Shown in pieces: positions 1-48,552 of a DNA stretch of 48,552 bases. How positions within the stretch are numbered: position 1 is the stretch's first letter; the number at the start of each line of letters is the position of its first letter. Below the pieces are notes generated by a model, which searched no databases, was not told the origin of the DNA, and saw only the letters and a list, made by a program, of their open reading frames with translations. A program made the translations under genes and the position numbers. Source of the stretch: an uncultured Anaeromyxobacter sp. (lineage in GTDB: Bacteria > Myxococcota > Myxococcia > Myxococcales > Anaeromyxobacteraceae); contig CAIQRS010000198.1 of the NCBI GenBank assembly GCA_903874275.1, positions 1 to 48,552 on the forward strand, given 5' to 3'.

Positions 1-509
1 AAGCGATCGACGAGGCCGCGCGGGGGAACCGGCGGGAAGGAGGCCAGGAGCGGCTGCTCGGCGTCGAAGACCGCGCGCGCGGCCGAGAGCGCCGCGTCGA
101 GGCGGGGCGCGTCGCCCGGCCACTCCCGGCGCAGCTCGGCGCTCCGCTCGCCCTTTGCCGAGGGGAGGTCCACGCGGTGGCGCGGGAGCAAGATCTGGAG
201 GGCGGGGCGGGCCGGCTCGAGCAGGCGCGCGGCGTCGGTGGCCAGCCCCAGCTCGACCAGGATGGCCTCGGCCGCCGGGAGGGACCGCAGGGCCGGGACG
301 AGGGCCGGTCCCCAGGGGATCCGCCAGCCACCGTCCTCGTAACCCGTTCCGGTCCCCTCGTGATCGACGTGGAGGACCCGGTAGCCGCGGCGGGCCAGGA
401 GCGCCCCCGCGGCGACGCCGCCCAGCTGCGACCCGATCACGCAGACGTCGTAGGCGCGCCGGACCGTGGCGGCGCGGGGGACGGCGGGCGATCGGGTGTT
501 GGCGGACAA
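1..509 (-). CDS. FAD/NAD(P)-binding oxidoreductase, N-terminal part (runs off the window)
   Basis: About 169 N-terminal residues of a Rossmann-fold oxidoreductase are visible; the rest lies beyond base 1. Residues 21-49 form a typical beta-alpha-beta dinucleotide-binding unit (YDVCVIGSQLGG, then an alanine-rich helix, then YRVLHVD with an acidic residue at the end of strand 2). The usual GxGxxG reads GSQLGG here, so the second glycine is Gln. The start is taken as TTG, six bases after the purN stop. The ribosome binding site is weak (AGGA about 13 bases upstream), so the start is tentative. It is probably the third gene of the purM-purN operon. The family resembles FAD-dependent phytoene-desaturase or amine-oxidase-like proteins, but the substrate cannot be told from this fragment. 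Confidence 0.65.
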   Translation of the reverse strand, partial: MSANTRSPAVPRAATVRRAYDVCVIGSQLGGVAAGALLARRGYRVLHVDHEGTGTGYEDGGWRIPWGPALVPALRSLPAAEAILVELGLATDAARLLEPARPALQILLPRHRVDLPSAKGERSAELRREWPGDAPRLDAALSAARAVFDAEQPLLASFPPVPPRGLVDR

Positions 510-515
510 GGCGGG

Positions 516-1193
516 TCAGCGATCCTGGGAGGGGTTCAAGACGCCGTCCATCATGGGAGCGGCCGCGTCGCGGAGCGAGACCCTGCGGCCGTCCAGGGCG
601 AGCCTCCCCTCGGCGAACCACTGCACTGCGAGCGGGTAGACCCGGTGCTCCTCGACGAGGATCCGGGCCGAGAGGGCGGGCTCGTCGTCGCCCGGCAGCA
701 CCGGGACGGCGGCCTGGACGATGACCGGTCCGGTGTCGGTGCCGGAGTCCACGAAGTGGACCGTGCAGCCGGTGAAGCGCACCCCGTAGTCGAGCGCCTG
801 GCGCTGGGCGTGGAGCCCCGGGAAGCTGGGCAGCAGCGCCGGGTGCACGTTCATCACGCGCGGGCAGCCATGGCTCGCCGGCGAGGGGGCGAAGGCCTCC
901 AGGAAGGCCGGGGTGACGATGCGCATCCAGCCGGCCAGGCAGACCAGGTCCACCCGGTGGGCCCGCAGCCTGGCCACCACCTCCCGGTCGTAGGCGTCCC
1001 GGTCGGGAACCCCCTTCGAGGGGAGGAGCTCGGTGGGGATGCCGGCGACCCGCGCCCGCTCCAGCGCGCGCGCGCCCGGCACGTTGCAGATCACCACGGC
1101 CACCGTGGCGTCGATGCGCCCGTCCCGCGCGGCGTCGACGATGGCCTGGAGGTTCGAGCCCGACCCGGAGGCGAGGACGCCGACCCGGATCAC
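516..1193 (-). CDS. purN: Phosphoribosylglycinamide formyltransferase (GAR transformylase)
   Basis: The product is 225 residues and transfers the formyl group of 10-formyl-tetrahydrofolate to GAR in purine synthesis. It opens with strand-loop [11 protein letters not shown] (residues 4-14), the phosphate-binding start of the family. The catalytic Asn and His are in [13 protein letters not shown] (N115, H117), and the conserved Asp lies in [11 protein letters not shown] (D153). A loop of about eight extra residues (APSPASHGC) precedes the catalytic strand. The GTG start overlaps the purM stop by four bases (GTGA), which implies translational coupling. It is slightly longer than the usual 200-215 residues because of the loop and a tail after the core. 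Confidence 0.95.
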
Positions 1194-2224
1194 CCGACCA
1201 CCTCGCAGGTGGCCTCGCCGGCGCCCGCCTCGACGGTTCCCACCACCCAGCTCGAGAGGCCGCGCGCGGCCAGCACGGCGCGGGCCGCCTCGGCGGAGCC
1301 GGCCGGGAGCGCGATCACCAGCCCCAGCCCCATGTTGAAGGTCCGGTACATCTCGTCGCGGGGGACCTCGCCCTCCCGCTCGATGAGGCCGAAGATGGAC
1401 GGGACGGGCCAGCTTCCGGCGCGGATCACCGCGCGGGTCCCGTCGGGGAGGTTGCGGGGGGCGTTGCCCGGCAGGCCGCCGCCGGTGATGTGGGCCACCG
1501 CGTGGACCGGCGTCCCCTCGAGGAGCGCCAGGATGTCCTTCGCGTAGATCCGGGTGGGCTCGAGGAGCGCCTCGCCGATGGTCCGGCCGGAGAGCTCGGG
1601 AGGCCGGTCGGAGAGGGCGTAGCGATCGAGCAGAACCTTGCGGGCCAGCGAGTAGCCGTTGGAGTGGAGCCCCGTGGAGGCCACGCCGAGCAGGACGTCG
1701 CCGGGACGGACCTTCCGGCCGTCGAGGATCCGGTCCCGCTCCACCACCCCGACGGCGAACCCGGCCAGGTCGTACTCGCCGTCGGCGTAGAAGCCCGGCA
1801 GCTCGGCGGTCTCGCCGCCGATGAGGGCGCAGCCGGCCTGGCGGCACCCCTCGGCGATGCCCTTCACCACCTGTGCGGCCTCCTCGGCGCGCAGCTTCCC
1901 GGTGGCGAAGTAGTCGAGGAAGAAGAGGGGCTCGGCGCCGGTCACCGCCACGTCGTTCACCGACATGGCGACCAGGTCGATGCCGACGGTGTCGTGGCGG
2001 CCGGTGAGGAAGGCCAGCCTGAGCTTGGTGCCCACCCCGTCGGTGCCCGAGACCAGCACCGGGTCCCGGTACTTCTTCACGTCGAGGGCGAAGAGCCCGC
2101 CGAACCCGCCGATGCCGGCGAGCACCTCGGGGCGCATGGTGGGGCGCGCCAGCGGCTTGATGAGGTCTACGAGCCGATCGCCCTCGTCGATGTCGACGCC
2201 GGCGTCGCGATAGGTCGTGGCCAT
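1190..2224 (-). CDS. purM: Phosphoribosylformylglycinamidine cyclo-ligase (AIR synthetase)
   Basis: The product is 344 residues, the normal family length. It closes the imidazole ring of AIR with ATP, two steps after PurN in purine synthesis. Diagnostic motifs are GTDGVGTK (residues 60-67), [16 protein letters not shown] (90-105), [11 protein letters not shown] and the glycine-rich [10 protein letters not shown]. The ATG is preceded by a strong AAGGGGGG ribosome binding site. Upstream ATG/GTG codons in the same frame run into the divergent gene at 2324 and lack conservation. purM heads a minus-strand operon with purN and an oxidoreductase, and shares a 99-base region with the divergent cNMP-sensor gene. 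Confidence 0.96.
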
Positions 2225-2287
2225 GTGCCCCCCCTTACCGGATGCGCGGCGATGCCGCAAGGCGTCACCGGCCGTCGCACGCGCGCG

Positions 2288-2317
2288 TTGACACCGCGGA
2301 GCGCCGTCGGCTAAGGA
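2288..2317 (+). promoter_or_regulatory. Candidate promoter for the cNMP-sensor operon
   Basis: A perfect -35 TTGACA (2288-2293) is followed 18 bases later by TAAGGA (2312-2317), which ends six bases before the GTG start at 2324. TAAGGA could be the -10 of a leaderless mRNA, but it also contains AAGGA at Shine-Dalgarno distance, so the two readings compete. The spacer carries the 11-mer CGGAGCGCCGT, also found in the serA promoter. Confidence 0.5.
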
Positions 2318-2323
2318 CCGTCC

Positions 2324-2959
2324 GTGGACCCGGGAGATCTGATGCGTCGCTTCGGCCGCGAGTTTCCGCGCGGCACGGTGCTCTTCCGCGAGGGGGACCC
2401 GGGCGGCGACATGTACGTCGTGAACCGCGGCAAGGTCTCCATCTCGGCGCGGGTCGGCGCCGTCGAGAAGGTGCTCTCCACGCTGGGGCAGGGCGAGTTC
2501 CTCGGAGAGATGTCGATCCTGAACGGCGCCCCGCGCTCGGCCACGGCGACCTGCGTCGAGGACTGCCTGCTGCTCGTCGTGGACGCCCGGACCTTCGAGA
2601 CCATGGTGCGCGCCAGCTCCGAGATCGCGGTGCGCATGATCAAGAAGATGGCGGGGCGGCTGGCCGAGGCCGACCGGCAGATCGAGAACCTGCTCCTCCG
2701 CGACGCCAGGGCCCGGGTGGTCCACTTCGTCTCCGGCGAGGCGTCCCGCCATCCGGACGCGCTCCTCGCGTTCTCCCCCGAGGAACTGGCCAGCCGGCTC
2801 GACGTGGACGTGAAGCAGGCGGCCGACGTGCTGCGAACCCTGGAGCGCTCCGGGCTCCTGGTCGGCTCGGAGGGCGCCTGGACCGTCCCGGACCCCGACC
2901 GGCTCCGCCACTTCCTCGACCTCCTTCAGCTCGACTCCCGCCCGGGGACCCACCAGTGA
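2324..2959 (+). CDS. Crp/Fnr-type cyclic-nucleotide-binding regulator
   Basis: The product is 211 residues. Residues 10-115 are a cyclic-nucleotide-binding beta-roll. The phosphate-binding cassette reads [18 protein letters not shown] (residues 58-74) and keeps the Glu (E63) and Arg-Ser (R71, S72) that hold cAMP or cGMP in Crp, so ligand binding is plausible. A long helix (about 98-130) follows, then a winged-helix region (151-190, [29 protein letters not shown]) that resembles a Crp-type HTH but is less standard. The start is GTG. The stop overlaps the next gene (GTGA), and that gene encodes a class II cyclic-nucleotide phosphodiesterase-like protein, which supports a cyclic-nucleotide role. 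DNA targets are unknown. Confidence 0.85.
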
Positions 2960-3720
2960 GGATCCGGGTCCTGGGGGCCTCGGGGGGCGAGCTGCGCGGC
3001 CACGGCAGCACCTGCTTCCTGGTGGACGGCCGCCTCGCGCTCGACGCCGGCGCGCTCACCTCGCGCCTCGAGCTCGCCGAGCTCGACCGCATCGACCACG
3101 TCCTCGTCACCCACGCCCACCTCGACCACGTGAAGGACGTCCCCCTCCTCGCCGATCTCATGGTGGGGCGCCGTCGCCGTCCGGTCACGGTCCACGCCTC
3201 CCGGGGCGCCACCGAGACCCTCCGCCGCAGCCTCTTCAACGGGAGGCTCTGGCCGGACTTCACCCGCATCCCCAGCGCGCACAGCCCGGTGGTGCGCCTG
3301 GCCCCGTTCGCGTACGGCGTCCCGTTCCGGATCGGCGCCTACGGCGTCTCGGCGGTGAAGGTCCGCCACCCGGTCGAGTCGTCGGGGTTCGTGGTGCGGC
3401 GCGGCGCGGCGGCCTTCGCCATCTCCGGCGACACCGGCCCCACCACCTCCTTCTGGAGGGAGGTGAACCGCGCCCGGGGTCTCGGTGCGATCCTCGTCGA
3501 GCTCTCGTTCCCCAGCCGGATGCAGGCGCTCGCCGATCGCTCGGGGCACCTCACGCCCCGGGCGCTCGTCGGCGAGCTGGCCAAGGTGGAACGGGAGGAC
3601 GTTCCCGTATATCTGTACCACCTCAAGCCGGCCTTCCGGGCCGAGCTCGAGGCGGAGCTCGCGGAGCTCGGACTCCGCGGAGTCACGGTGCTCGAAGACG
3701 GCGACGAGATCGCGTTCTGA
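2956..3720 (+). CDS. Metallo-beta-lactamase-fold hydrolase, class II cyclic-nucleotide phosphodiesterase-like
   Basis: The product is 254 residues with a complete MBL metal site: THAHLDH (H53, H55, D57, H58), H138, SGDTGP (D159) and YHLKP (H222). The HxHLDH block and overall length resemble class II 3',5'-cyclic-nucleotide phosphodiesterases (yeast PDE1 / CpdP type) more than beta-lactamases or RNase Z. The GTG start overlaps the stop of the cNMP-binding gene by four bases, so sensor and putative degrading enzyme are translationally coupled. I infer that it may hydrolyse the nucleotide its neighbour senses; the sequence alone does not prove the substrate. accD follows 25 bases downstream. Confidence 0.82.
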
Positions 3721-3745
3721 CGATCCGGCGACGGCAAAGGTGAAC

Positions 3746-4606
<861 letters not shown>

Positions 4607-4641
4607 TCGCGCCGAGCGACCGGCGCATCCCCCGGGGCGAA

Positions 4642-5856
4642 TTGGGCCCGAACGACTACCTCGACACGCTTCGTCCGCTGGCCATGCGGTTCGGCCTCGA
4701 GCGCATGGAGCGGGCCCTCGACGCCCTCGGGCGCCCCGACCGCGATCTCGCCATCCTCCACGTGGCGGGGACGAACGGGAAGGGCTCGACCTGTGCCATG
4801 GCGGCCCGCGCCCTCCAGCTGGCCGGCCACCGGGTGGGGCTCTACACCTCTCCGCACCTGGTCCGCTTCCACGAGCGCATCCAGGTGGACGGCCGTGCCA
4901 TCGACGACCCGGCGCTCGCCGCGCGGATCGAGGAGGTGCGGCGGGCCTGCCCCTGGCACGAGCAGGGCGGCGAGGCCGACCGGCTCACCTACTTCGAGTT
5001 CGCCACTCTGGTCGGTCTCCTCCACCTGGCCAGGGAGCGGGTCGGCGCCGCGGTGGTGGAGGTCGGGCTGGGGGGGCGCTTCGACGCCACCAGCTCGGTG
5101 AGTCCCCTGGTCTCCGCGGTGGCCCGCATCAGCCTCGATCACATGCAGTTCCTGGGTGACCGGGTGGACGCGATCGCGCGGGAGAAGGCCGGGATCTTCA
5201 AGAGCGGCGTCCCGGCGGTGGTGGCATGGGCCCAGCCCGAGGCGGCCATGGAGGCCCTGCGAGACGAGGCGGCGCGGCGGGGTGCCCCCTTCCATGTCGC
5301 CGGGCAGTCCTGGGGAGGGCCCATCGCGCTGCGCGGCGCCCACCAGGAGGGGAACGCGGCGCTCGCGGCGGCAGCCCTGCGTCTCCTCGATGCCGCAGGC
5401 GTCCGGGTCGGGGAGGAGGAGATCCGCTCCGGCATCGCGTCGGCCCGCTGGCCGGGGCGCATGGAGGAGGTGGGCGGCGTGCTGCTCGACGGCGCGCACA
5501 ACCCGGACGGCGCGGCCGCGCTGGCGGCGGCGCTGCCGGTGCTCCACCCGTCCCGGCCGGTCGAGCTGGTGTTCGGGGTCCTGTCCGACAAGGACCACGA
5601 GGGGATGATCGCCGCGCTCGCCCCGGCCGCCCGTCGTCTCCACCTGGTCGCCCCCGACTCGCCGCGCGCCCGGGATCCGGCGAGCTGCGTCCAGGTGGCC
5701 AGGGCGCTCGGCGCCGATGCCGACGTCCACGCCTCGCTCCCGGAGGCGCTCGCCTGTGCGCGCGCGGCCGCCCTGGACGGGGCGCTGGTCTGCGTGGCCG
5801 GATCCCTCTACCTCGTCGGCGAGGCGCGGCGGCGGCTCGCGGGTGAGGAGATGTAG
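4642..5856 (+). CDS. folC: Folylpolyglutamate synthase / dihydrofolate synthase
   Basis: The product is about 404 residues, a Mur-ligase-type ATPase that adds glutamate to folates. The P-loop is GTNGKGST (residues 43-50), followed by the family motif TSPHLVRFHERI (69-80), the Mg-binding E-V-GLGGRFDATS and LDGAHNPDG. The start is placed at TTG 4642 because the peptide from there (MGPNDYLDTLRPLAMRFGLE) matches the normal FolC N terminus. The next in-frame ATG (4684) would cut into the conserved helix, and upstream sequence has no start in frame before accD ends. The ribosome binding site is poor. Confidence 0.93.
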   Translation: MGPNDYLDTLRPLAMRFGLERMERALDALGRPDRDLAILHVAGTNGKGSTCAMAARALQLAGHRVGLYTSPHLVRFHERIQVDGRAIDDPALAARIEEVRRACPWHEQGGEADRLTYFEFATLVGLLHLARERVGAAVVEVGLGGRFDATSSVSPLVSAVARISLDHMQFLGDRVDAIAREKAGIFKSGVPAVVAWAQPEAAMEALRDEAARRGAPFHVAGQSWGGPIALRGAHQEGNAALAAAALRLLDAAGVRVGEEEIRSGIASARWPGRMEEVGGVLLDGAHNPDGAAALAAALPVLHPSRPVELVFGVLSDKDHEGMIAALAPAARRLHLVAPDSPRARDPASCVQVARALGADADVHASLPEALACARAAALDGALVCVAGSLYLVGEARRRLAGEEM

Positions 5857-5871
5857 GCCCCCGCTTCTCCT

Positions 5872-5902
5872 TTGTCGGTCCCTGCAGGGTGCGTGCTATC
5901 TT
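5872..5902 (+). promoter_or_regulatory. Candidate extended -10 promoter of the AMIN/lptD operon
   Basis: TTGTCG (5872-5877) and the extended -10 TGC-TATCTT (5894-5902) are separated by 19 bases; the predicted leader is about 22 bases. A perfect 10-base palindrome CCCTGCAGGG (5880-5889) sits in the spacer and could be an operator. Confidence 0.45.
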
Positions 5903-5929
5903 TCCGCAAACGCACGACGGGAGCGCTCC

Positions 5930-7510
5930 ATGCGCAAGTCCACGCTACTCTCCGCTGCACTCATCCTCGGTCCTGCCGCGGCGTTCGCCGCCGGCATCAA
6001 CGGGATCACCGCGATCGAGGTCGCCGAGACGGGCGGTGTGGCCGAGGTGACCATCGGAGCCTCCAAGGCCCCGTCGTTCACCACTTTTTCGCTCGTCGAT
6101 CCCCCGCGCTTCGTGATCGACGTCTCCGAGGCCGGGCTGGACGGAGCGAAGAGGAAGGTGGCGGGCGCCGGTCAGGTGAAGGAGGTGAACGCCATCTCCT
6201 TCGGTGAAGGCACGCACGCCACGGCGCGCATCACCGTCACGTTCGTCGGTGTCGTCGAACCGCCCGACGTGGTGGTCTCCGGAAACCGGATCGTCCTCCG
6301 CGTGCAGCCCCCGCAGCCCCCGAAGGGCGCGATGGTCGCGGCTGCGCCGGTCGCAAGGCCCCCGCCGGCCCCGGCTCCGCCTCCGGAGCCCGCTCCGGCG
6401 CCGGCAGTCGCCGCCGCTCCACCGCCACCTGCTCCCGCTCCGGCGCCGGCAGTCGCCGCCGCTCCACCGCCACCTGCTCCCGTCGCCACCACGTCTGCCG
6501 TTGCCGCAACGGCAGTTGCTTCACCGGCGCCCGCCGCCAGCGCTTCCGGGGCAGTACCGTCCCGGATTCCCGCTCCCGTGCCGCCGCCTGGATCGCCGGT
6601 CGCGGCCGCAACGGCTCCGGCCGTCGCCGCGTCGCCCGTCGCCGCGTCGCCGCGGCCTGCTCCCCCCGCACCAGCGCCGACGGTCGCCGCCGCTCCGCCG
6701 CCGGCTTCTCCCGCGGGTGCTCCCGCCGCCATCCCCAAGGCCGCCGTGACCGCCACGGGATCTGCTCCACCTGCACCCGTTGCCACGGCGGCACCCGTCG
6801 TATCGACCGCAGCCGCCGCCGATGCGAAGGCAGCAGCGGACGCCAAGGCCGCCGCCGAAGCCCGGGCCGCCGCCGATGCGAGGGCCGCAGCGGACGCGAA
6901 GGCCGCCGCCGAAGCCCGGGCCGCCGCCGATGCGAAGGCAGCAGCGGACGCGAAGGTCGCCGCTGAGGCTCGGGCCGCTGCTGAAGCGAAGGCCGCCGCC
7001 GACGCGAAGGCCGCCGCCGATGCGAAGTCTGCCGTCGCCGCCGCACAGAAGCCGGCACCGGCACCGGCCCCGGTCGCCGCGAAGCCCGCGCCCGCAGCCA
7101 AGCCCGCGCCCGCCCCCAGCCCCGCCGCCGAGCGCAACGAGGTCGAGTTCCTCGGCTTCAAGCAGACCGCCACCGGTTCCCGGGTCTTCATCCGTCTCCG
7201 CTCGACTCCGAAGTTCAGCGTTTCGGAGCCCCAGGAGAATCTGATCCGGGTCGAACTCCCGAACACGGGGGTCCCGCTCCGCAACGACCTGAAGGCGCTC
7301 GACACGTCCTTCTTCCCGACCGCGGTGGCGAAGGTCACCCCGGTCCGGCAGGGCAGGAGCTACGTCCTCGAGATCCGGCTCCGCGAGCGCGTGGCCTGGC
7401 AGCAGCGGATCGAGGGGACGACGCTGTCCCTCGACTTCGACCGGCCGGCAGCGCCCACGACGCCCCCGGCGCCGGCGAAGGCAGCCAGCCCGGCCAAGCC
7501 GGGCAAGTAG
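5930..7510 (+). CDS. Secreted protein with two AMIN-like domains joined by a Pro/Ala linker and an Ala-rich helix
   Basis: The product is 526 residues. A Sec signal peptide covers residues 1-20 (cleavage near AFAAG). Residues 22-125 form an AMIN-type beta domain, the kind that localises PilQ, FimV and AmiC in the periplasm. Residues 126-294 are a low-complexity Pro/Ala linker. Residues 295-366 are twelve hexapeptides of the form AAA[DE]A[KR], predicted as a charged, TolA-like helix. After a second Pro/Ala stretch, residues 403-504 (NEVEFLGFKQ ... LSLDF) look like another AMIN domain. The ATG has GGGAG upstream. The next gene, four bases on, is an LptD-like outer-membrane protein, so an envelope or periplasm-spanning role is likely. 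No enzymatic motif is visible. The partner is unknown. Confidence 0.8.
   Translation: MRKSTLLSAALILGPAAAFAAGINGITAIEVAETGGVAEVTIGASKAPSFTTFSLVDPPRFVIDVSEAGLDGAKRKVAGAGQVKEVNAISFGEGTHATARITVTFVGVVEPPDVVVSGNRIVLRVQPPQPPKGAMVAAAPVARPPPAPAPPPEPAPAPAVAAAPPPPAPAPAPAVAAAPPPPAPVATTSAVAATAVASPAPAASASGAVPSRIPAPVPPPGSPVAAATAPAVAASPVAASPRPAPPAPAPTVAAAPPPASPAGAPAAIPKAAVTATGSAPPAPVATAAPVVSTAAAADAKAAADAKAAAEARAAADARAAADAKAAAEARAAADAKAAADAKVAAEARAAAEAKAAADAKAAADAKSAVAAAQKPAPAPAPVAAKPAPAAKPAPAPSPAAERNEVEFLGFKQTATGSRVFIRLRSTPKFSVSEPQENLIRVELPNTGVPLRNDLKALDTSFFPTAVAKVTPVRQGRSYVLEIRLRERVAWQQRIEGTTLSLDFDRPAAPTTPPAPAKAASPAKPGK
6391..6480 (+). repeat. Two tandem 45-bp repeats inside the AMIN protein gene
   Basis: Two near-identical 45-base units lie head to tail, encoding APAPAVAAAPPPPAP twice in the Pro/Ala linker. 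The identity at DNA level points to a recent in-frame duplication, and copy number may vary between strains. Confidence 0.8.
6812..7027 (+). repeat. Twelve 18-bp repeats encoding AAA[DE]A[KR]
   Basis: Exactly twelve 18-base units encode AAADAK, AAAEAR and close variants (one VAAEAR). The codons vary between units (gcagca, gccgcc; gac, gat), so the array is older than the 45-bp duplication upstream or has been selected against exact repeats. The product is expected to be a long alpha helix like the TolA stalk. Confidence 0.9.
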
Positions 7511-7513
7511 CGG

Positions 7514-10090
7514 GTGACGCGGCCGCTCGCTCTCCTCGCCGGGCTGCTGCTCCTCCTCCCGGGCGCGGTCCGGAGCGCCACGGCCTCGCTCCCGGGCCCC
7601 GGAGGACCGGTGGAGGTCGAGGCCGACCTCGTCACCTACGACGCGGCCCGTGAGCGCTTCCTCCTCGAGGGCGGCGTCCGGATCCGCCGCGGGGCGGTCC
7701 TGCTGCGTGCCCGGACCGGCAGCTACGACCCGCGCACCGGCGAGGTGGACGCCACCGGCGACGTGCTCCTCACCGGGCCGGGGAGGGTGGTCGCGGCCGA
7801 GGGGATCCACGCCGTCCTGGACGGCGCCTGGGAGGCCCGCGGCGTCCTGGCCTTCTACAAGGACACGCCGCTCGACCTCTCCCGCGACGCCACCATCGCC
7901 GAGGCCGAGAAGGACGGGAGGAACCGGCTCTCGGTGCGGGCCGACCGCGCCGCCGGAACCGTCCCCGGCGGCGACGCGCCCTCCCGCTTCTCGGCCGAGG
8001 GGGTCCGGCTCACGCTCTGCGACTGCTGCGGCGGGGCGCCCTCCTGGGAGATCCGCGCGGAGCGCGCAGAGATCGAGCCCGGGAAGACCGCCACCCTGAC
8101 CTGGCCCATCGTCTACGTCACGCCGCGCTTCCTCTTCATCGACGAACCCATCCCGGTCCTGCCGCTCCCCTGGCTGCAAGTGCCGCTCTCCGGGCGGCAG
8201 ACCGGCTTCCTCTTCCCCATGGTGGACGTCGGCTCGCGCACCGGCTGGTGGCTGGCCGAGCCCTTCTTCCTGACCCTGGGGGAGAGCCACGACCTCACCT
8301 TCACCGCCGGTTACGCCTTCGGTCCGCCGCAGTCCACGGTGGACTCCCGGATCGCCGAGGGGCAGAACCCGGGGGTGCGCGGCGCGGGCGGCGCGATCGA
8401 GTACCGCTGGGCCCCTTTGCCCGGAGTGAAGGGCGAGGCGAAGCTCCTCCTCCAGCACGACACCCTGGCGTATCGCTGGAAGCCGGAGAGCGGGGTCCGG
8501 ACCGGGATCGCGCTGCGCAGCGAGGCCCGACCGTCCCCGGGGAGCTTCGTGAACGCCGAGGCCTTCCTGGTCGGCGACCCGGCCTGGTCCCAGGACTTCG
8601 TGGGCGACATCCTCCAGCGCGACGCCTCCTACTACCGGTCGTCGCTGGCGGCCGGGTACGCCTTTCCCCACCTGCTGCTCGAGGGGAACCTCACCTACGT
8701 CGAGCAGATCGGGACCCTGGGCCAGCCGAGCCCTCCCGGCCAGCCGGTGATCCCGCTCGTCCCCTTCGGCTTCCTGGGCGGGAGCGTGCCCTCCTTCCAC
8801 CGGCTCCCCGCCATCTCGGCGACGCTCCTGCCGATCCAGGTGGTGGGGCCGCTCGCGGTCTCGGCCCAGGCAGGGATCGCCCGCTTCGCGCCCCTCTCCG
8901 GGATCACCGACCAGAGCGTGAACGGACTCGGCCCCGGCGAGCGCGGCTGGCTGGGGCCGGCGCCGCCGCCGGGCGACGCCTGGGTCGCCGGGCAGCGCCT
9001 CTCCGCCTCACGGGCCTGGGCCCGGGCCGAGCTCCGCGCCCCGCTCTCCCTCGGGGGCGTCGCCCTGCTGGAGCCCTGGGTGGCCGGGAACGGTGCGACC
9101 TACCTCTTCGGCGGCGACGCCCAGCCCGCCCTGGCCAGCGGGTGGGTGAGCGGCGGGGCCGTCCTCGGAACGTCCATCTCCCGCAACTTCGGCGCCGGCC
9201 CCGACGCCCTCCGTCACGTCATCGAGCCGCGCGTCGAGTGGCGGGGCTCCACCGGCATCGGCGGCACGCCGCTCCCCGCCTACGGCTACGACGAGCGGGA
9301 CGCCGCCCCGGTCCTCCCCGGCGCTCCCTGCCTCGCTCCGCCGTCGGGCGTCAGCGGAGCCTGTCTGCCGCTGCGGACCCTCTCGGCCACCTTGCCCGGC
9401 GGCTTCCAGCAGATGCGCGTCTCGCTGCGCAACCGGCTCGTCGCCCCCGGGAAGGACACGCCCAGCGTCACGCGGATCGACCTCGACGTCGGGCAGGACC
9501 TCGACCTGTCCAGCGGGCAGCTGGGCGAGTCCTTCGTCCGGGGAGCCGCCGAGTGGGGGCCGGTGCAGGGGCTCGTGCTGGCCCGGTTCCTCGCCTTCGG
9601 CGCGGCGCCGGCGGCCGGGACCTGGGGCTCCCTCGACGCGGGGTTCCTGGACCACTTCACCGAGATCCGCTTCGACCTCGCCGCCGCCGATTCCCGCGGC
9701 GACCGGCTCACCCTGGGATTCCTGGCGCTCTCCTCGGCGTCCTCGGCGACGCTCCGGGCAGGGCTCGACCCCCTCTTCGACGCGCGCCCGGTGCCCTTCC
9801 AGACCTTCGGGCAGGGCACGGCGGGACTTCGAGTTCACGTGGCCGGCGGCCTCGACGTCCAGTGGGACACGCTCTTCTCCGTGCGGACCGTCTACGCCAC
9901 CCCGTGCAGCGGCGGCACGCCCGCCCCGGTGGGCCCCTCCATGCAGCAGAACACCGTCACCGCCTCCTGGAATTCGCCGTGCAACTGCTGGCGCGCCCTG
10001 GTCCGGGTGCAGGTCTCCCAGTGCGGCTACTACGGCGTGACCGCGGGGCTCGACCTCTCCGCCATCACCGGCCTCACGCTGATCCCGTAG
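7514..10090 (+). CDS. lptD: LPS-assembly protein LptD-like outer-membrane protein
   Basis: The product is 858 residues from a GTG start four bases after the previous stop. A signal peptide spans residues 1-21. Residues about 30-190 have the OstA/LptA beta-jellyroll pattern (VEVEADLVTYDAARERFLLEGGV, then TGDVLLTGPGR). The rest (from about 215) alternates aromatic and polar residues and Gly/Pro turns, as in the LptD barrel, with the conserved plug-side segment YVTPRFLFIDEPIPVLPLPW. Cysteines come in groups (CDCC in the N-terminal domain; CNCW and QC near the C terminus), compatible with the inter-domain disulfides known in LptD. The role is final insertion of lipopolysaccharide in the outer leaflet. 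The neighbouring AMIN-domain protein may help assemble it (inference). Confidence 0.85.
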   Translation: MTRPLALLAGLLLLLPGAVRSATASLPGPGGPVEVEADLVTYDAARERFLLEGGVRIRRGAVLLRARTGSYDPRTGEVDATGDVLLTGPGRVVAAEGIHAVLDGAWEARGVLAFYKDTPLDLSRDATIAEAEKDGRNRLSVRADRAAGTVPGGDAPSRFSAEGVRLTLCDCCGGAPSWEIRAERAEIEPGKTATLTWPIVYVTPRFLFIDEPIPVLPLPWLQVPLSGRQTGFLFPMVDVGSRTGWWLAEPFFLTLGESHDLTFTAGYAFGPPQSTVDSRIAEGQNPGVRGAGGAIEYRWAPLPGVKGEAKLLLQHDTLAYRWKPESGVRTGIALRSEARPSPGSFVNAEAFLVGDPAWSQDFVGDILQRDASYYRSSLAAGYAFPHLLLEGNLTYVEQIGTLGQPSPPGQPVIPLVPFGFLGGSVPSFHRLPAISATLLPIQVVGPLAVSAQAGIARFAPLSGITDQSVNGLGPGERGWLGPAPPPGDAWVAGQRLSASRAWARAELRAPLSLGGVALLEPWVAGNGATYLFGGDAQPALASGWVSGGAVLGTSISRNFGAGPDALRHVIEPRVEWRGSTGIGGTPLPAYGYDERDAAPVLPGAPCLAPPSGVSGACLPLRTLSATLPGGFQQMRVSLRNRLVAPGKDTPSVTRIDLDVGQDLDLSSGQLGESFVRGAAEWGPVQGLVLARFLAFGAAPAAGTWGSLDAGFLDHFTEIRFDLAAADSRGDRLTLGFLALSSASSATLRAGLDPLFDARPVPFQTFGQGTAGLRVHVAGGLDVQWDTLFSVRTVYATPCSGGTPAPVGPSMQQNTVTASWNSPCNCWRALVRVQVSQCGYYGVTAGLDLSAITGLTLIP

Positions 10091-10104
10091 CCCCCCAAGG
10101 TCGT

Positions 10105-10133
10105 TTGACTGTCCCCGGGAGGGCGCGTAGCCT
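10105..10133 (+). promoter_or_regulatory. Sigma70-type promoter of the tetR gene
   Basis: TTGACT (10105-10110), a 17-base spacer and TAGCCT (10128-10133) make a good vegetative promoter. The predicted start of transcription (about 10140) falls inside the palindrome described next. Confidence 0.65.
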
Positions 10134-10137
10134 GCGG

Positions 10138-10153
10138 TTGACTCGGGAGTCAA
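10138..10153. promoter_or_regulatory. Palindromic operator candidate TTGACTC-GG-GAGTCAA
   Basis: A perfect 7-2-7 inverted repeat covers the predicted transcription start, the GGGAG ribosome binding site and the first base of the tetR ATG. The -35 hexamer TTGACT repeats one half-site 33 bases upstream. The position fits autorepression by the encoded TetR protein. Confidence 0.7.
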
Positions 10154-10821
10154 TGGTGGCACGCCAGCGAAAGAGCACCGAAGCGCAGCACCCCGCCCCC
10201 CCCGTCGAGGGGGAGCCGGAGAAGCGGCGCGCCATCCTCCACGCCGCGCTCAAGGTCTTCGCCGAGCGGGGGTACCACGGCTGCCGCATCGCCGACGTGG
10301 CCGGCGAGGCCGGCGTCGCCTACGGCCTCGTCTACCACTACTTCCGCAACAAGGACGAGCTTCTCGAGAGCGTCTTCGACGAGCAGTGGCGGATCTTCCT
10401 CGGCGCCATCCGCTCCATCGCGGACGGCCCGGGCAGCGCCCCCGAGCAGATCGCCTCGGTGATCCGCTTCGCGATGGACGTCTTCCGCACCGCGCCCGCC
10501 GCCGTCCGGGTCCTCATCCTCGAGGTTCCCCGGTCGCCCGACGTGGTCCGCGCCGGCAGCACCCGGCAGACCTTCGAGACGGCCATGCGGCTCATCGCCG
10601 AGATGGTGCAGCGCGGGCAGCGGGAGGGCGACCTGCGCACCGACCTCGAGCCGCTGGTGGCCGCGGCCAGCGTGCTCGGCGTGCTCGACATGAACCTGGC
10701 CGGCATGCTGACCGGGCTGCTCACGTCGCCCCAGCCCACCGAGGAAGATCTGGAGAAGATGAAGCGCCAGGTCGTCGCCGCGGCGCTGGGCGCCGTCCTC
10801 CCGCCGGGGAGTCCCTCATAG
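10153..10821 (+). CDS. TetR/AcrR family transcriptional regulator
   Basis: The product is 222 residues. Residues 23-72 are a TetR DNA-binding domain: RRAILHAALKVFAERGYHGCRIADVAGEAG followed by the recognition helix VAYGLVYHYFRNKDELLESVF. The C-terminal ligand-binding domain (about 80-215) is helical. It resembles the FadR/TetR_C group tied to fatty-acid metabolism, but the ligand is not readable. ATG 10153 lies within a perfect palindrome; GTG 10156, one codon on, is an alternative that would space better from GGGAG. The gene stands alone behind its own promoter, and no regulated neighbour is obvious. Confidence 0.9.
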   Translation: MVARQRKSTEAQHPAPPVEGEPEKRRAILHAALKVFAERGYHGCRIADVAGEAGVAYGLVYHYFRNKDELLESVFDEQWRIFLGAIRSIADGPGSAPEQIASVIRFAMDVFRTAPAAVRVLILEVPRSPDVVRAGSTRQTFETAMRLIAEMVQRGQREGDLRTDLEPLVAAASVLGVLDMNLAGMLTGLLTSPQPTEEDLEKMKRQVVAAALGAVLPPGSPS

Positions 10822-10845
10822 CGCCGACCGGTTGGCCAGATCCCT

Positions 10846-10880
10846 GCTGCGGCGCACGCTGCCTTGCTGCGCCGGGCAGC
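10846..10880 (+). terminator. Stem-loop after tetR, possible terminator
   Basis: GCTG-CGGCGCA pairs with TGCGCCG-(GG bulge)-CAGC across an 11-base loop, 24 bases after the tetR stop. The tail CTCCTCCGTCC is only weakly T-rich. A second small hairpin (CGTGCC/GGCACG) follows at 10901-10917. Confidence 0.4.
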
Positions 10881-11012
10881 CTCCTCCGTCCGCTGTTCAA
10901 CGTGCCTGACTGGCACGCCTCCGCTGCTCCGTCGTCGGGTGCCCGGCTCGCCGACGGCATCGTGCGCCTCGCGACGGGCTCGGGCCAACCGGGCGGCGCT
11001 TTCGCCGGCACG

Positions 11013-11040
11013 TTGACGCACCCCCGGAGCGCCGTTAAGC
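11013..11040 (+). promoter_or_regulatory. Candidate serA promoter
   Basis: TTGACG (11013-11018) and TTAAGC (11035-11040) are 16 bases apart; the predicted leader is about 30 bases and carries GGAG before the ATG. The spacer holds CGGAGCGCCGT (11025-11035), the same 11-mer as at 2297-2307. The rest of the 255 bases between tetR and serA shows no coding potential or riboswitch that I recognise. Confidence 0.5.
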
Positions 11041-11076
11041 GGGGGGTCCACCCGCTGCCGCCGTCCCGGAGATCAC

Positions 11077-12663
11077 ATGGCCCACCGCGTCCTCGTCGCC
11101 GACGACCTCTCCTCCGAGGGGGTCGAGGTCCTGCGCCGCGCCGGCCTGGAGGTGGACGTCCGGGTCGGGATGAAGCCGGAGGAGCTCGAGGCGGCCATCG
11201 GCGACTACGACGCCATCGCGGTCCGCAGCGCCACCAAGGTGACGGCCCGCGTCCTCGAGAAGGCCGTGCGCCTGCGCGTGGTGGGGCGGGCCGGGGTCGG
11301 GATCGACAACGTGGACCTGGACGCCGCCACCCGCAGGGGCGTGGTGGTGATGAACTCGCCGGGCGGATCCTCGGTCACCGTGGCCGAGCTCGCCATCGGC
11401 ATGATGCTTGCGCTCTCCCGGCACATCGCCCAGGCCACCGTCTCGATCAAGGCCGGCAAGTGGGAGAAGAAGCGCTTCCAGGGTCACGAGCTCTCGGGGA
11501 AGACCCTGGGGGTGGTCGGCATCGGGAACATCGGGTCGGTCGTGGTCGATCGGGCCCGGTCGATGAAGATGAGCGTGGTGGCCTACGACCCCTTCATCTC
11601 CGCCGAGGCGGCCGGACAGCTCGGCGTCGAGCTCGTGACCCTCGACGAGCTCTGGGCGAGGGCCGACGCGATCTCGCTCCACGTGCCGCTCACCGAGCAG
11701 ACCCGCAACGTCGTGAACGCCGCCACGCTGGCCCGCATGAAGAAGGGGGTCCTCCTCGTCAACTGCGCCCGCGGCGGCCTGGTGGACGAGAAGGCCCTGG
11801 CCGACGCGCTCGCCTCGGGGCACGTGGGGGGCGCGGCCCTCGACGTGTTCGAGAAGGAGCCGGTCTCCCCGGACAACCCGCTCCTCGTGCAGGACCGGTT
11901 CATCTGCACCCCGCACCTGGGCGCCTCCACCGAGGAGGCCCAGGCCGCCGTCGCGGTGGGAATCGCCGAGCAACTCGCCGCCTACCTGACGCGGGGCGAG
12001 GTGAGGAATGCCGTCAACGTCCCCTCGATGTCGAAGGAGGCCCGGGAGCGCTTCGGCCCCTACCTGAGGCTCTGCGAGAAGCTGGGCTCGCTCGTCGGGC
12101 AGATCGGCCCCGCCGGGGTGCGCGAGGTGAGGGTGACCTTCGCCGGCGAGGTGGCCGACGCCCCGCAGCGGCTGCTCACGTCCGCCGTGCTGAAGGGGCT
12201 CCTCTCCACGGTGGAGACCGTGCCGGTGAACGAGGTGAGCGCTCCGGGCATCGCCAGGGACCGGGGGATCGCGGTCCTGGAGGAGCGCGCCGCAGGGCAC
12301 CAGGACTACGCCAGCCTGGTGACGGTGTCCGTGGGCGGGGCGGGGGGCGAGGCAGCCGTGGCAGGGACCGTCTTCGGGCACCGCGACGCCCGCATCGTCC
12401 GGGTGAACCAGTTCCACCTCGAGGCCGTCCCGGAAGGTCACATCATCCTCTGCGTGAACGACGACTCGCCGGGCGTGGTCGGGAACGTCGGGACCGCGCT
12501 GGGCAAGGCGGGCGTGAACATCGCCGGCATCTCGCTTTCCCGCGACGTCGCCGGGGCGGCGGCCGCGTCCCTCCTCAACGTGGACTCCGAGCCGAAGCCG
12601 GAGGTGCTCGACACGCTCCGGGCCCTGCCGCACGTCCGCGACGTCCGGCGCATCCGGCTGTAG
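11077..12663 (+). CDS. serA: D-3-phosphoglycerate dehydrogenase (long form with ACT domain)
   Basis: The product is 528 residues and catalyses the first step of serine synthesis, oxidising 3-phosphoglycerate with NAD. The NAD site GIGNIG is at residues 148-153. Catalytic residues are R232 (NCARGGLVDE), E261 (DVFEKEP) and H280 (TPHLGAST). Residues about 315-450 form the allosteric substrate-binding (ASB) domain, and 455-528 the ACT domain (ILCVNDDSPGVVGNVGTALG), so this is the type I enzyme normally subject to serine feedback. ATG has GGAG nine bases upstream. hisZ begins ten bases after the stop. Confidence 0.96.
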   Translation: MAHRVLVADDLSSEGVEVLRRAGLEVDVRVGMKPEELEAAIGDYDAIAVRSATKVTARVLEKAVRLRVVGRAGVGIDNVDLDAATRRGVVVMNSPGGSSVTVAELAIGMMLALSRHIAQATVSIKAGKWEKKRFQGHELSGKTLGVVGIGNIGSVVVDRARSMKMSVVAYDPFISAEAAGQLGVELVTLDELWARADAISLHVPLTEQTRNVVNAATLARMKKGVLLVNCARGGLVDEKALADALASGHVGGAALDVFEKEPVSPDNPLLVQDRFICTPHLGASTEEAQAAVAVGIAEQLAAYLTRGEVRNAVNVPSMSKEARERFGPYLRLCEKLGSLVGQIGPAGVREVRVTFAGEVADAPQRLLTSAVLKGLLSTVETVPVNEVSAPGIARDRGIAVLEERAAGHQDYASLVTVSVGGAGGEAAVAGTVFGHRDARIVRVNQFHLEAVPEGHIILCVNDDSPGVVGNVGTALGKAGVNIAGISLSRDVAGAAAASLLNVDSEPKPEVLDTLRALPHVRDVRRIRL

Positions 12664-12673
12664 AGTCGGGTTC

Positions 12674-13672
12674 ATGCTCGACCTCTCGCTCCCGCTCGGC
12701 CTCCGCGACCTCACCCCCGACCACTCGGCCCACCTGGCCGACCTGTCGGCGCGGCTGCACGAGGTCTTCGCGTCTTTCCGCTACCGCCGCCTGCTCCTGC
12801 CCACGCTGGAGCGGCTCGAGGTGGTCGAGCGGGGACTTTCCCCCGCGGCGCTCGCCCAGGTGCTCAAGTTCGTCGAGCCCGGCTCGGGCGAGGTGGTGGC
12901 CATCCGGCCCGACATCACGCCGCAGATCGTGAGGCTCTACGCGGCGCGCCCCGACGCCCTGCCCGACCCGGCGCGGCTCTGCTACGACGGGCCGGTGCTG
13001 CGGGCCCGCGAGGCCCGCGCCGGGAGGCCTCGCGAGGTCTACCAGGCCGGGGTCGAGCTCCTGGGAGCGGGCGGGCCGTCGGCCGACGCCGAGGCGCTCG
13101 CGGTCCTGCGCAAGGCGCTCGACCGGGTGGGGCTCGACGCCGCGGTGCTCGAGGTCGGGCACGCGCGGTTCGCCGGCGCGGTGATCGAGGCGGCCGGACT
13201 GCGGGGGCCCGCGCGCGCCGAGGCCGAGGAGGCGCTCTCCCGCAAGGACCAGGGGTCGCTCTCCCGCCTGGCCGGGCGGGCCAAGGGCTCGCTGGTCGCA
13301 CGCAAGCTGCTGCCCTCCCTGGCCACCCTCTACGGCGAGGGGGCGCTCTCTCGGGCCCGCTCCGTGGCCAAGGGCGTGCCAGGGGCGGCCGGGCCGCTCG
13401 CAGATCTGGAATCCGCGCTGCGCCTGGCTCGCCGGCGGGGCGTGCGCGAGGTCGAGGTGGACCTCGGCGAGGTCCGGGGGCTCGGGTACTACACCGGCAT
13501 CACCTTCGCCGGGTACGCGCCGGGCGCCGGCAGCGCGGTCGCCTCGGGGGGGCGCTACGACGGCCTGCTGGCCCGGTTCGGCCGCCCCGGTCCCGCCATC
13601 GGCTTCGCGGTCGATCTGGAATTCGCCACCCAGGCCCTGGAGCGGCGCGCCCCGGGCCGGTCCCGTCGATGA
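12674..13672 (+). CDS. hisZ: ATP phosphoribosyltransferase regulatory subunit
   Basis: The product is 332 residues with the class II tRNA-synthetase fold of HisS paralogs. It keeps LGLRDLTP near the start, the motif 2-like region FVEPGSGEVVAIRPDITPQIVRLYA and the C-terminal LGYYTGITFAGYAPG ... GGRYDGLLARFG. It lacks the HisS anticodon-binding domain, and its length fits HisZ rather than HisRS. HisZ activates the short form of HisG, so a short hisG should exist elsewhere in the genome. The serA stop codon is part of TAGAGT, seven bases before the ATG, and there is no clear ribosome binding site. Confidence 0.9.
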   Translation: MLDLSLPLGLRDLTPDHSAHLADLSARLHEVFASFRYRRLLLPTLERLEVVERGLSPAALAQVLKFVEPGSGEVVAIRPDITPQIVRLYAARPDALPDPARLCYDGPVLRAREARAGRPREVYQAGVELLGAGGPSADAEALAVLRKALDRVGLDAAVLEVGHARFAGAVIEAAGLRGPARAEAEEALSRKDQGSLSRLAGRAKGSLVARKLLPSLATLYGEGALSRARSVAKGVPGAAGPLADLESALRLARRRGVREVEVDLGEVRGLGYYTGITFAGYAPGAGSAVASGGRYDGLLARFGRPGPAIGFAVDLEFATQALERRAPGRSRR

Positions 13673-15052
<1,380 letters not shown>

Positions 15053-15064
15053 TCCGGGGCGAGG

Positions 15065-15547
15065 TCAGGCGGCGCGCCGGGAGCCGGGCGCCGCGCCGAG
15101 GAGGCTCGCCACCCGCTCCTCGCGGTGGTCGAAGACGCGCGCCAGCGTGCGACGCACCATGAGCGGGTGCGCGACCTCTCCGAGCGCGCCCAGCGGCAGG
15201 CGGTACTCCACCCGGTCGGTGACGCGCGTGCCCCCGTTCACGATGAAGAAGGTGTGGGTGTGCTGCCAGAGGGCGTAGGGACCACGCTCCTGGACGTCCA
15301 CGAAGCGCAGGCCGGGCTCCCAGGCCGCGATGCGGGTCCTCCAGTGGAACGGGATGCCGAACAGGGAGAGCCGGTACTCGATGCGCGAGCCCATGTCGAG
15401 CGAGGTGGGCACCGGAGGGATGATCGAAAACCTCAAGAATGCCGGGGTGATGGCTTCCAGGTTCCGCGGGTCGGCGAAGAAGGAGAAGACCTCGGCGCGG
15501 GGCAGGGGGACGATCTGGCTTCGCTCGAGAATGTGAATCCGGCTCAT
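15065..15547 (-). CDS. SRPBCC (START/Bet v1-like) family protein
   Basis: The product is 160 residues. The helix-grip signature is visible: strand plus PRAEVFSFFADPRNLEAITPAFL (residues 17-38), then RIEYRLSLFGIPFHWRTRIAAWEPGLRFVDVQERGPYALWQHTHTF (55-100) and a long C-terminal helix with R-R-x-L-A-R-V-F. This resembles COG4276-type ligand-binding proteins often found beside LitR/CarH regulators. The ATG at 15547 is preferred over a GTG-less upstream ATG (15598) because homologous SRPBCC proteins start just before the first strand and GAGG lies upstream. It is divergent from the cobalamin-type MerR gene, which suggests that this regulator controls it. The ligand is unknown. Confidence 0.8.
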   Translation of the reverse strand: MSRIHILERSQIVPLPRAEVFSFFADPRNLEAITPAFLRFSIIPPVPTSLDMGSRIEYRLSLFGIPFHWRTRIAAWEPGLRFVDVQERGPYALWQHTHTFFIVNGGTRVTDRVEYRLPLGALGEVAHPLMVRRTLARVFDHREERVASLLGAAPGSRRAA

Positions 15548-15591
15548 CCGTGACCTCGCTGCCTGGTGTGCGACATATCGTTGATCGTAAT

Positions 15592-15648
15592 TTGTCATGG
15601 ATAAAGGCGTGACAAAGTCCTTGCAACGGTTTCCGGTGTCGCTAGAGA
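15592..15648. promoter_or_regulatory. Divergent promoter region with a TTGTCA/TGACAA inverted repeat
   Basis: TTGTCA (15592-15597) and its inverse TGACAA (15610-15615) are 12 bases apart in a locally AT-richer stretch. Rightward, TTGCAA (15621-15626), a 16-base spacer and TAGAGA (15643-15648) would start transcription at or next to the MerR ATG (15655). The inverted repeat is a candidate operator for that regulator. Confidence 0.5.
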
Positions 15649-15654
15649 GTCCTG

Positions 15655-16581
15655 ATGATTCCAGAGACCGAGAGGCCGTCCGGCAAGTACCCGATCCGCG
15701 TCGTCGCCCGCCTCACCGGGATCCCCATCGACACGCTTCGAGCCTGGGAGCGGCGGTACGGGGCCGTCGAGCCTTCGCGGGACGACCGCGGCCGGCTCTA
15801 CGACGACGTGGATCTCCAGAAGCTCAAGCTGCTCCGGCGGCTCGTGGAGCGCGGCCACGCCATCGGCCGCATCGCCAACCTCGGAGAGCCAGAGCTCGGG
15901 AAGCTCCTCGAGGCCGGGCTCGAGCCGTCCGACCGCGGCGGGAAGGCCGACGCGGTGGACCTCGTGGGGCTGCTCGACGCCGTCGATCGGTACGACCTCG
16001 CGGCGGTGGACCGGAAGCTCGGGAAGCTCGCCGCCGTGCTGGCGTCCCGCGAGATGGTGCACGAGGTGGTCCTGCCTTTCCTGCGCGAGGTGGGGAAGGG
16101 CTGGCAGGAGGGGCGGTTCACCGTCGCCCAGGAGCACATGGTCTCGGCTTCCCTGCGCGGCCTGCTCGGCTCGCTGATCCGGGTCCAGGCGCCACGCGAG
16201 AGCCGGACCGGCCTGGTCTTCGCCACGCCTCCCGGGGAGCGGCACGAGCTCGGGCTCGCCGCCGCCGCCATGCTCGCCGCGGCCGGGGGGCTCGGGGTCG
16301 TCTACCTGGGCGCCGACCTGCCCGCGGCGGACATCGTCGAGGCCACCCGGAGGACCGGAGCCCGGGCGGTGGTCCTGGCCATGACCCGCCTCGACACCGG
16401 CCCGTCGGCCGTGGATTCGGTCCGCGCCGTCGTCGATGGAGTTCCAGCCGGCGTGGAGGTCTACGTGGGGGGAGCGGCGGCCGAGGCGCGCCCCGAGGAC
16501 GTGGCGCACGCCGGCGGCACCCTGCTCCAGAACTTCGACGCGCTCGAGCACGCCTACCGCGCCCTGGGCGGCCGGTTCTAG
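15655..16581 (+). CDS. MerR-type regulator with cobalamin-binding domain (CarH/LitR-like, probable B12 photoreceptor)
   Basis: The product is 308 residues. Residues 12-80 are a MerR helix-turn-helix (YPIRVVARLTGIPIDTLRAWERRYGAVEPSR in parts). Residues about 100-180 are the helical cap, and 183-300 the Rossmann cobalamin domain. The signature Wx9EH is present (W150 to E160-H161), and the lower-axial histidine motif ExHxxG reads ERHELG (H197). In CarH, these features bind 5'-deoxyadenosylcobalamin and make the protein release DNA in light. No photochemistry can be inferred beyond this homology. It is divergent from an SRPBCC gene across 107 bases with an inverted repeat, and ends ten bases from the convergent FHA gene. 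Confidence 0.87.
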   Translation: MIPETERPSGKYPIRVVARLTGIPIDTLRAWERRYGAVEPSRDDRGRLYDDVDLQKLKLLRRLVERGHAIGRIANLGEPELGKLLEAGLEPSDRGGKADAVDLVGLLDAVDRYDLAAVDRKLGKLAAVLASREMVHEVVLPFLREVGKGWQEGRFTVAQEHMVSASLRGLLGSLIRVQAPRESRTGLVFATPPGERHELGLAAAAMLAAAGGLGVVYLGADLPAADIVEATRRTGARAVVLAMTRLDTGPSAVDSVRAVVDGVPAGVEVYVGGAAAEARPEDVAHAGGTLLQNFDALEHAYRALGGRF

Positions 16582-16590
16582 GACCGGCGG

Positions 16591-17319
16591 TCAGAGCGCC
16601 AGGAGTGCAGCCGCGGCGGCGGTCGCCGCGGCCAGCAGCGCGAACCGGGATGCCCGCCCGGGAAGGGGCTGCACGGGGCTCTGGTCGGGCGCCGGCGCGT
16701 CCGCTCCTCCCGCTGGCGGGACGATGCCGAGGGCGAGCACCGTCCGTCCGGCACGGAACTCCTGGCCCGGCGTCATTTCACGGAGCCCGACCAGCCGCGC
16801 CCCTCCGAGCCAGGAGCCGTTCCGGCTGCCCAGGTCCTCGACGAGCACCCGCCCATCCTCCACCCGGACCCTGGCGTGCTCCCGGGAGACGGTGGGGTCG
16901 TCGAGCCGGGTCGCGGCCGAGGCTGCCCGGCCGATCACGCCCGGTCGGAGCCGGAGGCGCCGCCCCGCCAGCGGGCCGGCCAGGGCGTGGAGTTCCGGCC
17001 AGGCTTCGCCCTCCTCCCCGCGGAGCGCAGCCAGCAGGACGGAGCGGGCCTCGGCGGCGGTGCCGGGGTCGTCCCACCCTGCGACGATCCGCGCGCCGTC
17101 CACGGTGGCCCACTGGCCCGGCCGCAGGAGCCACCGCTCCCCCGGGCGAAGAGGCCGCCCGGCGACCCGGATCCGGCGGGGCGAGCCCTCGATGACGATC
17201 CCCGGGGCGTCGGCGGCCGACACGCGGACCGAGGGGAGGACCTCGGCGGTCGCGCCGGCCGCCAGGGGGACCTCGACGGGAGGCTCCCCGGGGCGGTGGA
17301 CGGTGGCGCGCGAGGCCAC
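16591..17319 (-). CDS. FHA-domain protein with C-terminal membrane anchor
   Basis: The product is 242 residues from a GTG start five bases after the comEC stop, with GGAGG inside the end of comEC as ribosome binding site. Residues 117-200 are a forkhead-associated domain with all hallmark residues: G130-R131, S145xxH148 and N167-G168, so phosphothreonine binding is likely. Residues 1-100 look like a degenerate second FHA-like beta domain (VEVPLAAGATAEVLPS ... RPLRPGERWLL). A Pro/Ala stretch leads to a hydrophobic C-terminal segment (225-242), suggesting a tail-anchored membrane protein facing the cytoplasm. Coupling to comEC suggests a link to DNA uptake or to a Ser/Thr kinase, both unproven. 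Confidence 0.8.
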   Translation of the reverse strand: MASRATVHRPGEPPVEVPLAAGATAEVLPSVRVSAADAPGIVIEGSPRRIRVAGRPLRPGERWLLRPGQWATVDGARIVAGWDDPGTAAEARSVLLAALRGEEGEAWPELHALAGPLAGRRLRLRPGVIGRAASAATRLDDPTVSREHARVRVEDGRVLVEDLGSRNGSWLGGARLVGLREMTPGQEFRAGRTVLALGIVPPAGGADAPAPDQSPVQPLPGRASRFALLAAATAAAAALLAL

Positions 17320-17324
17320 GGTGG

Positions 17325-19625
17325 CTACCTCCCCTCGAGGAGCGCCCAGGCGTCGAGCGCGGCTTCCGGGCCGGCACGCCACACCGCCCGGCCGTCGGAG
17401 CGGAACCGGACCGGACCCTCGTCGGTGCGGAGCATCTCGGCGCCCGACTCCCGCCAGCGGGCCACCGTCTCGGCGTGGGGGAACCCGTACCGGTTGCCCA
17501 GGCCAACCGTGAAGACCACCCAGCGCGGGCGCGTGGCGGCGACGAGCCCGCGCCCGGAGCTGGTGCGGCTCCCGTGGTGCGGCGCCTTGACCACGTCGGC
17601 GCGGGGGATGCCGGCGGAGGCCAGCGCGGCCTCCCCGGCTGCCTCCAGGTCGCCCGGGAGCAGGAAGGAGGTTTGACCGTAGGTGACGTGGAGGACCAGG
17701 GAGGCGTCGTTCTCGACGAGGCGCCTGTCGCCCGGCGGCGGGCCGAGGACCCGGAAGCGGACGCCCTCGAGGTCCACCTCGTCCCCGGCGGCGAGCTCGG
17801 TGGCCGGGGGCATGCGGGCGAACGCGGCGCGGGCCGCCTCGTCGCCGCGGTCGTGGGACGCGTAGACGCGCGCGGCGCCCAGTCCCGCCACCACCGCCGG
17901 GAGTCCCTGCAGGTGGTCGGGGTGTGGGTGGGAGACGAAGGCGGCGGCGAGCCGCGTCACCCCCATGTCGCGGAGGAAGGGGAGGACGTCGCGCGCGCCC
18001 GGGTCGTACCGGCCGGAGGGATCCCCGCCGGCGTCGATCACCACGGCCGAGCCGCCGGGGAGCCGGACGATGGTGCAGTCCCCCTGGCCGACCGCCAGGA
18101 AGACCACCTCGATCCCCGCACGCGCGCGGGAGGCGAGGAGCCTGGCCGGGCCGGGCAGGAGGAGGGCGGCGATCCCGGTGGCGACGAGGACGAGGCGGAG
18201 GCGGCCGCGGGCCAGCAACGCCCCGATGCCCGCCGCGTAGGCGGCCCAGACGAGTCCCCAGCCCGGCGAGGCCAGGCCCACCGAGGCGAAGGACGGCGCG
18301 GCGAAGAGGTCGTTCACCCGGAGGAACGCGGTGGCGAGCGGCCGGCAGGTCCAGAGGAGCGCGGGTGCGAGGGGCGGCAGGGCGGCGCTGGCCAGGAAGG
18401 AGAGCGCCGCCACGACCGTGAGCGCGGAGGCCAGCGGCAACGCGACCGCGTTGGCGAGCACGCCGACCAGGGAGAGGCTCCGGAAGTGGAGCGCCAGCAG
18501 CGGGGCGGTGGCCACGGTGGCCGCGGCGCTGGCGCAGGCCCCCTGGAGCGCCGCCTCGAGCGCCCGGCCACGCCAGCCGGACCGGTCCGCCCGGAAGGGG
18601 AGCGCCGCGCGGAAGGGGCCGGAGAGCGCGACGAGCCCGGCCACGGAGGCGAAGGAGAGCTGGAACGACACGTCCACGAGCGCTCCGGGATCGACGGCGA
18701 GGAGGACGAGCGCGGCGATGGCCAGCGCCGAGGCGGCGTCCGCCCCGCGCCCGAGCAGGACCGAGGCGAAGACCAGCCCGGCGGCGAGGGCCGAGCGGAG
18801 GACCGGCACCGACGCCCCGGTGGCGACCGCGTAGAGAGCGGCCACCGGGAGGGAGGCGGCCGCCGCAGCGCGCCGGACGTCGAGGCGCGACGACAGCGGG
18901 CGCACGCGGAGCAGGAGGGCCTGGAGGGCGCGCCAGGTCCCGAGCGCCACGACCGCGAGGTGGAGGCCGGAGACCGAGAGCACGTGGGCGAGCCCGCTCC
19001 GCGCGAAGCGCTCCCGGGTCGCCGGGTCCACCTGCGACTCGTCTCCGGCGCCGATGGCCCGGACGAGCGCCGCCTCGGGACGGGGCAGGACCCCCGACGC
19101 CGTGGCGCCGAACCGGAGCCGCGCCGCCGCCACCGCCGAGAGCGGCGAGGGCGGGGCCGAGCGGGCCGGCGGGATCCGCGTCCATGCCTGGGCGGAGACA
19201 CCGTGGGCCGCCATGGCGGCGGTTCCGTCGCGACCGCCTGGGTTCCGGACTCCCCGGGGCTCGCGGACCTCGACCGAGAGGAGGACCTGATCGCCGGGGG
19301 CGAGGGGAGCGGGCAGGTCGGGGGCCGAGACCTCCACCCTCCGCCGCGAAGGGTCGGAGAGCAGGAAGCGGGTCCTGTCCTCCTGCCTTCGGGGCATGGA
19401 AACCACCTCTCCTCGGAGGGCCGAGACACCCGAAATGGGGGTGTCCGGTGCTGCCCTGGATGCTGCCGCGGCGACCCATCCGGCTGCGGCGAAGGCGAGG
19501 GGGGTGCTGGAAAACCAGGCTGCGGCGACGGCGGGGACGATTCCTGCCACTGCTGCGAACGTCCCTGGTTTCAAGGAGATGGCGGCGCCGGCTCCCGCGG
19601 CGAACGCGACCGCCGCGACCCGCAT
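17325..19625 (-). CDS. comEC: ComEC/Rec2-family DNA uptake channel protein
   Basis: The product is about 766 residues with the three-part layout of the family: an N-terminal hydrophobic and OB-like region (residues 1-200), the multi-helix Competence domain (about 200-490, with GLAHVLSVSGLHLAVVALG and PVLRSALAAGLVF), and a C-terminal MBL domain (about 510-766, VFLAVGQGDCTIVRLPGG, SHPHPDHLQG, HHGSRTSS). It is expected to pass single-stranded DNA across the inner membrane. ATG 19625 is chosen; TTG 19643 would add six residues. No comEA lies nearby. It is divergent from carD and coupled to the FHA gene downstream. Confidence 0.92.
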   Translation of the reverse strand: MRVAAVAFAAGAGAAISLKPGTFAAVAGIVPAVAAAWFSSTPLAFAAAGWVAAAASRAAPDTPISGVSALRGEVVSMPRRQEDRTRFLLSDPSRRRVEVSAPDLPAPLAPGDQVLLSVEVREPRGVRNPGGRDGTAAMAAHGVSAQAWTRIPPARSAPPSPLSAVAAARLRFGATASGVLPRPEAALVRAIGAGDESQVDPATRERFARSGLAHVLSVSGLHLAVVALGTWRALQALLLRVRPLSSRLDVRRAAAAASLPVAALYAVATGASVPVLRSALAAGLVFASVLLGRGADAASALAIAALVLLAVDPGALVDVSFQLSFASVAGLVALSGPFRAALPFRADRSGWRGRALEAALQGACASAAATVATAPLLALHFRSLSLVGVLANAVALPLASALTVVAALSFLASAALPPLAPALLWTCRPLATAFLRVNDLFAAPSFASVGLASPGWGLVWAAYAAGIGALLARGRLRLVLVATGIAALLLPGPARLLASRARAGIEVVFLAVGQGDCTIVRLPGGSAVVIDAGGDPSGRYDPGARDVLPFLRDMGVTRLAAAFVSHPHPDHLQGLPAVVAGLGAARVYASHDRGDEAARAAFARMPPATELAAGDEVDLEGVRFRVLGPPPGDRRLVENDASLVLHVTYGQTSFLLPGDLEAAGEAALASAGIPRADVVKAPHHGSRTSSGRGLVAATRPRWVVFTVGLGNRYGFPHAETVARWRESGAEMLRTDEGPVRFRSDGRAVWRAGPEAALDAWALLEGR

Positions 19626-19676
19626 CTGCCTGGAATTCCTCAAGAAAGGTCCCGGAATCGGACGATTTTTTCAATA

Positions 19677-19705
19677 TTGACGGGGCTCAACCGTTGTGGT
19701 AGGGT
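19677..19705 (+). promoter_or_regulatory. Promoter of carD/cdnL
   Basis: TTGACG (19677-19682), exactly 17 bases, then TAGGGT (19700-19705) form a strong sigma70-type promoter next to an AT-rich patch (19664-19676). The predicted leader is about 69 bases and contains a stem-loop at 19731-19748 (CGCCCGG/CCGGGTG, four-base loop) ahead of the GGAGGA ribosome binding site. Confidence 0.75.
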
Positions 19706-19780
19706 TCGCGCTCCAGGCCCAGCGCCCGCCCGCCCGGCATTCCGGGTGCAGGCGACACCGGCAGCGGGGCGGAGGAACGA

Positions 19781-20296
19781 ATGGCGGCAATCCAGAACCC
19801 GTTGGGCCCGATCTTCAAGGTCGGGGACAAGGCAGTCTACCCTGGCCAGGGCGTCGGCGAGGTCATGGGCATCGAGCACAAGGAGGTCGCCGGCCAGCGG
19901 CAGTCCTTCTACGTGCTCCGCATCCTCGACAACGGGATGAAGATCATGATCCCGATGAACAAGGTCGGCTCGGTCGGCCTGCGCGAGATCATCGGCGACA
20001 AGGAGGTCCGCAAGGTCTACACCATCCTCCGCGAGAAGGAGGTCTCGGTCGATTCCACCACCTGGAACCGCCGGTACCGGGAGTACATGGACAAGATCAA
20101 GACCGGCTCGGTCTTCGAGATCGCCGAGGTGCTGCGCGATCTCTACCTGCTCCGCTCCGACAAGGACCTCTCCTTCGGCGAGCGCAAGATGCTCGACACG
20201 GCACGGTCGCTGCTCATCAAGGAACTGGCCATCGCCAAGGACTGCGACGAGCAGGACGTCGAGACGGAGCTCCGGAAGATCTTCAACATCACCTGA
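19781..20296 (+). CDS. cdnL: CarD/CdnL-family RNA polymerase-binding transcription factor
   Basis: The product is 171 residues. The N-terminal Tudor-like RNAP-interaction domain (residues 10-68) has FKVGDKAVYPGQGVGEVMGIEH and the strands FYVLRILDNGMKIMIPMNK. The C-terminal half is helical and includes the conserved tryptophan segment TTWNRRYREYMDKIKTGS and LSFGERKMLDTARSLLIKELA. The length and the absence of an HMGA-like tail match CdnL (the essential stand-alone factor of myxobacteria that stabilises open promoter complexes) rather than the longer CarD. It has its own promoter and is followed by a strong stem-loop, so it appears to be monocistronic and abundant. Confidence 0.93.
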   Translation: MAAIQNPLGPIFKVGDKAVYPGQGVGEVMGIEHKEVAGQRQSFYVLRILDNGMKIMIPMNKVGSVGLREIIGDKEVRKVYTILREKEVSVDSTTWNRRYREYMDKIKTGSVFEIAEVLRDLYLLRSDKDLSFGERKMLDTARSLLIKELAIAKDCDEQDVETELRKIFNIT

Positions 20297-20345
20297 TGGC
20301 GCGGGTCCGGGACGGCATGCCGTTTCGGATCGGCAAGGACGACGT

Positions 20346-20385
20346 CCGCCGCGCGGCCCATGGCCCGTGCGGCGGTCGTGTTTCC
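20346..20385 (+). terminator. Intrinsic terminator after cdnL
   Basis: An 11-bp stem (one G-T wobble) at 20346-20375, CCGCCGCGCGG pairing with CCGTGCGGCGG, is followed by TCGTGTTTCC. It lies 50 bases after the cdnL stop and separates it from ispDF. Confidence 0.6.
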
Positions 20386-20468
20386 GGGGGACGGATCGTG
20401 GCGTGGCGGGCCGCAGGGTCATCGACGGTGGGCGAGAGCACGAGGAGTGCCAGCCCGGAGGAGGCGCC

Positions 20469-21614
20469 TTGATCGGGGGCGAGCGGGTAGGGGGCATCCT
20501 GGCGGCGGGCGGCTCGGGGCTCCGCGCCGGCGTCGCCAAGCAGTGGGCGACGCTCGGTGGCGAGACCGTGCTCCGCCGCGCGGCGCGCGCACTGGCCGCC
20601 AGCGGCGTGGTCGATGAGATCGTGGTGGTGGTTCCCGCCGGCGAGGAGTCCCGCGCTGCAGCCGACCTCCAGGGGCTCCCGGTCCCGTTGCGGGCGGTGG
20701 CCGGAGGCGCGGCCCGTGCCGACTCGGTCCGCGCCGGGCTCGAGGCGCTGGGCGAGGTCGCCGTGGTGGTGGTCCACGATGCCGCCCGACCCTTCGCGAC
20801 GGCGGAACTGGCGAGGGCCGTGGCCGAGGCTGCCGCGGCCCGCGGCGCGGCGCTGGCGGCCCTCCCGGCCACCGACACCGTGAAGCGGGGGGAGGGGGAC
20901 CGGGTCGTGGAGACTCTCGACCGGCGGGTGCTCTGGCTGGCCCAGACGCCGCAGGCCTTCCGCGCGCCGCTGCTGCGCCGGGCCTTCGCGGAGGCCGGTT
21001 CCGCGGCGACCGGGGCCACCGACGAGTGCCAGCTGGTGGAGGCGCTCGGCGCCGAGGTCGCTCTGGTCCCCGGCGAGCCTGGAAACTTCAAGATCACCGG
21101 ACCGGACGACCTGGCCCGGGCCCGGGCGCTCCTCGAGCCGGCGGTGGCCATGGGGGTGGGCTACGACGTCCACGCCTTCGCGCCGGGGAGGAAGCTCGTC
21201 CTGGGCGGCGTCGCGTTCGAGGGGGATGGCCTCCTCGGCCACTCCGACGCCGACATCTGCGCCCACGCCCTCTGCGACGCCGTCCTGGGCGCGGCGGGGC
21301 TGGGGGACATCGGCCGTCACTTCCCGGACACCGACCCGCGCTGGAAGGGGGTCTCGTCGCTGCTGCTGCTCCGCGAGGTGGCGGGCAAGGTGCGGGCGCT
21401 CGGCTGGACGGTGGGGAACTGCGACGTGACGCTGGCGGCCCGGCGCCCCAAGATCGCGCCGCGCGCCGACGAGATGCGGGCCCGGCTGGCCGAGGCGCTC
21501 GGGGTCTCGCCGGCGCAGGTCAACGTCAAGGCCACCACCGGCGAGGGGCTCGGTTTCGTGGGGCGGGGCGAGGGCATCGCCGCCCACGCGGTTGCACTCT
21601 TGGTGAAGAGGTAG
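20469..21614 (+). CDS. ispDF: Bifunctional IspD/IspF of the MEP isoprenoid pathway
   Basis: The product is 381 residues. Residues 1-227 are IspD (MEP cytidylyltransferase): ILAAGGSGLRAGVAKQ, VHDAARPF and AQTPQAF. The usual Pro before KQ is Ala. Residues 228-381 are IspF (MEcPP synthase), starting MGVGYDVHAF with the metal-binding DVH, GHSDAD and HFPDTD, and ending VKATTGEGLGFVGRGEG. The fusion joins steps 3 and 5, as known in alpha- and epsilonproteobacteria and some deltaproteobacteria. The start is TTG 20469 behind a strong GGAGGAGG. The longer frame from 20367 would translate the cdnL terminator. cysS follows five bases after the stop. Confidence 0.94.
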   Translation: MIGGERVGGILAAGGSGLRAGVAKQWATLGGETVLRRAARALAASGVVDEIVVVVPAGEESRAAADLQGLPVPLRAVAGGAARADSVRAGLEALGEVAVVVVHDAARPFATAELARAVAEAAAARGAALAALPATDTVKRGEGDRVVETLDRRVLWLAQTPQAFRAPLLRRAFAEAGSAATGATDECQLVEALGAEVALVPGEPGNFKITGPDDLARARALLEPAVAMGVGYDVHAFAPGRKLVLGGVAFEGDGLLGHSDADICAHALCDAVLGAAGLGDIGRHFPDTDPRWKGVSSLLLLREVAGKVRALGWTVGNCDVTLAARRPKIAPRADEMRARLAEALGVSPAQVNVKATTGEGLGFVGRGEGIAAHAVALLVKR

Positions 21615-21619
21615 GCGAG

Positions 21620-23068
<1,449 letters not shown>

Positions 23069-23075
23069 ACCAACC

Positions 23076-23092
23076 CCGCGGCCTGGCCGCGG
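23076..23092 (+). terminator. Palindromic stem-loop after cysS
   Basis: CCGCGG-CCTGG-CCGCGG forms a compact hairpin eight bases after the stop. The downstream tract AATTCG is short, so termination strength is doubtful. Confidence 0.35.
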
Positions 23093-23219
23093 AATTCGAC
23101 CTCGGATGACGCGTCGCGCGATGCGGCGAGCACGCGCCCCCGCTAAACGGGAACGGCCGGGCAAAGCGAACTCTTTCCGCCTGTCCACCCGCAGCTTCGC
23201 GCAATCACCCGAGGTGAAA

Positions 23220-25907
23220 ATGATCCGCCGAGCCCTCCCCGCGCTGCTCCTCGCCGTGACCCTGGCCGCCTGCCAATCGACGGCAACGCCCGCGGGCCTC
23301 CCCATCGTCGGGGTGGTGTCGGGCGTCCCAGGCCTGGGTGCCGAGGTCACCGTCGCCTACGACGGGCTGGGCGTCCCCCACGTCACGGCGGGCAGCGACG
23401 ACGACGCCGCCTACGCCATCGGCTACGTGCACGCGCGCGACCGGCTCTTCCAGATGGACTTCATGCGGCGCGCCGGCAGGGGAAAGCTCGCCGAGATGCT
23501 CGGTCCGGCCGCGCTCTCGATCGACGTCTCCATCCGCACCCTGTTCACGGCGCAGGCTCCGGTGGCTGCGGGGCTCCCTGGCGCCGGGAGCTACCGGATC
23601 GAGGACGTGATCGTCTCGACGCTCTCCCCGTCCTTCCGGTCGTACCTCCAGCGCTACGCCGACGGGGTGAACCGCTTCCTCGTCGACATGGCGACCGGCG
23701 CGAACGGCGCGAGGCTTCCCGCGGAGTACGTGGCCATCGCGTCCCTTCCCGGGACCTACGCCCCCACCCCCTGGTCGATCGAGGACTCGATCGCCATCGG
23801 CAGGCTCCAGTCCTGGAACCTGTCGGAGACCCTCACCGAGGAGGTCAACTACGGGCGGCTCGCCCAGGGCTTCGCGGCGGCGTGTGGCTCGACCCCGGTC
23901 ACCCAGTGCCCCATCTTCGCGCTCTTCACCGACCTGAACCGTTCCGCCGGCGCGACCCAGACCACCATCCTGCCTCCCCCGGCCGCTGCCTCGGCGGTGA
24001 TGGCCGGGGCGCCCGCGGCGCACGTTCCCCCTTCCACCTCCGGGGTCATGCAGGGGCTTCGCTCGCTCCGGGACATGCTCGGGCTCCGCGCCGGCGATCC
24101 GGTGGGCTCGAACAACTGGGTGATGCGCGCGCCGCTCACGGCCCACGCCATGGTCGGGAACGACCCGCACCTCCCGCTGCAGAACCCGTCGGTCTTCTAT
24201 CTGCTTCAGGTCACCACGCCGACCCGGAACGTGGGCGGCGTGGGCTTCCCTGGAGCGCCGGTCCATGCCATCGGACACAACGACTACATCGGGTGGGGAG
24301 ACACCGTGGCGTACTACGACGTCACCGACGTGTACTACTTCCCGATGGCGGCCGGCGGCCTGCCGTCCACCACCGTGCCGGTCGTCGAGACCTACGCCGT
24401 CCGGGGCGGCACGCCGGTCACCCCGAACCCGCCCATCATGATGGTGCCGAGCTACGGGCCGGTCGTCGCCGCCGACGCGAGCGCCTTCTACACGGCCCGA
24501 TGGACCGGGCAGGAGCCCTCCAACGAACTGCTCGCGTTCTACCAGCTGAACGCGGCGAAGAGCGTGGACGAGGCCTTCGAGGCCGTGAAGACCTTCGAGG
24601 TCGGGGCGCAGAACTTCGTCTTCGCCGACGTGAACGGCAACATCGGCTACTACCCGCACGCCTACGTGCCGATCCGCAAGGCCGGGTGCTTCAGTCCCGC
24701 CGTCGTTCCCTGGGCCCCCATGCCCGGTTACGACGGCAGCTGCGTCTGGACCGGACGGATCTCCGACGCGGCGCTTCCGCAGTCGAAGAACCCCTCCGCC
24801 AACCGGATCGTGACCGCCAACAACGACATCACCGGCGTGCTCCTGGGAAACAACCCCCTCTCGCACGGCGCCGACTCCTACCTGTACGCCTTCCCGGACC
24901 TCGGCTACCGGGCCGCCCGTGCGACCGCGCTTCTCTCGGCGAAGAACGGCGGCTACACGCTCGACGACTTCACCGCCATCCAGGCCGACAACTTCTCCTC
25001 GCTCGCGGCCGACGTGGTGCCCGGGCTGCTCGCCTGGTTCCAGGCCCAGAGCGCGCAGGTCACGGCGAAGGGGCTCGGTCCGGCCGTCGATCTGCTCACC
25101 CACTGGGCGAGCGCCACCAATGCCCGCCGCTACACGACGCCCACCGGCCTCGCCTCGAGCGACCCCACCGGCGCACGGTCCTCCGACGCCGAGGTCGTGG
25201 CCGCCTCCAACGCCTCGATGCTCTTCCACGCGCTCCTGCCGCGGCTGGCGACCAGCCTGCTCGACGACCCGCTCTCCCAGGTCGAGGTCGGGGGCCACTC
25301 CCTCGACACCCGCACCTACCTCTCCCTGACCGGTGGACAGACGGTCGCCAAGTACCTGGCGGCGCTCTCGACCTACGCGATCGGGGGAGCGCCGGCCGTT
25401 CCCCTCAACACCTGCCTCCAGAGCCAGTGCCCGGTCTCCCTGTACGCCCCGGCCGCCCTGGCCGCGCTGGAGGATACGGTGAGCTTCCTCTCCTCGACGG
25501 CCGCCTTCGGCAGCGCGTCCCCGTCCGACTGGATCTGGGGGCGCAAGCACCGGGTCACCTTCGACAGCCTCCTGGCCAGCGCGGGGGTGGGCTTCTTCAA
25601 CGACGGCCCCTTCGCCAACGACGGGGGGCTCTACACCGTGGACGTGGCCAACTTCTCCTGGAACGACGCCGGGGGCGACGGGTTCATCCAGCACTCCGGG
25701 CCCAACATCCGCTTCTCGGCCGAGATGATCGCCCCGGGCAACGTGGTGTGGCGGGCCGTCCTCCCCGGTGGCGCGCCCGACTTCGTCCAGGACCCGAACT
25801 ACGAGAACCAGATCCCGCTCTGGCTCTCGAACGCGCCGGGCGTGCAACCCTGGACCGCCGCCGAGGTGCAGGCCGCGGCGGTGGACCGCTTCGTCATCCG
25901 GCCGTAG
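23220..25907 (+). CDS. Penicillin acylase-family (Ntn hydrolase) lipoprotein
   Basis: The product is 895 residues. The lipoprotein signal peptide MIRRALPALLLAVTLAAC gives a lipidated Cys at residue 18. Residues about 45-270 match the alpha chain (VTVAYDGLGVPHVTA, AIGYVHARDRLFQMDFMRRAGRG). The GSNNW motif marks autoprocessing and the nucleophile Ser297, which starts a beta chain of about 600 residues with NDPHLPLQNPS and GHNDYIGWGDT. Known relatives hydrolyse beta-lactam side chains or acyl-homoserine lactones; the substrate here is not readable. ATG 23220 has GAGGTG upstream; the longer frame from 23106 would spoil the signal peptide. It stands alone, and GCTAAA near 23142 is a possible -10. 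Confidence 0.9.
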   Translation: MIRRALPALLLAVTLAACQSTATPAGLPIVGVVSGVPGLGAEVTVAYDGLGVPHVTAGSDDDAAYAIGYVHARDRLFQMDFMRRAGRGKLAEMLGPAALSIDVSIRTLFTAQAPVAAGLPGAGSYRIEDVIVSTLSPSFRSYLQRYADGVNRFLVDMATGANGARLPAEYVAIASLPGTYAPTPWSIEDSIAIGRLQSWNLSETLTEEVNYGRLAQGFAAACGSTPVTQCPIFALFTDLNRSAGATQTTILPPPAAASAVMAGAPAAHVPPSTSGVMQGLRSLRDMLGLRAGDPVGSNNWVMRAPLTAHAMVGNDPHLPLQNPSVFYLLQVTTPTRNVGGVGFPGAPVHAIGHNDYIGWGDTVAYYDVTDVYYFPMAAGGLPSTTVPVVETYAVRGGTPVTPNPPIMMVPSYGPVVAADASAFYTARWTGQEPSNELLAFYQLNAAKSVDEAFEAVKTFEVGAQNFVFADVNGNIGYYPHAYVPIRKAGCFSPAVVPWAPMPGYDGSCVWTGRISDAALPQSKNPSANRIVTANNDITGVLLGNNPLSHGADSYLYAFPDLGYRAARATALLSAKNGGYTLDDFTAIQADNFSSLAADVVPGLLAWFQAQSAQVTAKGLGPAVDLLTHWASATNARRYTTPTGLASSDPTGARSSDAEVVAASNASMLFHALLPRLATSLLDDPLSQVEVGGHSLDTRTYLSLTGGQTVAKYLAALSTYAIGGAPAVPLNTCLQSQCPVSLYAPAALAALEDTVSFLSSTAAFGSASPSDWIWGRKHRVTFDSLLASAGVGFFNDGPFANDGGLYTVDVANFSWNDAGGDGFIQHSGPNIRFSAEMIAPGNVVWRAVLPGGAPDFVQDPNYENQIPLWLSNAPGVQPWTAAEVQAAAVDRFVIRP

Positions 25908-25924
25908 GAGCCGGTTCCGTCGCG

Positions 25925-25953
25925 CTGAACCCGGGGGCGCCGGGCGTTAGGAT
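25925..25953 (+). promoter_or_regulatory. Candidate uvrB promoter (leaderless geometry)
   Basis: CTGAAC (25925-25930), 17 bases, TAGGAT (25948-25953). The -10 ends six bases before the GTG start, so transcription would begin at the start codon. AGGA inside TAGGAT could alternatively be a ribosome binding site. No SOS (LexA) box that I recognise is present. Confidence 0.45.
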
Positions 25954-25959
25954 CGTCCG

Positions 25960-28047
<2,088 letters not shown>

Positions 28048-29075
28048 GGGGCGCCGTACGCTGCGACGGCCTCCCTTGCCAGCGGGGCGTCGCCGGTTGA
28101 TCCACCCCTGGTGAACAGGTCCATGTGCGCGTCGCCGTACACCTGGCGGGCGGCTTCCAGGTTATGGGAGTCGCAAAGGATCCTGCAGTTGTCCACCGTC
28201 GACGGGCCGCCCCTCCCGCGAGGCACCACGTGGTCCACCTCCAGCCGCGCCGTCGCCCCACACACTCCTCCATCGGCAAGCTTCCACTGGCACTTGCCCC
28301 CGTCCCTCTTCACGATCTCCCGCTTCACCCTGGCCGGCACGCAGGCCTTCCGCTTCCCCTGCTTCTCGATGAGCAAGTGCAGCGCCGCCGTGAGGACCTC
28401 CTCGTCGCTCGCTCGGGGATTCCGGTGCGAGTCCCCCGCCTTCGCCTTCTTCAAGAGCGCCAGGAACTCCCGTGAGACCGTGACGTGCATCCGGCTCGAC
28501 GTGGCGGTCATCGGCACGACGACTGTCCGCTCCGCCGTCGTTCGTTCCACCCCCGTCCGGGGCGCCAAAAGTTCGCCTGGGCGAATGTCCGGATCCGTCT
28601 GCTTCACCTCCGCGACCGGGCCGACCGGCCGAGACGTCTCTGCTCGCGTGACCACCGTCCTCGCCGGCACCACCGTCCGGGGCTTCAACTCCGCCGCCAG
28701 TTCCAGCGCCTCCTGCTTGGACAGGCCGTAGAATCGCGGAAGCACCGCGACCAGGTTCTCCTCCGTCGCAACCGAGGCCAGCACCGCAGCGGTGGTGAAG
28801 CACAGCTTCCCCTCGCGGATCGGTTCCAGCACCTGGGGGAAGCGCTGGACGAGCCAGGCGGCTGCGCGCCGGTGATGGGCCGCCGCGCGCGAGAGGTTCA
28901 ACCCCTTGTGCAGATACGCGAAGAGGTCCGCGTGGCCGAGGGTGCGGAAGAGCTTTCGCCGGTCGAACTCGGCCAGGGCCTCGAGGAAGGCGCCCAGTGA
29001 GACGAACTCGACGCGGAGGAGGTCGATGAGCCGGGAGTGGAAGGAGCGGGCCTCGAGAAGGGTGTCGTCGTTCAT

Positions 29076-29445
29076 GAAAGGCAGTGTCTCACGTGATATT
29101 CGGGCCTCCTGGGACGCGCGAGGATCCCCTCCGCCGCGTCCTTTCGTCGGGAGATCTCGAACCTCGCCAGGAATTCCGGAAGGGCCCCAGCGAGCCCGTG
29201 GCGCAGCGACAGGGGCATTCCTTCAGTCGACGCTTCACGGGAAACGAATCTCACGGAAACGCTGTCAATAGAGGCGTTTGCGCACGCCCCATCTGGCCGA
29301 AGGTCCGCGGAACGGACGGTTCGAGGAGCCGAGGTGGCAGGGCCACGCGCCGGCGGGAGCCCTCCAGGCTCTCCTCGCCGAGCTGGCCCGAACCCCGGGG
29401 GCCGGAAGCGTGCCGCACCGCAGCCCCTCCCCGGCTAGACTCTCC
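29076..29445. other. 370-base region between the HNH gene and uvrC
   Basis: The HNH side is less GC-rich than the surroundings. On the minus strand it holds a perfect TTGACA (29268-29263) and a 60-codon frame (29254-29072, GTG start) whose TGA overlaps the HNH ATG by four bases. No family is recognisable in that frame and it has no clear ribosome binding site. On the plus strand, TAGACT (29436-29441) precedes uvrC. The frame that extends uvrC upstream to 29278 is not conserved-looking. Confidence 0.5.
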
Positions 29446-29451
29446 GTGCCG

Positions 29452-31476
29452 ATGGACCCCGCCCTCCGCAAGAAGCTCGACGAGCTCCCCGCCGCGCCCG
29501 GCGTGTATCTCATGAAGGACCGGCAGTCGAAGGTGGTCTACGTGGGGAAGGCCTCGTCGCTCCGCTCCCGGGTCCGCAGCTACTTCGACGCCGGCGGAGG
29601 GGACGACCGGCACTTCATCCCGCTGCTCGACGACCTGCTCGGCGACATCGACGTGGTGGTGACCCGCTCCGAGAAGGAGGCGGTGCTCCTCGAGAACGAG
29701 CTCATCAAGAAGCACCGGCCCCGCTTCAACGTCCAGCTGCGGGACGACAAGGACTTCATCGTCCTCCGGCTCGACCGGCGCCACCCGTTCCCGCGCATCG
29801 AGGTGGCCCGGGCCCGGGCGCGCAAGGACGACGGGGCGCGCTGGTTCGGCCCCTACTCCAGCGCCAGCTCCATCCGCGAGACCCTGCGCCTCGTGAACCG
29901 CTGGTTCCAGCTGCGCACCTGCACCGACCACGTCCTCGACCACCGCAAGCGCCCCTGCATCCTCTTCCAGATCCACCGCTGCCCGGCCCCCTGCGTCTAC
30001 GATCTCCCCCCAGGCGAATACGCACGCAGCGTGGAGGACGCGGTGGCCTTCCTGGAGGGGAGGGAAGGGGAGCTCACCGTTCGCCTCCAGGAGCGCATGC
30101 GCGAGGCCGCCCTGGCGACCAGGTTCGAGGAGGCGGCCCGTCTGCGCGACCAATTGCGCGCCGTGGAGCGCAGCCTGGAGACCCAGCGGGTCTTCATGGG
30201 CGACCTGGCCGACCGGGACGTGCTGGGCATCCACCGCGAGGGGCCCGACCTGGTCTTCCAGGTGCTCTCCATGCGGGGCGGGAAGCTCCTCGACTCCCGG
30301 GCCTACCCATTCTCCGGGCAGGAGTTCCCGGGGGACGAGTTGCTCTCCTCCTTCCTCTCCCTCCACTACGAGCGGATCGAGCCTCCCGACGAGGTGCTGC
30401 TCCCCATCGAGCCGACCAACGTCGACGCGCTGGCCGAGGTGCTCTCGGATCGCCACGGCAGGAAGGTGCGGCTCCTCTTCCCGCGCCGCGGGGCCAAGGC
30501 CGACCTGCTCGACGTGGCCAACCGCAACGCCGTCCAGTCGTTCGAGAACTGGCGCGCGGAGGGGGTGAAGCGCTCCGATGCGCTGGCCGCACTCTTCCGG
30601 GCGCTGTCGCTCCACCGGGAGCCGCGCTGGATGGAGTGCTTCGACATCTCCACCTTCCAGGGCTCGATGGCGGTCGGCTCTGGCGTCTCCATGCGCGACG
30701 GCGAGCCCGACCGGGACGGGTACCGGCGCTACCGGGTGAAGGGCGTCGCCGGCCAGGACGACTTCGCCATGCTGCACGAGGTGATCACCCGGAGGCTCCG
30801 GCGGGCGCTCGCCGAGGAGGCCATGCCCGACCTGCTCGTCATCGACGGGGGCAAGGGGCAGCTGTCGGCGGCGCTGGCCGCGGCCAAGGACCTGGGGGTC
30901 GCCACCCGCCCCGACCCGGGCAACCCGGGACTGCCCTTCGTGCAGATGGTGGGGCTCGCCAAGAGCCGGACGCTCGACGCGGCGGCGCTCTCCACCACCC
31001 GGGTCGTGTCCCGCCGCTCGGCCCGCAGCGCGGGGCTGGCCGACGCGGCCGAGCGGGCCGGCAAGGGGTTCGTGACGGAGGCGGCGCGGACGCCGGAGCG
31101 GGTCTTCCTGCCGGGGCGCAAGGACCCGGTGGTGCTGCGGCAGAACTCCGCCGAGCTCTACCTGCTCGTGCGGCTCCGCGACGAGGCCCACCGATTCGCC
31201 ATCGAGTTCCACCGCAAGCTGCGGCGCGCCCGCACGCTCCGCTCCGGACTCGACGAGATCCCCGGCATCGGGGAACTGCGCCGAAAGGCGCTGCTCCGCC
31301 ACTTCGGATCCCTGCGCAAGGTCCGGGAGGCGACCGTGGAGGAGATCGCCCGGGTCGAGGGGCTGGGGGAGACCCAGGCCCGCGCGGTCCGGGAGTTCTT
31401 CCACCCTTCGGAGGAGGGGAGGTTGCCCGGGGACGGCGGGGAACGTATGAATCCAGGCTCCCGGAGGAACCAATGA
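29452..31476 (+). CDS. uvrC: Excinuclease ABC subunit C
   Basis: The product is 674 residues. It makes both incisions in nucleotide excision repair. The GIY-YIG nuclease domain covers residues 14-95 ([27 protein letters not shown]). A Cys-rich segment ([25 protein letters not shown]) follows, then the UVR motif ([13 protein letters not shown]), the RNase H-like nuclease domain ([30 protein letters not shown]) and tandem helix-hairpin-helix motifs ([32 protein letters not shown]). The start is ATG 29452; GTG 29446, two codons earlier and five bases after TAGACT, is an alternative. No Shine-Dalgarno sequence is visible. The stop overlaps cysE (ATGA). Confidence 0.96.
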
Positions 31477-32363
31477 CCCCGCCCGACGACTCCCCCATCC
31501 AGCCCATCGTGGACGAGCTCTGCCGCGAGGCCCAGCACGTGCTGTCCGGCCACTACCGGATGGTGCTGCCGTCCCGCGAGCGGGTCATCTCCATCGTCGA
31601 GGACGTCCGGTCGCTCTTCTTCCCGGGGTACTTCGGGACCCAGGACCTGCGCGGCGACACGCTCTCCTTCCACATCGGCGCCACCCTCGACCGCATGCGG
31701 GTGGTGCTCGACGAGGAGATCCGGCGTGCCGTCGCCTTCGCCGAGAAGCACGACTTCGAGGCCTGCGCCCACTGCGCCGTCGCCGCCTCCGAGGCCACCC
31801 GGAAGTTCGTGGCCCGCCTGCCCGCGGTGCGCCGCCTGCTGGCGAGCGACGTGGAGGCGGCATTCGAGGGAGACCCCGCCCTGCGCACCCGCGACGAGGC
31901 CATCTTCGCCTACCCGGGGATCTTCGCGGTGACGAACCAGCGCATCGCCCACGAGCTTCACGTCCTGGGAGTCCCGCTCATCCCGCGCATCATCACCGAG
32001 CACGCCCACACCATCACCGGGATCGACATCCACCCGGGCGCTCGCATCGGGGAGCGCTTCTTCATCGACCACGGCACCGGCGTCGTCATCGGCGAGACCA
32101 GCGTCATCGGGAACCGGGTCCGCATCTACCAGGGCGTCACGCTGGGGGCGAAGAGCTTCCCGCTCGACGAGCACGGGAAGCCCATCAAGGGCGTCGACCG
32201 CCATCCCATCGTGGAGGATGACGTGGTGATGTACTCGGGCGCCACCATCCTGGGGCGCATCGTCATCGGCAAGGGTTCCAGCATCGGCGGAAACGTCTGG
32301 CTCACCCACGCGGTGCCGCCCGGCAGCAAGGTCACGCAGGAAGCGCCGGTGGAGCGGGGATAG
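31473..32363 (+). CDS. cysE: Serine O-acetyltransferase
   Basis: The product is 296 residues and acetylates serine as the first step of cysteine synthesis. An N-terminal helical domain (about 1-165) precedes left-handed beta-helix hexapeptide repeats ([43 protein letters not shown]), with the catalytic His-Asp in the DHGTG region. The arrangement matches the EpsC/SAT type with a long N-terminal extension. The start ATG overlaps the uvrC TGA by four bases and has GGAGGAAC upstream, so it is read from the uvrC transcript. serA, cysE and cysS are all in the window but not adjacent. Confidence 0.94.
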
Positions 32364-32398
32364 CCCCGGTCCACCTTCCCTTCGCACCGGAGAACCGA

Positions 32399-33004
32399 AT
32401 GTCCTTCCACCCGTGGCACGACGTGGAGCTCCCCCGCTACGTGGAGGAGGCCATCCCGGCCATCATCGAGATCCCCACCGGCTCCAAGGTGAAGTACGAG
32501 CTGGACAAGGCGAGCGGGCTCCTGCGCGTGGACCGCATCCTCTTCAGCGCCGTCCACTACCCGGCCAACTACGGGTTCGTGCCCCGCACCTACTGCGACG
32601 ACGGGGACCCCCTCGACATCCTGGTCTACTGCCAGGAGCACATCGTGCCGCTCGCCATCATGCAGGCCAAGGTCATCGGCGTGATGCGCATGCGGGACGA
32701 CAAGGGGGAGGACGACAAGCTCGTCGCCGTCTCCGCCGACGACCCCGAGTACGCCGACATCTCCGACATCTCCGAGATGCCCACCCACCGGATGCGGGAG
32801 CTCAAGCGCTTCTTCGAGGACTACAAGGCGCTGGAGCACAAGAAGGTGCTGGTCCGCGAGCCCCAGGGGAGGGCGGAGGCGATGGAGGTTCTGCGCGGGG
32901 CCATCCGGCTCTACGACCGGGAGGCCGACCGGCTGCGCGGGGACATGGCCCCGCCACCGAAAAAGGTGGCCAGGTCCGGGGGGAAGGGCCAGCGGAAGAA
33001 GTAG
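32399..33004 (+). CDS. ppa: Family I inorganic pyrophosphatase
   Basis: The product is 201 residues. It hydrolyses pyrophosphate in the cytoplasm. The signature [10 protein letters not shown] holds the metal-binding aspartates. Other blocks are [29 protein letters not shown] and ALEHKKV. The core ends near residue 180, and a basic tail ([17 protein letters not shown]) extends it beyond the usual 170-180 residues. ATG has GGAGAA upstream. The 35-base gap after cysE shows no terminator, so co-transcription is likely. Confidence 0.95.
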
Positions 33005-33125
33005 GGGCGGCGCCGAACCCTTCCCGCCCCGGCGGGCTCCCGCCGACCGTCGCGCGGAATCGCCAGATAGCGGAACGGTTGCAACCTCGCCCCCGGGTGC
33101 GCGGCGCGATAGGATCCTCGCGTCC

Positions 33126-34949
33126 ATGCGAACCCATCGCGCCAGCGACTTCACGCTGGAGTTCGTCGCCGACGCGCTCCAGAAGAAGGGGATCCTGCGG
33201 GAGGAGGACCACCGCTCGGCCTCTGCCCGGGAGAACGTCCAGCGGGCCAGGCTCCTCCGGGAAACCCCCCAGCGGGGAGGCGGCGCGCTGCGCAGGGCCG
33301 ACCTTTCCCCCGTGGAGCTGCTGGCCTCCTTCGGCTTCTCCGACGCGCGGCGCCAGGCCGACCGGATCGACGAGGACAGGACCACCAAGGCGCTGGCCGA
33401 GGTCATCGGCCTGCCCTACGTGAAGATCGATCCCCTCAAGCTCGACGTGCAGCTCATCACCCGGACCCTCTCCCGCCCGTTCGCCCGCAAGCACGCGGTG
33501 CTGCCGCTGGAGAGGAAGAACGGCGTGCTGGTGGTGGCCACCGCCAACCCGTTCGACAAGGAGCTCTTCGAGAACCTGCACGGGCTCACCGGCATGGCCA
33601 TCGAGCCCGTGCTCTCCGCGCCGTCCGACATCAGCCGGGCCATCGCCGAGATCTACGGCTTCCGCGAGCAGATCAAGGAAGCCCAGATCCAGGTCTCCGG
33701 CGGGGTGGTGGACGTCAGCAACCTGGAGCAGTTCGTCAACCTCTCCGGCATGGACGCGCTCGAGGCCTCGAGCGAGCCCATCGTCGCCGCCGTCGAGTAC
33801 CTCTTCCACTACGCGTTCGAGCAGCGGGCCAGTGACATCCACGTCGAGCCCCGGCGGGAGGAGACCCTCATCCGCATGCGCATCGACGGGGTCCTGCACC
33901 CGGTCTACCGGATCCCCAAGAGCGTGCACGGCGCCATCGCCAACCGGCTCAAGATCATGAGCCGGCTCGACATCGCCGCCCGCCGTCCCCAGGACGGGCG
34001 CATCCGCACGGCGCGGGGCGAGACCGAGATGGAACTGCGCGTCTCCACCATCCCCACCGCCTTCGGCGACAAGATCGTGGTGCGCATCCTCGACCAGCAA
34101 GTCCTGGTGCGCGACCTCTCCGAGCTGGGATTCCTCCCCGACGAGCGGGACCGCTTCGAGCGCTGGCTGGAGCGGCCGCACGGCCTGGTCATCGTCACCG
34201 GCCCCACCGGGTCGGGCAAGACCACCACCCTCTACTCGGCGCTGGAGGCGCTGGCCTCGCCCGAGATCAACATCGTGACCATCGAGGACCCCATCGAGAT
34301 GGTCCACGAGGAGTTCAACCAGATCGCCGCCAACCCCAAGACCGGCACGGGCTTCGCCGAGGCGCTGCGCCACGTGCTGCGCCAGGACCCCGATGTGATC
34401 ATGGTGGGGGAGGTCCGGGACGGGGAGACCGCCACCCAGGCGGTGCAGGCGGCCCTGACCGGCCACCTGGTGCTCACCACCCTCCACACCAGCGACGCGG
34501 TGGGGGCGGTGGCCCGCCTGCGCGACCTGGGCGTGCCGGGGTTCCTCATCGCCGCCACCCTCACCGGCGTGGTGGCCCAGCGGCTGGTGCGCGGGGTCTG
34601 CCCGAGCTGCGCCGAGGACGTGCTCCTCACCGCCGACCAGGTGGCCGAGCTGGGGGTGCGCCACCCCGAGGAGCACGCCGGCAAGCTCATCGCCCGGCGC
34701 GGCCTGGGTTGCCCCAGGTGCCGCTACACCGGCTACTTCGGACGCACCGGGATCTACGAGATCCTGGCCGTGAACCACCGGCTGCGCCACCTCATCGCCG
34801 AGGCGGCGACTCCCGAGGTGCTGGCCCGCACCGCCCGCCAGGACGGGCTGCGCACGCTGCGCGAGCACGCCGTCCTCAAGGTGGCGTCGGGGGCGACATC
34901 CTTCGAGGAGGCCATGCGTTCCACCGCGGACTCGGAGGGGAGCTCATGA
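33126..34949 (+). CDS. GspE/PilB-family secretion or pilus assembly ATPase
   Basis: The product is 607 residues. Residues 85-200 are the GspE/PilB N-terminal (MshEN-like) region (LPYVKIDPLKLDVQLITRTLSRPFARKHAVLPL). The ATPase core has Walker A GPTGSGKTTT (about 359-368), the Asp box IVTIEDPIEMVHEEFNQ, Walker B RQDPDVIMVGEVRD and His box TGHLVLTTLHTSDA. A tetracysteine zinc motif (CPSC ... CPRC) is present, as in GspE and PilB. No pilC, pilT or gsp genes are adjacent, so whether it serves type IV pili or type II secretion is open. A TAGGAT ends ten bases before the ATG. The stop overlaps the next gene (ATGA). Confidence 0.92.
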   Translation: MRTHRASDFTLEFVADALQKKGILREEDHRSASARENVQRARLLRETPQRGGGALRRADLSPVELLASFGFSDARRQADRIDEDRTTKALAEVIGLPYVKIDPLKLDVQLITRTLSRPFARKHAVLPLERKNGVLVVATANPFDKELFENLHGLTGMAIEPVLSAPSDISRAIAEIYGFREQIKEAQIQVSGGVVDVSNLEQFVNLSGMDALEASSEPIVAAVEYLFHYAFEQRASDIHVEPRREETLIRMRIDGVLHPVYRIPKSVHGAIANRLKIMSRLDIAARRPQDGRIRTARGETEMELRVSTIPTAFGDKIVVRILDQQVLVRDLSELGFLPDERDRFERWLERPHGLVIVTGPTGSGKTTTLYSALEALASPEINIVTIEDPIEMVHEEFNQIAANPKTGTGFAEALRHVLRQDPDVIMVGEVRDGETATQAVQAALTGHLVLTTLHTSDAVGAVARLRDLGVPGFLIAATLTGVVAQRLVRGVCPSCAEDVLLTADQVAELGVRHPEEHAGKLIARRGLGCPRCRYTGYFGRTGIYEILAVNHRLRHLIAEAATPEVLARTARQDGLRTLREHAVLKVASGATSFEEAMRSTADSEGSS

Positions 34950-36430
34950 GGACGCCCGAGGCAGAGGTCGGGGAGCTCTGGGCGGCGGGAACGCCCATCC
35001 TCTACCTCGTCACCGTGGAGGAGGCCCGGGCGGTGGCGGTCTGCCGCGCCGCCGCCGACGAGAAGGACGCCAACGTGGCCGTCTGGTCGAGCGAGCGCGG
35101 GCTCGAGCCCATCGCCCCCGAGGCCCGGACCCCCGTCGCCGCCATCCAGGCCGTCCTGAAGGCCCCGGCCCCCTTCATGGCCGTGCTGCTCGACTTCCAC
35201 GAGGCACTCTCCGACCCTTCCGTGGTGCGGACCATCCGCGACGCGCTCCCGCGCCTCACCGCCGAGGGGCGCTGCCTGGTCATCGTCGCGCCCCGCCTGA
35301 TCCTGCCCGACGGCCTCGCCTCCGAGGCGGCCGTCCTGCGGCTGCCGCTCCCCGGGGAGACGGAGCTGTCGGCGTTGCTCGACGGCATCGCGCCCCCGGG
35401 CGCGGAGAGCATGGTGGACCGTCACCGGGTGCTGGTGGCGGCCCGGGGGCTCACGGAGACCCAGGCCCGCCGCGCCTTCCTCCGGGCGCTCCACGCCGAC
35501 CCGGCGCTGGGACAGAAGGGCGCCGACATGGTGCTCGAGGAGAAGAAGCGCATCCTCTCCCGGGACCTGGGGCTCGAGCTGGTCGAGACCCTCGAGGCCG
35601 CCGACGCCCTGGGAGGGCTGGAGAGCTTCAAGTCGTGGATGGAGGAGCGAGCCCAGGCCTTCGCCCCCGGCGCCCGGCGCTTCGGGCTCCCGCCGCCGCG
35701 CGGCGTCCTCCTGGTGGGGGTGCAGGGATGCGGCAAGTCGCTCGCCGCCAAGGTCGCGGCCTCGCAGCTCGGGGTCCCGCTGCTCCGGCTCGACCTGCCG
35801 CGGGTGATGGGAGCGGCCGAGGGGGCCGAGGAGAACCTGGCCCGCGCGCTCGCCGCCGCCGAGGCGGTGGCGCCGGTGGCCGTCTGGGTGGACGAGATCG
35901 AGAAGGCCTTCGCGGGGAGCGGGCCGGGGCAGGGTTCCGACTCGCGGGCCGCCCGGCTCCTGGGGTCCTTCTCCACCTGGCTGCAGGAACGGGCCGGGGC
36001 GGTCTTCGCCGTGGCCACCGCCAACGACGTGTCGCGTCTCCCGCCCGAGCTGCTCCGGCGCGGGCGCTTCGACGAGCTCTTCTTCGTGGACCTCCCCGAC
36101 GCGGCCTCCCGCCGGGCCATCCTGGCCCTGCACCTGCGCAAGCGCGGGCGCGAGCCAGAACGGTTCGACCTGCCCCTGCTGGCCGACGCCTGCGAGAACT
36201 TCTCCGGCGCCGAGCTGGAGCAGGTGGTGGTGGGAGCCATGCACCGGGCCTTCGCCCAGGGGCGAGATGTCGAGATGGCCGACCTGCGCCGCGTCGCCCA
36301 GGACCTGGTGCCACTCTTCAAGACCTACGAGGAGGAGATCAAGGCGCTGCGGGAGTGGTCGCGCGGCCGCGCCCGGGCCGCCGGTCGCGAGGGGGCGGTG
36401 GTGGACCTCTTCCGGCGCGCCGGCGCGTGA
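34946..36430 (+). CDS. Ycf46-like AAA ATPase
   Basis: The product is 494 residues. Residues 1-190 are an N-terminal domain with strands like those of RecA-type folds (PILYLVTVEEARAVAVCRAAA, FMAVLLDFHEAL). The AAA module has Walker A GVQGCGKS (258-265), Walker B VAVWVDEIEKAF (about 312), sensor/arginine-finger region ATANDVSRLPPELLRRGRFDELFFVDLP and a C-terminal lid. This is the Ycf46/FtsH-like group without protease domain or membrane anchor, whose biochemical role is poorly known. ATG overlaps the stop of the GspE/PilB ATPase and has GGAGGGGAG upstream, so the two ATPases are made together. It ends six bases from the convergent phosphatase gene. Confidence 0.88.
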   Translation: MRTPEAEVGELWAAGTPILYLVTVEEARAVAVCRAAADEKDANVAVWSSERGLEPIAPEARTPVAAIQAVLKAPAPFMAVLLDFHEALSDPSVVRTIRDALPRLTAEGRCLVIVAPRLILPDGLASEAAVLRLPLPGETELSALLDGIAPPGAESMVDRHRVLVAARGLTETQARRAFLRALHADPALGQKGADMVLEEKKRILSRDLGLELVETLEAADALGGLESFKSWMEERAQAFAPGARRFGLPPPRGVLLVGVQGCGKSLAAKVAASQLGVPLLRLDLPRVMGAAEGAEENLARALAAAEAVAPVAVWVDEIEKAFAGSGPGQGSDSRAARLLGSFSTWLQERAGAVFAVATANDVSRLPPELLRRGRFDELFFVDLPDAASRRAILALHLRKRGREPERFDLPLLADACENFSGAELEQVVVGAMHRAFAQGRDVEMADLRRVAQDLVPLFKTYEEEIKALREWSRGRARAAGREGAVVDLFRRAGA

Positions 36431-36436
36431 TGTGTC

Positions 36437-37240
36437 TCAGGCCGGGCCCGCCCCGGCCAGCACCCGCAGCACGTGGTCGTGAACCCGGCCGTTCGAGAGC
36501 AGGCAGTTCCCCGATGCCGCCGTCGCCTTCCCGGAGAGGTCGGTGAACCGGCCTCCGGCCTCCTCGGCCAGCACCAGGAGCGGCGCGATGTCCCAGACCT
36601 GGACCCCCGCCTCGACCCAGGCCTCGGCCCGCCCGGTGAGCACCATGGCCGCGCCGGCCAGGTCGCCGTAGCAGCGGGCCTGGGCGGCCGTCCGGCAGAG
36701 ATCCAGCACGGCCCGCTCGCGCTCGGAGGCGAAGACCCCACGGAACTCCCCGAAGGAGAGGGAGGACTCGGCCCAGTCGGCGATCCCGGAGACCTGCAGA
36801 CGGGTGGGCTCGCCGCCGTCGCGGGCCATCCAGGCGCCGCGTCCGCGGGCCGCCCAGTAGGCCTCCCCGAGCGCCGGCATGGCCATGGCCCCGGCCACCA
36901 CGCGCCCCTCGTGCTCCAGCGCCACCAGCGGCCCCCAGAAGGATCCACCACGGGTGAACCCGCGGGTGCCGTCGATGGGGTCCACGATCCAGCGGGTGGC
37001 GGCGTCGCCGGCGTGGGCGCCGGTCTCCTCGCCGAGGATGGCGTGGCTGGGGAAGGCCGCGCGGACCGTCGCCACCACCGCAGCCTCGGCGTCCCGGTCG
37101 GCGGCGGTGACCGGGGTCCGGTCCGGCTTCACCTCGACGCGGACCCCGCGACGGAAGTGGGCCAGGCTGGCCGCCGAGGCTGCCTCCACGGCGCGGCGGG
37201 CGGTGGCGAGGGCCAGGTCGAGGTCGAGGTCTCGGGACAT
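36437..37240 (-). CDS. hisN: Inositol monophosphatase-family phosphatase, probably histidinol-phosphatase
   Basis: The product is 267 residues. Metal-binding motifs are complete: GEET (E71), WIVDPIDGTRGF (D87, D90) and the late VWDIAPLLVLAEEAGG. The segment GTRGFTRGGSFWGPLVAL and the overall pattern resemble HisN-type histidinol-phosphate phosphatases more than SuhB or CysQ, but the substrate cannot be fixed from sequence. hisZ is also in the window, unlinked. ATG 37240 is taken as the start; no strong ribosome binding site. It lies downstream of the CoA-transferase gene but a strong terminator separates the two. Confidence 0.82.
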   Translation of the reverse strand: MSRDLDLDLALATARRAVEAASAASLAHFRRGVRVEVKPDRTPVTAADRDAEAAVVATVRAAFPSHAILGEETGAHAGDAATRWIVDPIDGTRGFTRGGSFWGPLVALEHEGRVVAGAMAMPALGEAYWAARGRGAWMARDGGEPTRLQVSGIADWAESSLSFGEFRGVFASERERAVLDLCRTAAQARCYGDLAGAAMVLTGRAEAWVEAGVQVWDIAPLLVLAEEAGGRFTDLSGKATAASGNCLLSNGRVHDHVLRVLAGAGPA

Positions 37241-37260
37241 GGCCGGACCATACCACCGGC

Positions 37261-37301
37261 CGGAAATGGAACGGCCGCCCCGGGGAGCCCGGAGCGGCCG
37301 T
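37261..37301 (-). terminator. Strong intrinsic terminator after the CoA-transferase gene
   Basis: On the minus strand, a 14-bp stem with one G-T wobble and a three-base loop (37301-37271; outer arms ACGGCCG/CGGCCGT) is followed by TTCCATTTCC. It begins 23 bases after the stop of the CoA-transferase gene. Confidence 0.8.
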
Positions 37302-37324
37302 GGGAAGCCCGACGGACGATCGCC

Positions 37325-38857
37325 CTACTTCTTGGGGCGCATGTCCCCGGTCTGGAGGTACCGGGTGTGGAACGCGAAGGCCTCGCTGAACATGTGCGGC
37401 GAGTGGAGGCCGGCGCTGGGGTTCTTCATCGAGCGCTTCACGTAGTCCCAGAGGATGGGGCGGTACTCGGGGGCCGCGCACTTCTCGATGACCTCCTTGG
37501 CCTTCTCCTTGGGGCTCCGGCCGCGGAGATCGGCGAAGCCGAACTCGGTGACGATGCCGTTCACCTCGTGCTCGGTGTGGTCGATGTGCGAGGCGAAGGG
37601 CACGATGGCCGAGATCTTCCCGTCCTTGGCCGTGGCCGGGGACATGAAGATCGTGTAGGCCGAGTTGCGGGCGAAGTCACCCGACCCGCCGATGCCGTTC
37701 TCGATGCCCTTTCCGGCGATGTGGGTCGAGTTCACGTGGCCGTAGATGTCGGCCTCGACGAACCCGTTCATGGCGATGCAGCCGAGGCGGCGGATGATCT
37801 CCGGGTGGTTGGAGATCTCCTGGGGGCGCAGGATGATCTTCTTCCGGTAGTCGTCGATCTGCTTGTTGAACCGGATCTGCCCCTCGGGGGAGACGGAGAA
37901 GGCGGTGGCCGACGCGACGGTGAGCTTCCCCGAGTCGAGCATGTCGAGCATGCCGTCCTGGATCACCTCGGTGTAGCTCGTCATGTTCTCGAAGGGCCCC
38001 TCGTTGAGCCCCACCAGCACGGCGTTGGCGATGTTGCCGACGCCCGACTGCAGGGGGTTCAGGTGCTTGGAGAGACGGCCCGCCTTCACCTCGTTGGAGA
38101 GGAAGTCGATGATGTGGCCGGCGATGCGCTTGTGGATGTCCTCGGGCGGCTTGAAGGCGGCGTTGCGGTCGGGGAAGGTGGACTCGACGACCGCCACCAC
38201 CTTGCTGATGTCGATGTTCCAGAACTTCGAGCCCTTCCGGTCATCGGTCTTCAGGATGGGCAGCGGGACGCGCTTCCCGTGCTCCCCCGGGATGGAGATG
38301 ATGTCGTGCATCCCCTCGAGCCGCTCGTCCTGCCAGCTGTTCACCTCGAGGATGATCTTGTCGGCCATCTCGAAGTAGACGTTGTTGGCGCCGCAGGAGG
38401 ACGACGGGACGAGGGTGCCGTCGGCGTTGATCTTGGTGACCTCGATGACGGCGAAGTCGATGTTGTTCTTGCCCTTGCCGTAGTAGCCGTAGCGCACCAG
38501 GGAGCCGGCATGCGACAGGTGCATGTCCTGGTATTCCATGATGCCGGCGTTGATCTTCTCGCGGGTGACCGCGTCGCCCTGGTAGGGGAAGCGGAACCGC
38601 TGCGACTCGACGAAGCTCATCATCGAGTCCTGCTCCGGACCGGTCGAGGCGCCGGTGAGGACGTCGAGCTTGAGCGCCTTGCCCTTGAGCTTCTCGTCGA
38701 TGGCCCGCTTGGCGAGCGCGATGGGCACCGCCTTGGGGTAGCCGGCGCCGGTGAAGCCGGACATGCCGACGACGGAGCCGTTCGGGATGAGCGCCGCAGC
38801 GGCCTCCGCCGACATCACCTTGCTCTTCAGTCCGTTGTGAAGGATCCGATCACCCAT
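37325..38857 (-). CDS. Acetyl-CoA hydrolase / succinyl-CoA:acetate CoA-transferase family
   Basis: The product is 510 residues, class I CoA-transferase fold in two halves. Family blocks are GMSGFTGAGYPKAVP, LTGASTGPEQDS, VEVTKINADGTLVPSSSCG, TEVIQDGMLDMLDSGKL and GIGGSGDFARNSAYTIFMSP. The Glu of TEVIQDG is likely the residue that forms the glutamyl-CoA thioester. AarC (succinyl-CoA:acetate transfer) and Ach1 types cannot be separated here. Codon use leans to AAG, ATC and AAC, and the gene is visibly less GC-rich than its neighbours, which fits high expression. ATG 38857 has GAGGAG 11 bases upstream. A -10-like TATCCT (minus strand, 38917-38912) lies in the 108-base gap after plsB. Confidence 0.92.
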   Translation of the reverse strand: MGDRILHNGLKSKVMSAEAAAALIPNGSVVGMSGFTGAGYPKAVPIALAKRAIDEKLKGKALKLDVLTGASTGPEQDSMMSFVESQRFRFPYQGDAVTREKINAGIMEYQDMHLSHAGSLVRYGYYGKGKNNIDFAVIEVTKINADGTLVPSSSCGANNVYFEMADKIILEVNSWQDERLEGMHDIISIPGEHGKRVPLPILKTDDRKGSKFWNIDISKVVAVVESTFPDRNAAFKPPEDIHKRIAGHIIDFLSNEVKAGRLSKHLNPLQSGVGNIANAVLVGLNEGPFENMTSYTEVIQDGMLDMLDSGKLTVASATAFSVSPEGQIRFNKQIDDYRKKIILRPQEISNHPEIIRRLGCIAMNGFVEADIYGHVNSTHIAGKGIENGIGGSGDFARNSAYTIFMSPATAKDGKISAIVPFASHIDHTEHEVNGIVTEFGFADLRGRSPKEKAKEVIEKCAAPEYRPILWDYVKRSMKNPSAGLHSPHMFSEAFAFHTRYLQTGDMRPKK

Positions 38858-38965
38858 CGTGTGTTTCTCCTCGCGGACCTTGAAGTCCGGCAGCATGCGT
38901 TAGGGGCGGGCAGGATAGCCCGGACGGGTCGCGCTTTGGAAGAAGAAGGCGACGACTGACCAGCG

Positions 38966-41485
38966 TCAAGGTGCCAGGAATCGGCCGATTTTCTCGACGA
39001 GGTGCGTCGAAGCCGCGTCCCGCCAGGTCGCCGTGACCACGCGACGCCCCTCGGCGTCCCCCTCGAAGGCGCCCTGGGTCCCCAGCCACTCGACGGCGTT
39101 CTCCAGGGTGGCCTTGGAGATCGACTCGCGCATCAGCACGTGGCCCGAGAGGAATTCGGCTCGGCCGCGCTCGAGCGCCTGCTTGACGAGCCCCTTGCGC
39201 TCGGCCGATCCGCCCGCGAGCCCCGCGCTGCGGACCGTCTCCCCGGCGACCCGGTAGGCCTCGAGGTACGGGCGCGTCAGGTCGGCGAGGAAGTCGAGCC
39301 GGGCGCGCTGCGGTCCGGGGCGCACGCCCCCGGCATCCTCCACCACCGCGCCCATGCCGGCCAGGGCGTCGAGCTTGGCCCGGAAGATCGACTCGAAGCT
39401 GGCGCCCACCGGGTACATGAACTCGAGCCGGAAGAGGCGGGAGAGCCAGCGGACGTCGTCCCGGATCTCCTCGAGGGGTGCGCCGCCGCCGCGGGCGCGC
39501 ACCGACTGGGCGGTCAGCGAGAGCCCCACGTAGCGGTTCAGGATCGCGTTGCGGTTGAAGTCGAGGTAGGTCCTCTTGGCGTCGGGCACGTGGTAGATGA
39601 CCTGGCCGCCCGCCTCCTGGACCTCGATGACCTTGCTGGCCGCGAAGGTCACGACGGCGTCGTGGATGGGGCCGGGGGCGAGCGGGCTCGACGGCGCCTC
39701 GGCCAGCCCCGAGGCGATCCGCGCCCCGTCCCGGATGGCGATGGTGCGCAGGAGCTCGACCCGCTCGGCGACGTCCTCGGCCGAGATGCCCCGGCGGACG
39801 TGGGAGAGGAGGGCCGCGGCGACCAGGCTCACCGGCGTCACCGTCACCACCTCGGCGATGCCCCACATGACCCGGTTGGCGAGGTGCTGCACCAGCGACC
39901 GGCGCGAATCGGACCCGCGCTCGTCGGCGTCGAGGGTGAGCGACGGCGCCACCGCACCGGCCCCGAGTTGCTGCTCGGCCAGATCCTTGAGCGAGACCGG
40001 TGTCCCGAACTGGAGGTAGATGCGGCCGTAGCGTCGAAGGAGCGCCCTGGGGGTCTGGAGCAGGGCGCCGAACGACTCCTTCTTCTTCTCTCCCCCGGCC
40101 AGCTCCTGGGCGTATGACGCGCCCTCCACGAGCCGCTCGTAGTCCACCGCGATGGGGACGAAGAGCACGTCGTCCACCGCGCCGTCGCCCCAGGCATCCA
40201 CCTCCATGGAGAAGAGGCCCGTCTTGGGGAAGAGGAGCTTGCCGGTTCGGGACCGGCCGCCCTCCGGGAAGAACTCCTGGGTGAAGCGTTCGCGCAGGAG
40301 GTACTTCACGTAGGCGCGCAGGGTCGCGCTGTAGATCTTGTCGCCCTTGAACGAGCGGCGGATGAAGAAGGCGCCGGCGCGCCGGGCCAGCGAGCCGAAG
40401 GGCCAGAAGGCCAGGTTGATACCGGCCGCGACCTGGGGCGGGATGAGGCCGTGCTCGTAGAAAGCCCAGGAGAGCAGCATGTAGTCCACGTGGCTCTTGT
40501 GGCTGGGCGTGAGCACGAGCGGCTTGTCGGCCGCCAGCCGCCGGATCTCGGCGAGCCCCTTCTCGTCGATCTCCACCCGGTCGTACATCGTCTGGAAGAT
40601 CCAGCGGAAGATGGGGCGGATGAAGTCGATGAACAGGGGGGAGTAGCGGCTGGCGATCTCGTCGAGGTCGCGGACCGCTTCCCGCCGGACCGACGCGGGC
40701 GAGCGCCCCCTCTGCTTCGCCACGTGCCCCAGAACCTCGCGGAGGTGCCGGTCGCGCATCACCTTCTCGGTGACGCGGGTGGGTGTCCGGAGCGGCGGCC
40801 CGACGGAGGTGCGGAGTTCACGGGCCAGGTGATGGTGGATGGTGCCCCGGGCCTTCCGGGCCACCAGCGCGTCGGCCTCCTCGGAGCGCTCGGCCACGAA
40901 GGCGGCGAGGTCGATGGGGCGCCCCACCCGGAGGAAGGCCCGCTTGTAGTTGCGGAAGAAGGCCACGGCCGCGGGAAGGGTGGTGGGCGACTCGGGTGAG
41001 CCCCAGACCAGGTCCCAGATGGACGGCACCACCCGCTGGGCCCGGCGGTTCCAGACCAGGATGAGCGGGACGAGGAAGATGGGGCGCTGCTGGCCGCGCT
41101 GCAACTCCACCAGCGCCTCGAAGGGCGGCCCGCTCTCCTCGTGCGTGTTCAGGAAGATGACCGCCGTGGACTGGCCGCGCGCCGCGGCGTCGACGAGCGC
41201 CCGGACGCTGCGCCATACCGCGGCCAGCCAGCCGAAGAGCCCGACGAAGTTCACGGCGACGCGGAGCGGCGGCAGGCCGAGCCGGCGCACCAGCCAGTTC
41301 ACGTAGAGATAGTTGATGAGGCCCGACGACCTGGCCACGAAGACCACGCTGCCCCGCTCCGCCAGCGCCGCCATCTGCCCCTCGAGCCCCTCGGGCAGGT
41401 GGATGGGGTCGAACCAGCGGTCGAAGAGCAGCCTTCGCCTTCGTGGGCTGCGGGGCGGGGGAGAGGTGGAGGGAGCGGGGTCCAA
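38966..41485 (-). CDS. plsB: Glycerol-3-phosphate 1-O-acyltransferase (PlsB type)
   Basis: The product is 839 residues, close to E. coli PlsB. It acylates glycerol-3-phosphate at position 1 on the inner membrane. The acyltransferase motifs are TPSHKSHVDYM (HX4D, H329-D334), GAFFIRR (371-377), FFPEGGRSRTGK (405-416) and FVPIAVDYERL. The N-terminal third (INYLYVNWLVRRLGLPPLRVAVNFVGLFGWLAAVW) may insert in the membrane. The start is TTG 41485; the next ATG (residue 38) would remove conserved-looking sequence. It follows the HEAT-repeat gene by 21 bases. Confidence 0.92.
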   Translation of the reverse strand: MDPAPSTSPPPRSPRRRRLLFDRWFDPIHLPEGLEGQMAALAERGSVVFVARSSGLINYLYVNWLVRRLGLPPLRVAVNFVGLFGWLAAVWRSVRALVDAAARGQSTAVIFLNTHEESGPPFEALVELQRGQQRPIFLVPLILVWNRRAQRVVPSIWDLVWGSPESPTTLPAAVAFFRNYKRAFLRVGRPIDLAAFVAERSEEADALVARKARGTIHHHLARELRTSVGPPLRTPTRVTEKVMRDRHLREVLGHVAKQRGRSPASVRREAVRDLDEIASRYSPLFIDFIRPIFRWIFQTMYDRVEIDEKGLAEIRRLAADKPLVLTPSHKSHVDYMLLSWAFYEHGLIPPQVAAGINLAFWPFGSLARRAGAFFIRRSFKGDKIYSATLRAYVKYLLRERFTQEFFPEGGRSRTGKLLFPKTGLFSMEVDAWGDGAVDDVLFVPIAVDYERLVEGASYAQELAGGEKKKESFGALLQTPRALLRRYGRIYLQFGTPVSLKDLAEQQLGAGAVAPSLTLDADERGSDSRRSLVQHLANRVMWGIAEVVTVTPVSLVAAALLSHVRRGISAEDVAERVELLRTIAIRDGARIASGLAEAPSSPLAPGPIHDAVVTFAASKVIEVQEAGGQVIYHVPDAKRTYLDFNRNAILNRYVGLSLTAQSVRARGGGAPLEEIRDDVRWLSRLFRLEFMYPVGASFESIFRAKLDALAGMGAVVEDAGGVRPGPQRARLDFLADLTRPYLEAYRVAGETVRSAGLAGGSAERKGLVKQALERGRAEFLSGHVLMRESISKATLENAVEWLGTQGAFEGDAEGRRVVTATWRDAASTHLVEKIGRFLAP

Positions 41486-41506
41486 TCGGGGTCCGGGTGA
41501 GCCGGG

Positions 41507-42274
41507 CTAGGCGCCGCGGCGCTTCACGCGCCCCTCGCGGTCGAGGTACCAGGGCTCGACGAGCAGCGCCTCGACCTCGCTCCGGTGCCCCTTCACGTCC
41601 GCTCCCAGGTCCACCAGGGCCTGGAAGACCTCGCCGCGGACCCGGGCGTTGTCCCGGTCGCGCAGGAGCAGGGCGATGAGCGCGTCGCGGGCCGCGTCGC
41701 TCTGCCTCCCCACGGTGAGCGCGCGGGCCGCGCCGATGCGCACGTCGTCCACGAAGTCCTCGAGGAGCGGGAGGACCGCCTCGTCGCGCGACGGCCCGCC
41801 CACGGGGGCCAGGCCGGCCATGTCGGGGTGCTCGCGCAGCCATGCCAGGAGGACCATCTTCTTCTCGGGATCACGGGTGTACTCCCGCCCGAGCTTCTGG
41901 AGGAGGGAGAGGACGGTCCCGAGGAGCTCCGCCGGGGGAGCGAGCGAGGCGAGCACCCGCAAGCCCCAGGCCACGCCCGACTCCTGCTCGTCGAGGAACT
42001 CGCGCACCGGCTCGAGCGCCTTCGGCCCGGCGGCAACCAGGATGGAGCGGGCCTGCTCCTTCTCGTCGTCGTCGGAGATGCCCACCTCGGCGCGCACCGT
42101 GAAGCGCAGGCAGAGGACCTTGAGCGCGGCCGGGGTCCCGTTCTCGCCCAGCTGCTCGATGGCCTTCTGGCGGTTCTCGGCCGGGCCCCACTTCTGAGTG
42201 ATCTTCTGGCCCAGCTTCTTCAGGCTGGCCTGCTCCCGCGATTCGCGGCTGCCGAAGAGGTCGAGGATTCCCAT
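41507..42274 (-). CDS. HEAT-repeat-like protein of unknown function
   Basis: The product is 255 residues, all helical. It begins MGILDLFGSRESREQASLKKL and carries several helix pairs of HEAT type (AIEQLGENGTPAALKVLCLRF, LVAAGPKALEPVREFL, EAVLPLLEDFVDDVRIGAARALTV, DALIALLLRDRDNARVRGEVFQALVDLG). Such proteins are binding scaffolds. No signal peptide or enzymatic motif is visible. It lies between a DnaJ-type co-chaperone gene (ten bases upstream) and plsB in one operon, so a role in assembling a membrane or protein complex is possible but not shown. Confidence 0.78.
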   Translation of the reverse strand: MGILDLFGSRESREQASLKKLGQKITQKWGPAENRQKAIEQLGENGTPAALKVLCLRFTVRAEVGISDDDEKEQARSILVAAGPKALEPVREFLDEQESGVAWGLRVLASLAPPAELLGTVLSLLQKLGREYTRDPEKKMVLLAWLREHPDMAGLAPVGGPSRDEAVLPLLEDFVDDVRIGAARALTVGRQSDAARDALIALLLRDRDNARVRGEVFQALVDLGADVKGHRSEVEALLVEPWYLDREGRVKRRGA

Positions 42275-42284
42275 GGGGCCCCTT

Positions 42285-43244
42285 CTACAACGAGATTCCC
42301 GCGCGCGGGTCGGTCTTGTAGAGATCCTGGAGCGGCTTCACCGCCTCGCGGAGGGGCTCGCTGTCCTCGGGGAGGACGATCCTGGCCACGGCGTAGAGAT
42401 CGCCCCGGGGGCCTCCCTTGAGGTCCGGGAGCCCCTTGCCGCGCAGCCGGAGCTGGCGACCGGACTGGGTTCCGGGCGGGATCTTGAGCTGGACCTGCCC
42501 CTCGAAGGTGGGGATGACCACCTCCGCGCCGGCAGCGGCCTCCGGGATGGTGAGGGGGAGCTCGAGGAAGAGGTCGCGCCCTTCCCTGCGAACGCCGACC
42601 TGATCGCGGAGCCGGACGACCAGGTAGAGGTCCCCGGCCGGAGCGCCGTTCGAGCCCTCGCCTCCCTGGCCGGAGAGCCGGATCCTCGACCCGTCCGTCA
42701 CGCCTGCGGGGATCTTGACGCGCAGCGTGCGGCCGTCCACGTGCAGGTCGCGTTCGGCGCCCAGCACCGCGTCGCGAAGGTCGACCTGGAGCTCGGCCTC
42801 GGCGTCGCGCCCGGGCCTGGACACGGGGGCCCCGCGCCGCCGGCCACGCCCCCCTCCGCCGAAGAGGTCGCCGAAGATCGAGCCGAAGTCGAAGTTGCCC
42901 ACGCCGCCGACGTTGACGGTCTCGAAATCCCCCAGGTCGAAGGGGACCTCCTGTCCCGGGCTCCCCCCGTGCTGCCTCCACTGCCGGTACCGGTCGGCCG
43001 CCTTCTCGTCGAAGCCGGTGCGCAGGGCGTCGGGACCGAACTCGTCGTAGAGCTTGCGCTTCTTCTCGTCGGAGAGGACCTCGTGGGCCGCGGTGATCTC
43101 CTTGAACTTGTCCTCGGCCTTGCGGTCCCCGGGGTTCATGTCCGGGTGGAACTTCTTGGCGAGCTTTCGGTACGCCTTCCGGATCTCGTCGCTCGAGGCG
43201 CCACGGCTCACGCCGAGGACGTCGTACAGGTCTCTCTGGGGCAC
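42285..43244 (-). CDS. cbpA: DnaJ/CbpA-type co-chaperone
   Basis: The product is 319 residues. J-domain residues 3-68 contain HPD at 33-35. A Gly/Phe region follows (about 105-145, [21 protein letters not shown]), and then two DnaJ C-terminal substrate-binding domains (150-305, [45 protein letters not shown]). There is no Cys-rich zinc domain, so it is CbpA type (class B) rather than true DnaJ. It would stimulate DnaK ATPase. The GTG start has no Shine-Dalgarno sequence (TTTTTCCC precedes it), and the promoter predicts transcription beginning at the GTG. Confidence 0.92.
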
Positions 43245-43250
43245 GGGAAA

Positions 43251-43278
43251 AAGCTAACGCGTTCGCGCCCGAGGTCAA
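43251..43278 (-). promoter_or_regulatory. Promoter of the cbpA-HEAT-plsB operon, predicted leaderless
   Basis: On the minus strand, TTGACC (43278-43273), 16 bases, TAGCTT (43256-43251), then six bases TTTCCC to the GTG at 43244. The geometry places the transcript start on the start codon, and no ribosome binding site exists. Confidence 0.65.
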
Positions 43279-43310
43279 CGTTGGTTGTCGCCCGGAAGGG
43301 TGCGGGAGAC

Positions 43311-43316
43311 TAGAAT
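43311..43316 (+). promoter_or_regulatory. -10 element TAGAAT before the SurA-like gene, predicted leaderless
   Basis: TAGAAT ends six bases before the ATG at 43323. No -35 is convincing at normal spacing; TTGTCG lies 20 bases upstream. The nearest purine run (GGGAG) is 14 bases from the ATG, too far for a normal ribosome binding site. Confidence 0.55.
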
Positions 43317-43322
43317 CGCCCG

Positions 43323-43997
43323 ATGACGAAGTGCGCCATCCTCGCGGCACTCCTCGTCCCGCTCGCCGCGGGGGGCATGGACGCCCCGTCCGGAGGGCGC
43401 GTCGTGGACGAGGTGGTGGCCGTGGTCGCCACCCGGGGGAGGGAGGCCGTCGTGGTCACCCGCTCCAAGGTCGTGGAGGAGGGGAGGATCGCGCTCGTCT
43501 CCCGCGGGGGGATCGAGGCGGCGTCCGCCCCCCTCGACGGGCTGGTGTTGCGGGCCTCCCTCGACTGGTACGTGGACCAGATCCTGCTCCACGAGGAGGC
43601 GGTCCGGCTCCAGGTGTTCGAGGTGGACCGGGAGGCCGCGGTGGCGGAGCTGGCGCGGTTCAAGGCCGAGTTCCCGACGCCCGGGGCCTTCAAGGCGTTC
43701 CTCTTCCAGATCGACGCCACCGAGGAGGACCTCACGACCACGCTGCGGCGCAGCCTGCGGGTACGCAGGTACCTCGAGTCCCGGCTGGGAAGGCTCCGTC
43801 CGGCCCAGCGGGAGGTGGCGGCCTGGTACCAGGCCCACGCCTCCGATTACGGGGGGCGAACGCTCGCGGAGGCCACCGACGAGATCGCGGCCCGGCTCGC
43901 GGCGTCCCGGGCCGACGCCGAGACCAAGGCGCTGCTGGCGGACCTCCGGAACCGGGCCGACATCCGCATCCTCGTGGACCTGGGCGCCGGGCCGTGA
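43323..43997 (+). CDS. SurA N-terminal-like periplasmic protein without PPIase domain
   Basis: The product is 224 residues. A short signal peptide (MTKCAILAALLVPLAAGG) is followed by VVDEVVAVVATRGREAVVVTRSKV, which matches the opening strand and helix of SurA-type chaperones, and by helices with DWYVDQILLHEEAVRL and VAELARFKAEFPTPGAFKAFLFQIDATEEDLTTTLRRSLRVRRYL. The parvulin PPIase domain of SurA is absent. The family is suggested by the pattern, not by a catalytic motif. The stop overlaps rimI (GTGA). It is divergent from cbpA, so a folding-related theme is shared across the 78-base region. Confidence 0.7.
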   Translation: MTKCAILAALLVPLAAGGMDAPSGGRVVDEVVAVVATRGREAVVVTRSKVVEEGRIALVSRGGIEAASAPLDGLVLRASLDWYVDQILLHEEAVRLQVFEVDREAAVAELARFKAEFPTPGAFKAFLFQIDATEEDLTTTLRRSLRVRRYLESRLGRLRPAQREVAAWYQAHASDYGGRTLAEATDEIAARLAASRADAETKALLADLRNRADIRILVDLGAGP

Positions 43998-44458
43998 CTG
44001 GGGGCGAAGGGCCCGCCCTGGCCTTCCGCCGGATGCGGGAGGGGGACCTGCCGCGCGTGATGGAGATCGAGCGGGCCGCCTTCTCCCACCCCTGGTCCGA
44101 GGAGCTGGTCCGCCGCGAGCTCGGCCACGAGTTCTCCACCGTGCTGCTCGCCACCGGCGGCCCGGACGGCGAGATCCAGGGGTTCGCGGTGGTCTGGCTC
44201 GTCCACGACGAGCTCCACGTCCTCAACGTGGCGGTGGCGCCGGAGGCCCGGCGGCGCGGCGTGGCCCGGGCCGTCCTCGACCAGGTGGAGGCGCGGGGGC
44301 GCGAGCAGGGGGCCCGGGTCTCCATGCTGGAGGTTCGCCGCGGGAACGCCCCGGCCATCGCCCTCTACCGCTCCCTCGGCTACCGCGAGGTCGGGGTCCG
44401 TCCGCGCTACTACGCCGAGGACGGGGAGGACGCGCTGGTGATGGACAAGGACCTCTGA
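43994..44458 (+). CDS. rimI: Ribosomal protein S18 alanine N-acetyltransferase-like GNAT
   Basis: The product is 154 residues from GTG, overlapping the previous stop by four bases. It has the GNAT fold with the acetyl-CoA loop EARRRGVARAVLDQV (residues 85-99) and the RimI-type LEVRRGNAPAIALYRSLGYREVGVRPRYY (112-140). RimI acetylates the N terminus of ribosomal protein S18 in E. coli. The usual partner tsaB is not adjacent, so the symbol rests on the motif alone. Confidence 0.88.
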   Translation: MTGGEGPALAFRRMREGDLPRVMEIERAAFSHPWSEELVRRELGHEFSTVLLATGGPDGEIQGFAVVWLVHDELHVLNVAVAPEARRRGVARAVLDQVEARGREQGARVSMLEVRRGNAPAIALYRSLGYREVGVRPRYYAEDGEDALVMDKDL

Positions 44459-44482
44459 CGGAGCCGTTCCCCGTGTTAGGAA
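44455..44482 (+). promoter_or_regulatory. Candidate promoter of the S9 peptidase gene
   Basis: CTGACG (44455-44460), 16 bases, TAGGAA (44477-44482), seven bases before the ATG at 44490. AGGAAG in the same place could act as a ribosome binding site, so leaderless and ordinary readings compete. Confidence 0.4.
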
Positions 44483-44489
44483 GCGTTCC

Positions 44490-46685
44490 ATGACGCCCGC
44501 GCTCCTCCTCGCACTGACCATCGTCTCGGCGCCTCCTCCCGCGCCGCCTGCCGCGGCCCCCTCGTTCCTCCGGGAACTCTCCGAGACCCGCGGCTACCGC
44601 GCAGGGTCGCCCTCGCGCGCCACCGTGGTGCCCGGCGGTTCGGAGGTGATCTTCCTCCGGTCCGGCTCCCGGTCCGGTGTGCTCTCCCTCTTCGCCACCG
44701 ACGTGGCCACCGGGAAGACGCGCGAACTGCTCACCGCCGAGGCGCTCCTCGCCTCCGAGCCGGAGGACCTGTCCGACGCCGAGAAGGCGCGGCTCGAGCG
44801 GCAGCGCATCACCGCCCGGGGGATCACCCACTACGAGATGGCCCAGGACGGGAAGACCTTCCTGGCCTCGCTGGGCGGCCGCCTCTACGCGGTGGACCGG
44901 ATCACCGGCGAGAAGCGGCGCATGCCTACCCCGCAGGGCGCGCTCGACCCGCGCCTCTCCCCGGACGGCAAGCAGGTCGCCTACGTGGCGGGCGGCGAGT
45001 TGCACGTCCTCGACATCGCCACCGGCAAGGCCCGGGCGCTCACCACCGGGGCCACCGAGTGGAAGACCCACGGCCTGGCCGAGTTCGTGGCCCAGGAGGA
45101 GATGGACCGCCGCGAGGGGTACTGGTGGTCCCCCGACGGGAGGAGCCTGGCGTTCGAGGAGGCCGACGACACCGAGGTGGAGAAGCTCTCCATCCAGGAT
45201 CCGGCGCGACCGGAGCGGCGCGCCGTCCAGTTCGCCTACCCGCGCGCTGGCCGGCAGAACACCAAGGTCCGGCTGGGCGTCGTCGCCCTGGAGGGCGGGG
45301 CACCCACCTGGATCGACTGGGACCGGGAGCGCTACCCCTACCTGGCCCAGGTGCGCTGGCAGAAGGGGGCGCCGCTCCTGCTCGTGGTCCAGGACCGATC
45401 CCAGACCGAGGAGGCCGTGCTCCGCGCCGACCCCGGCAGCGGGAAGACCACGGTCCTCCTCGTGGAGAAGGACGCCTCCTGGCTGAACCTGAACGACGCG
45501 GCGCTGCGCTGGATGCCCGACGGATCGGGCTTCCTCTGGTTCACCGAGCGTGGCGGCGGGGCGGAGCTGGAGCTGCGCTCCCCCGGGGGCGAACGCCTCT
45601 CCGGAGTGGTTCCCCTGGAGTACGGCTACGTCGGGCTGGCCGGGGTCTCCGACGCCGGCGACGTCTACTTCCTCGGTACGCGGGGCGACCCCACCCGCGA
45701 GCGGCTCTTCCGGGTCCGTCCCGGAGCGGTTCCCGTCGAGGTGGTCCTCCCCGGCGAACCGCCCACCGGCCTCTGGGCCAAGGTGGCCGACGGCGGAAAG
45801 GTCCTCGTGGTCTCCTCCTCCAGACCGGGCGAGGGTTCCCGCCTGGCGCTCGTCGGTCCGGACGGAAAAGAGCGCATCCAGCTCCCGTCGGTGGCCGTCC
45901 AGCCTCCCTTCCGGGCGCGCCCGGAGATCCGCCAGGTCGGCAAGCGAGGGCTGTGGACCTCGCTCGTCCGTCCGCGCGACTTCCAGCCGGGCGTGAAGTA
46001 CCCGGTGATCGTGCAGGTGTACGGCGGGCCGATCGGCCTCAGGGCCCTCGGGCTGAGGAGCGAGTCGCCCCGCGCCCAGTGGATCGCCGACCAGGGATTC
46101 CTCGTGGTGAAGGTGGTGAACCGGGGCGAGACGGCGCGGCTGGGGCGGGAGTTCGAGCGGGCCGTGAAGGGGGACCTGGCCGGGCCGGCCCTGGAGGACC
46201 AGGTCGAGGCGCTGGCCGCCCTGGCCGCGGTCGTCCCCGAGATCGACCTCTCCCGCGTGGGAATCACCGGCTGGTCGTTCGGCGGCTACATGGCCGCGCT
46301 GGCGGCGCTGCGGCGCCCCGACGTCTACCGGGCCGCCGTGGCCGGGGCGCCGGTGGTGGACTGGCGCGACTACGACACCTACTACACCGAGCGCTACCTG
46401 GGGCTCCCCGCCGCGGCGCCGGAGGCCTACGACCGGAGCTCGCTCACGCGGCTGGCCGGAAAGGGGCACGCGCCGCTGCTCCTCGTGCACGGCACGGCCG
46501 ACGACAACGTCTACCTGCTCCACTCCATCAAGCTGGCCGACGCGCTCTTCCGCGCCGGCGCGCCCGCCTCCTTCGTGCCGCTCGCCAACGTGACCCACCT
46601 GGCGGCCGATCCGGACACGGCGGAGCGGCTGGCCGAGATGGAGATCCGCTTCTTCCGGGAGAACCTGGGCGCGCCGCGCCCCTGA
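44490..46685 (+). CDS. S9 family peptidase (dipeptidyl-peptidase IV-like)
   Basis: The product is 731 residues. A signal-peptide-like N terminus (residues 1-22, with a Pro/Ala stretch) suggests export. Residues about 30-480 are the beta-propeller (DPRLSPDGKQVAYVAGGELHVLDIATGK; WWSPDGRSLAFEEADDTEVE, which includes the double-Glu-type region that holds the substrate N terminus). The alpha/beta-hydrolase domain has the nucleophile in GWSFGGYMA (S596), the Asp in HGTADDNVY (D671 or D672) and the His in NVTHLAAD (H703). It would release N-terminal dipeptides, consistent with a proteolytic, predatory or scavenging lifestyle. pyrD starts four bases after the stop. Confidence 0.92.
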   Translation: MTPALLLALTIVSAPPPAPPAAAPSFLRELSETRGYRAGSPSRATVVPGGSEVIFLRSGSRSGVLSLFATDVATGKTRELLTAEALLASEPEDLSDAEKARLERQRITARGITHYEMAQDGKTFLASLGGRLYAVDRITGEKRRMPTPQGALDPRLSPDGKQVAYVAGGELHVLDIATGKARALTTGATEWKTHGLAEFVAQEEMDRREGYWWSPDGRSLAFEEADDTEVEKLSIQDPARPERRAVQFAYPRAGRQNTKVRLGVVALEGGAPTWIDWDRERYPYLAQVRWQKGAPLLLVVQDRSQTEEAVLRADPGSGKTTVLLVEKDASWLNLNDAALRWMPDGSGFLWFTERGGGAELELRSPGGERLSGVVPLEYGYVGLAGVSDAGDVYFLGTRGDPTRERLFRVRPGAVPVEVVLPGEPPTGLWAKVADGGKVLVVSSSRPGEGSRLALVGPDGKERIQLPSVAVQPPFRARPEIRQVGKRGLWTSLVRPRDFQPGVKYPVIVQVYGGPIGLRALGLRSESPRAQWIADQGFLVVKVVNRGETARLGREFERAVKGDLAGPALEDQVEALAALAAVVPEIDLSRVGITGWSFGGYMAALAALRRPDVYRAAVAGAPVVDWRDYDTYYTERYLGLPAAAPEAYDRSSLTRLAGKGHAPLLLVHGTADDNVYLLHSIKLADALFRAGAPASFVPLANVTHLAADPDTAERLAEMEIRFFRENLGAPRP

Positions 46686-46689
46686 CGCC

Positions 46690-47757
46690 ATGGCCTGGGA
46701 CGCCGCGCGGAAGCTCCTGTTCCACCTCGACCCGGAGCGGGCCCACGGGCTCGCCGCCGGGGCGCTGCGCGCCATGGGGAGCGCCGGCGCGGCCCTCCGG
46801 CCCCGGCCGGATGCTTCACTGCGCGTGAAGTGCATGGGGCTCGACTTCGAGAGCCCGCTGGGCATGGCGGCCGGGTTCGACAAGGGGGAGGTGCTGGTGC
46901 GCGGCCTCCACGCGCTGGGGTTCGGCCACGTCGAGGTGGGGACCATCACGCCCCGCCCCCAGGTCGGAAACCCCCGCCCGCGCCTCTTCCGTCTCCCCGA
47001 GCACCGGGCGCTCCTGAACCGGATGGGGTTCAACAACCAGGGGATGGCGGCCTGCGCGGAGCGGCTGGCCAGGCTCCCCCTGGAGGGCCGGGGGATCGTC
47101 GGCGTCAACGTCGGCAAGAACAAGGACACCCCCAACGAGCGGGCCGCCGACGACTACCTGGCCGCCATCGACGCGCTTCACCCGTGGGCCGATTACCTGG
47201 TGGTGAACCTCTCCTCGCCCAACACGCCCGGGCTGCGCGCCCTCCAGGAGCGCGCCCCGCTCGAGGCGCTGCTCGGGGCCTGCGTGGACCGGGCCCGCCC
47301 GCTCGGCAAGCCGCTCCTGGTGAAGCTCGCCCCGGACCTGACGCCCGAGGCCCTCGACGAGGCGGTGGACGTGGCGGTGGCCTGCGGGGCCGCCGGCGTC
47401 ATCGCCACCAACACCACCATCCAGCGTCCCGGGGCGGTGGCGTCCCATCCGCGCGCCGCCGAGGCCGGTGGACTCTCCGGCGCTCCCCTGGCTCCCCTCT
47501 CGCTCCAGGCGTTGCGCCGCGCCCACGCCCGGGCCGCGGGGCGCATCCCCGTCGTCGGCGTGGGAGGGATCATGGACGCGGCCGACGCCTACGCGCGGAT
47601 CCGCGCCGGGGCGTCGCTGGTCCAGGTCTACACGGGGTTCGTCTACGGGGGGCCGGGCTTCCCCCGCCGGATCCTCGAGGAGTTGCCGGAACTGCTGAGG
47701 CGGGGCGGGTTTGGATGCGTGGCCGAGGCGGTCGGCACCGAGCCGGCGGCCGCCTGA
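46690..47757 (+). CDS. pyrD: Dihydroorotate dehydrogenase, class 2 (quinone-dependent)
   Basis: The product is 355 residues. The N-terminal helices (MAWDAARKLLFHLDPERAHGLA) that dock to the membrane and quinone mark class 2. FMN-barrel motifs are PLGMAAGFDKG, EVGTITPRPQ, NRMGFNN, the active-site VVNLSSPNTPG (base S176), KLAPDLT, ATNTT and the phosphate-binding GVGGI ... GASLVQVYTGFVYGGP. It oxidises dihydroorotate to orotate in pyrimidine synthesis and feeds electrons to the quinone pool. It appears to be co-transcribed with the S9 peptidase, although the functions are unrelated. Confidence 0.96.
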   Translation: MAWDAARKLLFHLDPERAHGLAAGALRAMGSAGAALRPRPDASLRVKCMGLDFESPLGMAAGFDKGEVLVRGLHALGFGHVEVGTITPRPQVGNPRPRLFRLPEHRALLNRMGFNNQGMAACAERLARLPLEGRGIVGVNVGKNKDTPNERAADDYLAAIDALHPWADYLVVNLSSPNTPGLRALQERAPLEALLGACVDRARPLGKPLLVKLAPDLTPEALDEAVDVAVACGAAGVIATNTTIQRPGAVASHPRAAEAGGLSGAPLAPLSLQALRRAHARAAGRIPVVGVGGIMDAADAYARIRAGASLVQVYTGFVYGGPGFPRRILEELPELLRRGGFGCVAEAVGTEPAAA

Positions 47758-47798
47758 GAACCGCCCCATCCGGGACGACTCGTAAATCACCTGGACGG

Positions 47799-47827
47799 TT
47801 GACGGGGATGACGCGACGCGTTATATA
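47799..47827 (+). promoter_or_regulatory. Strong sigma70-type promoter of the phasin-like genes
   Basis: TTGACG (47799-47804), exactly 17 bases, TATATA (47822-47827): the closest match to consensus in the window. The leader (about 49 bases) holds a perfect hairpin, GCCCCTC-CGTGC-GAGGGGC (47842-47860), and then AAGGAG before the ATG. Confidence 0.8.
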
Positions 47828-47841
47828 CCTTTCGCGACATC

Positions 47842-47860
47842 GCCCCTCCGTGCGAGGGGC
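47842..47860 (+). promoter_or_regulatory. 5' leader hairpin upstream of the phasin-like gene
   Basis: A 7-bp perfect stem with a five-base loop begins about eight bases into the predicted transcript and ends 12 bases before the ribosome binding site. It may stabilise the mRNA or tune initiation. Confidence 0.5.
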
Positions 47861-47882
47861 CAACCCCACGAAGGAGACGACG

Positions 47883-48323
47883 ATGGCCGAAGCCCAGAAG
47901 AGCCGCAACGCGAAGAACTCCGCCAAGGTGGAAGGCTTTCTCCGTGAGTCCGTCGAGGTGGCCCAGGCCAGGCTCGAGACCCTCGAGGCCGAGGCCCAGA
48001 AGCTGATGCACGAGGTGCAGACCCGCTTCCAGAAGGTCTCCGGGAAGGACTGGGCCGAGGTCCGCGAGCGGCTCGAGCACCTCCGCGAGGTCGGGATCGA
48101 GCGCGCCGAGGAGTGGAAGGACAAGGCCCAGGAGTTCCGGGTGGACGCGGCCGAGAAGCTCGAGAACCTCCAGGTCTCGGCGCTCCGGTTCCTGGGCGTC
48201 GCCAGCCGCGAGGAGGTCGCCGAGCTCTCCCGCGAGATCAACAAGATCCTGAAGCGGCTCGACGACAGCCGCAAGCGCAAGGCCGGCAAGCCCACGCGCA
48301 AGCCCGTCGTCGGGCAGGCCTAG
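47883..48323 (+). CDS. Phasin-like coiled-coil protein
   Basis: The product is 146 residues, highly charged and helical, with a long amphipathic coiled coil (about residues 15-115, VAQARLETLEAEAQKLMHEV, REVGIERAEEWKDKAQEF) and a basic tail (RKRKAGKPTRKPV). This matches phasin-family or PhaF/PhaI-like granule-associated proteins, which coat polyhydroxyalkanoate granules and may bind DNA through Lys-rich tails. No phaC is near, so the family call is by pattern. The strong promoter and clean AAGGAG suggest abundance. A second, similar gene begins 18 bases on. Confidence 0.7.
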   Translation: MAEAQKSRNAKNSAKVEGFLRESVEVAQARLETLEAEAQKLMHEVQTRFQKVSGKDWAEVRERLEHLREVGIERAEEWKDKAQEFRVDAAEKLENLQVSALRFLGVASREEVAELSREINKILKRLDDSRKRKAGKPTRKPVVGQA

Positions 48324-48341
48324 GGGAAGGGGAGCATCACG

Positions 48342-48552
48342 ATGGCGGATCTCCAGGCGAAGTTCCGTGAGGCTTGGTCGCACGCGCTGGTCGGGCTGAA
48401 CGCCGCCGAGGCCGAGGCCGAGAAGGTCCTCGGCCGGCTCGCCGACGCGGCGGGCCTCACCCCCGAGGACGTGAAGCACCACGCCCGCGAGTTCGGGGTG
48501 CGCCTCTCGCAGCAGCGGCGCGAGGTGGAGCGGGCCATCGACGACGGCGTCA
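48342..48552 (+). CDS. Second helical phasin-like protein, N-terminal part (runs off the window)
   Basis: Seventy residues are visible, beginning MADLQAKFREAWSHALVGLN and continuing as charged helix (AEAEAEKVLGRLADAAGLTPEDVKHHAREFG, in two parts). The segment resembles phasin or PHA-synthesis-regulator proteins. The ATG has GGGGAAGGGGAG upstream. It is presumably co-transcribed with the gene before it. The C terminus is outside the window. Confidence 0.6.
   Translation, partial: MADLQAKFREAWSHALVGLNAAEAEAEKVLGRLADAAGLTPEDVKHHAREFGVRLSQQRREVERAIDDGV

Follow-up and report, generated by a model that had tools for sequence, protein, structure and literature searches.

A CarH-type cobalamin regulator paired with an SRPBCC gene in Anaeromyxobacteraceae apparently lacking carotenogenesis

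Results

We consider it somewhat probable that the divergent gene pair described here is controlled by an adenosylcobalamin (AdoCbl)-dependent dark repressor of the CarH family, which acts on its own gene and on that of an SRPBCC protein, has been freed from carotenogenesis, and carries a weakened or altered light switch. The window analysed is the entire 48.6-kb contig C198 of a 5.07-Mb genome (G000, 98.9% complete), whose named close relatives are Anaeromyxobacteraceae MAGs. The regulator gene (15655-16581, + strand, ATG at 15655) encodes 308 aa and the SRPBCC gene (15065-15547, - strand, ATG at 15547-15545) 160 aa, the two start codons enclosing a gap at 15548-15654. Re-reading of the coordinates placed both genes, the gap and its inverted repeat exactly where an earlier sequence-only reading of this DNA had located them.

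The pair is flanked by purA on one side and by FHA and ComEC-type genes on the other. All four members of the genus have it beside purA, three of them with a ComEC-type gene on the other side, and an assembly artefact or contaminant is unlikely, because the purA-SRPBCC-regulator order recurs in independent genomes. Of the genomes sampled from the order, only those of this genus have the two genes side by side; in the remainder, for every genome with both listed, comparison of coordinates put them a long way apart or on separate contigs. Elsewhere in the window, a CarD/CdnL-type RNA polymerase-binding protein (CarD_TRCF_RID and CarD_C) is encoded at 19781-20296 (+ strand), and CarD/CdnL-like genes lie at the equivalent place in G015 and G016.

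Domains and conserved residues of the regulator

Pfam divides the regulator into a MerR helix-turn-helix domain (residues 12-76; PF13411, E 1e-15), a four-helix B12-binding_2 domain (106-172; PF02607) and a Rossmann B12-binding domain (188-285; PF02310), with both cobalamin-binding subdomains above cut-off and a recognition helix, RAWERRY, that fits RxWERRY. The assignment also draws on matches to the CarH chains 3whp, 5c8d and 8c31 of the PDB and on aligned residues, the closest solved relatives being Thermus CarH chains over residues 8-299 (5c8d, E ~1e-29). The three-domain plan is that of Thermus thermophilus CarH (LitR class I), to which the regulator is about 33-37% identical. In the alignment, W131 of the Thermus protein corresponds to W150 and E141-H142 to E160-H161, completing the Wx9EH motif, H177 to H197 within the lower-axial His motif D/ExHx2G (E195-R-H197-x2-G200), the dimer pair R176-D201 to R196-D221, and G192 to G212, whereas G160 and H132 are changed to A179 and Q151. 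All four genomes of the genus keep the Trp and Glu-His of Wx9EH, the Arg-Asp pair and the B12-binding His. The alignment thus bears out W150, E160-H161 and H197 as the CarH hallmarks singled out by the sequence-only reading, and its assignment of the protein to the CarH-type AdoCbl regulators is well supported by domains and residues.

The NCBIfam CarH equivalog model NF052513 gave 131.5 bits over the full length of the regulator, under its cut-off of 400 bits; judged by its sequence, the protein is a relative within the CarH family and not a CarH equivalog. Its domains and motifs place it in the CarH/LitR class I family without the usual carotenoid target, control of carotenoid genes being usual for CarH and class I LitR but not defining. 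The wing is shortened across the family (RD(D/E)RG-RLY against RTPxGyRvY in Myxococcaceae; RDDRG-RLY in the window regulator against RTPGGHRLY in Thermus), which may explain the altered operator repeat described below. With a cobalamin adenosyltransferase (PF01923, E 1e-59) among its genes, the organism can convert cobalamin to AdoCbl.

Carotenoid and photolyase genes

Unlike Thermus thermophilus CarH, the regulator has no adjoining phytoene synthase, photolyase or LdrP. That no carotenoid gene is linked to it in the window had been remarked before, and the absence extends to the whole genome: phytoene/squalene synthase (PF00494) was not found in G000 (~99% complete) or in the other three genomes of the genus, and the photolyase/cryptochrome C-terminal family had no match in the window genome. 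Seven of the ten family genomes with the regulator lack PF00494, several of the seven being incomplete MAGs. The proposal of a light response with a non-carotenoid output is accordingly plausible as to its output, which the genome-wide absence of PF00494 strengthens, and weakened as to light sensing by Gln151.

The genome holds a second Wx9EH cobalamin regulator (L051, G000:C204:5000-20000; 7399-8196, - strand), with an HTH_17/MerR-like domain and both B12 domains, in which Arg follows the Trp of Wx9EH. Divergent from it runs a cluster (CMAS, FAD amine oxidase, DUF1365, CMAS and other genes) that looks like photo-oxidative-stress clusters containing cyclopropane-fatty-acid synthase. We considered this protein as the actual light regulator of the pair and set it aside, because its short, HTH_17-type DNA-binding domain differs and no common site was seen in its gap.

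The SRPBCC partner

The divergent partner was assigned to the SRPBCC/Polyketide_cyc(2) proteins by Pfam and PDB matches, in agreement with the sequence-only reading. PF03364 is just over its cut-off (24.6 against 23.4 bits) and PF10604 just under (25.1 against 27.4 bits). The protein matches residues 4-118 of the SulA-family epimerase PDB 3oh8 (E 6e-7), a weak match over residues 8-122, and a low-confidence model shows the expected order of strands and helices; AlphaFold models built on 3 close sequences were of low quality (mean pLDDT 47.6 and 52.0). Unlike 3oh8, the window protein stands alone, and relatives farther away in the order mostly lie within open frames of about 450-700 codons, where they are probably fused to an epimerase. 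From the fold family, a lipid or isoprenoid may be guessed as the ligand.

The earlier statement that SRPBCC proteins of this type are reported beside LitR/CarH found no support: a search of open-access papers found no such link, and two annotated Thermus carH neighbourhoods contain no SRPBCC gene. The sister-genus orthologues (58-63%) have other locations, and three belong to genomes that lack the regulator; the job of the protein is therefore independent of this control. In the sister genus (L062, L065, L066) the SRPBCC gene adjoins a dihydroorotate-dehydrogenase-like gene, named from sequence, and not CarH. In other genera (L045, L047, L049, L050) the CarH homologue adjoins hydrogenase-maturation-like genes without SRPBCC, a CobW/HypB/UreG-domain gene having been tested in L047 and the others named from sequence; a lactate-racemase-like gene lies beside the CarH homologue in G005 (tested) and, by resemblance, in G020 and G023.

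Gln151 and the putative light switch

The residue after Trp150 is Gln151, at the position of the His (His132) that takes over the cobalt in light-exposed Thermus CarH (PMC10442372). Every genome of the genus (G000, G014, G015, G016) has Gln here, as does a more distant row (L078, G032); in other genera of the family the residue is His (G003, G005, G020, G021, G023) or Tyr (G012). With His in 25 of the 32 aligned rows, including 19/19 of the Myxococcaceae type, a His after the Trp is common but not universal in CarH and class I LitR, and not strictly defining. For the Thermus H132A variant, most of the protein was found still tetrameric after illumination, against an earlier report which, as cited there, has H132A disassemble in light; the variant still loses its adenosyl group in light, its dark structure is unaffected, and the final light state of Thermus CarH needs oxygen (PMC10442372). 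Since the dark structure of H132A is unaffected, the dark, DNA-binding form of the window regulator should be normal and its light step doubtful. Light responsiveness is plausible and yet the weakest step of our reading, because Gln151 replaces the light-state His ligand. As Gln151 cannot form the bis-His light state, the photoswitch would probably be slower, incomplete, or driven by adenosyl loss alone.

The family includes anaerobic soil and sediment organisms, which speaks for the main rival to light sensing: an AdoCbl sensor that is no photoreceptor and reports the AdoCbl supply (or redox or oxygen via the cobalt), the effect of light being small because Gln151 cannot drive the ligand switch. 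The occurrence of Gln151 throughout the genus, the tetramers of illuminated H132A, the oxygen requirement of the final light state and the failure to find photolyase and carotenoid synthase all fit such a sensor. Co-C photolysis, however, is independent of the His in question, as the adenosyl loss of H132A in light attests, and the cited account of H132A disassembly points the same way; the adenosyl contacts Trp150 and Glu160 are fully kept, and published myxobacterial CarH proteins carry the His in many, but not all, cases (PMC9304148). On balance we regard a pure AdoCbl sensor as possible but rather unlikely.

Proposed operator and promoters in the intergenic gap

The inverted repeat TTGTCA-N12-TGACAA (15592-15615) is the sole match in the window within 2 mismatches, with 0.12 expected in shuffles, and has no other exact copy in the whole genome. 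It is the inner frame of TTTGTC-N14-GACAAA (15591-15616), which all four genus members carry unchanged; nowhere else do their genomes contain it exactly, and a copy with 1 mismatch occurs at most once elsewhere. Comparison of the four gaps, of which that of G015 is the most diverged, revealed a conserved block of ~40 bp, TTTGTCATGGATAAtGGCnnGACAAAGnnnTTGCAA, in otherwise drifting sequence (window versus G016: 35/42 positions identical in the block, 28/64 outside; Fisher p 5e-5). The + strand of this block splits into three 11-bp units, the proposed operator repeats 1 (GGATAAAGGCG, 15599-15609), 2 (TGACAAAGTCC, 15610-15620) and 3 (TTGCAACGGTT, 15621-15631). The register of the first two is kept in the genus and its relatives; the third, drawn from the cross-genome comparison, is degenerate and holds the palindromic hexamer TTGCAA, identical in the window, G014 and G016.

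Upstream of their own regulators, G023 and G003 carry GGACA-like units at 11-bp spacing (GGACATATTAG/GGTCAACTGCC/GGACGTTACCT/GGACAGCCGGA and AGACATAGCCT/AGATAAACACC/GGACAATGACC, respectively), and no clear second unit was found at this place in G020 and G021. When pairs of GGACA-like units were summed, spacing 11 topped all other spacings from 5 to 30, with 4 pairs in the genus and 6 in six relatives, each matched in 0/1000 shuffles; this statistic is supportive rather than independent, because the motif was read off some of the tested sequences, which favours it. A motif-free lag test gave 15 against 1.5 expected in the genus, whose four sequences are related (0/1000 shuffles), and was borderline in the relatives (57/1000 shuffles).

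Published CarH operators are tandem 11-bp repeats, nnnnTnnACAn, which overlap -35 elements, as in Thermus thermophilus, and tolerate degeneracy, one direct repeat and two pseudorepeats being enough (PMC9304148). The ACA core is present in just one of the three window repeats (ATA, ACA, GCA), and the T of TnnACA is mostly missing from them. In proposing the inverted repeat as operator, the sequence-only reading had the place right; the conserved architecture appears better read as CarH-type tandem 11-bp direct repeats with one opposed half-site than as a palindrome.

For the operator alone, an unlikely alternative is that TTTGTC-N14-GACAAA is a genuine palindrome to which a symmetric MerR dimer binds in the manner of ordinary MerR proteins, with a possible action on promoter geometry. 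Its outer half-sites are exact throughout the genus, and the gap of G015 (L044, 4934-4970) contains a fully symmetric set of four half-sites, TTTGTC-5-TTTGTC-3-GACAAA-5-GACAAA; these also make up two opposed 11-bp tandem pairs, an arrangement that may stand midway between direct-repeat and palindromic operators. The inner GGATAA and the outlying TTGCAA, however, are as conserved as the arms in three genomes, the relatives lack the palindrome yet show GGACA repeats spaced by 11 bp, and at the Myxococcus CarA site a published palindrome was subsequently reinterpreted as direct repeats (PMC9304148). When more copies of the operator were sought across the genus, in palindromic form or as a tandem pair of repeats, only a few scattered 1-mismatch matches turned up outside this site, their sequences differing per genome; as these are about at the level of a reversed-pattern control, no wider regulon is claimed. 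Upstream of the sister-genus SRPBCC orthologues, no tandem repeats were seen by eye.

Under the tandem-repeat reading, the third repeat would hold a -35 element, TTGCAA, common to two proposed promoters: TTGCAA-N16-TAGAGA for the regulator (15621-15648, + strand; 6 nt before the ATG; spacing and TAG kept in the window, G014 and G016) and TTGCAA-N17-TATCCA for the SRPBCC gene (15598-15626, - strand; kept in the same three genomes). In these three, TTGCAA lies 16 bp from TAGrrA-like hexamers on the regulator side and 17 bp from TATCCA on the SRPBCC side. The hexamers are weak, that of the regulator being under the threshold of a generic sigma-70 scan. About 12 bp lie between the repeat block and the SRPBCC ATG in G014, which makes it very likely that the SRPBCC promoter overlaps the repeats.

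Relation to other CarH and CarA proteins

The regulator tree gathers the ten Anaeromyxobacteraceae proteins in a single supported branch (100/99), separate from the CarH/CarA rows of Myxococcaceae, and within that branch unites the four of the genus, again with support (100/97); where its root lies and where the long rows (C204, L078, Thermus) belong is uncertain. CarH and CarA of Myxococcus, Cystobacter and Sorangium are homologous repressors with operators of degenerate 11-bp repeats, and that of Sorangium CarH can serve divergent promoters (PMC9304148); in contrast to the proteins considered here, they lie in or control carotenoid clusters. A B12-independent repressor whose cobalamin domain is kept only for dimerisation or partner binding, as Myxococcus CarA arose from CarH (PMC9304148), is highly improbable, because CarA lost the Trp of Wx9EH and the genus here retains W150 and Glu-His together with the Arg-Asp pair and the B12-binding His.

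Discussion

In the mechanism that we favour, the AdoCbl-bound regulator would oligomerise in the dark, with His197 supplying the lower ligand, the adenosyl group kept in place by Trp150 and Glu160, and Arg196-Asp221 at the dimer interface. The oligomer would occupy the tandem 11-bp repeats at 15599-15631 and so cover the common -35 TTGCAA of the divergent promoters together with the SRPBCC promoter's spacer, by which we propose that both genes are silenced. Once light has removed the adenosyl group, or when AdoCbl is lacking, the operator would be freed and both the SRPBCC protein and the regulator turned on, the output being a ligand-binding protein and not carotenoids.

To the sequence-only reading, the analysis adds Gln151, the 11-bp tandem-repeat register, the genome-wide absence of phytoene synthase and photolyase, and the preservation of the pair and the ~40-bp block in the four genomes of a genus to which adjacency of the genes is confined. 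The output of the regulator, and perhaps also its signal, appears to differ from the classic carotenoid switch, in a genome apparently without carotenoid genes. More tentatively, and as a possibility that we would not call likely, a B12 switch outlived carotenogenesis in these carotenoid-less Anaeromyxobacteraceae: a CarH repressor was rewired to one SRPBCC gene, and the His-to-Gln change made it an AdoCbl or oxygen/redox sensor, or a photoreceptor whose light state differs in its chemistry. With Gln occurring naturally where the light ligand would be, these proteins also lend themselves readily to testing what His132 contributes to the photoswitch, which is disputed.

Carotenoid switching is the role for which class I CarH proteins are chiefly known. 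In contrast to a published survey, which had CarH and carotenoid genes jointly absent from Anaeromyxobacter dehalogenans (PMC9304148), a CarH-type protein and a conserved putative operator are retained here in genomes seemingly without a carotenoid pathway, and the remaining target therefore points to another B12- or light-controlled function.
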